DNA from: an uncultured Bacilli bacterium | Lineage (GTDB): Bacteria > Bacillota_I > Bacilli_A > RF39 > UBA660 | Length of the DNA stretch: 38,142 bases | Assembly (NCBI GenBank): GCA_944359015.1 | Contig: CALVSK010000005.1 | Coordinates: 1 to 38,142, forward strand | Direction: 5' to 3' | Made by a program: the position numbers and the translations under genes | Shown here: in pieces, positions 1 through 38,142 of the stretch | Layout: each line of letters opens with the position of its first letter | How positions within the stretch are numbered: the first letter of the stretch is position 1 | The notes under the pieces: generated by a model | Database searches by the model: none | Seen by the model: only the letters and a program-made list of their open reading frames with translations | Told to the model about the DNA's origin: nothing

Positions 1-120
1 CACTTCTTCAACTACTGAATCTACCACTTCTTCAACTACTGAATCTACCACTTCTTCAACTACTGAATCTACCACTTCTTCAACTACTGAATCTACCACT
101 TTTTCAACTACTGAATCTAC
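1..120 (+). repeat. 24-bp in-frame tandem repeat (5 units)
   Basis: Five head-to-tail copies of a 24-bp unit, with single-base variation only in the last (TTC to TTT context at about 103). Each unit is exactly eight codons (TSSTTEST), so the repeat is a protein stalk and not an intergenic array. The array runs into the window edge, so its length is unknown. Such arrays commonly vary in copy number. Confidence 0.9.
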
Positions 121-391
121 CACTTCTTCTACCACAACTGAAAATCCATGCGCTTTTGAAATATCTGAAATAAACATTTTAAATAGCGTTTCTAAGGAAC
201 AAGAAGCCTTAGCAGCAATCCTTATAGCAGAAAGTCAAAAAATTAGGTTTGCAACAGAACATTGTAATGAATGTAAAGATTTAATATGTGTTAATAAATC
301 CGTAGAATCAATGCTAGCAACAATTACGAATTTAGAAATAGTGTTGCAAAATAAAATTAAAATAGTCAAAGATTTTTGTAAGGATTGCTAG
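1..391 (+). CDS. Thr/Ser-repeat surface protein, C-terminal part (5' end outside window)
   Basis: Open from the window edge to a TAG at 389-391 (frame of position 2). It begins with five tandem 24-bp units encoding TSSTTEST (the fifth has Phe for one Ser), followed by about 85 residues starting NPCAFEIS. That tail is predicted helical and has four later Cys in two close pairs plus a final KDC (NECKDLIC ... DFCKDC). Its pattern (SV..QEALAAILIAESQK ... VNKSVESMLATITNLEIVL) recalls a helical module of spore-surface or collagen-like proteins in Bacilli and Clostridia; that likeness is from memory and not certain. The Thr/Ser repeats are typical of an O-glycosylated stalk, and the next gene is a glycosyltransferase overlapping the stop codon. 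N-terminus, signal peptide and full repeat number cannot be seen. Confidence 0.7.
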   Translation, partial: TSSTTESTTSSTTESTTSSTTESTTSSTTESTTFSTTESTTSSTTTENPCAFEISEINILNSVSKEQEALAAILIAESQKIRFATEHCNECKDLICVNKSVESMLATITNLEIVLQNKIKIVKDFCKDC

Positions 392-1680
392 TGAAAATAG
401 CAATTCTTACAATGTTTAATGGCTTAAGCCAAACTTATTCATTGGTAAATGTAGTAGCAGAACATATTAAAATGTTTCTTGATAATAATATTGATACTAC
501 TATATTTGTTAGTGAATCCTTTAATGATAAAGAAAAATGGGGTATTTATAAAGATAAAAGATTAAAGTGGGAAAAGATAGTTAATAAATTTAATAATAAA
601 CAATTAAAATGGTATGATTATTCAAATCCGTTAGGTAAGTTACATGATACTTTTTATGATGAAGCAAAAATTATTTCACAAGATTTCATTAATAAATTAC
701 AAAATTTTGATATTTGTATTATGCATGATATTTTATATCAAGGATGGCATTATATTCATAATGTTGCAATTAGAGAAGCACAAAAAAAATTGCCAAATTT
801 AAAGTTTATCGCATTTACGCACTCTTTTCCAGAAAAACGTCCAAATAAAATAGCTGAAGAAATGAAATATCGGTATGTTGATATGCCAAATACAATTTTT
901 GCTTATCCAACAAAATCTGGATTAAAAGCATTAGCTAATCAATACAATATCTCAAAAGAAAAGTGCGTAGTTATTAATAACTCTATTTCTTTATTAGAAT
1001 TGTTAAGTCCAGAAGTTATGCAATTAAATAGAATTATTAACTTTAGTGAATCAGAAATAATAATTGTATATCCAGCTAGACTGACTCCCAATAAAAAACA
1101 AGATAAAGTTGCTGCACTAGCAGGTGCAATAAAGTCTGTATCTGGCAAATCCTTAAAACTAATTTTTTGTGATTTTCCATCTATGGATATATCGAGTGAT
1201 TTATATAAAAAATTAATTATTAATACAGGAATTTATTATGGGCTAAATAAAGAAGACATTGTTTTTACTTCTGATAATGGATTTCCAAATGGATTTCCAA
1301 GAAATAGCGTTTTAGATTTATTTAGTATGTCAAATATATTTGTTTGTCCATCTTTTTCAGAATCTTTTGGATTAACAGTTATTGAAGCTGCTAGTAAAGG
1401 TAATATTATTATTTTAAACAAAAAAGTTCCTGCACTTGAAGAATTAGGAAAAAATTTAAATAGTTATTTTATGAATTGGGATGCTTTAAATAATGGCTAT
1501 GTAACTCATGAAAAATATAATCCCAATGAAAAAAAATATTACATCGATCATGCCAAAGCTATTAATAAAAGGTTATATGATTCAGTAATATATGCAAAAA
1601 CAAAGGCACGTTTAGAATACAGTAGCAACTACATTTTTAAAAATCAATTTTATCCTTTATTAAAAAAACTTTCGCAATGA
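391..1680 (+). CDS. GT4-family glycosyltransferase
   Basis: About 429 residues with two Rossmann-type halves. The C-terminal half carries the GT4/GT-B signature: a YPARLTPNKKQDKV donor-domain start and the E-x7-E motif in SESFGLTVIEAASKG. I chose GTG at 391 over the upstream TTG at 385: it reads MKIAILTMFN, AAGGA lies 7-11 bases upstream, and the start shares a base with the stop of the repeat protein (TAGTG), which implies translational coupling. No membrane segment, so it is cytosolic. The likely role is transfer of an NDP-sugar, plausibly onto the Thr/Ser repeats of the upstream protein; acceptor and sugar are inference. Confidence 0.8.
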   Translation: MKIAILTMFNGLSQTYSLVNVVAEHIKMFLDNNIDTTIFVSESFNDKEKWGIYKDKRLKWEKIVNKFNNKQLKWYDYSNPLGKLHDTFYDEAKIISQDFINKLQNFDICIMHDILYQGWHYIHNVAIREAQKKLPNLKFIAFTHSFPEKRPNKIAEEMKYRYVDMPNTIFAYPTKSGLKALANQYNISKEKCVVINNSISLLELLSPEVMQLNRIINFSESEIIIVYPARLTPNKKQDKVAALAGAIKSVSGKSLKLIFCDFPSMDISSDLYKKLIINTGIYYGLNKEDIVFTSDNGFPNGFPRNSVLDLFSMSNIFVCPSFSESFGLTVIEAASKGNIIILNKKVPALEELGKNLNSYFMNWDALNNGYVTHEKYNPNEKKYYIDHAKAINKRLYDSVIYAKTKARLEYSSNYIFKNQFYPLLKKLSQ

Positions 1681-1690
1681 AAGTTTTTTT
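1662..1690 (+). terminator. Rho-independent terminator of the glycosyltransferase
   Basis: Arms AAAAAACTTTC and GAAAGTTTTTTT around a GCAAT loop; the stop codon sits inside the hairpin. It separates this unit from the convergent ATPase gene. The 1691-1850 stretch is AT-rich with no gene seen. Confidence 0.75.
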
Positions 1691-1850
1691 AATTGTAATT
1701 TCAACCACACCATTTAATACAATTTTATCAAACAACAATAATATGTTTTAAAATATAGATTAAGTTTATAATTAATACCTAGTTTTATATTATTTTTTCT
1801 TATTTAAATTTTATTAATTATTTTTATTTTATAAAAAAATATATTAACTA

Positions 1851-4475
1851 TTATTCATCTTTAAATATTAATACAATTAAAGGCTTTATTAATTCTAAAA
1901 TAATAAATGATGCTATGTTAACTAAAATAACAAAAGTAAATTGTGAAAAACTAATTATATTAAGCCCAAAAAGTTTTCCTAGTGGTGTAAAAAATACAAC
2001 AAGTTGAAGTAAAAATAAAAATAATATTCCGATATTTAAATGTTTATTACTAAATATTCCTTTTTCAAATATTCTTTCTTTTAATGATCTACAATTATAA
2101 GCAAAAACAAATTCATTCATTATTATACTAAACAACGCTAATGTTTGTGCTATGTTACTTCCCATATTTTTAAACATAAAATATACAAATAAACTTATTC
2201 CAGTTTCCAATATTACTGAGATAAATAAAAATGCTAAAAAGAATTTTGTAAATATTTTTTTATTAAGTCCATTTGGCTTTTTTTTCATATTATTATTTGA
2301 AGCACCTTCAAAAGCCAATGCTATAGATGGTATTGTATCTGCTACTAAATCAATATATAAAACATGTATTGCCGTTATAATACTACTTCCTGTAAACATT
2401 CCTATTAAAATAATGGCTATTTCTGTAAAATTGCTTGATAAATTGTATAAAACATTTGTAATTACATTGTCATATATTCTTCTTCCTTCAGATACGGCGG
2501 TTGTAATTGTTTTATATGAATCATCTAAAAGTATAATATCTGCAACATTTTTAGTTACATCTGTTCCACTTTTTCCCATACCTATTCCAACGTTTGCAAG
2601 TTTCATAGCTGGTGCATCATTTACACCATCACCAGTCATTGCAACTACTTTTCCCATTTTTTGGAGTGCCGTTACTATTTGGACTTTATTTTCTGGACTA
2701 ACACGAGCAAATACAGAATATTTGCTTACATATTCAATTATGTCATCATTACTTAAATTAGTAAGGATTGAAGCATTTATTCCTTCATTATCACTTTGAC
2801 ATATGCCCACTTCTTTACCTATTGCTAATGCTGTTTCTAAATTATCTCCTGTTATCATTATAGGTCTTATGTGTGCTTCTTTACACATTGCAATAGATTC
2901 TTTTACATCTTTTCTTGCTGGGTCTTTTAAACCTATAAGCCCAACTAAAATTAAATTGTCTTCTTCATTAACATAATCTTCTTCTTTTTTTATTGATGAA
3001 GTTATTTCTTTATAAGCAAATGCTAGCACTTTTAAAGCATTTTTAGATAATTCTTTTTCAATTTCTAAATATTCTTCTTTTATTTTTTTATTTATTTTTT
3101 CTATTTTTCCATTAATTAAAATTTTTTTACTTTTTTCTAATATTGATGATAAACTTCCCTTTGTATATATAAATAAACTATTATTATTTTCACATATTAC
3201 ACTCATCATTTTTCTATTAGAATCAAATGGTAATTCTATTATTTTTTTATTTTCTTTATTTATTTTATTTAAATTTACTTTTTCTTTTGTTAAATAATTA
3301 CTTAAAGCAACTTCTACTGAATCTCCCATAAATTTATTATTATCAAGAGTTGCGTTATTACAAATAGCCATTATATTTATCAATTCAGTATATGATTTTA
3401 TATTCTTTAAATTTATAATCTCGTTATTGGTAAAAATCTTAATGACTTCCATTTTATTTGTAGTTAAAGTTCCTGTTTTATCTGTACAAATTATTTCTGT
3501 TGCTCCAAGTGTTTCTATTGCAGCCATATTTCTAACAATTGATTTTTTCTTGGCCATTTCGCTAACACCAATTGAAAGAGTTGCTGTTATAGCTATTGGT
3601 AAACATTCTGGTACACTAGCTACAATCATTGAAATACATAGCATTATTACATTTAACAATGAATAATCCATAAATAAACCATAGCATAAAACAAATGCTA
3701 CTAAAAATGCTGCAATTCCAGATATAAATGCACTTATTTTTTTTACTTTTACTTCAAGTGGTGTTATAGGTTCAATATCTTTATCTAAAGTTGATGCGAT
3801 TTTTCCAAGTTCTGTATTCATTCCTGTTGCAGTTACTATTGCTTCAATTTTTCCTGCTACTAAAATTGTTCCTGAATATATCATGTTGTGTCTTTCAGCT
3901 ATTAACAGTTTTTTATCATAAGTTTTGTCATTTTTATCAATATTTAAGCTTTCTCCAGTCAATATTGATTCATCGCATTTTGCAAAATAACTTTTTACTA
4001 TTCTAGCATCTGCTGGTATTTTATCACCGGCTTCTAAAATAATATAATCACCTCTTACTAAGTCTTTTGAATTTATTTTAATTATCTTTCCATCTCTTTT
4101 AACAGTTGTCCATAACGCTGAATATTTTTTTAATTTTTCAACGGCATCTTCTGCTTTGGATTCTTGTAAATATCCCATAAAACAATTTATTAATGTTGTT
4201 CCTAAAATAACTATTGGTTCTAAATAATCACCATTTGTAAATATAGCATAAAATAATGACATCAAACCTACTATTATTAAAAGTATTATCATTATATTTT
4301 TAAATTGATCAATAAATATTTTTAATTTGCTTTTCTTTTTCTTGTTTATTAATATATTTTTTCCAAATATGTTTAATCTTCTTCTTACTTCTTGTTCACT
4401 TAATCCATTTAAGGAAGTTTTATACTCTTCTAATATTTCATTTATACTTTTTTTGTAGGCATCATTTTCTTTCAC
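1851..4475 (-). CDS. P-type calcium-type cation ATPase
   Basis: About 874 residues, normal for P2A/P2B pumps: ATP-driven export of Ca2+ (or a related divalent cation) across the cell membrane. Numbering from the upstream ATG at 4487, it shows an N-terminal cation-ATPase domain, TGES (about 177-180) in the actuator domain, the phosphorylation motif DKTGTLT (about 336-342), the hinge motif MTGDGVNDAPA, and about ten membrane segments. TM4 reads VPECLP in place of the usual PEGLP, keeping the ion-binding Glu. TM6 has a DLVADTIP motif resembling the single-site Ca2+ pump pattern. The GTG at 4475 is preferred over ATG 4487 because GGTGAT lies 4 bases before it and the predicted transcript begins at about 4486. 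It has its own promoter. Exact ion specificity is not proven. Confidence 0.9.
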   Translation of the reverse strand: MKENDAYKKSINEILEEYKTSLNGLSEQEVRRRLNIFGKNILINKKKKSKLKIFIDQFKNIMIILLIIVGLMSLFYAIFTNGDYLEPIVILGTTLINCFMGYLQESKAEDAVEKLKKYSALWTTVKRDGKIIKINSKDLVRGDYIILEAGDKIPADARIVKSYFAKCDESILTGESLNIDKNDKTYDKKLLIAERHNMIYSGTILVAGKIEAIVTATGMNTELGKIASTLDKDIEPITPLEVKVKKISAFISGIAAFLVAFVLCYGLFMDYSLLNVIMLCISMIVASVPECLPIAITATLSIGVSEMAKKKSIVRNMAAIETLGATEIICTDKTGTLTTNKMEVIKIFTNNEIINLKNIKSYTELINIMAICNNATLDNNKFMGDSVEVALSNYLTKEKVNLNKINKENKKIIELPFDSNRKMMSVICENNNSLFIYTKGSLSSILEKSKKILINGKIEKINKKIKEEYLEIEKELSKNALKVLAFAYKEITSSIKKEEDYVNEEDNLILVGLIGLKDPARKDVKESIAMCKEAHIRPIMITGDNLETALAIGKEVGICQSDNEGINASILTNLSNDDIIEYVSKYSVFARVSPENKVQIVTALQKMGKVVAMTGDGVNDAPAMKLANVGIGMGKSGTDVTKNVADIILLDDSYKTITTAVSEGRRIYDNVITNVLYNLSSNFTEIAIILIGMFTGSSIITAIHVLYIDLVADTIPSIALAFEGASNNNMKKKPNGLNKKIFTKFFLAFLFISVILETGISLFVYFMFKNMGSNIAQTLALFSIIMNEFVFAYNCRSLKERIFEKGIFSNKHLNIGILFLFLLQLVVFFTPLGKLFGLNIISFSQFTFVILVNIASFIILELIKPLIVLIFKDE

Positions 4476-4492
4476 TAGTATCACCATTATTT

Positions 4493-4520
4493 ATTATATC
4501 ATTATTAATTTTTAATACAA
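4493..4520 (-). promoter_or_regulatory. Sigma-A promoter of the P-type ATPase
   Basis: -35 TTGTAT (4515-4520), 16-base spacer, -10 TATAAT (4493-4498) on the minus strand. Transcription would start near 4486, which leaves no leader for an ATG at 4487 and supports the GTG start. Confidence 0.6.
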
Positions 4521-4529
4521 ATAATTAAT

Positions 4530-4561
4530 AAAAAAAATAAAAAGATTTAACACTTTTTATT
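4530..4561 (-). terminator. Terminator of the MATE/kinase gene
   Basis: Arms AATAAAAAG and CTTTTTATT with an 8-base loop, followed by a U-run on the minus strand. The gene's stop codon lies in the stem. Confidence 0.7.
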
Positions 4562-6506
4562 TATTTAATACATTTTTAATAGCTTTAACTGTTCCACCTA
4601 TACCTAATTTATCAACATTTATCGCTAAGTCATAATTTGTAAAATCTTTCCATTTACGATTTGTGTAATATTCGTAATGTTTTGCTCTATCTTTATCAAC
4701 TTTCTTTATATTTTTAATAGCTTCGTCTTTACTTAATCCATAATATTTTGTACATCTTTTAATTTTATTATCTAAATCACTATATAAATATATTTTATAA
4801 ACATTTTTATTATTTTCTAGTACATAATCTGCACATCTTCCTATAATTACACATGGTTCTTTAGATATCTTTTTAATAATTTCAGATTCTGTAATAAATA
4901 TATTATCATCATTATTATAAAAAATACTATAATTATTTTTTATTTGTTCATTAGCTTTGATATAACTTTCTGATAGTCCAGATTTTTCTGCGGTTAATTT
5001 TATTAATTCTTTATCATAAAATTTAATTTTTAATTCTTTAGCCAATAATTTACCTACGTATCTTCCACCAGAACCATATTCTCTAGATATTGTTATAACT
5101 AAATCTTTTGGTATATCATTTACTTCTAGTGCTACTTTATTATCATTAACCGTTATTTCTTTATGTTGCATTTTATTATCAATAAATAAAATGCTAAATG
5201 CAACAATAAAGGATATGACATCTGCAATAAGTGCTGCCCAAAGCATTCCAACAACACCATTCATACTTGCTAATATTATTAATGATGGAATAAATATTAT
5301 AATGTCTCTTAATAATGAAATAATCATTGATTTAAATGGTTTACCCATAGATTGCAAGTATATACTGCAGCTTTTAGTTATACATGTAAATATAATACCT
5401 GCTAAGTAAATACGAAAACACATTAATGCATATTCATTGTATAATGCACTCTCACTACCAAAAATATTAATAATATATTGTGGAAAAAATTGAAATATTA
5501 TAAATGCTATAATACCTATTATCGTATTTGTTGTTAAAATTAACTTAAAAGTTTTTTTAACTCTTTCAATATTTCCTGCTCCATAATTATATCCTATTAT
5601 TGGTTGTCCCCCAATAGATGTTCCAATAACTAATGCAATTACTATAGCAAAAACTTTCATTACAATCCCTACTACTGATAATGGGATATCTGCACCAAAT
5701 TTTGATAAAGTTCCATATTTAACTATCATATTATTTGCTACCGCTATTACTATTACAATTGATATTTGAGTAATAAAACTTGATATTCCTAACGTGCTAA
5801 TTTTTTTACAAATGTTTCTATCTAGTCTTAATGTGACTTTTGATAATTTTAATTTTTTTGGTTTAACAAAATATATTAAAGTAAAAATGCAAGATATTAT
5901 TTGTCCCACAATAGTTGCAATGGCGGCTCCTTTAACCTCTAAATCAAAAACAAAGATTGCTATTGGATCTAAAATTATATTTAATATTGCTCCAATTAAT
6001 GTTGCAAACATTGCATATTTTGGTGAACCGTCTGCTCTAATTATACCATTTAATCCTGATGTCAAAATATAAAATGGAATTCCCATTAATATTATTTGAA
6101 AATAATCTTTTGCATAAGTATATGACCCTTGTGTTACACCAAATATTTTTAATATTTGTTCTTGAAACGTAAAAGCAAGTAATGCTACTATTATAGAAAC
6201 AATTAACAATAAAACAATAGAATTTCCTACTCCTTTATTGGCATTTTTATAATCTTTTTTTCCTAGATAAAGACTAAAAATTGCTGATGCTCCATCGCCA
6301 ATAAGTAAAGCAAGTGCTAATGCAATTACTGTAAAAGGGTAGACTACATTCGTTGCTGCATTTCCTAAATAGCCAACCCCATTCCCAATAAATATTTAAT
6401 CAACTATGTTATATAACGCACTAACAAGCATAGAAATTATACATGGTATTGAAAAATTAATTAATAATTTTCCTATTTTTTCATTTCCTAAATCTAAATT
6501 TTTCAA
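4557..6506 (-). pseudogene. MATE efflux transporter fused to cytidylate-kinase-like domain, interrupted by a nonsense codon
   Basis: The full frame runs from a TTG at 6506 (AAGGAG 5 bases upstream) to 4557, about 650 codons. It starts MKNLDLGNEKIGKLLINFSI, typical of MATE Na+/drug antiporters, with about 12 membrane segments over the first 450 residues. The C-terminal 190 residues (from VITISREYGSGG, with IGRCADYVL) form a cytidylate-kinase-like P-loop domain; such MATE-kinase fusions are known in Bacillota. Codon 37 is TAA (6396-6398) where family members read VDQIFIG, so a single CAA-to-TAA change has cut the gene. Frame is kept on both sides. The longest open part is 4557-6209 (550 aa), which lacks the first membrane segments. 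It could be a fresh pseudogene, a sequencing or assembly error, or a readthrough site. Confidence 0.8.
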
Positions 6507-6563
6507 CCTTTCTCCTTCCTTCATTTTGTATAAATATTTATCTATTTTGTGTGAGCATTATGC

Positions 6564-6592
6564 ATTATAGCACAAAAAAATTTTTTGTGTAA
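6564..6592 (-). promoter_or_regulatory. Promoter with embedded inverted repeat upstream of the MATE gene
   Basis: On the minus strand, -35 TTACAC (6587-6592), 17-base spacer, -10 TATAAT (6564-6569). The spacer is almost filled by a perfect 9-bp inverted repeat, CACAAAAAA-A-TTTTTTGTG (6571-6589), positioned like a repressor operator. The repressor is not identified. Confidence 0.6.
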
Positions 6593-6604
6593 GTAAAAAT
6601 TTAC

Positions 6605-6637
6605 ATTAAAAAAGAAGTATTTTTTAATACCTCTATA
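6605..6637 (-). terminator. Terminator of the cohesin/dockerin operon
   Basis: Stem GAGGTAT / ATACTTC (one G-U pair) at 6608-6633, followed by a U-run on the minus strand just after the cohesin gene. Confidence 0.7.
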
Positions 6638-6639
6638 TA

Positions 6640-8073
6640 TTATTTTTTATTTTTTTTCTTTTTTGATTTTTTTTCTAATATATCATATGTTTCTTCTTCA
6701 TTGTTTTTTTCAGTCAATTCAATTATTTCATTTTTCTTATCTTCTTTTTTGATTTCAATGTTTTTTGTTTCTAACTTTTCTTCATTTTTTACTTTCTTCT
6801 TTTTCTTTTTGCGAGTACATAATAATATTATAAACATTAACACTAATATAGCACTAAAACCTATGATAATGTAAGAATATAGTTTATTTTGTTTTGTTAA
6901 TTTATTAATTATTTCATCATCATATTTTATAATACTTTGACTATCTTTGTCATAAGTAAAAAAACCTTCTTCACCTGTTTCAATATTTATTCCATAGATT
7001 ACCACAAATCTCGAAGATTTCGTTACATAAAAAGCATCATATTCTATTTCATTAATTGTAATTTTACCTTTTTCATATCCTTCTAAAATTTTGTCTGTTT
7101 CTTTTGGATATATCGTTAAATTACTTCCTTTAATTTCATTATAAATACTATATTTATTTGTTTCTTGATTGTATATATATAAATTAATATTTCCTTCGCT
7201 ATCTTTTAAACCAACTAATAAAATATTTGTATAATCATTTTTATAAGCGGGAATATCAAATTCATTTATTTTTACAGTTGTTTCTTGATATGCGTTCGCT
7301 GCTGGTAAATATTCTTTTATTTTTACTACAGTTAAATCTTTTCCATCTATTGTTACATTAATGGGATTGCTATCTTTTACTTCTACCGTTAAAGTATAAG
7401 TTTTTTCTGCTCCATTTTGGGCTCTTACTACTATTTCAAATGTATTTGTTCCTTGAGTAACTTCAAATGTTCCATCACCACTTACTGTTGCTGTAGAATC
7501 ATTTTTTGTTGCTTTTATAGTTACTTCTTTTGTATCTTCTGGAACTGTAACTGTATAATTTGTTACATCTTTAGAAAATTCTTCATTTAATTCAAACCCT
7601 TCGACAGATAAGCTTTTTAAATCATTATCTTTTGAATAGGTGGCTTCTAATTCTTCTTGTGTCATTATTTTTATTGTTTTACTACCAGCACTTAAACTCA
7701 TTTCACTCATGTCATCATAAGCAAATGCTTGATAACTAGCCATGCTTACTTTTGTACTACCTTTTTTTAATGTTTTAAATTTAAATGTATAACTTTTGCT
7801 AGTTATTCCTGATGACGAATTAACCATACTGATTCCACCGGCTTCACTGGTTGCACTAATTAATTGCAAATAATTTTTATCATAATTTAAGTCCATATCC
7901 CAACTACCTATTTTAGTGGAACTAGATAATTTTACTGTTATTGTTACAGTATTTCCAATTACGGCTTGAGATGTTCCAGTAATGCTTATTGACCCCGATG
8001 CAGCATTAACACTTAACGGAAATATTATTAAACAGATTAATAATGTTATTACTCCTTTTATTCTTTTTATCAT
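6640..8073 (-). CDS. Membrane-anchored cohesin-domain surface protein
   Basis: 477 residues. Signal peptide 1-24; a cohesin-type beta-sandwich at about 26-140 (GSISITG..., SWDMDLNYDKNYLQLISA, MASYQAFAYDD); a cadherin-like beta-sandwich at about 150-232 (LKSLSVEGFELNEEFSKDVTNY pattern); a unique 240-395 region; one membrane helix at about 399-420; and a highly charged Lys/Glu cytoplasmic tail of about 57 residues. The outward cohesin would bind a dockerin, and the gene just upstream in the same operon (10-bp gap) encodes one. The start has AAGGAGG 6 bases before ATG. Its likely job is to hold the glucosaminidase at the membrane surface. The domain calls are good; the partner choice is inferred from adjacency. 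Confidence 0.8.
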   Translation of the reverse strand: MIKRIKGVITLLICLIIFPLSVNAASGSISITGTSQAVIGNTVTITVKLSSSTKIGSWDMDLNYDKNYLQLISATSEAGGISMVNSSSGITSKSYTFKFKTLKKGSTKVSMASYQAFAYDDMSEMSLSAGSKTIKIMTQEELEATYSKDNDLKSLSVEGFELNEEFSKDVTNYTVTVPEDTKEVTIKATKNDSTATVSGDGTFEVTQGTNTFEIVVRAQNGAEKTYTLTVEVKDSNPINVTIDGKDLTVVKIKEYLPAANAYQETTVKINEFDIPAYKNDYTNILLVGLKDSEGNINLYIYNQETNKYSIYNEIKGSNLTIYPKETDKILEGYEKGKITINEIEYDAFYVTKSSRFVVIYGINIETGEEGFFTYDKDSQSIIKYDDEIINKLTKQNKLYSYIIIGFSAILVLMFIILLCTRKKKKKKVKNEEKLETKNIEIKKEDKKNEIIELTEKNNEEETYDILEKKSKKKKNKK

Positions 8074-8083
8074 TTATTCCTCC

Positions 8084-9823
8084 TTATTGAACTATTTTAT
8101 ATGTACCAAGTATATCTTTTTGAACTTGTAATAAATCTAAAGCATTGATTGTGCCATCTTCTGATGTATCTCCGGCTTCTTTATATACTCCACTTAAAGT
8201 ATATGTACCTAATATATATTTTTGGACTTGTAATAAATCTAAAGCATTTATTATTCCATCTCCTGATGTATCACCTTTAATTACTATTTGTAATGTTTCA
8301 CTTCCTGTTTTATTTGTAATTTTTACTTTCATACCAGTTGCTACTTTTCCACTAGTAATTTTATTACCATTCTTATCCATTATGTAAACATTATCATAAC
8401 CAGCAACAGATTCTAGCACACCTTTAACTGTTGAGATATCATTATCTACCGCTATTCCAAGAATATAACCGTTTTTATATTTATAACCACTTGATGTTAC
8501 TATAGTATTAATGGCTAAATCGCTTAAATTTGATTCAGGTTTTTCGCCCGTTCCACCACCACTGCTATTGTTTATAGTTGCATCCATTCCTGTATAAACT
8601 GGTATATAAAATACAAATGATTCATTTAATAAATTTGATTCACTATAAGATTTATAAGTAGATGATGATTCACTTGATGGCGCTGCTAAATTGGTTTGAA
8701 ATTGATGAATAAATTGATTACTTGCACTAGTTGGTACTACATTAAATTTTTGTAAATATGTAGTATATTGTCCTTTATTTATATAAGACGAAGATATAAA
8801 ATTTGCACCACCTTTTATTGCTTCGGTTAACCCATACCAGTTATTATCTTTAGCATATTTTAATCCACAATAAGTTACACCGTTTTCTGTAGCACACTCA
8901 TCACTAACTCCATAATTAAAAAAATTATAATATCCCTCAAAACCTGGATAGACTCCACTATATAAATTAAATAATGTCGTAGATGCTCCAAGTTCTTGCA
9001 ATGTTCTTGCTGCCAAAAATACTGGATTTGTATCAACTATTTTTCCAACATCATTAAAAATAATCGATAAATCATTATTTAAATTTAAATGATATTTATA
9101 AAATTCTGCTCCTTGTAATATTATTTTTATACTAGTTGGATAACTATTAGTTAAATTTGTGGAGTATTTTAAATATTCAAATTGAAATATGTATCTTTCA
9201 GACAAAAAATTTCTTGGGTCCATATAGTATGCTACCGCTTTTTGACTACCATTTTTCCAAGAACTGTCCCATCCATATGCATTATTACAAGTTCTATCCA
9301 TAAACTCTTCATTGCTCGTTTGAATATAACTTTTACCGCATACACTTTCTCTTTCTACTGCATAACTCCAGTCAACTTTTGTATCTAATGCAACAAATTG
9401 CCAATTTGGAAATTTTTCTTTTAAATTACATAATCCGCCCCAATAACTAGAAGGAAATCCTAAATTGCTCATCTCTATTTCACATGTAGTGGTTGGTGTA
9501 ACATCATCTGTACTATAACTTCTTATAACTTTAACATGGTCGCCGCAGACATAACCGACATCAACTCCATTATAATATATTTGATACCAATCACTATTAC
9601 ATCCATTATTTTGATTAGTATCAGGGTAAGTTCTATCCTCAACTAATAAATAGTATGACCCTAAATTAAGTGATGTTAATTTTTTATTTTGTGTTCCTGA
9701 GCCAGTTCTTACATTTGCACCTTGATCTAATATATAAGCTCTTGCTGTATAAGTAGATGCATATACGTTTTTAAAAAATAAAAAAGAAAATAAAATCATT
9801 ATAGTTAAAATAATTTTTTTCAT
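8084..9823 (-). CDS. Secreted SH3/glucosaminidase with C-terminal type I dockerin
   Basis: 579 residues: signal peptide 1-22; an SH3-like wall-binding domain at about 25-100; an N-acetylglucosaminidase domain of the GH73/LytG-like kind at about 190-365 (AVAYYMDPRNFL, ARTLQELGAS with a candidate catalytic Glu277, YGLTEAIKGGANFISSSYI); a Ser-rich linker; a small beta domain; and two dockerin repeats at about 517-579. Both dockerin loops have the calcium pattern GDTS-x-DG-x-IN-ALDLLQVQK. Predicted role: cleavage of peptidoglycan glycan strands while tethered to a cohesin. The next gene downstream encodes such a cohesin protein. It begins with ATG after AGGAGG and has a good promoter. Confidence 0.88.
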   Translation of the reverse strand: MKKIILTIMILFSFLFFKNVYASTYTARAYILDQGANVRTGSGTQNKKLTSLNLGSYYLLVEDRTYPDTNQNNGCNSDWYQIYYNGVDVGYVCGDHVKVIRSYSTDDVTPTTTCEIEMSNLGFPSSYWGGLCNLKEKFPNWQFVALDTKVDWSYAVERESVCGKSYIQTSNEEFMDRTCNNAYGWDSSWKNGSQKAVAYYMDPRNFLSERYIFQFEYLKYSTNLTNSYPTSIKIILQGAEFYKYHLNLNNDLSIIFNDVGKIVDTNPVFLAARTLQELGASTTLFNLYSGVYPGFEGYYNFFNYGVSDECATENGVTYCGLKYAKDNNWYGLTEAIKGGANFISSSYINKGQYTTYLQKFNVVPTSASNQFIHQFQTNLAAPSSESSSTYKSYSESNLLNESFVFYIPVYTGMDATINNSSGGGTGEKPESNLSDLAINTIVTSSGYKYKNGYILGIAVDNDISTVKGVLESVAGYDNVYIMDKNGNKITSGKVATGMKVKITNKTGSETLQIVIKGDTSGDGIINALDLLQVQKYILGTYTLSGVYKEAGDTSEDGTINALDLLQVQKDILGTYKIVQ

Positions 9824-9853
9824 ATATGCACCTCCTATTTTTATAACACAACT

Positions 9854-9882
9854 ATTATATCAAATTTGCTAAATTTTGACAA
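9854..9882 (-). promoter_or_regulatory. Sigma-A promoter of the dockerin/cohesin operon
   Basis: On the minus strand, -35 TTGTCA (9877-9882), exactly 17 bases, -10 TATAAT (9854-9859), 31 bases before the ATG. Confidence 0.75.
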
Positions 9883-9972
9883 ATAATTAACACTTTTAAA
9901 AGTAAACATATGTAAAATAACTGTTATTTTTACACTTTTTATAATATAATAGTTTTAACATGGTGGTTAGGT

Positions 9973-10380
9973 ATGGATAAAACATTTGATAAAATTGATA
10001 TTATTTATATTATTTTAATTTCTATTTATTTGTTTGCTCTTTTTTTTGGAATTATGTGGATAATTTTAAGTAAATTAGAAAATCGTAAAAAAGGAACAAA
10101 TAACAATGATAAAGGCAATTTATCCACAAATAAAATTAAAAATATAACAAATAAAAAAGAAGGAACACCAATAAAAAATAGCAAAAAAGATACCACTAAG
10201 AAAATTAATAGTGTATCAACTAATAAAAATAAAAATGATTATTCTAAGAAAAAAACTACGCAAAATAAACAAAATAAAAACAATTCTGCTAGTAAATCTA
10301 ATGGTTATAAAAGTCCTACAAAAAAAAGAACTACTAAAAAGAAAAAAAATAATAAAAATAATAAAGCACGAAAAAAATAA
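9973..10380 (+). CDS. Small membrane protein with Lys/Asn-rich tail, function unknown
   Basis: 135 residues. One membrane helix at about 10-33 (IIYIILISIYLFALFFGIMWIIL) is followed by a low-complexity basic tail of about 100 residues, almost all Lys, Asn, Thr and Ser. A TATAAT lies about 25 bases upstream of the ATG; the ribosome site (GGTTAGG) is weak. No family recognised. The tail would bind nucleic acid or wall polymers by charge. It converges on the retron reverse transcriptase, sharing the terminator region, so it is the nearest gene to the retron, but on the opposite strand and with its own promoter. Confidence 0.6.
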   Translation: MDKTFDKIDIIYIILISIYLFALFFGIMWIILSKLENRKKGTNNNDKGNLSTNKIKNITNKKEGTPIKNSKKDTTKKINSVSTNKNKNDYSKKKTTQNKQNKNNSASKSNGYKSPTKKRTTKKKKNNKNNKARKK

Positions 10381-10390
10381 GTGCTTTTTT
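10363..10390 (+). terminator. Terminator between the Lys-rich protein and the retron RT
   Basis: AAAGCAC / GTGCTTT stem at 10363-10387 followed by T's. Also palindromic for the opposite strand, where the U-run is weaker. Confidence 0.65.
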
Positions 10391-10391
10391 A

Positions 10392-11342
10392 TTAAAAGTC
10401 TTTTATCAAATTAAAAATATATTTTTTATAATTTTCAAATTCTTTTGTTCTATTTATTTGTAAAACAAATAAAATTCTTCCATGTAATTGTTTTAAATAG
10501 CTATCTTCTTTGCCAACATAATTGATTTTATTTAAATGATTATTTAAGCCATATTTTTTTATATAAAATACTTCTTGTCTTATCTTTTTTCGATATTTTA
10601 TATTAATTTGCATTTTTTTATTAACTGTTATTCCAGTTACATTTTGATTTTGAGATTGATTAATTACTTTTGTCTTTTCATTATTTAATTCTAAGCCAAT
10701 TTCATATAACATTTTTCTTACCTTTTTTATTATTTTTCTTACATTCAAATCTCCAGAAAATGTTAAGTCATCAGAATATCTTGTATAACTAACCTCTTTT
10801 TCTTTGCACCAATAACCTAATTCTTCATCAAAATCTTTTAAAACTAAATTTGATATATAAGATGATGTTGGAGCACCTTGGATTAAATGTTCATCATATG
10901 TACATAAATGAGTTAATAACATTCCTACAGATTTAGGAAAATATTCAATTGGAAAGCAACTTTTATATACATTAAAAAATGTTATATTATCAAAGAAGTT
11001 CTTTATGTCCAATTTTAAAATCTTTTTTTTATTTATATGTTCTATGGCATTGTCTTTTAATGATATATTCTTATGATATGCTTTTGCATATTTTGATATT
11101 TGTTTATTATTTAATATATTATTTAATATATTTTTTTGGATTTCTTTTAATATTTTATTTGGAGCATATATCTTTCTAAAACCACCATTTTTCTTTTTTA
11201 TTTTATATATTTTATAATTATTTTTTATATTATTACTTATAGAATATAAAGTATTAATATATTTTTTATTATTTTTACATTTGAATAATTTAAGAGATAG
11301 TAAAAATTCATTACATTCATCTTTACCAATGTATTTCCACAT
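10392..11342 (-). CDS. Retron-type reverse transcriptase
   Basis: 316 residues, the usual size for a retron RT, with no maturase or HNH extension. The NAxxH motif reads NAIEH (98-102); RT block A is KLDIKNFFDNI (110-120, Asp112); QGAPTSSYISN is at 155-165; the catalytic box is YSDD (189-192); and the retron-specific VTG is at 235-237 in NVTGITVNKK. Together NAxxH and VTG separate retrons from group II intron RTs. The start ATG has AGGAGG 7 bases upstream. Directly upstream on the same strand is a foldable msr-msd-like RNA with its own promoter. Expected role: reverse transcription of msd into a branched RNA-DNA, usually as the sensor of an anti-phage system. No effector gene is fused or co-transcribed. 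Confidence 0.92.
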   Translation of the reverse strand: MWKYIGKDECNEFLLSLKLFKCKNNKKYINTLYSISNNIKNNYKIYKIKKKNGGFRKIYAPNKILKEIQKNILNNILNNKQISKYAKAYHKNISLKDNAIEHINKKKILKLDIKNFFDNITFFNVYKSCFPIEYFPKSVGMLLTHLCTYDEHLIQGAPTSSYISNLVLKDFDEELGYWCKEKEVSYTRYSDDLTFSGDLNVRKIIKKVRKMLYEIGLELNNEKTKVINQSQNQNVTGITVNKKMQINIKYRKKIRQEVFYIKKYGLNNHLNKINYVGKEDSYLKQLHGRILFVLQINRTKEFENYKKYIFNLIKDF

Positions 11343-11358
11343 TTTACTACCTCCTAAA

Positions 11359-11517
11359 TGCAGTACTTTTCATATAGTAATATGGAAATGGACTTTAGCA
11401 AAGCGTGCTACACATAGTGTAGGGTAGTCCATTGAAATATTACTATTTAATATTCTTATATAATTTTGTCCCTTAACGAATCGTTAAAGTAGTTTTTTAC
11501 AAACTTACACTACTGCA
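11359..11517 (-). ncRNA. Retron msr-msd RNA
   Basis: Lies between the RT gene and a promoter, on the RT strand. Terminal repeats a1 TGCAGTA (11511-11517) and a2 TACTGCA (11359-11365) are perfectly complementary, as in retrons. The msr part has a short stem AGTTT/AAACT and an 8-bp hairpin at 11471-11489 (CTTTAACG / CGTTAAGG). The msd part is a long hairpin: outer arms ATAGTAATAT / ATATTACTAT (11437-11446 with 11374-11383), inner arms AATGGACT / AGTCCATT (11426-11433 with 11387-11394), tip hairpin CTACAC-TAT-GTGTAG (11408-11422), with an alternative tip stem at 11396-11410. The expected cDNA is roughly 75-85 nt. The branching G is not assigned with confidence. Confidence 0.82.
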
Positions 11518-11522
11518 ACTTT

Positions 11523-11551
11523 ATTTTAGCATAATTTCTAAATTAAAACAA
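11523..11551 (-). promoter_or_regulatory. Retron promoter (extended -10)
   Basis: On the minus strand, TTGTTT (11546-11551), 17 bases, TAAAAT (11523-11528) preceded by TGC (extended -10). Predicted transcript start near 11516 coincides with repeat a1. The -35 overlaps the U-run of the terminator of the upstream operon, so the retron is an independent unit. Confidence 0.65.
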
Positions 11552-11572
11552 AAAAAGCATTGCCTGCTTTTT
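11549..11572 (-). terminator. Terminator of the ltaS-LCP operon
   Basis: AAAAAGCA-GGCAA-TGCTTTTT perfect stem followed by T's, immediately after the LCP stop codon. Confidence 0.85.
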
Positions 11573-13497
11573 TAATTTAATAAATCTTCTAATATACCAT
11601 CTATTATTTCTTCTGAATCTTCACTTTCGTTTTCTTCTTCAACGATTTCTTGTTTGCTATTTACTACATATACTGTAAGTTCATTAACTGTCGATAAATG
11701 TACTCCAATTTGCACACTTTGATCACCGATTAACCCTACTGCTACATCAGCATTATAATGGTTATCTCCATAATCAACATATTCTATATTAAATGATATG
11801 CCATTTTTATTACAAAATTCTTCTGCTTCAGTCACTGTTTTACCAATAAAACTAGGCAATACTGTTGTTGATTGTTCTTTTCTTAAACCTTTTCCTGGAC
11901 TATAAACTTCATATGTTTCATTTACGGAAAAACTAAATGTTTTTATTATTTCTTCTTCCATTTCTCCTAAAGTTATTTTTAAAGCTTTTTTAATATCTTC
12001 TAAACTATCTACATAATAACCTTGAGCAGATGTTGTAGTTCCTGTTGTAGGTAAATAAACATTTAAACTATAAGTTTCTAAGTATGCCTTGTTTATACTT
12101 AATACATCTTCGCCAGTTAAAACATTTCCTACCATATTTTTTACTACATCATAACCAGATAACATTGTATTCATATCCATATTCGTTGCTATATTATTGC
12201 TTATTGCATTAAGGATTTTTTGAAAATCTTTTATGCTACTAAAACTTAATCCTTTTTTAGCTATTGCTTCGACAACTTGTTGTTGATGTCTAATCCTATC
12301 TAAATCACTACCTATATATAAATGTCTATTTCTAGCATATGCTAATGCTTCTTCACCATTTAAAGTTTGTAATCCTGGTTCTATACATACTAATTTGTTC
12401 CCAAATTCTCTATCTGAATTTTGTTCACACATCATACCGTCATATTTATCTGCATTGTATGTAGGAGCTTCTACATCTACTTCTATTCCGCCAAGAGCAT
12501 CAACTAATTCTACTACACCTTTAAAATTAATTTTTACATAATAGTCAATTCCTATGTCAAAGAAATTTTGTATTGTTTCGATAACACAACTTGTGCCATA
12601 TGCTGCTGAAGAATTTATTTTTGAATATGCATTATTCCTGCAAGCAATTGGTACATAAGTGTCCCTTGGTATACTAACCATTGTTGTTTTTAATGTGTCT
12701 GGATTAAATGTAACTACCATTAATGTATCCCCATTAAATGCTGCATTAGTATTTAAACCATTATCTTCTGAATCTACACCCAATAATAAAAATGTAAGTG
12801 GTTCATTAAATTTTTTGTTACTAGATAATGTTAAATCAGTATTATCTCTTTTTTCACTATATTTATATAATATTTTAGTATCTTCTTTTATATTTTGATA
12901 TTCTTCTTCATTACTAAATAAAGTAACGTAATTACTTGGTACAAATATTGCATCTATTTCTTTGTTATATAATTTTTGTAACAATATACTATAATCGCTG
13001 TAATCTTCTATGTTATTTACTAATTTTTCTTTGCTATATAATTTTTGAGCTAAATCATATCCTTCAATTTCATTTTCATCGTCAATCATACCAATTACTG
13101 AATCATTATCAAATTCTGTGTCTTTTAAAGATATTAAATATACAGTATATACTAGTTCATTTTCTTCTGTCATATTATTAAATGAATTATAAATTACATT
13201 TATGTAATATGTTGATACTGAAAATACTGTTATAAATAAAATTGAAATAATTGTTGTTATTATAAGTATTTTATACTTTCTTCGAAGCAAATTTATCAAA
13301 TTACTAAATATATATAATAATAAATACACTATAAAAAATATTATAAAAATAATTCTTAATATTGTTTCTATCCCTTTTAATGTTAGTATGCTTTTTATAA
13401 AGAAACTTAGACTTATAATGTATGCCAGTATTATTAAATAATAAGTATATCTAAATATTTTTTTTGATTTTTTTAATTTTTTTAACAACCTTCCCAT
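11572..13497 (-). CDS. LytR-CpsA-Psr (LCP) family wall-polymer ligase with PASTA-like domain
   Basis: 641 residues. Three membrane helices (about 16-37, 44-68, 75-98), an extracellular alpha/beta segment at about 115-225 resembling a periplasmic-binding fold (DAIFVPSNY), the LCP domain at about 232-415, and a PASTA-like repeat at about 545-613 (LPSFIGKTVTEAEEFCNKNGI). LCP hallmarks: NGDTLMVVTFNP, SIPRDTYV with Arg278, YARNRH (Arg389/391) and DLDRIRHQQQ. The family moves undecaprenyl-linked polymers (teichoic acid or capsule) onto peptidoglycan, outside the membrane. The start shares one base with the preceding stop (TAATG). The PASTA-like end suggests wall targeting. Confidence 0.9.
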   Translation of the reverse strand: MGRLLKKLKKSKKIFRYTYYLIILAYIISLSFFIKSILTLKGIETILRIIFIIFFIVYLLLYIFSNLINLLRRKYKILIITTIISILFITVFSVSTYYINVIYNSFNNMTEENELVYTVYLISLKDTEFDNDSVIGMIDDENEIEGYDLAQKLYSKEKLVNNIEDYSDYSILLQKLYNKEIDAIFVPSNYVTLFSNEEEYQNIKEDTKILYKYSEKRDNTDLTLSSNKKFNEPLTFLLLGVDSEDNGLNTNAAFNGDTLMVVTFNPDTLKTTMVSIPRDTYVPIACRNNAYSKINSSAAYGTSCVIETIQNFFDIGIDYYVKINFKGVVELVDALGGIEVDVEAPTYNADKYDGMMCEQNSDREFGNKLVCIEPGLQTLNGEEALAYARNRHLYIGSDLDRIRHQQQVVEAIAKKGLSFSSIKDFQKILNAISNNIATNMDMNTMLSGYDVVKNMVGNVLTGEDVLSINKAYLETYSLNVYLPTTGTTTSAQGYYVDSLEDIKKALKITLGEMEEEIIKTFSFSVNETYEVYSPGKGLRKEQSTTVLPSFIGKTVTEAEEFCNKNGISFNIEYVDYGDNHYNADVAVGLIGDQSVQIGVHLSTVNELTVYVVNSKQEIVEEENESEDSEEIIDGILEDLLN

Positions 13498-14135
13498 TAT
13501 TCTTCTAACTCTCCCGCAATATATTCTACTACATATAGTTTATTATCTTCTTTTATTAATTTTATTGTAGCGTAATCATCATATCCTAAATCTTTTTCAT
13601 ATTTCCAATTAATTTTTATAACGTATGCATCTACCATATTTTCATTCATTTCAAATACTTCTTCAGTTATGCTTTCTATATTTACACTGCTTACACAAGG
13701 TAATTCTTGTTTTCTTTTACCATTTGAATTATTAATTATACTTTTGTAAATCGTATCTTCTACATTTAATTTAAAATTATCTGCATTTTCTGTATAAACA
13801 TATTCTGTACTACCAACATCATATTTATTTATTTTGTTATTCATTGTAAATAAATCAATAACAAATAGTTTTGATATTGTTTTTGCATATTCTTCATAAT
13901 TTATTTCATCTTTTATTAATATATTCTTTAATTCTTCATATATCTCTTTCATTAGTTTACTATCTCTATCATCTAATGTATATCCATATTCATCTATACT
14001 ATCTACTACATTTATTTTTTCAACCTCTTTTTTTCCATTAAAAAGGATAAAAAAAGTAATAAATGCAACCATTATAATTAATATCGCTATTATTATTAAA
14101 GTTAACTTATACTTTTTTCTCATTTTATTCTCCAT
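13497..14135 (-). CDS. Membrane-anchored protein of unknown function in the ltaS-LCP operon
   Basis: 212 residues: a Lys-rich start, one membrane helix (about 10-31, LTLIIIAILIIMVAFITFFILF) and an extracytoplasmic domain of about 175 residues with mixed alpha/beta character (DSKLMKEIYEELKNIL, NWKYEKDLGYDDYATIKLIKEDNKLYVVEYI). No family recognised. It overlaps the ltaS-like gene by 11 bp at its start and the LCP gene by 1 bp at its end, so the three are surely co-translated. A role in wall or lipoteichoic polymer assembly follows from context only. Confidence 0.75.
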   Translation of the reverse strand: MENKMRKKYKLTLIIIAILIIMVAFITFFILFNGKKEVEKINVVDSIDEYGYTLDDRDSKLMKEIYEELKNILIKDEINYEEYAKTISKLFVIDLFTMNNKINKYDVGSTEYVYTENADNFKLNVEDTIYKSIINNSNGKRKQELPCVSSVNIESITEEVFEMNENMVDAYVIKINWKYEKDLGYDDYATIKLIKEDNKLYVVEYIAGELEE

Positions 14136-16143
14136 TCATATCAATTTCTTTTAATAAATCATATACAATTATAGAATTTGATATTTCTAATCTTGTTTCA
14201 CCAATTTCACTAATATTTTTTATGTAATCTTCATCAAAACTATCTTCTTTTAATACTTTGTATTCGCCAGTAGAATTATTATAGTATACTTTTTCTGTTA
14301 ATACATTTCCATTTGGGAAAACTATTAAATTTTCTTCTTTAACATCAAAAATATCTTCACCTACACTATATTTGCAGTCTATGTTAAACATGTTAAGAAT
14401 TGTTGGGGCTACATTATACATTCCTGTATAATATGATATTGTTCCCTTAAATACATCTTTTAATTCTTTATTTTTGGTCCAAATTATTAAAGGTGTTTTT
14501 TTATTTAACTCATGGGCATAATAATCATATTGAACATAATTTTCATCCCCTTCTTCATATAAATCTCCGGTTTCGGGATTTAAATTATATAAATAATTAA
14601 TTTCACTTCTTGATAATTTTGCATCATGGTCACCATAAAATACGAATACAGTATCATCAAACGCTGATGATGACTTTATATAGTTTATAAAGTCTCCTAG
14701 AGCCATATCCGCATAATTTGCGCTTTTTATATACTCACCTACTGCTGATGATGATAAATAATCTATATCTTTTACTTCTGTAAGTCCTGTATATTCATTA
14801 TATGTTGTAAAATGACTCGTTAAATCAAGTGTACTATATAAACTACCAATCGAAAATGGCGAATGATTAGATAATGTTATTATTGTACCCATGTAATTTT
14901 CATATGTACTTTCAAAATTTTCTAATATTGGTACTACTTGTTTAAAGAATAGTCTGTCATTTATACCTAAATTAATTACATCTTTTTCTTCATACGTATA
15001 TGTTTCTTCAAAATACATTCCTTCATAACCTAATGATGGATGTGCTTTGTTTCTATTCCACATGGATGCTAAATTTCCATGCATACTAAACGTATAGTAT
15101 CCATTGTTTTTTAAATATTTTGGAATAGTAAAATAATCTCTATCATAATAACTTACAAATACGGTTCCACTCGCTGCAGGCATTAATCCTGTTAATAATG
15201 TAAATTCTGTATCAGAACTTGTTCCTGTACTTACTTGTGGATAAAAATTTTCAAAAAACATTCCTTCACTTGCTAATGCATTTAAATTTGGTGTTACTTC
15301 TTGCCCATTAAATTCTAAATCCATTAAAAATGTTTGCATACTTTCCATGTGAACAAATATAATATTTTTGCCTTTTAATATTCCTGTATATTCATTGTCG
15401 TCATGTACTTCTTTATTATCAAAATATTGTCTAAATAAATCTAACGCTTCTTCATAACCAAATAAACTGCTTATTTGCGGAGTTAAAAATTGTACTAAAT
15501 CATTAAATTGGTACATAAGTATACCAAATCTTTCTACTATGTATATTCTATTCCATTGTTTGGCTAACCTACTATAATCAGTGCTTGTTGCAACACCAAA
15601 ACTATATCCTAAACATAATACTCCAATTAGAATAGTACTAACTACCATTTTTTTGCCTTTTTCTATTTTATCAATAAAATAATAGTATGTTGATGATAAT
15701 AATTTTTTGTGTATTACATAAAATATTATAGGTACTAATATGTACATTAAATCAACAAACCTTAATTTTTCAAATATTGAACCAGTTACTGTTTCTGCTT
15801 GACCTACTGTTGCTAATTCTCCGATTGAAGCAAACGATGTATAAAATGTATAATATATTGAACTAATTATATTTATAAGAGTAAATAATATTATCCATAT
15901 AAAATAGTATATAAATTGGTTTTTAGGTTTAACAAAGTACCCTAAACCACCAACTACTAATATTATTCCTAAATCTGTTATAAATGGTTTTAAACTAAAA
16001 AAAGAACCTATAGTAAACTTTCTTACTAACAATGTACCTATTATTGAAAGTATTACATAAGATAAAAATAAACGATTTGTTATTATGTATTCAACAATAT
16101 TTTTACGAATTGTTCTCAAACATTCAAATATTTTATTTTTCAT
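14125..16143 (-). CDS. Lipoteichoic-acid-synthase-like sulfatase-fold membrane enzyme
   Basis: 672 residues: five membrane helices in the first 185 residues, then an extracellular sulfatase-type domain. Metal and catalytic signatures: FVHMESMQ (Glu267), STGTSSDTEFTLLTG at 305-319, SMHGN and YGDHD. The family polymerises glycerol-phosphate from phosphatidylglycerol onto a lipid anchor. At the nucleophile site of LtaS (Thr in GKTSDAEF) this protein has GTSSDTEF, so a Ser aligns with the catalytic Thr, which is a tolerated variant in the wider family. First gene of a three-gene operon, with a consensus promoter and AGAAGGG before ATG. The paralogue type (LtaS, primase-like or another phosphotransferase) cannot be fixed from sequence alone. 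Confidence 0.88.
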   Translation of the reverse strand: MKNKIFECLRTIRKNIVEYIITNRLFLSYVILSIIGTLLVRKFTIGSFFSLKPFITDLGIILVVGGLGYFVKPKNQFIYYFIWIILFTLINIISSIYYTFYTSFASIGELATVGQAETVTGSIFEKLRFVDLMYILVPIIFYVIHKKLLSSTYYYFIDKIEKGKKMVVSTILIGVLCLGYSFGVATSTDYSRLAKQWNRIYIVERFGILMYQFNDLVQFLTPQISSLFGYEEALDLFRQYFDNKEVHDDNEYTGILKGKNIIFVHMESMQTFLMDLEFNGQEVTPNLNALASEGMFFENFYPQVSTGTSSDTEFTLLTGLMPAASGTVFVSYYDRDYFTIPKYLKNNGYYTFSMHGNLASMWNRNKAHPSLGYEGMYFEETYTYEEKDVINLGINDRLFFKQVVPILENFESTYENYMGTIITLSNHSPFSIGSLYSTLDLTSHFTTYNEYTGLTEVKDIDYLSSSAVGEYIKSANYADMALGDFINYIKSSSAFDDTVFVFYGDHDAKLSRSEINYLYNLNPETGDLYEEGDENYVQYDYYAHELNKKTPLIIWTKNKELKDVFKGTISYYTGMYNVAPTILNMFNIDCKYSVGEDIFDVKEENLIVFPNGNVLTEKVYYNNSTGEYKVLKEDSFDEDYIKNISEIGETRLEISNSIIVYDLLKEIDMNGE

Positions 16144-16164
16144 ATATTCCCTTCTTATTAAGTA

Positions 16165-16193
16165 ATTATATCAATAAATATTTTTTTTATCAA
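16165..16193 (-). promoter_or_regulatory. Sigma-A promoter of the ltaS-like operon
   Basis: On the minus strand, -35 TTGATA (16188-16193), 17 bases, -10 TATAAT (16165-16170). Confidence 0.75.
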
Positions 16194-16199
16194 TTAATG

Positions 16200-16228
16200 T
16201 TGCAAAAAAAATTTATTTTTGATACAAT
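16200..16228 (+). promoter_or_regulatory. Promoter of tRNA-Gly
   Basis: -35 TTGCAA (16200-16205), 17 bases, -10 TACAAT (16223-16228); the tRNA begins 9 bases after the -10. Confidence 0.75.
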
Positions 16229-16236
16229 TTATTTAC

Positions 16237-16311
16237 GCAGGTGTAGTACAATGGCTAGTATACGACCTTGCCAAGGTTGAGATGGGAGTTCGATCCTCCT
16301 CACTTGCTCCA
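16237..16311 (+). tRNA. tRNA-Gly (anticodon GCC)
   Basis: Complete cloverleaf of 75 nt. Acceptor GCAGGTG pairs with CACTTGC (one G-U), discriminator T, CCA encoded. The anticodon arm is CTTGCCAAG with GCC at its centre; the T-loop reads TTCGATC. It is followed by a terminator. A candidate mobile element starts just downstream, but no duplicated tRNA 3' end was seen. Confidence 0.95.
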
Positions 16312-16351
16312 TTGACGAATCTGTTCGAACTTTTCGGACTTTGATATATAG

Positions 16352-16377
16352 AAATCAATCGCGAGATTGATTTTTTT
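16352..16377 (+). terminator. Terminator of tRNA-Gly
   Basis: AAATCAATC-GCGA-GATTGATTT hairpin followed by T's. Confidence 0.8.
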
Positions 16378-16442
16378 GTGTCTCGAACTCCCCGTAGAGC
16401 TTGGAAATACAAAGAAATCATCCTAAAGAAAGGATGGTGTTT

Positions 16443-16718
16443 ATGATTAAGTTTATTAAGCAAGAATTGCCTTTTGAAAAGTCATTAAAACAAAGACTAG
16501 ATTTTATCTGTAAATTCTGCAAAACAAAACCAATATTCATTAATGGCAATATTATAAAAATTGATAAAACTAATCTATCTTATATTGAACCTCATAGAAT
16601 CATTATTAAAGGTATAACATTTCTTGCATTTAATTATTCTACTGATATTTACATAAGAAACTTAACTAATAAAATTAAAATATCAGAACTAGAAAATTAC
16701 TTAAATACTATAAACTAA
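16443..16718 (+). CDS. Hypothetical 91-aa protein of the mobile region
   Basis: Starts MIKFIKQELPFEKSLKQRLDF. The ATG at 16443 follows GAAAGGATGG; a longer TTG start at 16401 has no ribosome site. About 91 residues with a CKFCK pair near residue 23-26 and a mostly beta-rich middle (INGNIIKIDK, HRIIIKGITFLAF). No family recognised. It lies between the tRNA terminator and the recombinase and shares the recombinase strand. A weak stem (CATCCT / AGGATG) covers its ribosome site. Possibly a regulator or accessory gene of the element. Confidence 0.55.
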   Translation: MIKFIKQELPFEKSLKQRLDFICKFCKTKPIFINGNIIKIDKTNLSYIEPHRIIIKGITFLAFNYSTDIYIRNLTNKIKISELENYLNTIN

Positions 16719-16805
16719 CCTTTCACTAAATAGATTTTCATCTAAAAATATTGTATAATTTATATAGAGAGTAATTTATTTACCTAAAGTCTTACAATGT
16801 ATTTT

Positions 16806-16851
16806 GAGAAGTGAAAGTATTAGTTTGTAGTACCTTCACTTCTCTTTTTTT
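16806..16851 (+). terminator. Strong terminator or attenuator ahead of the recombinase
   Basis: A 10-bp perfect stem GAGAAGTGAA / TTCACTTCTC (16806-16844) followed by seven T's. It lies downstream of a likely -10 (TATAAT, about 16755-16760) and only 29 bases before the recombinase start, so transcripts must read through it. It may end the 91-aa gene's message or act as a leader attenuator. Confidence 0.7.
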
Positions 16852-16876
16852 AAAACTTAAAAAAGGAGATGATTAA

Positions 16877-18869
<1,993 letters not shown>

Positions 18870-19018
18870 CTAGGAGGTTAAATATTTTGTCAGAAACAAA
18901 ATAAAGCAAAGGAGCTGATATTATAGAACTATCTTATTCACTACATTTAGGTAGTGATAAAAATAAGAAAAACAACTTACGAAAAAGTGGTAAAAGTAAT
19001 GCTAGTGGCTCTACTTCT

Positions 19019-20293
19019 ATGAGTAATAATGCTATTCAAAATGCATCTGGATTATCAAAAGTTGATAAACATAATTGTAGAAAGTATGATAATAATAGAG
19101 ATAATATAGAAGTAATTAAAGGTTCATTTTCTATTTATGATGATGTTAAAAAACTTTATAAAGATGAATTTGAAGAAGCAAGATTAGAATATAATTCTAG
19201 ACAAACTCGTAAAGATAGAAAGATAAAAGATTATTTCTCTCATGTTAGCAATAATTCTAAAAATGATTTAGCTTGTGAAATAATTATTGAACTTGGTGAC
19301 AAGAACTTTTGGGATACTAAAGATCTGACTTATAAAAAGAAAATGACTAATGTTTTTAAAGAACAAGTTACATATTTAGAAAATATCTTACCTAATTTTA
19401 AGATAGCGAGTGCTATTATACATTATGATGAAACATCACCACATCTTCATATTATTGGTGTTCCAATTAAGACTAAAACTAAAAATGGGATGTCTAAACA
19501 AGTCGGAAAATCTAGTGTCTTTACAAAGGAATCTTTAGTTAAAATACAAGATAAAATGAGAACACTTTGTATAGAATCATTTAATAAAGAATATCTAACA
19601 AATAACAAATTAAAAACTAAATTAAAAGGACGAAATAAAGATTATCATGTAACTGAGATGGAAAACTACCAACGAATGAAAAGAAGCATTGAAATACATC
19701 AAAACAATTTAGATAGAGCTAAAGAAAAGACTGAAATTTTAACAAATAACAGCAAAGAAATCAGAGATATTTTGGAAAGTTTAAAGTCCAAAGGTCTCAT
19801 TAAAAATCAGTTAGTTTTAGATGTTGTTAATAAAGATAAACTTCTTGTATTTATAGATTTAGTTGATAAAACTATTGCTGAATATCAAAGTGTTCAAGAA
19901 CTATCTGTTACCTTAAAAGAGATAGAACGTGAACTTATTGCTAATCGTCAAAGAATGAATCTTTATTCAAAAAGCAATGAAGAACTTAATATTGACGTTG
20001 ATAATTTAAAAAAAAAAATTCAATCGCAAAATAATGAAATTGCCAATTTAAAGGAAGAGAATACTTTATTAAAATCTTCTTTAGAATACTTTAAAACTAT
20101 AGTCTATAGTCTTATCCAATTCTTAATAGATAGAATTCATAGAGGTAAAAATAAGGAAAAATATATGAGTTTTACAAAAGAATTATGTGAACGCAATATT
20201 TTAAAAGAAGAAGATTTTAAAGTATTTCATGATAACAAAAATATAGATAAATTAAATAATTTAGAAATAGAAAAAGATGATATCAAGTATTAA
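19019..20293 (+). CDS. MobV/Pre-family plasmid mobilization relaxase
   Basis: 424 residues from the first ATG. Motif I is KHNCRKY (HNCR at 18-21); motif III is HYDETSPHLH (135-144), the HxDE...PHxH metal site of Mob_Pre relaxases; a long coiled coil covers about 215-350. It nicks DNA at oriT for mobilization. The real N-terminus is probably upstream: the same frame reads ELSYSLHLGSDKNKK... back to 18920, with AAAGGAG before ATT/ATA codons. Further up, AGGAGG (18872-18877) precedes TTG TCA GAA ACA AAA TAA (18887-18904) in this frame. So either a non-canonical start is used or a TAA has broken an original TTG start. The 19019 ATG itself has no ribosome site. A shared terminator follows. Confidence 0.88.
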   Translation: MSNNAIQNASGLSKVDKHNCRKYDNNRDNIEVIKGSFSIYDDVKKLYKDEFEEARLEYNSRQTRKDRKIKDYFSHVSNNSKNDLACEIIIELGDKNFWDTKDLTYKKKMTNVFKEQVTYLENILPNFKIASAIIHYDETSPHLHIIGVPIKTKTKNGMSKQVGKSSVFTKESLVKIQDKMRTLCIESFNKEYLTNNKLKTKLKGRNKDYHVTEMENYQRMKRSIEIHQNNLDRAKEKTEILTNNSKEIRDILESLKSKGLIKNQLVLDVVNKDKLLVFIDLVDKTIAEYQSVQELSVTLKEIERELIANRQRMNLYSKSNEELNIDVDNLKKKIQSQNNEIANLKEENTLLKSSLEYFKTIVYSLIQFLIDRIHRGKNKEKYMSFTKELCERNILKEEDFKVFHDNKNIDKLNNLEIEKDDIKY

Positions 20294-20310
20294 AACTTTT
20301 ATCATCTTTT
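20271..20310. terminator. Bidirectional terminator, relaxase / 152-aa gene
   Basis: AAAAGATGATA and TATCATCTTTT arms around a 17-base loop, between convergent genes; A/T runs flank both sides. Confidence 0.6.
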
Positions 20311-20315
20311 AATTA

Positions 20316-20774
20316 TTATTTGTGCATTTTATATGCTCGTACTTTTGATAAATGAAAGCCATTATCTATAACTTCCTTATATTTGAAAACATCTTCGCGA
20401 GTTTCTGGACTTTCGATAATTTCAAAAGTATTTGCTTGTTCTATTACATTTTCAGGTGCTTGTGATAACACTTCTGCAATTGACGGCTTAAATAAACCAT
20501 AATATCCCCAAGTATGCAAACATAAGAAATCGTCTACTGTTTCTAACTTACTTGGATCTACTACATCTCTTTTATCTTCTGCACGATTCCAAATATAAGA
20601 TTGGTTTCTTAACTCTTGCAGTGTAAATTCTCTTAAAAGATATTTCATTTCATCAATAGTAACAATAGGTTTTAATAATCTATATAGTTCTTTTAACCTG
20701 TTATCATCAATTTCTGGTATTTCTAGTTTTTTAGGTAAAGTCACAAAATTACTACCACCATATAATTTTTCCAC
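20316..20774 (-). CDS. Conserved-looking 152-aa protein, function unknown
   Basis: Cytosolic, mostly helical, no signal or membrane segment. Starts at GTG (AGGAGG 10 bases upstream). Notable segments: LYRLLKPIVTIDEMKYLLREFTLQELRN and LHTWGYYGLFKPSIAEVLSQAPENVI, where the aromatic HTWGYYGLFKPS stretch looks like a conserved core. I do not recognise the family. It has its own consensus promoter and sits between the relaxase (convergent) and the insertion sequence. It could be element cargo or a chromosomal gene. Confidence 0.65.
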   Translation of the reverse strand: MEKLYGGSNFVTLPKKLEIPEIDDNRLKELYRLLKPIVTIDEMKYLLREFTLQELRNQSYIWNRAEDKRDVVDPSKLETVDDFLCLHTWGYYGLFKPSIAEVLSQAPENVIEQANTFEIIESPETREDVFKYKEVIDNGFHLSKVRAYKMHK

Positions 20775-20801
20775 AATAATTTTCCCTCCTATTGGCTATT
20801 T

Positions 20802-20829
20802 ATTATAACATCTTTTTATTTTTTTTCAA
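20802..20829 (-). promoter_or_regulatory. Promoter of the 152-aa gene
   Basis: On the minus strand, -35 TTGAAA (20824-20829), 16 bases, -10 TATAAT (20802-20807). It lies just outside the insertion-sequence end at 20839. Confidence 0.7.
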
Positions 20830-20838
20830 TACATATCT

Positions 20839-22419
20839 ATTTGAGTTTCGGTTTTCGAAAAATATTTATGAATTTTATATGATTTGAACAAAATTGTTCA
20901 AAAAATTAATTTTAATATCAATATTTGCAGTTTTCTCCCATGACAAAATATAGCACTTTTTATGCCTTTTTAAAATTCTTGATATTTTGTTTTTTTAAAG
21001 CTTTAAACTTAATTGTCGTGGATCCCTAACTTCTATATCTTGCCATCGTTTTATTCCTTCATGGGCATACTTTAATATTTCTTTCATCCCTCTAGCAATT
21101 TGACTTAGCCATACAACGGCTTTATTTCTTAATGATTTTGATGCATATATAATTTTAATTGTTAATAATTTGCTATCTATTTTATCTGCTAATATCGCTA
21201 TATGTCCCAGATGTATAGTAAGCATCATATTTAAATTATTCATACTTTTTAGTGTTCTTACTCTCATATTTTCAAAATCATATTCTTGTTTCTTTCCTCT
21301 GAAATGTTCTTCTATTCTCCATCTAGACAAATATAATCTTACTATTCTTATAACATCTTCTTTACTTTTAATCTTGATGTTAGTAAGTAATTTCATCGGC
21401 TTATCTTCACTTAATCCATACACAATTACTAAAGTGTATTCTTTTTTGTTATATGGTAATGTGGCTTTTGTATAGCTTAACATTAATTCATATTCTTCAT
21501 TATCATCAAATAATACTTTCATTGCTATTTTACCTTTTCTGGATTTAGCAACTTCTTCTACACTCTTTTTTTTGCCTTTAAATAACAACGTTCTTGTATC
21601 CTCTAATCTTACTATAAATGAATGCTCTTTTTTATCCATATAATCAAATATTTTTTTATCATCATATCCTCGGTCAAATATCCCTATAAATTTTTTCCCC
21701 ACTATATTTTCAACAGCTTTTATACTATCTAGTGTATAAGTGTTTTTACTTTTAAAATCTTTGCTTTTACACGAATATATTTTACTATACACACTTATTG
21801 GTTGATTGGTATGTTTGCTAAGTATCACAGCTTCACAAACATTATACCCATTTACTATTCTTTTATCTGGACTTGATGCATCTCGAACACGATCTAAATC
21901 TTCTAACTTTTTGCTATATTCCTTATTGATATCACTATCATCAAATATTGCTATTGGCTCCTTCGTATTTATATGCTTTTTTACTTCATTTATATAATTT
22001 CTCCATATAATTTTTTCATACTTATCGTCCAAATTTGCAAAATTATCACATAATCTATCTATCGTATAATTTAATTTTATATCTTCATCTAGTGCTCTAG
22101 CCATGTTAGAGACTAAACAACTTCCACCTTTAGCAAGACCATATTGTGTTTCCATAACAAACTTTTTGGCTGGTTTACTAGTCCCATTTGCAATTTTTTC
22201 AGAAAAATTACAAATTTCTCTTTTCAACTCATAGGTATTTGTAGTAAAATTATTCATGTAAGACACCTCCATATTTTTGTTTACTATGATAATTTAGTAT
22301 ACAACTTTATTATACTAAACTTTGGAGTGTTTTACCTTATTTTTCAATCAAAAATCAGAAAAAGTTATCAACATTTTCTGATTTTTTTTGCCAACTATTT
22401 TTTTCACCGAAACTCAAAT
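20839..22419 (-). mobile_element. IS4-like insertion sequence with 14-bp terminal inverted repeats
   Basis: About 1.58 kb. Left end ATTTGAGTTTCGGT (20839-20852) and right end ACCGAAACTCAAAT (22406-22419) are perfect inverted repeats flanking one DDE transposase gene. No clear target-site duplication is visible; outer A/T bases of the repeats may partly belong to the target. The right end lies 3 bases from the rpoZ stop codon. One copy only in this window. Confidence 0.88.
20995..22257 (-). CDS. IS4-family DDE transposase
   Basis: About 420 residues, intact. Catalytic fold signs: first Asp in IAIFDDSDINKEY, second Asp in FIGIFDRGYDD, and the Glu region YLSRWRIEEHFRGKKQEYDFE, matching the IS4 Y-(2)-R-(3)-E-(6)-K-type signature in relaxed form. 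I chose the ATG at 22257 (MNNFTTNTYEL) because GGAGGTG lies 6 bases before it; the ATG at 22272 overlaps that ribosome site. It performs cut-and-paste transposition of the surrounding element. Confidence 0.92.
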   Translation of the reverse strand: MNNFTTNTYELKREICNFSEKIANGTSKPAKKFVMETQYGLAKGGSCLVSNMARALDEDIKLNYTIDRLCDNFANLDDKYEKIIWRNYINEVKKHINTKEPIAIFDDSDINKEYSKKLEDLDRVRDASSPDKRIVNGYNVCEAVILSKHTNQPISVYSKIYSCKSKDFKSKNTYTLDSIKAVENIVGKKFIGIFDRGYDDKKIFDYMDKKEHSFIVRLEDTRTLLFKGKKKSVEEVAKSRKGKIAMKVLFDDNEEYELMLSYTKATLPYNKKEYTLVIVYGLSEDKPMKLLTNIKIKSKEDVIRIVRLYLSRWRIEEHFRGKKQEYDFENMRVRTLKSMNNLNMMLTIHLGHIAILADKIDSKLLTIKIIYASKSLRNKAVVWLSQIARGMKEILKYAHEGIKRWQDIEVRDPRQLSLKL

Positions 22420-22422
22420 TTT

Positions 22423-22626
22423 TTACTTTTCTTCAATAACTTTTATTAAACCAGCTTCTACTTCTTCTAAAGCTCTACCCAATTCTTTTTTATTAACATA
22501 CTCATTTTCTTTCATTTGAAAATGATTACTTTCAAGCATTTGCTTGCTTCTTATTGAAGCCACATGAACTAAGGTATATTTAGAATCAACAATATTAAGT
22601 AATTTATCGATTGATGGATAAATCAT
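22423..22626 (-). CDS. rpoZ: RNA polymerase omega subunit
   Basis: 67 residues, the normal Gram-positive size, reading MIYPSIDKLLNIVDSKYTLVHVASIRSKQM, the classic omega N-terminus, with a Glu-rich end (ALEEVEAGLIKVIEEK). Omega binds the beta-prime subunit and helps core assembly. The ATG follows AAGGAAG. The usual neighbours gmk and priA are absent; an insertion sequence lies 3 bases after the stop, so downstream co-transcription with a former neighbour would be cut. Confidence 0.93.
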   Translation of the reverse strand: MIYPSIDKLLNIVDSKYTLVHVASIRSKQMLESNHFQMKENEYVNKKELGRALEEVEAGLIKVIEEK

Positions 22627-22650
22627 TATTCACACTTCCTTTACATTTAT

Positions 22651-22680
22651 ATCATACAAATTTTAAGAGAAATAATGCAA
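22651..22680 (-). promoter_or_regulatory. Probable rpoZ promoter
   Basis: On the minus strand, TTGCAT (22675-22680), 18 bases, TATGAT (22651-22656). Confidence 0.45.
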
Positions 22681-22703
22681 GTATTATGCATTTTTTTGAC
22701 AAT

Positions 22704-24584
22704 CTATTTACACAATTTTCTTAATTCATCTAAAATTACAACCATTGCCCAAGTATCTTGTTGGCAATAAATTTTTAATGCATTATAATATAATTCAAAT
22801 TCTTCTTTAGTCATATTATTATAATTAGCATATGCAACAATTGCTTCGGTACCATTTTTTACAGTTAAGTTCTTATACGACAAATCACTAAAAACAGGCA
22901 AAGTCTTTTTAATTGAAAATGAACCACTCAAATCTTTATGATAATAATTTGGTAAACTCGCTCTTTCTTCATCAAAGCCCAATTCTTTATACAACTCTTT
23001 TTTAGTATTAACCAGCCACATTAAATCAAAACCTCTATTATACATTTGCATTAACTCTTTTTTATATTCTGGAAACATGCCTGCTAGTTCCTTAATCCTA
23101 CTTTTTTCAAAAGAAACATTTTGAGCAAATAAAGTACCTTTAGTTCCATCAATATATTTCACCAATGCTTTTACTAACTCTTCTCTTTCATCATTATCAA
23201 AAGTTTTTGCTAAAAAAATATAATTATCTTTTTCTTTATCACAAACTCCAGGTTCCCGTTCAATATGCAAACTAAATTCAAAAGGAGATTGGATATAAGG
23301 TTTTTCACCTTTAAATCTAGGCATAGGACAAGGCATAGTTTCAAAATCCAAATGATAAATTGGATATTCCAAACAAGCAAGGCCAGCTTTTATTTTTTCT
23401 TTATCTACATAAATTTTATTAAATCGTACTGCATCTCTTTGAATATGATGTTTTTGATGAATAATCCATTCTTCAGGTATATCTAACATATTAACATAGC
23501 CTTCATTTATAAGTTCCAAACCTTTAAGTTTTCTACCATCTAATGTTTTAAAACCAGAACCATTATTTAAATATGATAAACTTGAGTTTTTTGATGGAAT
23601 AATTTTACCACAAACAGCATTTAAATAAGGGCATTCTTTAGCACTTTTTCTTTCACACCAAACACCCATTGGGCACTTAGTGACATCTAAATTAAAAACA
23701 TATTTTTCTAATTTTAACTCTAAAGCCTCAATAATATTTAAATACTCTTCTGTAACTTTAGTCAAATCAATAAAAACTACTATTTCATTTCCATCTTTAT
23801 CTGCTTCATAAACTGCTTTTTTATCTTTGTAAGTACCATCAAAAACATAATTATGGTTTAAAACCCCTAGATAATAATGTATATTTTTTAAATTTTCAGA
23901 ATTATTAGATTGTTTATATTCTCCCTCAATAAAATAACGTTGTACAGCTAAATCAAACACATAACCACCAACATCACTATACCGATTAAATAATGTTTCT
24001 CTTTTCTTAGCATAGTTTTCCATTGGCATTTCAGCTTCAATATCATAACCATCTATTTCATCTTTTAAATAATAACAATTAGTCTTTTTATCAAAATAAA
24101 AAATAGAAAACTTATCTTGTTTTTTATGATTACTTTGTAAATCAAAATATTTTTTACTAGTAGTTGCTTTAACCTCAATAATATTTATTCGATTATCTTC
24201 ATTTTCATTATAAATATCCACATAACAAAGATATCTAATTCCATTTTTATTAAATTCAAAACTTTCTTGATTATAAGTAAGTGAAGCATAAACTGACTTA
24301 CCTTTAAAATATTTATTAGTTAATCGCCCAGCTTCCATTTCTACCATTTTATAATAAGGCATCATAGCCTCTAATTGTTTATTTACTTTTACTGTTTTAT
24401 CAATTTCATAATTTTCATCTTCAAACATTGAAGATAACATTTCTTTTAATACTTCTGTCTTTTCTTGTTTCTTATATTCATCATAACTAATATCAGCATC
24501 TAATTTTTCTTTTCTTATTTCTTCTAAAGCTGCATATCTACTGCATCTAGTATAATTTATAAAATCAGTTTTTGTTATAGCCAT
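22704..24584 (-). CDS. DUF2779-type protein: PD-(D/E)XK nuclease plus DEDD exonuclease-like domain
   Basis: 626 residues. The N-terminal part (about 1-330) looks Cas4/RecB-like: TRCSRY at the start (Cys14), an IIEVKAT motif (Glu137-x-Lys139) and a Cys cluster C304-C310-C318-C325 that could hold an iron-sulfur centre. The C-terminal part (about 400-626) looks like a DnaQ/RNase-H-fold exonuclease: YHLDFET (412-416), FAQNVSFEKSRI, and YCQQDTWAMV near the end. This arrangement matches the DUF2779 family, whose biological role is not established. Last gene of a three-gene operon: its ATG shares a base with the pilin-like gene's stop (TAATG). Predicted to process DNA or RNA; the substrate is unknown. 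Confidence 0.8.
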   Translation of the reverse strand: MAITKTDFINYTRCSRYAALEEIRKEKLDADISYDEYKKQEKTEVLKEMLSSMFEDENYEIDKTVKVNKQLEAMMPYYKMVEMEAGRLTNKYFKGKSVYASLTYNQESFEFNKNGIRYLCYVDIYNENEDNRINIIEVKATTSKKYFDLQSNHKKQDKFSIFYFDKKTNCYYLKDEIDGYDIEAEMPMENYAKKRETLFNRYSDVGGYVFDLAVQRYFIEGEYKQSNNSENLKNIHYYLGVLNHNYVFDGTYKDKKAVYEADKDGNEIVVFIDLTKVTEEYLNIIEALELKLEKYVFNLDVTKCPMGVWCERKSAKECPYLNAVCGKIIPSKNSSLSYLNNGSGFKTLDGRKLKGLELINEGYVNMLDIPEEWIIHQKHHIQRDAVRFNKIYVDKEKIKAGLACLEYPIYHLDFETMPCPMPRFKGEKPYIQSPFEFSLHIEREPGVCDKEKDNYIFLAKTFDNDEREELVKALVKYIDGTKGTLFAQNVSFEKSRIKELAGMFPEYKKELMQMYNRGFDLMWLVNTKKELYKELGFDEERASLPNYYHKDLSGSFSIKKTLPVFSDLSYKNLTVKNGTEAIVAYANYNNMTKEEFELYYNALKIYCQQDTWAMVVILDELRKLCK

Positions 24585-24952
24585 TATGACACCAAAACTT
24601 TAGCAGTTATATCTCCTTCATTATTAACTATTTTCACTTTTAAATCATTTAAATCTTTTTCAGAATCTCTAGGATCTGCAACAATACCACCTTCTGCTGA
24701 TACTACTGCATTTTCTAAGGCTAATTCTCCAACAGTTAAATAAACTTCTGGTTCTTCAGTAAACAATTCTTGATGAATTTCTCCATAAATTGCAGCTTGT
24801 TTTTCAATTGAAGAAATAGTTAAATTATATAAATCTTCTTCATAATTAACATCAAAATTATAAGAAATATAATTAGCAGCAACAAAATAAATTACAGAAA
24901 AAACTACAATAGTAAGAATAAGTTCTATTGCACTATAACCTTTATTATTCAT
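24584..24952 (-). CDS. Type IV prepilin-like protein
   Basis: 122 residues. The N-terminus NNKGYSAIELILTIVVFSVIYFV is a class III signal: cleavage after Gly, a Glu at mature position 5, then one hydrophobic helix. The C-terminal domain has about 80 residues, acidic and without Cys. It would be cut and methylated by a prepilin peptidase and assembled as a pilin or pseudopilin, but no peptidase, ATPase or platform gene lies in this window. It is tightly coupled on both sides (ATGA overlap upstream, TAATG overlap with the nuclease gene). Confidence 0.78.
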   Translation of the reverse strand: MNNKGYSAIELILTIVVFSVIYFVAANYISYNFDVNYEEDLYNLTISSIEKQAAIYGEIHQELFTEEPEVYLTVGELALENAVVSAEGGIVADPRDSEKDLNDLKVKIVNNEGDITAKVLVS

Positions 24953-25917
24953 TTTTTCACCTCAATTTTACTATACCCTCTGTATTCCCACAATGGAAAT
25001 TCATCTCTTATTTTCATAATACCATCTAACATTTTTAACTTTAATTTATCACTCTTAAATTCAAATAAGTCAATAATTGTCTTTTCTAAATTACTTTTTG
25101 CTACATCCTCTTCATTTAAAGAATTATATAAATAAGGAATAACTATATTTTTATCCACATAATTAATATCACTATTTTTAAAAATATAATTACTTTTTAA
25201 CATTTTAATAAATCTTTTATAACATTTTATATTATGATGAAATAAAGAATTACCGAGTAAAACATATTCTTTATTGGTAAATAACTTATAATTATTATCT
25301 TTAAAATATTTATTTATTCTTTTTTTATTAGTTAATTTATTACTATAAATCTTTTTACTATCAATAATATATTCTCTTTTATAATAAAATTCTAATTTTG
25401 GTATTATTAACTCTTTTTCAACAATTCCACTTATAATAATATCAAAATATTTTCTATCAACAACACCATAAGCAATAATTATACCATCAGCTAATTTATA
25501 AATTCTATTCCAAGATTTAACATAATTAAAAATAGTTTTATTTTTAACTAAATTTTTTAAATAATAATAAATATCTCTAGGTATAATCAAATCATCATTT
25601 TTAAATATTACATAACTATCAATCAAATAATTTATAAACTCTCTATGTTCATTTAAAAAATCATTATTACTTTTTTTTAAAAGTAAAAATTTTAATAAAT
25701 TAAAATCTTCTAAATCTAAAGATTGAATCAAAAATTTATAATAGTTTTCTTTAAAAGCCAAAATTTTAGATATTATAACATCTTTTTTATCTTTAGTTGT
25801 ATTTATCTTATTTTCATTAAAAATTAATGCTAATGCATTATATTTATCAACAAATTTTTGTAAATCTACTTTAGTAAGTTTTAATAAAAATTCATTTAAA
25901 TTTTCCCCAGATATCAT
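24949..25917 (-). CDS. Hypothetical 322-aa protein heading the pilin/nuclease operon
   Basis: Very rich in Lys, Asn, Ile, Leu and Tyr, without signal peptide or membrane helix. Mostly helical: a first section about 1-115 with leucine-spaced helices (LNEFLLKLTKVDLQKFVDKY, FNLLKFLLLKKSNNDFLNE), then a mixed region, ending YRGYSKIEVKK. The layout hints at winged-helix-like repeats, but I cannot assign a family. First gene of the operon, overlapping the pilin-like gene by 4 bp. Its upstream gap (25918-25994) contains only the neighbour's terminator region and a probable promoter. Confidence 0.7.
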   Translation of the reverse strand: MISGENLNEFLLKLTKVDLQKFVDKYNALALIFNENKINTTKDKKDVIISKILAFKENYYKFLIQSLDLEDFNLLKFLLLKKSNNDFLNEHREFINYLIDSYVIFKNDDLIIPRDIYYYLKNLVKNKTIFNYVKSWNRIYKLADGIIIAYGVVDRKYFDIIISGIVEKELIIPKLEFYYKREYIIDSKKIYSNKLTNKKRINKYFKDNNYKLFTNKEYVLLGNSLFHHNIKCYKRFIKMLKSNYIFKNSDINYVDKNIVIPYLYNSLNEEDVAKSNLEKTIIDLFEFKSDKLKLKMLDGIMKIRDEFPLWEYRGYSKIEVKK

Positions 25918-25980
25918 TTAATTTCACCTCATCATAATAATTATATAATAAATTTTATACTTTTTCTATCATTATTCAAA

Positions 25981-26006
25981 ATAAAAAAGAGAAATTAATC
26001 TCTTTT
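25981..26006 (-). terminator. Terminator of the 26.4-kb small gene
   Basis: AAAAGAGA / TCTCTTTT stem with a short loop containing the stop codon, followed by a U-run on the minus strand. Confidence 0.7.
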
Positions 26007-26429
26007 CATATCTGCTAGCATTTTAGTAGCAATTCTTTTAAGTACACAATAATAAGTCATGTACATAAAAGGTATAGAATTATTTTCCATATAAAGTATT
26101 GCTTGTTGTTTCATTTCATCTGTTATTTCCAAACCTTTATAATTTAATTTATCTTTACAATGTTTTTTTATAAATTCATCTTTAGAATATTCAACTAATC
26201 CTGCACTTAAAGCTTTCTTTCTAAAAGCAATCAACCAATTCTTTTCATTAACAGTTAAACCAACATTTTTATTTAATATCGTAAGAACATCTTTAATACT
26301 AATATTTGTTAATTCGTAATAATCAACTAAATCCATTGGTCTAAAAATCCCAGGTTCTTCTTCAACTCCTTTATAAATCATTTGAAATAACCTATTTTTT
26401 AATTCTACTAAATTTGTAACTTTTTCCAT
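25995..26429 (-). CDS. Hypothetical 144-aa helical protein
   Basis: I chose the ATG at 26429 (MEKVTNLVELKNRLF), 5 bases after GGGGGAG; upstream in-frame starts overlap or precede that site. No membrane or signal segment. The middle (MDLVDYYELTNISIKDVLTILNKN) could be a helix-turn-helix-like segment, and the end is a helical region with MYMTYYCVLKRIATKMLAD. No family recognised. Its mRNA should begin with a CCCC-GTTA-GGGG hairpin that overlaps the ribosome site. It stands alone between terminators. Confidence 0.65.
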   Translation of the reverse strand: MEKVTNLVELKNRLFQMIYKGVEEEPGIFRPMDLVDYYELTNISIKDVLTILNKNVGLTVNEKNWLIAFRKKALSAGLVEYSKDEFIKKHCKDKLNYKGLEITDEMKQQAILYMENNSIPFMYMTYYCVLKRIATKMLADMKRD

Positions 26430-26434
26430 CATAT

Positions 26435-26449
26435 CTCCCCCTAACGGGG
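26435..26449 (-). promoter_or_regulatory. Ribosome-site hairpin ahead of the 144-aa gene
   Basis: CCCC-GTTA-GGGG stem, with the GGGG part of the ribosome site GGGGGAG. A promoter TTGTTT-17-TATTAT just upstream would place the transcript start next to the hairpin. It could lower or regulate translation. Confidence 0.45.
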
Positions 26450-26482
26450 AATATAATATCACAATAATTTAATAAAAACAAG

Positions 26483-26508
26483 AAAAAAGATGAGATTAAT
26501 CTCTCATC
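26483..26508 (-). terminator. Terminator of the CotD-like gene
   Basis: Perfect GATGAGA / TCTCATC stem (26489-26508) followed by six T's on the minus strand. Confidence 0.85.
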
Positions 26509-26522
26509 AAACTTCAAAACTT

Positions 26523-26855
26523 TTAACAGCATCCACGGTCATACACATTTTCATATACATTTTCTTCACAACAAGTATATTCTGGTCTAAATGTATGACG
26601 ATAAACATGATGATTAACTATTCTAGTATTACATGGCATAATATGGGGAACTTCATAGCAAATATATCTATGACAAACCCTTTCTTGAGGACATTCATAA
26701 ACTGGCATCATACCACATCCACATTGAGGCATAGCCATTGATCCAGCACATCCACAACAAGAAGATGCACCATCACTATTCATTTGTAAATTTGTTTTAT
26801 CAAAACTTTTTTTAACTTCTGTTTCTTGATTAAAAGTTTCATTAAAATAATTCAT
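26523..26855 (-). CDS. CotD-like, Cys/His-rich spore coat protein
   Basis: About 110 residues with some 14 Cys, in clusters SSCCGCAG, CGCG, TCC and GCC. The core VPHIMPCNTRIVNHHVYRHTFRPEYT matches the CotD pattern VPHI-x-P-x-x-T-x-x-VNHH-x-Y-x-H. CotD is an inner-coat protein of Bacillus spores; Cys and His suggest disulfide or metal cross-linking. The ATG at 26855 is preferred (AAAGG 10 bases upstream); the ATG at 26864 directly abuts that site. A sigma-K-like promoter and a strong terminator make it a single-gene unit. It implies that the organism sporulates or did so recently. Confidence 0.75.
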   Translation of the reverse strand: MNYFNETFNQETEVKKSFDKTNLQMNSDGASSCCGCAGSMAMPQCGCGMMPVYECPQERVCHRYICYEVPHIMPCNTRIVNHHVYRHTFRPEYTCCEENVYENVYDRGCC

Positions 26856-26876
26856 TCTTTTCATTCCTTTCTAGTT

Positions 26877-26903
26877 TATCTTATGAATAGCCAAAATAAA
26901 TGT
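26877..26903 (-). promoter_or_regulatory. Sigma-K-like promoter of the coat gene
   Basis: On the minus strand, AC (26902-26903), 16 bases, CATAAGATA (26877-26885), matching the sigma-K pattern AC-N16/17-CATAnnnTA. No good sigma-A hexamers are present here. Confidence 0.5.
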
Positions 26904-26928
26904 TTAGGAAAAAGCACAAAAAAAGCAA

Positions 26929-27540
26929 CTATTTTTTAGTCACTTTATTTTCTTTAGGAAATAAAAACTCTCTTGAATTATAATAATACTGACAACCAGA
27001 TATAACAGATAATACAGTTGCAGCAATTAAAAACAAATCAGCAATTGGTAAACTAACTAATTCAAAAGGTAAATTATAAAATAATATTAAGGTTAAACCA
27101 CACATCATACAAATCGTTTTTAACTTTCCTAACAATGAAGCAGCAACAACCTTACCCTTATTACCTGAAATCATTTTACAAGAATCAACTACAATATCTC
27201 TTGTAATAATTACAACTGGAATAACAATTGAAATTATTCTTTCATAAGCAAGAATAATTAACAAACCATTTACTAAAATCTTATCTGCAATGGCATCAGC
27301 AACCTTACCAAAATCAGTAACTAAATTATATTTTCTAGCAATATAACCATCTAAAAAATCTGATAAAGAAGCAATTAGGAATAAAACTCCTACAATAACA
27401 TATTTTAAATTAACGGTAACATTTCCAATTAAATATTCTGGCCACAAAAAACCTAAAGATGACCAAGGAATTAACAACAGTAATAAAATAATAACTGATA
27501 AAATAATTCTTGTAATAGTAATTTTATTTGGCAAATTCAT
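26929..27540 (-). CDS. pgsA: CDP-diacylglycerol-glycerol-3-phosphate 3-phosphatidyltransferase
   Basis: 203 residues with about five or six membrane helices. The CDP-alcohol phosphotransferase motif reads SDFLDGYIARKYNLVTDFGKVADAIADK, with all four metal-binding Asp (pattern DxxDG-xx-AR ... G-xxx-D-xxx-D). It makes phosphatidylglycerol phosphate, the precursor of phosphatidylglycerol, which is also the substrate of the LtaS-like enzyme in this window. It follows rodZ by 8 bp, the common rodZ-pgsA order of Bacilli. Confidence 0.93.
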   Translation of the reverse strand: MNLPNKITITRIILSVIILLLLLIPWSSLGFLWPEYLIGNVTVNLKYVIVGVLFLIASLSDFLDGYIARKYNLVTDFGKVADAIADKILVNGLLIILAYERIISIVIPVVIITRDIVVDSCKMISGNKGKVVAASLLGKLKTICMMCGLTLILFYNLPFELVSLPIADLFLIAATVLSVISGCQYYYNSREFLFPKENKVTKK

Positions 27541-27548
27541 AAATACTC

Positions 27549-28028
27549 CTACCTTCTATAACTAATTATATTTGTAACATTTTTATCTATAGTAACTTGT
27601 TTTACTGACCATAATATAGCAGCAACAATCATAAGTAAAATAAATATATAAATAATAACATAAATTTTATTATCATATTTTTTCTTTTCTTTTGTATATG
27701 GCGATATTATTTCATTTTCATTTTCTTTTTTTTCTTCTTTTATTTTTAATTCAATAGTTTTTTCAATTTCTTTAATTGGTATTTTTGAAGTATATTCAAA
27801 CATGTACTCATTAAATTCATCGATTAACTCATCAGAATTTAAACCTAAATACTTTGCATAATTTGCAATATTATTTTTTAATTCAAAAATATCTTTAAAA
27901 GCTCCAGTTCTACCATCTTCAATATTTTGCAAAATTTCAATTTTAATATCCAAATCTTTACTTGCCTCATTTAAACTTACACCTGAAGACTCTCTGGCGT
28001 ACCTGAGGGTATCTCCGATTTCGTTCAA
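27549..28028 (-). CDS. rodZ: RodZ-like cell-shape protein (HTH plus membrane helix)
   Basis: 159 residues: a Cro/CI-type helix-turn-helix at about 5-70 (GDTLRYARESSGVSLNEASKDLDIKIEILQNIEDG), a charged linker, one membrane helix at about 125-146 (IYVIIYIFILLMIVAAILW) and a short outer tail. This is a short RodZ, lacking the usual outer beta domain. RodZ links MreB to the elongation machinery. Starts at TTG with AAAGGAGTGAG upstream. It lies directly after rnpB and before pgsA. Confidence 0.85.
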   Translation of the reverse strand: MNEIGDTLRYARESSGVSLNEASKDLDIKIEILQNIEDGRTGAFKDIFELKNNIANYAKYLGLNSDELIDEFNEYMFEYTSKIPIKEIEKTIELKIKEEKKENENEIISPYTKEKKKYDNKIYVIIYIFILLMIVAAILWSVKQVTIDKNVTNIISYRR

Positions 28029-28057
28029 AAAAACTCACTCCTTTTTATGAAAATAAA

Positions 28058-28405
28058 AAAATAATTTCTCATAAGCCATGTTCTGTCCTTTCCAAAGAAA
28101 GTGGCAAATATTTATCTCCTTAATAAGGCCCTATTTCAGTTCATTTTCCAAAATAGAACTCCCCTACCATAATTTGGGTTTCTCACTCGTGGGGTTTACC
28201 TCGTTCCACTCATTTGGTTTCCCAAATGACTCGTCTCTTTGGCACTTTTATATCTAATCAAACCAGTTAAGGTTTTTTCGAAGCCGTTAGTTAAAACTAC
28301 CTTGAGTTATTTATTTCTCAAGCACGAACACTACAACCATCGCAGTTTGTGTGAGCATGGACTTTCCTCTACATAACAATATATGCAGCATTTGCCTCAA
28401 AATTA
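28058..28405 (-). ncRNA. rnpB: RNase P RNA (class B, Bacillus type)
   Basis: About 348 nt on the minus strand. It contains the conserved core GAGGAAAGTCCATGCTC near its 5' part and ends near GGCTTATGAGAAATTATT. The first stem pairs AATAATTT (5') with AAATTATT (3'), which brackets the molecule. It matures the 5' ends of tRNAs. The location next to gpsB is as in B. subtilis. The 5' end overlaps the gpsB stop codon by a few bases if the P1 stem is counted; exact ends are approximate. Confidence 0.92.
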
Positions 28406-28735
28406 TTCATTATTTCCGTAAACAACTTTTTCTAATTGACTAATTCTTTTTAGAAGGTCAAGATTATTAGCACTTCTAGATGGTGTTTCATTTGATGTAT
28501 TAATTTCTTTTAAGCGTCTTATTTCTTGTTTTAATTTAATATTATCTTCAGTTAAATCTTTAACATCTTTTTCTAATTTTCTTACTATACTAGCATATTC
28601 TGTATAATCACGAATAACCATATCTAAAAACTTATCAACTTCTTGAGGACGATAACCTCTAGCATCAATTTTAAACTCTTTTTCTAGTATTTCTTGTGGA
28701 GTTAAATACAAACGATCATTATACAAAATATTCAC
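28403..28735 (-). CDS. gpsB: Cell division/elongation coordinator GpsB (DivIVA family)
   Basis: 110 residues. The DivIVA/GpsB N-terminal domain YLTPQEILEKEFKIDARGYRPQEVDKFLDMVIRDY is followed by a coiled coil (about 48-80) and a short C-terminal helical trimer-like segment (LDLLKRISQLEKVVYG). GpsB binds PBP1-type synthases and shuttles them between division and side wall; its classical partner ponA is divergent upstream here. Adjacent to rnpB as in Bacilli. Confidence 0.93.
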   Translation of the reverse strand: MNILYNDRLYLTPQEILEKEFKIDARGYRPQEVDKFLDMVIRDYTEYASIVRKLEKDVKDLTEDNIKLKQEIRRLKEINTSNETPSRSANNLDLLKRISQLEKVVYGNNE

Positions 28736-28797
28736 CTTCTAACAAACAAATTATATAATATAAGATATTATTTTGTCAATATCTGAAGAATTGTGAA

Positions 28798-28896
28798 TTA
28801 TTTCCTTTTTCTCTTTTTTTTATCAACAAAATAAGTATTTATTATAGCCCAATCTACCTTTTTAATCATCTCATTTATAACATAATCTAAACGCAT
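28798..28896 (-). CDS. Possible 32-aa small basic protein
   Basis: ATG at 28896 with GGTGAT 5 bases upstream, reading MRLDYVINEMIKKVDWAII and ending in KKKRKRK before TAA. It sits in the 307-base gap between gpsB and recU, transcribed toward gpsB. An amphipathic helix plus a basic tail is plausible, but a chance frame cannot be excluded. The rest of the gap holds only the recU promoter. Confidence 0.35.
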   Translation of the reverse strand: MRLDYVINEMIKKVDWAIINTYFVDKKKRKRK

Positions 28897-29032
28897 TTAT
28901 AATCACCAAAAATATTTTATAATTTATTTACAAATAATGCATTAAAATCGACAAAAGAATACATAATTTATTACTTGTCATTTACTTAACTGTAAAACAA
29001 AATCAATAATATACTTTATTTATAAATTATGA

Positions 29033-29038
29033 TATAAT
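29033..29038 (+). promoter_or_regulatory. -10 element of recU-ponA
   Basis: TATAAT; the -35 is weak. Predicted start near 29045, downstream of the earliest possible recU start codon, so recU should begin at 29055. Confidence 0.5.
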
Positions 29039-29054
29039 TATATTGGTGATAAAT

Positions 29055-29621
29055 TTGTTATATCCTAATAATATTAAAAAAGAAACCTCTAAAATAATTA
29101 CTTATAGTAATAGAGGAATGGATTTAGAATATTTAATCGATAAAGCAAATGAATATTATATTGAAAATGATTTAGCATATATTTATAAAAAGCCTACCCC
29201 TATTGGAGTAGTAAAAGTTAATTATAATAATCATGGCAAAAGAATAACTGATGGATATTATAAAAGTCCATCAACATTAGATTTTAATGGATTATATAAG
29301 GGATATTACATCGAATTTGATGCTAAAGAAACCAATAATAAAACTTCATTTCCAATAAGTAATATTCACCCACACCAAATAAAACATATTAAAAACATAT
29401 ATAATCATAAAGGAATAGTATTTTTAATAATAATGATGAATAATAAATATTTTTTATTACCTGGAAAAAATTTTTTAAACTTTCTAAATAAGGAAAAAAG
29501 AAAGAGTATTCCGTATGAATATATATTAAATAATTCATACGAAATCAAATTGTCATTAAAGGGTTTAGATTATTTGCCAATAATAGACCAACTTATAGGA
29601 GGATTATATGAAAAAAATTAA
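29055..29621 (+). CDS. recU: Holliday junction resolvase RecU
   Basis: About 188 residues. RecU signatures: SNRGMDLEYLID, KPTPIGVVKV, STLDFNGLYKGYYIEFDAKETNNKTSFPISNIHPHQ (nuclease residues Asp, Glu-x-Lys region). It cuts four-way junctions during recombination and chromosome segregation. TTG at 29055 is chosen (GGTGAT 3-4 bases upstream); the TTG/GTG at 29043/29046 lie at or before the likely transcript start. It overlaps ponA by 14 bp, the conserved recU-ponA pair of Bacilli. Confidence 0.93.
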   Translation: MLYPNNIKKETSKIITYSNRGMDLEYLIDKANEYYIENDLAYIYKKPTPIGVVKVNYNNHGKRITDGYYKSPSTLDFNGLYKGYYIEFDAKETNNKTSFPISNIHPHQIKHIKNIYNHKGIVFLIIMMNNKYFLLPGKNFLNFLNKEKRKSIPYEYILNNSYEIKLSLKGLDYLPIIDQLIGGLYEKN

Positions 29622-32190
29622 TATAGGAAAATTAAAAATCAAAAAGAAAAAAGAAGTAAATAAAAATAATAATAATAATAAAAGGAAAATTGGTAACATT
29701 ATTTTATCAATAATACTAATTGGTGGAATAGCAGTTATATCAATAATGTTAGTATTTGCTTTATACATAATTATTACATCACCAGATTTTGATAAAGAAA
29801 AATTGTATTCTAAAGAATCATCAGTATTTTACTATAATGATGGGGTAACTGAATTAGCACGACTAGGTTCAGAAGATAGAGTTCTAGTAAATTATAATGA
29901 ATTACCTCAAGTATTAATTGATGCATTAATTGCAACTGAAGATTCAAGATTTTTTCAACATAAAGGTATGGATGTAGCCAGATTTTTAAAAGCATCATTT
30001 GGTCAATTATTAGGAAATGATAAAGCTGGTGGAGCATCTACACTAACGATGCAATTAGTAAAACAAGTTTATACCAATAATAAAGACAAAGGTATTGAAG
30101 GAATAATTCGTAAATTTACAGATATATATATGGCTATATTTAAAATAGAAAGCAATTACACAAAAGAAGAAATAATAGAATTTTATGTTAATTCACAATG
30201 GTTAGGAAACAACGGAAATAATAACACATCAGGAATATATGGTGTAGAACAAGCCAGCCAATATTATTTTGGAAAATCGGTATCAGATTTATCTTTAGCA
30301 GAAGCATCAATTATTGCAGGAATGTTTCAAAACCCTGCTACAATAAATCCATATAGTAATCCAGATAAAGTAAGATCAAGACAAGAAATAGTTTTAAAAT
30401 TAATGGTACAACATGGTTACATTAGCGAAGAAACAAAAAATGCCGTTTTAGAAATACCTGTTGAATCATTATTAGCAGAAAGAACTGGAGAAAATGGCTC
30501 AAACCAAGCAGTTATTGACTATATTAGAGATGAAATAACAGAAAAAACTGGAATGAACCCATTTTATACTCCAATGAAAATAATAACAACCATAGATGCT
30601 GATGTACAAGATGTATTAAATCAATTAGAAAATGAAGAAATATATGAATTTCCTAACGAAAGTTTACAAGAAGGAATGGCAATAACAAGTTTAAAAGATG
30701 GCTCAATTGTAGCATTATCCGGAGGTAGAAATTATACTGCTAAGGGTAACAATAGAGCAACAGTAAAAAGACAACCAGGCTCTACTGCTAAGCCAATATT
30801 TGATTACGGTCCATACATTGAATATTTAAATGGTTCTCCAGGAACACTATTTTTAGATGAACAACATACATATAGTAATGGAACATCGATAAAAAACTCG
30901 GACGGCAAATATATGGGATTAATTACAATGCGAACCGCTTTAATGGAATCTAGAAACATACCTGCATTAAAAGCATTTCAAGCAGTATATGCCGAAAATC
31001 CAAATTATATAAAAGATTTTGCCCACAATTTAGGAATAGATTATGGTAGCGAATTATATGAATCAGCATCAATTGGGGGATTAGAAACAGGAGTTAGTCC
31101 AATTCAAATGAGTGCTGCCTATGCGGCATTTGGTAGAAATGGTTATTATATTGAACCCTACTCTTACACAAAAATAGAAATTATTGAAACTGGAGAAATA
31201 ATCGAACATAAATATGAAAAAGTAAAAGTAATGAGTGAAGAAACAGCATATATGATAACAGATATGTTAGTATCAGCAGCCAAAGACGGAGTTGGTGGTG
31301 TTTCTGTCAGCGGAACAACAATTGCGGCTAAATCTGGTACATCAAACGTTGACCGTGGATGGGCAGAAGAAAACGGTATACCAACCTCAGCTACAAGAGA
31401 CTCATGGAATGTTACATATTCACCAGAATATGCGATAGCTTTATGGTTAGGATATGACATAACATCTAAAGAAAATTATTTAACAGTTTCCGTTGGTAAT
31501 AGAGCTAGATTAGCAATAATGAAAGCTGTTGGTACTAGAGTTTATTCCAAAAATCAAACATTTACTAAACCTAGTGGTGTAGTTGAAGTTGAAATAGAAA
31601 ATGAAACAATACCATTACAATTACCTAGTGACTATACTCCAGAAAACATGAGGACTATAGAATTATTTAAAGAAGGAACTGAACCAACAGATATATCAAT
31701 TCGTTATCAAAAATTAGAAGCACCAACCAATGGTAATTATACGTTTGATGGAAAAACAATAAAATTAACTTGGACAGGAATCAATACTCCTGAAGCAATA
31801 AATACAACATATTTACAAGAATACTTTAATACATATTATGGTAATGTAGCCAATAAATATTATGAAAATAGAATAAGTTACAATAACACATACATAGGTA
31901 CACTTGGATACCAAATATACAAAAAAGAAAGCAATGGTACACTTACTTATTTAGGCACTACAAATACAACAAATTATTCAATTATACCGAGTACTACAGA
32001 TAATGGTTCAATAACTTATGTTATAAAATCAGCGTATTCAATATTTACTTCTAATATGAGTGATAATTTAGAAATAAAAGTTAATATAAACATTGATTCA
32101 AATGTTGATGATATAGTTGGTGGTAATGAAGATAACAACGATAATAACAATAACAAACCAATAGAAAAACCAACTCCCGGATTAGAATAA
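29608..32190 (+). CDS. ponA: Bifunctional class A penicillin-binding protein 1A
   Basis: 860 residues. A basic cytoplasmic start; membrane helix about 29-57; glycosyltransferase-51 domain about 75-260 (EDSRFFQHKGMD with catalytic Glu111, GGASTLTMQLVKQ); transpeptidase domain about 330-640 with Ser392-TAK, SRN (448-450) and KSGT (575-578); then a fibronectin-like segment and an Asn/Asp-rich tail (DNNDNNNNKP). It polymerises and cross-links peptidoglycan outside the membrane. GGAGG precedes the ATG inside the end of recU. GpsB, encoded divergently, is the known partner in Bacilli. Confidence 0.95.
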   Translation: MKKINIGKLKIKKKKEVNKNNNNNKRKIGNIILSIILIGGIAVISIMLVFALYIIITSPDFDKEKLYSKESSVFYYNDGVTELARLGSEDRVLVNYNELPQVLIDALIATEDSRFFQHKGMDVARFLKASFGQLLGNDKAGGASTLTMQLVKQVYTNNKDKGIEGIIRKFTDIYMAIFKIESNYTKEEIIEFYVNSQWLGNNGNNNTSGIYGVEQASQYYFGKSVSDLSLAEASIIAGMFQNPATINPYSNPDKVRSRQEIVLKLMVQHGYISEETKNAVLEIPVESLLAERTGENGSNQAVIDYIRDEITEKTGMNPFYTPMKIITTIDADVQDVLNQLENEEIYEFPNESLQEGMAITSLKDGSIVALSGGRNYTAKGNNRATVKRQPGSTAKPIFDYGPYIEYLNGSPGTLFLDEQHTYSNGTSIKNSDGKYMGLITMRTALMESRNIPALKAFQAVYAENPNYIKDFAHNLGIDYGSELYESASIGGLETGVSPIQMSAAYAAFGRNGYYIEPYSYTKIEIIETGEIIEHKYEKVKVMSEETAYMITDMLVSAAKDGVGGVSVSGTTIAAKSGTSNVDRGWAEENGIPTSATRDSWNVTYSPEYAIALWLGYDITSKENYLTVSVGNRARLAIMKAVGTRVYSKNQTFTKPSGVVEVEIENETIPLQLPSDYTPENMRTIELFKEGTEPTDISIRYQKLEAPTNGNYTFDGKTIKLTWTGINTPEAINTTYLQEYFNTYYGNVANKYYENRISYNNTYIGTLGYQIYKKESNGTLTYLGTTNTTNYSIIPSTTDNGSITYVIKSAYSIFTSNMSDNLEIKVNINIDSNVDDIVGGNEDNNDNNNNKPIEKPTPGLE

Positions 32191-32222
32191 AAAAATTATG
32201 AACTAATATCATAATTTTTTTT
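32189..32222. terminator. Bidirectional terminator, ponA / nth
   Basis: AAAAAATTATGA / TCATAATTTTTT stem between the convergent genes, with T-runs on both strands. Confidence 0.75.
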
Positions 32223-32825
32223 ATATTTACAATTTTTAAAAGGACAACTATTACAATCGGGTTTAACACTTTTACATACATATCTACCAAACAATACAAG
32301 TTGATGATGTATTCTACTCCAAGATTTTTTAGGAAAAAAATCCATTAACTTTTTTTCTATAATTAATACATCATCGCTATCTACAATACCTAATCGATTA
32401 GCAACACGTTTAACATGAGTATCAACAGCAATAGCAGGAATATTATAAATATTAGATAAAACTACATTACAAGTTTTTCTCCCTACTCCAGGTAAACTTT
32501 CTAAAAAATCCCTATTATTTGGAACCATCCCATTATACTCAATAACTAATCTCAATGCAACATTTTTAATATATTCCGCTTTTTTATGATAAGTACCAAC
32601 AGGATAAATAATTTTTTCAATATCTTTTACATTAGCATTTGCCAAAGAATAAATATCATATTTAGAAAATAAAACAGAAGTTACACTATTTACTCTTTTA
32701 TCAGTTGATTGAGCCGATAATATAGTAGCAATCAACAATTCATAATCTTTATCATAATTTAATTCACATCTAGCATCGGGATAAAGCATATTTAAATTAT
32801 CTATTATATTTTTATTGTTTATCAT
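32196..32825 (-). CDS. nth: Endonuclease III (DNA glycosylase/AP lyase)
   Basis: 209 residues. Helix-hairpin-helix LPGVGRKTCNVV with catalytic Lys, VDTHVKR with catalytic Asp, and a [4Fe-4S] loop CKSVKPDCNSCPFKNC (spacing 6-2-4, one shorter than E. coli in the last step). It removes oxidised pyrimidines. It overlaps dnaD by 14 bp, the conserved dnaD-nth pair of Bacilli. Confidence 0.95.
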   Translation of the reverse strand: MINNKNIIDNLNMLYPDARCELNYDKDYELLIATILSAQSTDKRVNSVTSVLFSKYDIYSLANANVKDIEKIIYPVGTYHKKAEYIKNVALRLVIEYNGMVPNNRDFLESLPGVGRKTCNVVLSNIYNIPAIAVDTHVKRVANRLGIVDSDDVLIIEKKLMDFFPKKSWSRIHHQLVLFGRYVCKSVKPDCNSCPFKNCKYKKNYDISS

Positions 32826-33450
32826 TTAACCAATCAAAATTTAGTATACTTGTTTCATATAATTTATCTTCTTTTTCTTCGTTTCTATATGAATTGTTTA
32901 TATCATTAACTGATTTATATCCTTTTCTATTCCATTCATATAAAACTTTATCAATATATCTTAAATTTAAAACTCCGTTATACACCGCTTCTTTTAATGC
33001 AGCAATAATAATTTCTTCATTAAACCCTTTATCTATCCAAGCATTAATGATTTCACAATCCATACTAGACAAAGTTCTACCAAATTCTTTTTCAAATATA
33101 CTAAATATATCCTCCTTACAATTTTCTTTTTCAAGCAAATCCCTATCACTTTTTATCCCATTATAAAAATTATCTAAACATACTTTTTCTACTACTTTAC
33201 CAAAACCATCTTTTTCTGCATTAACTTTAATTATTTTTTTTCGCATTAGAGAACTATAAGCATCCAAAACTTGTTCATCACTCATATTTAGCGTTTTAGC
33301 AACTAATTTAATATCAAAAACTAAGTCATAAGAATTATCAAAATACAATAAAAGTAAAAATTCGTTTAAAGACAAATTATTCTTTAGCGCTTCTTTTATA
33401 AAAAAAGATTCTGCTACAAGTTTTTTATTATCTTTAAACATATTACTCAC
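32812..33450 (-). CDS. dnaD: Replication initiation protein DnaD
   Basis: 212 residues. An N-terminal winged-helix DDBH1 domain (about 20-90, LNEFLLLLYFDNSYDL...LDAYSSLMRKKII) and a C-terminal DDBH2 domain (about 115-185) with FGRTLSSMDCEIINAWIDKGF and LRYIDKVLYEWNRKGYKS, close to the YxxxIxxxW signature. It remodels oriC with DnaA and loads helicase via DnaB/DnaI. ATGA overlap with cca upstream and overlap with nth downstream. Confidence 0.92.
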   Translation of the reverse strand: MSNMFKDNKKLVAESFFIKEALKNNLSLNEFLLLLYFDNSYDLVFDIKLVAKTLNMSDEQVLDAYSSLMRKKIIKVNAEKDGFGKVVEKVCLDNFYNGIKSDRDLLEKENCKEDIFSIFEKEFGRTLSSMDCEIINAWIDKGFNEEIIIAALKEAVYNGVLNLRYIDKVLYEWNRKGYKSVNDINNSYRNEEKEDKLYETSILNFDWLNDKQ

Positions 33451-34517
33451 TTCCTTTGCATCAAATATTTTTGAATGTTACTTTTTTTATTTTTTAAATT
33501 TCCACTCAAAATTTTTTCAATTAATTCATTATATATAATACCTATTTCTTTTTTATCAATAATATTTAAAAGTTCTTCAATTTCATTTCCTTTAATATTT
33601 ATATCTTTTTTATCTTTAATAGGCATACTTTTGTACATTTTGCTTATATTTTTTCCACTAATATTTAATATTTCGCCAGCAATTAAATTAATATATAAAC
33701 CATATGTAAACAAAGTATTAAAATCTACTTTTCCATATTTAACTACTTCAGTAATTTCAATTATATTGCTTTTTTCATTATTTGTAAATGGTAAATCACA
33801 AAAATTTATTTGAGCCCACATACCTAAAATATCTTTAGTATAATTCACATTATCAAAGTTAATATTTATTGCATCAGATATGCCTAAATCTTTTAATAAC
33901 TTCAACCCTCTTTTATAATTTTTACTAAGTAAAATTTTATCTAACTCATCTCTTATTCTTTTTTTTGACAAATTCTTTACTAAATAATAATTATCGACAA
34001 TTGATTTTAATAAAGAAGATTCTATATTAAAGTTTAAAACAGTAGCAAACCTTATAGCACGCAAAATTCTTAAAGGGTCTTCAGCCAGTCGAACATCAGG
34101 TTCACCTATCATTTTGATTATCCTATTATTAATATCACTAACGGCATCAAATTTATCGATTATTTTACCAAATTTATCCATACATATTGCATTGATAGTA
34201 AAATCTCTTCTTAATAAATCCTGTTCTAAATCTTTAATATAATTTACTTTTGTAGGTGTTCTATTTACATAATCAGATTCTTTTCTAAAAGTTGTAATAT
34301 CAATATTATAATTATCTATTATTAATTTTGCTCCTCCATAATTATTAGGACTAATATTAAATATTAAATGAATATCTTTAGGTAAAGCCGCAGTACAAAT
34401 ATCGATATCTGTAGATTGAATACCTAACAATAAATCTCTAACATAACCACCAACTACATAAGATTCAAAACCACTATTTTCTAATTTATCTAAAATTGTT
34501 TTTATAATTTTATCCAT
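33447..34517 (-). CDS. cca: CCA tRNA nucleotidyltransferase
   Basis: 356 residues. Class II nucleotidyltransferase head: VVGGYVRDLLLG (21-32), metal-binding DIDICT (Asp37/Asp39), RRDFTINAICMD and the EDPLRILRAIRF neck motif. The C-terminal half is diverged and somewhat short. It adds or repairs CCA at tRNA 3' ends; here at least one tRNA gene already encodes CCA. ATGA overlap with dnaD. Confidence 0.93.
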   Translation of the reverse strand: MDKIIKTILDKLENSGFESYVVGGYVRDLLLGIQSTDIDICTAALPKDIHLIFNISPNNYGGAKLIIDNYNIDITTFRKESDYVNRTPTKVNYIKDLEQDLLRRDFTINAICMDKFGKIIDKFDAVSDINNRIIKMIGEPDVRLAEDPLRILRAIRFATVLNFNIESSLLKSIVDNYYLVKNLSKKRIRDELDKILLSKNYKRGLKLLKDLGISDAININFDNVNYTKDILGMWAQINFCDLPFTNNEKSNIIEITEVVKYGKVDFNTLFTYGLYINLIAGEILNISGKNISKMYKSMPIKDKKDINIKGNEIEELLNIIDKKEIGIIYNELIEKILSGNLKNKKSNIQKYLMQRK

Positions 34518-34558
34518 TAAATTTCCCCATTTAATTATATCATAAACATCAATTTATA

Positions 34559-35443
34559 TTAATTTTTATTAACTGAAGCATCATATATTTTTAAAATATT
34601 ATTTTTTAAAACATTTTCAAACTCATCGCTAGTTTGTTCTACCTTTAAACCTTCTAAAAATGCCCTTGAAAAACTAGCAATCATATGTTTATTATTTTTT
34701 AATAAATTACAAGCTAATTCTTGTTCATAACCTCCAGATAATGCAACAATTCTTAAAACATTTTTAAAATTCAAAAAACTATCATAAAAATTAGGTATTG
34801 AAGGTATAGATAATTTCAAAATAACATAATCCTCTTCATCCATTTTTTCTAATTGTTTTATAATTTCTTTTTTTAAAAATGATTCTATATTTTTTTTATT
34901 AACAGCATTAATATCTACTTCTGGTTCTATTATAGGAATCAAGCCTTTAGCAATAACCTTTTTAGCTAAACCAAATTGTTGTTCCACAGCTATTTTTATT
35001 CCAAATTCATTATATTCTTTTATTAAAGAGCGCATTTTTGTTCCCGCTACACCGTAGTCTTTTGCTTTATCTAATATCTCATCTAAATCAGGAATAAAAT
35101 TTAAAAGTTGTACTCCTTCACTTAATTCATCCAAACCAACATCTATTTTTAAAAAAGCAGGAATATTTTTATTATTTAAATATTTAATTGTATTTATTCC
35201 TTGTACAGTTTTTTCCATTGTTTGTCTAAATAAAATAACTCCCAAAATATAATCATTAGTAAAAGCAGGATTACAAATTATTCTAGCCCGCATTTCATGA
35301 ATATAATCAAACATTACTTCATCATTTTTAATATCTGTTTCTAAAATTCCATAATTAATTAATGTTTTTTTACTACTACCACCACTTTGATCAAGTGCAG
35401 CAATAAAACCCTTTTTTTCTCTAAAATATTTTATATAATCCAT
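34559..35443 (-). CDS. fda: Class I fructose-1,6-bisphosphate aldolase
   Basis: 294 residues, matching the short staphylococcal-type class I enzyme. GFIAALDQSGGSS at the N-terminus binds phosphate; Lys210 in VILKLSIPSIP is the Schiff-base candidate; GGYEQELACNLL follows. It splits fructose-1,6-bisphosphate to DHAP and glyceraldehyde-3-phosphate in glycolysis, without metal. Its ATG shares a base with the sortase stop (TAATG), an odd pairing of metabolic and surface genes. Confidence 0.93.
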   Translation of the reverse strand: MDYIKYFREKKGFIAALDQSGGSSKKTLINYGILETDIKNDEVMFDYIHEMRARIICNPAFTNDYILGVILFRQTMEKTVQGINTIKYLNNKNIPAFLKIDVGLDELSEGVQLLNFIPDLDEILDKAKDYGVAGTKMRSLIKEYNEFGIKIAVEQQFGLAKKVIAKGLIPIIEPEVDINAVNKKNIESFLKKEIIKQLEKMDEEDYVILKLSIPSIPNFYDSFLNFKNVLRIVALSGGYEQELACNLLKNNKHMIASFSRAFLEGLKVEQTSDEFENVLKNNILKIYDASVNKN

Positions 35444-36384
35444 TATCTAGTCTCCCTTTTTATCAATTTTGCATGCAAAACTACACGCTCTTCTTCATTA
35501 TAACAAGTTGATAAAGTTAATATTTTATCTTCTCCATTAAAACTAACATTAAAATCATATTGACTTCGAGATTTTAACATATTAACAAAATTCATAAATT
35601 CTTCATTAGAATCAAAATTAACTTTTAAATAATCACTAGTAGTAGGAATATGATATACACTAAAAACTTGCCATAAAGTATTTTCAAATTGTGTAGATAA
35701 TTTTATAACATGATTATCTTTATTATCAAACCAATCTGATTTAAAAATATTTTTAAGTGAACCAAACATAGTTTTATCAACTCTACCATGTGCATATAAA
35801 ATAGTATTTTTATTTAAATTAGTCATATCATTTCGATAATCCAAAAATACCCAACCAGCTGAGTTATATTTTTTATTATAATCTCTTTTTAAATAATATT
35901 CATTATCAATTGTTTGCACAAAAGGATAATTTATATTAGTGCCATTTACTTGTAGCCAACCTTTAGTATCATTATTTATTTTTAATAACTCCGTAAAATC
36001 AACATTAATGAGATTCATTTTAATATAATCCCAATATGGATTTTCTTCATCTACTTCTTCTGGTGGATTAATAATTTCTGTATTTTCATTATCTTCAACT
36101 TCTTCTATTTTAACAACTTTATTTATTAATTCAATTTGACTATATGTACTATCCGAATCTGATTTCCACAAAAATATCTTATATCCAGAATACAATAGTA
36201 ATCCAAACATAAAAACTGCCATTAATAGCATTAACAATCTTTTATAAGAAAATTTACGTTCAATTATACATGATTGTTTAGCAATTTTTCTTTTTTTTTC
36301 CTCCTTTAAAATAGGTAAAATTATATTTTCAATATCATCGGGAGATATCTTATCTAAAAATTCATCTTTTTTTATTTTACTCAT
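35443..36384 (-). CDS. Class B sortase
   Basis: 313 residues: a cytoplasmic N-terminal extension of about 47 residues, one membrane helix (48-72) and an outward sortase domain from about 115. Catalytic triad: His199 in ILYAHGR, Cys294 in TLSTCYN and Arg300 in EEERVVLHAKL. The WLQVNGTNINYPFVQ start and the segment between His and Cys fit class B. It anchors LPxTG-like or NPxTN-like proteins to the wall or builds pili. No substrate with a sorting signal is seen in this window, so the target is unknown. Confidence 0.9.
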   Translation of the reverse strand: MSKIKKDEFLDKISPDDIENIILPILKEEKKRKIAKQSCIIERKFSYKRLLMLLMAVFMFGLLLYSGYKIFLWKSDSDSTYSQIELINKVVKIEEVEDNENTEIINPPEEVDEENPYWDYIKMNLINVDFTELLKINNDTKGWLQVNGTNINYPFVQTIDNEYYLKRDYNKKYNSAGWVFLDYRNDMTNLNKNTILYAHGRVDKTMFGSLKNIFKSDWFDNKDNHVIKLSTQFENTLWQVFSVYHIPTTSDYLKVNFDSNEEFMNFVNMLKSRSQYDFNVSFNGEDKILTLSTCYNEEERVVLHAKLIKRETR

Positions 36385-36391
36385 AAATAAA

Positions 36392-36898
36392 TTAAGGTTC
36401 CAAAGAAATTTCTATCTTTTCGTTTTTTACCCCTGTTAACTCCCGATATTTTACCCCGCATTTATCAAATAATCTCTTAGATGCTATAAAATTATCTTGA
36501 TTTTTATATTTATCACTTAAATAAATTACTTCTTTTATGCCTGATTGAATAATAGCTTTAGCACATTCATTACAAGGAAACAATGCTACATACAATTTTG
36601 CTCCTTCAAAATCTCTTTTATGTCCCCTAAAATTTAATATAGCATTTAATTCAGCATGACATACATACAAGTATTTTGTATCTAATGCATTGCCTTCTCT
36701 ATCCCAAGGAAAATAAGCATCATCAAAACCATTTGGAGCTCCATTATAACCAATAGATAAAATTCTATTATCACTACTTACAATACATGCTCCAACTTGT
36801 GTTGATGGATCTTTACTTCTAAGAGCAGATATTTTAGCAATACCCATAAAATATTCATCCCAAGTTAAATAATCTTTTCTATGCTTATCGATTTTCAT
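36392..36898 (-). CDS. dCMP deaminase (ComEB-like)
   Basis: About 168 residues. Zinc site HAELNA (His and Glu) and PCNECAKAI (two Cys), with the phosphate-binding [10 protein letters not shown] and YNGAPNGF. It deaminates dCMP to dUMP for dTTP synthesis. The ATG at 36898 ([11 protein letters not shown]) is favoured over the GTG at 36907 because the AGGA site lies 10 bases before the ATG and directly abuts the GTG. It precedes the sortase by 7 bp. Confidence 0.9.
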
Positions 36899-36951
36899 AT
36901 ACACCACATCCTATTACAATTTTACCAAAATTATCAAATTAAATCTACATA

Positions 36952-37965
36952 TTAATCAATTATTTCTATTTCTTCCAAATAAGCATAAGTAGTATCTCTA
37001 TACAAATTTAAATTAGCATAAATATTATTAGCATAATCTGATACCTCAGTAACTCTTTTATTTTCATTTTCACACATAACTAAAGGAACTGTATTTCTTT
37101 TTTTTGTATCAAAAGAAATATAAAAGTTATTTTTAGGAAGTACATCAACACATTTTAAATCAGTAGCATTTTTAAAATTTATCCAAGATTTAAAATTATG
37201 AGAAAAAATATCACATATTTCCTTTTCTTTTTTAGTATATAAATCTTCTAAAGTAATTAGATTATTGCTACAAGCAATCTTTACTAATTCAGAAACATAT
37301 TTCATAACATATTTATCAACATTACCTTGTAACTCTTTAGCATAATTATAAACCATATCAACAAATAAATTAGCAGTTTCACTATTTTTAAAACCAATTT
37401 CCAAATTATTATCTTCATTTTTCAAAACAATTATATTGTCATAAACTTTTTTTATATCTTCTAAAGAATGGGTATGTAACCATATATAACAAGTATGAAG
37501 TACTCCATCTAATCTATCAGTGCATAATCTTGGAGATTTATTTTCTAAAATACAATAACTATCAAAATTACTTAAATCTTCTAAAGTTAAACCATCATCT
37601 TTTAAATATTTTTGTATTTCACTATCCTGTTTTATTAAATCAACAATATTTTTTTCTGAAGATTCCTGATTAAGATAATCCCCAAAAACATAATCAATAC
37701 AATGAGCAAAGCAAGGAGTACCAGCATCATGGAGTAATGCCACAATAGTTTGTTTCTTATCATGAGAAAAATGCCAAGTCATATGAGCAACAACCAAACT
37801 GTGATTAAATCTTGTATATAAAAATAAAGGAGAATAAAGTTTAGTATAATCACAACCACAAAACTGAGTAATATATTTTAATCTTTGTAAAGTCTTTGTA
37901 TCTAAATATTTATCAATAAACATTGGATACTCTTCATCAATAAATAAATTAAGATATTCTTGCAT
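36952..37965 (-). CDS. HD-domain phosphohydrolase
   Basis: 337 residues. HD motif spread over RFNHSLVVAHMTWHF and ALLHDAGTPCFAHCIDYVFG (His...HD...), as in dNTP triphosphohydrolases and related enzymes. A later SPRLCTDRLDGVLHTCYIW supplies the last Asp. Position before dCMP deaminase suggests nucleotide metabolism, but the substrate is not set by sequence. First gene of the minus-strand block, with GGAGT before ATG. The 37966-38121 gap is a divergent promoter region. Confidence 0.8.
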   Translation of the reverse strand: MQEYLNLFIDEEYPMFIDKYLDTKTLQRLKYITQFCGCDYTKLYSPLFLYTRFNHSLVVAHMTWHFSHDKKQTIVALLHDAGTPCFAHCIDYVFGDYLNQESSEKNIVDLIKQDSEIQKYLKDDGLTLEDLSNFDSYCILENKSPRLCTDRLDGVLHTCYIWLHTHSLEDIKKVYDNIIVLKNEDNNLEIGFKNSETANLFVDMVYNYAKELQGNVDKYVMKYVSELVKIACSNNLITLEDLYTKKEKEICDIFSHNFKSWINFKNATDLKCVDVLPKNNFYISFDTKKRNTVPLVMCENENKRVTEVSDYANNIYANLNLYRDTTYAYLEEIEIID

Positions 37966-38121
37966 ATTAACTCCTCCATTAATATAAATTTATTTTATCA
38001 AAAACAAAAGAAAATTAAAATCTATGAAGCAAGAAAAATATCAAAAATATTAAACCATTGATATATTTCCTGTTAAAAAAATAAAATATATAATATTATA
38101 ATTAAAAGAAAGGAAGAAATT

Positions 38122-38142
38122 ATGAATCAAGAAAAAATAGGA
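38122..38142 (+). CDS. Start of a divergent gene, cut by the window end
   Basis: ATG after AAAGGAAGAAATT; only MNQEKIG is visible. TATAAT (about 38090-38095) lies upstream. MNQEKIG is a frequent start of Xre-type helix-turn-helix regulators, but seven residues cannot prove it. Confidence 0.45.

Follow-up and report, generated by a model that had tools for sequence, protein, structure and literature searches.

A dockerin-bearing glucosaminidase and a cohesin-bearing membrane protein encoded side by side in uncultured Bacilli: a probable one-to-one tether for a peptidoglycan hydrolase

Introduction

Gram-positive cells need tight spatial control of their wall-cutting enzymes and, to our knowledge, most known solutions use transmembrane segments, sortase or attachment to polymers of the wall. 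Cohesin and dockerin form a protein clip that is best known from plant-digesting cellulosomes, and pairs outside cellulosomes are already known as well. Here we compare such systems with a two-gene locus of an uncultured Bacilli bacterium, in which a secreted glucosaminidase ending in a dockerin (gene B) is directly followed by a membrane anchor that starts with a cohesin (gene A). The type I pairs of cellulosomes (C. thermocellum 1ohz, C. cellulolyticum 2vn5/2vn6, C. acetobutylicum 6kgc) share with this locus the dockerin with two calcium loops, the symmetry of its repeats and the cohesin fold (Z 12.6-13.6), but the pair described here includes no plant-polysaccharide enzyme, its anchor is a transmembrane protein, and there is one cohesin and one dockerin per genome with no tandem scaffoldin. 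The closest solved folds are the cohesin-like modules of C. perfringens glycoside hydrolases (2jh2, 2vo8 and 2w1n, Z 13.7-14.1), whose use is also non-cellulosomal. In that species the cohesins are carried by hydrolases of host glycans, whereas here the cohesin is on a non-enzymatic membrane anchor and the putative client is a peptidoglycan hydrolase.

In terms of function, the closest analogue would be the SagB-SpdC system of S. aureus, whose glucosaminidase is held at the membrane and cleaves nascent glycan strands (PMC10581084). Both systems would combine a membrane-held glucosaminidase with a membrane partner, and the NCBIfam SagB model matches B (3e-12, under the model's own cut-off). However, SagB is itself membrane-associated, SpdC is a CAAX-protease-like multi-pass protein, and neither cohesin nor dockerin is part of that system; the partner of B is a single-pass cohesin protein. 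In Ruminococcus champanellensis, as far as the citing passages in PMC6403190 and PMC6780208 describe it, peptidoglycan hydrolases (a lysozyme and dockerin-bearing wall hydrolases) are tied to a cohesin-dockerin assembly. According to the same passages that assembly is a multi-scaffoldin cellulosome with a GH25 within the scaffoldin ScaK, unlike the dedicated two-gene membrane pair found here. The mucinolysome of Limousia (PMC12997984) is another cohesin-dockerin system of gut Firmicutes and includes a single-cohesin, sortase-type anchor, cSca5, but it employs many mucin enzymes and tandem cohesin scaffoldins on an external substrate. The same 2026 survey counted 4,333 gut metagenome-assembled genomes with both domains and followed the mucin degraders alone. 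Among the open-access papers that we searched, none describes a dockerin-bearing glucosaminidase together with a membrane cohesin, or a dedicated membrane pair that serves a peptidoglycan hydrolase one-to-one.

Organization of the locus

The window, i.e. the whole stretch of DNA that was analysed, comprises 38,142 nt of contig CALVSK010000005.1 (GCA_944359015.1; Bacillota_I; Bacilli_A; RF39; UBA660). The host assembly has 0.98 Mb in 56 contigs and is 90% complete. Both genes, and hence all features given below, lie on the minus strand, and the coordinates and strands of the two reading frames in the first-pass annotation were correct. That annotation had described a secreted glucosaminidase ending in a two-loop dockerin, followed by a membrane-anchored protein starting with a cohesin; the domain matches, the signal peptide and the transmembrane helix presented in this section bear out both descriptions.

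Gene B (8084..9823, 579 aa) is one of 90 orthologous loci and begins with a predicted signal peptide (about residues 1-22, 9758..9823); all 84 complete homologues have the N-terminal hydrophobic segment. It is followed by an SH3_3-like, putative wall-binding domain (residues 24-105, 9509..9754) that is supported by the family profile and scores 22.4 bits with Pfam SH3_3, slightly below the cut-off of 27. The glucosaminidase domain (residues 182-425, 8549..9280) matches the solved glucosaminidases of AtlE (4pi7) and Atl with E about 4e-9 to 5e-9, as well as that of a C. perfringens autolysin. PF01832, the Pfam family, gives no match to B, and the domain therefore belongs to a divergent subfamily. 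The presumed catalytic residue is E277 (codon 8993-8995), which is 97% conserved among the homologues; judged by homology and this conserved glutamate, B is a peptidoglycan glucosaminidase of the autolysin/SagB/AtlE type. The same genome encodes a second glucosaminidase with an N-terminal transmembrane helix of its own, therefore a SagB-like role would not be exclusive to B.

Towards the C-terminus B carries an X-like module (residues 431-505, 8309..8533), which in the homologue at locus L063 is confidently modelled as a domain of its own, and then the dockerin (residues 516-572, 8108..8278) with the near-identical repeats DTSGDGIINALDLLQVQKYILGT and DTSEDGTINALDLLQVQKDILGT. The dockerin matches PF00404 over positions 1-57 of 57 (E 3.4e-13, 50-54 bits, cut-off 22.9), and both of its calcium loops are intact with the ligands D1/S3/D5/D12 in each. 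With a strict pattern for the ligands (D1, N/D/S3, D5 and D12 in two loops) two intact loops are found in 89 of 117 dockerin homologues; one loop is degenerate at some loci, the second loop in some homologues. B has no C-terminal transmembrane segment, and hydropathy gives the same picture in the homologues, with one transmembrane helix in A.

Gene A (6640..8073, 477 aa) starts 10 bp after B, behind an AGGAGG-like ribosome site. Its signal peptide (about residues 1-24, 8002..8073) has a counterpart in 87 of 88 homologues. The cohesin (residues 29-140, 7654..7989) matches PF00963 with E 6e-7 and 30-34 bits (30.2 in the domain search, cut-off 24.1), and the family cohesin profile reaches the cellulosomal cohesins in the PDB (6kgc, 3.7e-6). 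The homologous pair of a close relative at L063 was modelled as a fusion read in frame through the TAA stop (mean pLDDT 94.7, pTM 0.65). Its cohesin superimposes on 2jh2 with Z 14.1 and an rmsd of 2.3 Å over 114 residues and on 1ohz with Z 12.6, and cohesins make up most of the best-scoring structures; as judged from this model, the domain has a cohesin fold. Behind the cohesin follow a cadherin-like beta-sandwich (residues 141-236, 7366..7653; PF12733, 1e-11), an uncharacterised juxtamembrane domain (residues 237-397, 6883..7365), a transmembrane helix (about residues 402-420, 6814..6870) that is kept in nearly all homologues, and a basic, K/E-rich cytoplasmic tail (6643..6813).

The juxtamembrane domain is found in 95 homologues, with a mean column identity of 43% in 40 diverse rows, and is modelled as two tandem beta units (pLDDT 95.6). 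It has no family in Pfam or NCBIfam, nor a PDB match at E<=0.001 or Z>=5 (Foldseek/VIA), an absence that does not by itself establish a new fold. The conserved domain is a target for structural and functional work.

Conservation of the gene pair

We sampled 145 genomes from 144 genera of the host's family; 109 of them contain a dockerin and 81 a cohesin at the level of Pfam. About 100 dockerin loci were taken, family profiles were built from them and the neighbouring genes were tested. All 90 glucosaminidase-dockerin genes (89 distinct loci, L062 and L109 being the same) are directly followed by a cohesin anchor gene on the same strand, and at each of the 90 the anchor consists of a cohesin, a cadherin-like domain, the same juxtamembrane domain and a transmembrane helix. 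The gap between the two genes has a median of 10 bp and lies between -12 and 25 in 93 of 96 cases. Since both domains score above the curated cut-offs and the pair recurs at 90 of 90 loci, chance is excluded. There is one exception to the association of the two domains, in genome G066 (L229, 2828-6766), where a cohesin anchor stands beside a six-SH3 glucosaminidase without a recognisable dockerin.

The juxtamembrane domain was also searched for in 392 genomes of the phylum, and it occurs in 32 of them, all from the host's family and two families of the same class (f9 and f14). In the latter two most of the genes with this domain are directly downstream of a dockerin gene, and the enzyme that bears the dockerin belongs, as a rule, to a different glucosaminidase subfamily (PF01832, E 1e-12 to 1e-16). 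The other dockerin clients in these families are GH25 enzymes (at L205, another at L201), an Amidase_2 (L214) and a protein with a metallo-beta-lactamase fold (L208). The same anchor thus occurs with varied enzymes and is therefore the constant part, the clients being mostly peptidoglycan hydrolases. A few proteins, e.g. at L216 and L217, lack a cohesin but combine the cadherin-like with the juxtamembrane domain. One genome of these families (G244) has two separate anchor-dockerin pairs.

Two kinds of wall-polymer genes recur near the cassette: LCP-family genes at 34 of 96 loci and genes for MraY/TagO-like undecaprenyl-phosphate glycosyltransferases, named by eye from sequence, at 19 of 96. 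Their presence is in line with a role of the cassette in building the cell's own wall.

Co-divergence of dockerin and cohesin

To ask whether the two domains recognise each other, we compared pairwise domain distances over 88 loci using partial correlations. The distances between dockerins follow those between the cohesins encoded directly downstream (rho 0.61, partial 0.58, p 0.001), while the partial correlations of the dockerin with the other domains are 0.00 (glucosaminidase), 0.06 (cadherin-like) and -0.03 (juxtamembrane). The dockerin-cohesin correlation is 0.45 in the subset of loci with less than 45% identity, and 0.37 within the main recognition class alone, where that of the glucosaminidase is weaker (0.19). 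At the level of residues, 30 pairs of dockerin and cohesin columns covary above the maximum of the shuffled data, as compared to 2 pairs for the glucosaminidase; neither the cadherin-like nor the juxtamembrane domain gives any such pair.

In the top covarying pairs the two dockerin repeats take part with corresponding positions (L530/L564, Q534/Q568, K535/K569, L538/L572). On the cohesin side they involve the strand WDMDLNY (W58, M60, Y64) as well as S92, F97 and F99; examples are L530/L564 with W58, Q534/Q568 with M60, and K535/K569 with S92/L71. The recognition dipeptides are identical in the two repeats at 52 of 66 loci (shuffle mean 5.5), an identity that is favoured by a dual binding mode. 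Such a mode is reportedly used by the cohesin-dockerin pair of C. cellulolyticum (2vn5/2vn6). By eye, at least 4 matched recognition classes can be distinguished; in one of them the dockerin motif DLLxxQK goes with the cohesin motif GSWxF..YD, in another DYVxIKN goes with AGxF..SSN. In a tree-based test with independent contrasts the class switches agree in 3.8 of 7 cases and none is opposite, a test that is underpowered and stays below significance.

As a caveat, the segments for dockerin and cohesin are direct neighbours on the DNA, so co-transfer as one piece could also give a correlation; the domains that flank this segment do not share the co-divergence signal. Fold, co-divergence and covariation agree in indicating that the dockerin of B and the cohesin of A probably recognise each other. 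As far as the sequences tell, both halves of the clip appear to evolve together.

Proposed mechanism and alternative explanations

We consider it quite probable that a one-to-one, calcium-type cohesin-dockerin pair tethers the B glucosaminidase to the outer face of the membrane, where it likely trims or releases glycan strands in a SagB-like manner. B and A would be produced from a bicistronic cassette. B would be exported, would bind the wall via its SH3 domain and would present a dockerin whose binding, we infer, may depend on calcium. A would be exported as a type I membrane protein with the cohesin outermost on a stalk of two further domains. One-to-one binding of dockerin and cohesin would then hold the glucosaminidase non-covalently between membrane and wall, at the site where nascent glycan strands are expected to emerge, and if active there the enzyme would most likely trim or release these strands, by analogy to SagB held by SpdC. 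A membrane-side tether of the hydrolase had been put forward in the first-pass annotation together with a possible signalling or septal role of the tail of A; the tether is well supported in silico by the obligate adjacency, the fold, the specific co-divergence, the conserved signal peptide and transmembrane helix of the anchor and the lack of such a helix in the enzyme, while the proposed role of the tail finds no such support (see below).

One alternative, which we regard as unlikely, is a small cellulosome-like scaffold in which the membrane cohesin docks several dockerin exo-enzymes, the glucosaminidase being one client. Some genomes of the family do have 3-12 dockerin matches, including dockerin proteins with M6-peptidase and papain-family domains, the anchors of the two other families are paired with a GH25, Amidase_2 or metallo-beta-lactamase-fold dockerin enzyme, and at L201 the gene of a GH25-dockerin protein is near a glucosaminidase pair. 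However, the anchor has no tandem cohesins and 64 of the 109 dockerin-bearing genomes of the family give only one dockerin match. In the host, a search of the whole assembly (90% complete) returned one dockerin and one cohesin, both at the B-A locus, in place of the scaffoldin with several cohesins and the several dockerin enzymes of a cellulosome; this genome-wide count, proposed as a check in the first-pass annotation, leaves the dockerin of B as the sole one found. M6-peptidase-like dockerin proteins at L099, L130 and L138 are about 4 kb from a same-strand cohesin anchor and are possible extra clients there.

To the same low degree we can envisage an external substrate, i.e. scavenging by means of a glucosaminidase that breaks down peptidoglycan fragments of other gut bacteria, while the anchor retains the products close to the cell. 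Related uncultured orders are predicted to be short of precursor-synthesis steps and to need scavenged muropeptides (PMC10868615), and the lysozyme in the cellulosome of R. champanellensis, as mentioned in PMC6403190 and PMC6780208, points in the same direction. On the other hand, the membrane anchor and its two-domain stalk would place the enzyme under the wall and not outside of it, and the LCP and glycosyltransferase-like neighbours described above point to assembly of the cell's own wall.

It is improbable that the anchor is primarily a regulator or sensor, acting by tail signalling or septal recruitment, with tethering as a secondary function. A regulator would fit the strong conservation of the uncharacterised juxtamembrane domain and a short tail motif around Y-[DNKR]-[ILM]-[LFM]-[EDK], which occurs at 10 of 88 loci including the one in the window. 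The tails themselves are 7-173 aa long (median 43.5), 37% K/R and unconserved among the homologues in both length and sequence, and no signalling domain was found in them. Because the tails range from 7 to 173 aa, and with the motif at so few loci, our data do not support signalling or septal recruitment as a general property, and a basic stop-transfer tail is enough for most anchors. The idea that the two domains are relics that no longer bind and persist as spacers can be nearly discarded: some second calcium loops are degenerate and the dockerin is missing in G066, but the specific co-divergence, the covariation and the repeat symmetry point to continuing selection on an interface.

We also considered the clip as a replacement for a lost sortase. 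A loss of sortases is reported for the related orders RFN20 and ML615J-28 (PMC10868615); this idea was dropped, as a sortase is present in the host genome and in 129 of the 145 family genomes.

Returning to the one-to-one tether, a reversible, calcium-type clip appears to be used in this way across an uncultured family (about 144 genera) and two other families. In a wider and more tentative reading, one to which we give somewhat less than even weight, private and mutually distinct cohesin-dockerin pairs may form a class of envelope tethers for peptidoglycan hydrolases in gut Bacilli, with recognition surfaces that were co-switched many times and a juxtamembrane domain that shapes or senses the wall. 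If this is true, the cohesin-dockerin module would have a major use outside cellulosomes in the tethering of hydrolases. The co-diverged pairs, with their at least 4 recognition classes, could supply protein engineering with orthogonal cohesin-dockerin pairs and offer a natural test of interface co-evolution.

Neighbouring genes in the window

Upstream of B, a divergent gene on the plus strand (9973-10380) encodes a 135-aa protein with one transmembrane segment and a lysine/asparagine-rich tail; similar proteins are found near the cassette in 5 loci. The minus-strand gene at 10392-11342 encodes a reverse transcriptase that matches the retron-type PADLOC model RT_Ec107-like with 411 bits and the NCBIfam model for the retron St85 reverse transcriptase with 216.9 bits, under its cut-off of 235; no Rfam retron RNA reaches the gathering score within the window. 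On the other side of the cassette, a minus-strand gene (4557 to about 6506) codes for a fusion of a MATE transporter with a cytidylate-kinase-like domain. It is interrupted by an in-frame TAA at about 6395-6397 (inside NIVD*IFIG), and the list of open reading frames therefore starts this gene late; the stop may be a nonsense mutation, a sequencing error or the mark of a pseudogene.

Follow-up and report, generated by a model that had tools for sequence, protein, structure and literature searches.

The window, by which the whole analysed stretch of 38,142 nt from an uncultured Bacilli bacterium is meant, carries a predicted retron on its minus strand. Along that strand, a LytR-CpsA-Psr (LCP) gene is followed by a hairpin, a −10 box, the RNA, a ribosome-binding site, the reverse transcriptase (RT) gene and a further hairpin, and the features were delimited as follows:

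11550..11573, minus strand: terminator-like hairpin AAAAAAGCA...TGCTTTTTTT at the end of the upstream LCP gene
11523..11531, minus strand: extended −10 promoter element TGCTAAAAT, where the stretch common to distant copies has its left end
11359..11517, minus strand: msr-msd non-coding RNA, predicted from covariation and a covariance model
11511..11517, minus strand: a1 repeat TGCAGTA (sequence, covariation)
11491..11505, minus strand: msr stem-loop 1, AGTTT pairing with AAACT, of weak conservation (65.9% of helix 2 cells paired)
11471..11489, minus strand: msr stem-loop 2, with the apex GATTC here (helix 3, 97.5% of cells paired)
11374..11446, minus strand: msd hairpin, with a 10-bp lower stem, a 3x3 internal loop, an 8-bp middle stem and a 6-bp tip
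11359..11365, minus strand: a2 repeat TACTGCA (sequence, covariation)
10392..11342, minus strand: retron reverse transcriptase, 316 aa, with NAIEH (region X), YSDD and VTG (region Y)
10360..10391, unstranded: terminator-like hairpin after the RT gene, into which the 3' end of a convergent 135-aa gene extends

Neither terminator-like hairpin (11550..11573 or 10360..10391) was listed by a stricter consensus scan. The LCP gene, the convergent 135-aa gene and an SH3/dockerin gene were found to adjoin without an RT in 9 of 27 other LCP loci, some of which stop at a contig edge; the window retron thus sits inside an older convergent gene pair.

Reverse transcriptase and promoter

Retron RTs are defined, in the available text of PMC6868368, by NAxxH in region X and VTG in region Y. 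The translation of the 316-aa RT contains NAIEH, VTG and YSDD, as the first-pass annotation of this DNA had reported, and its reading frame is open over the full length with the catalytic YSDD in place. RVT_1 was the sole Pfam domain. The best PADLOC model was RT_Ec107-like (411.5 bits, 5.5e-124), followed by RT_III-A, the model of type III-A retrons (337.5 bits). When the PDB was searched with the RT sequence, retron RTs were the best matches, from 1.5e-32, while DRT2 first appeared at 5.8e-8 and a maturase RT at 4.7e-6. The AlphaFold model of the RT (pLDDT 92.6) was used for a Foldseek search, in which ranks 1-18 were retron RTs and rank 19 a group II intron RT; the best eight rows had E values of 9.8e-21 to 2.5e-18, TM scores to the query of 0.69-0.76 and 24-29% identity.

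In the RT tree, 25 Ec107-like RTs formed a single clade (support 94/94, under the level that the tool marks with a star), which excluded the RTs typed III-A, IV and XI/XII-like as well as a DGR-like RT; the deepest forks are uncertain, and the outer branching order is unsure, as the branches are long. The type III-A RTs of two loci (L067 and L068) fall outside this clade, and the RNA model described below finds nothing at them. A phylogeny had been proposed as the check on the identity of the RT, and the PADLOC match, the PDB sequences, the fold search and the tree all place it with retrons; a group II intron or DGR identity was not borne out by the PDB sequence ranking, the Foldseek ranking and the tree. 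The protein is therefore assigned, by RT profile match, as a full-length retron RT of the Ec107-like class.

A promoter whose start falls on a1 had also been proposed, and the extended −10 element was indeed located just upstream of a1, at 11531-11523. A −10-like box, taken as at least 5/6 matches to TATAAT at most 32 nt before the a1 core, was present in 55/55 homologues; shuffled upstream regions yield one in 78%, and the discriminating features are a TG one base before the box (43/55) and a 6-nt gap (24/55). The retron promoter was not among the promoters listed by a consensus promoter scan of the window.

Covariation and held-out detection of the msr-msd RNA

The elements expected of a retron RNA were found as claimed: a1 at 11517-11511 matches a2 at 11365-11359, and all three msd arms (10, 8 and 6 bp) are present, giving a hairpin of 73 nt from stem to stem. 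RNA folding gave −40.7 kcal/mol (z −2.69), and 3/200 shuffles were as low.

For comparison, 60 upstream regions were collected. L067 and L068 were removed first, then L172 and L178 (in which a1 was not rightly found) and L030 (the same locus as L058), which left 55; L057, L059, L060, L062 and L159 were kept out of the alignment, so that it comprised 50 homologues. The RNA ends were set by a complementarity search, and six sequences were trimmed by hand. RNAalifold, run on the 50 homologues without a given structure, recovered 20 pairs, of which 16 have double changes; they make up a1/a2, the hairpin of the msr and a portion of the msd stem. Under the 45-pair structure, 88.3% of cells were paired, against 78.0% in shuffled alignments and at most 41.4% when the structure was slid; double-changed cells numbered 201, against 58.2 shuffled and at most 55 slid. 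Double changes were seen at 33 of the 45 pairs (19.0 in shuffles), the covariation score was 0.270 (0.113 shuffled), and none of 500 shuffles reached any of the five covariation measures. The a1/a2 and msd stems thus covary among homologues, as had been anticipated.

By helix, 98.9% of cells were paired in a1/a2, a figure that leans towards the answer because the RNA ends were cut by complementarity, and 87.8, 84.5 and 85.1% in msd helices 4-6. Likewise, the real structure is favoured over its slid versions because the five inner helices come from the window's own pairing. The apex of msr stem-loop 2 is a near-invariant GAGTC in the family, and the GATTC of the window is uncommon.

More weight is given to a held-out test, because relatedness can exceed what shuffles capture and the structure was taken from one member sequence. 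A covariance model, R1, was built from the 50 aligned homologues; it matches 11358-11518 of the window, which is in its training set, with 146 bits. Seven loci had been held out (L057, L059, L060, L062, L159, L172 and L178), and R1 found the RNA before the RT in 7/7 of these Ec107-like loci (3.4e-8 to 6.8e-5), one of which, L060, is GC-rich and comes from a Eubacteriales bin. At nine loci of other RTs, six of them typed (L064 only weakly) and three not typed (L069, L070 and L192), R1 found nothing (0/9). This test is free of the end-cutting and own-pairing biases of the covariation count. Together with the RT class and the covarying stems, the held-out matches bear out the retron identity (RT plus msr-msd RNA) first proposed, and the RNA at 11359-11517 is taken, from comparative sequence analysis, to be a conserved msr-msd. 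Rfam gave no match at threshold for the window locus; at E values up to 10, four chance-level snoRNA matches appeared there, one of them opposite the RNA strand. At five further retron loci, Rfam gave nothing at E up to 0.1.

A pair of competing stems at the msd tip had been suggested as a possible switch. For these competing stems, 4 pairs were counted in the window, where shuffles average 4.01, and 50 homologues average 4.52 pairs, against 4.00 shuffled (37/50 with at least 4); the switch is therefore not supported.

In the proposed mechanism, transcription from the retron's own extended −10 promoter would start at or just before a1, a1 and a2 would pair, and the RT would recognise the msr. 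G11510, which directly follows a1 in a TAG-T context, is likely the branching guanosine, judged by the TAGC rule in the available part of PMC6868368; as in the known retrons treated there, the RT would prime from the 2'-OH of this guanosine, and the msd hairpin would be copied into a branched msDNA of, given its anatomy, ~75-90 nt.

Probable spread of the unit, partner genes and possible role

Loci were counted as one site if either flank was homologous. By this rule, 58 loci fell into 36 flank groups with 1.5-kb flanks and into 34 with flanks of up to 4 kb; unseen homology further out would lower this count, and merging by either flank or through paralogues lowers it already. As a species marker, PBP1A (matched in 28/30 genomes) was chosen because CTP synthase matched in just 12/30 at 1e-100. 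A Mantel test was performed on 26 genomes, leaving out G158 and G327 (no match) and G103 and G265 (split match) and using one of the two G009 retrons. RT identity did not follow PBP1A identity (rho −0.09; 1565/2000 permutations at least as high). The RTs of the following pairs are far closer than their PBP1A proteins: G008/G133, from different genera (92% against 43%), G068/G081 (90% against 43%) and G307/G152 (87% against 47%). The window RT shares 69% identity with its counterpart in G152 (PBP1A 42%) and 52% with that in G004 (PBP1A 73%). PBP1A is one marker gene and may mislead, and the hosts are metagenome bins in which contigs can be misassigned.

Seven pairs of copies have unrelated flanks: L047/L176, L032/L033, L045/L047, L035/L037, L165/L167, L161/L165 and L035/L036, of which only the first two are known to be inter-genus. 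L047/L176 (G081/G068) share 92.4% DNA identity over 1,200 nt and L032/L033 (G307/G152) 88.5% over 1,240 nt; in both, the common stretch opens with the extended −10 box (186-203 nt upstream of the RT start) and runs to 53-119 nt past the RT stop. In the five further pairs, the common stretch starts at most 10 nt from the −10 box (~38 nt further out in L161/L165), and its other end lies anywhere from 27 nt short of the RT stop to 11 nt beyond it. No flank homology beyond the unit was found in the available flanks of the seven pairs (66 nt on the left for L176 of G068, 385 nt on the right for L033), bar a weak 70-aa hit right of L035/L036. Other candidate pairs were dropped: L039/L047 have a gene further left in common, L049/L158 have both flanks in common, and within each of the pairs L038/L040, L039/L044 and L155/L162 the gene on the left is the same. 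It is strongly indicated by these sequence comparisons that the unit of −10 box, msr-msd and RT has passed between genera and occupies many intergenic sites.

The genes beside the retron vary between loci. A survey of 50 immediate neighbour proteins at 32 loci, in which proteins at contig edges or under 80 aa were left out, found no Pfam family in more than 4 of the 50 (25 most-matched of 51 families) and no PADLOC model in more than 4 (25 most-matched of 74). Among the families listed are CTP synthase, ZIP transporter, Mur ligase, SAM synthetase, YchF, acetyltransferases and one relaxase; of the defence models, mad3 and mad8, both ATPase models, match the most neighbours, with four members each. 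A dedicated effector gene or fused effector domain was found neither in the RT, with its single RVT_1 domain, nor among these non-conserved neighbours, and no effector or accessory gene belongs to the retron unit. The description of the locus as a "complete retron" accordingly stands for the RT with its msr-msd; it does not if a tripartite system is meant.

The preferred reading, to which we give a probability of about 0.87, is that of a solo Ec107-like retron with its own extended −10 promoter and no effector, exchanged as a unit between genera at many intergenic sites. Its solo status and its spread between genera go beyond what the first-pass annotation saw, and this solo, widely exchanged character is the part worth following.

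How the unit travels was considered with the genes found near some copies:

L041 2044-4935: relaxase, TnpV and a recombinase piece directly right of the retron
L047 1689-3524: large serine recombinase ~0.5 kb left of the retron
L057 2251-2867: recombinase remains left of the retron

The window itself has a serine recombinase and a Mob_Pre relaxase beside tRNA-Gly, ~5 kb upstream of the retron. Serine recombinase or relaxase/TnpV elements are thus possible carriers, and it can tentatively be proposed, at somewhat under even odds, that the retron has no mobility of its own and is a passenger of serine-recombinase integrative or mobilisable elements, its flanks differing as carriers decay or rearrange. 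However, a recombinase occurs in the available flanks of just 3/58 loci (the window, L047 and L057), as searched with those proteins as queries, rather than with other integrase families, in flanks of 1.5-4 kb for most loci. Moreover, the c4-retron block of L041 (see below) is common to L039 and L042, which differ on the right, so the element may have landed beside the L041 retron.

The retron unit encodes only the RT. Classical transposon or IS features were not found: the unit has no recombinase, no terminal inverted repeats were seen by eye, and target duplication at the retron loci is at most weak, the longest word common to both flanks averaging 7.55 nt over the 40 loci covered, against 7.21 nt for mismatched flanks (9/200 as high). 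The window flanks share TAAAAAAGCA, but both copies are terminator arms and no duplication is claimed. Passenger status competes with own mobility, and we find it the likelier of the two. It is improbable that the retron moves by itself as a minimal mobile element, with a unit of 1.15-1.25 kb that begins at the −10 box, ends at the RT stop or the terminator and has no recombinase of its own; it would then relocate and cross genera perhaps by means of its RT, with cDNA made from a read-through transcript being recombined into intergenic sites next to stop codons and terminators.

One neighbour, c4, is a 289-aa AAA_15/AAA_21 ATPase with weak PADLOC matches to mad3, PtuA and AriA. It lies directly before the retron in six locus sets (L039/L003, L042/L004, L041, L043/L155, L044/L177 and L162), and the c4-retron block of ~2.0-2.1 kb is 82-99.6% identical between loci of four genera, while the surroundings, to the left of c4 and to the right of the RT, vary from genus to genus. 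Two examples are:

L039 2884-4960: c4-retron block
L044 2938-4957: c4-retron block

The pair is a possible effector cassette and hints at effector recruitment. The conserved block with its differing surroundings would suit a tripartite anti-phage retron whose effector is encoded elsewhere or lost, c4 being the effector in some lineages; we regard this as rather unlikely, since the other flank groups, the window's included, are without c4, and c4 relatives occur without a retron (an 85% identical one in G026, for example).

A conserved non-coding stretch of ~150 nt (TTGATCATTAACTCTTTTACAAACC...) was also seen by eye after c4 relatives at eight loci (L137, L138 and L140-L145); Rfam gave no match to it in the three of the eight that were scanned.

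Returning to the solo retron, its role might be to sense phages or defend against them with the help of a partner that is encoded at another locus or was acquired locally, which we favour with less than even confidence; selfish persistence is the next likeliest role, and a distinctly weaker candidate, and other roles make up the remainder.

Most characterised retrons are tripartite defence systems. The Ec86 (Eco1), Ec78 (Eco7), Ec67 (Eco2) and Ec83 (Eco4) systems have effector proteins or domains, whereas the window retron has none; their RTs share its fold at the identities given above. The Ec107-like class, to our knowledge, comprises cassettes without an accessory gene, which agrees with the window, and a subset of its relatives has the c4 ATPase. 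The myxobacterial retrons Mx162 and Sa163, as far as we know, likewise consist of RT and RNA without an accessory gene, and the window retron resembles them in this. They are regarded as vertically inherited in the available text of PMC6868368, in contrast to the largely horizontal inheritance in the window's retron family. Retron-Eco5 (Ec107) of E. coli, the namesake of the best PADLOC model, is also intergenic with no mobile element apparent nearby. According to the part of PMC6868368 available, Ec107 replaces a palindromic 34-bp intergenic sequence and its RT has YCDD, unlike the YSDD of the window RT from a different phylum.

The titles and abstract openings searched, with few subscription papers among them, gave no solo retrons of such Bacilli and no mapped minimal unit. 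The loci offer a natural series of solo retrons in one order with one strongly covarying RNA, in which near-identical copies with unrelated flanks outline the transferred stretch and empty, filled and decayed sites are at hand. A bare unit of ~1.2 kb, apparently spread between genera to many chromosomal places, makes retron movement testable and bears on what a retron does without an effector, and the compact pairs of RT and RNA from AT-rich Bacilli may be of use for synthesising DNA in Gram-positive hosts.

Occurrence, empty sites and relics

Within the genus, a copy above 350 bits was found in 14/30 genomes, one of which (G009) has two different retrons. In the order, an RT match at 1e-70 was found in 60/385 genomes and in 26/117 genera sampled, all in family f1 (weakest match G319, 1.1e-72); since only these 60 genomes have it, the retron is dispensable. 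A phylum-wide sample gave 4/392 matches, three in f1 and one in f8 at 9.8e-72. Named contigs yielded 35 loci, of which 31 show 42-71% identity; their titles are mostly Bacilli, Erysipelotrichaceae, Tenericutes or Mollicutes, while Clostridia, Bacillales and Eubacteriales occur once each. Only distant relatives, at no more than 48% identity among the matches listed, came from viral contigs, phages and plasmids.

R1 gave 58 RNA matches in 56/385 genomes of the order, 54 of which adjoin an RT match by coordinates. The remaining matches comprise those of G050 and G334, with broken RTs, and a second copy in G081, with a broken RT start running to the contig end; the last, in G322 (L256 2034-2122), is a relic that lacks the RT and precisely the msd hairpin but keeps an intact msr and a1/a2. 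No intact orphan RNA acting in trans was seen among the 58 matches in the 385 genomes, and within the genus all 16 RNA matches adjoin an RT or RT relic. Under stricter filters, an RT match without an RNA match was left in G083, G153, G200, G226, G319, G357 and G372; the loci of three of these seven genomes (L172, L178 and L159) were RNA-positive in the held-out test.

Broken retron copies are those of G002 and G007, which have internal stops, and of G050 and G334. The CTP synthase-ZIP site is empty in G000 (the window's own genome), G008 and G011, filled in other genus members, and decayed in G006 and in G014, which keeps the retron RNA and two RT ends; the relic in G006 (L110) consists of the promoter and msr. 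With such relics in relatives and its uncommon apex, the window copy could be read as a decaying relic without function, which is very improbable given that its RT is open over the full length with YSDD and its RNA keeps all stems (pairing check, R1 match). Pure vertical inheritance with shuffled gene order is more improbable still: although the CTP synthase-ZIP subset is common to many genus members and decays in place, RTs are 87-92% identical where PBP1A is 43-47%, and G009 holds two different retrons.

Further elements were noted in passing. The window contains, at 16237-20293, a tRNA-Gly followed by the large serine recombinase and Mob_Pre relaxase genes, which looks like an integrated mobilisable element; a DDE transposase gene at 20995-22272; a class B RNase P RNA at 28067-28403 (280.8 bits); and, at the contig edge (2-391), a protein end with TTESTTSS repeats and without a Pfam match. 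The host genome G000 has a second RT (contig C15 18293-18961, L002), DGR-like by eye and with one internal stop, which is followed by an Asn-rich stretch. Another retron-type RT (L024 168-3867) is PADLOC XI/XII/I-C-like, although its length is just 330 aa. It has a DnaB-like helicase on one side and a PHP/pol III alpha gene on the other, an arrangement seen in two genomes of the genus (L024 and L017) that is perhaps part of a phage replication module.
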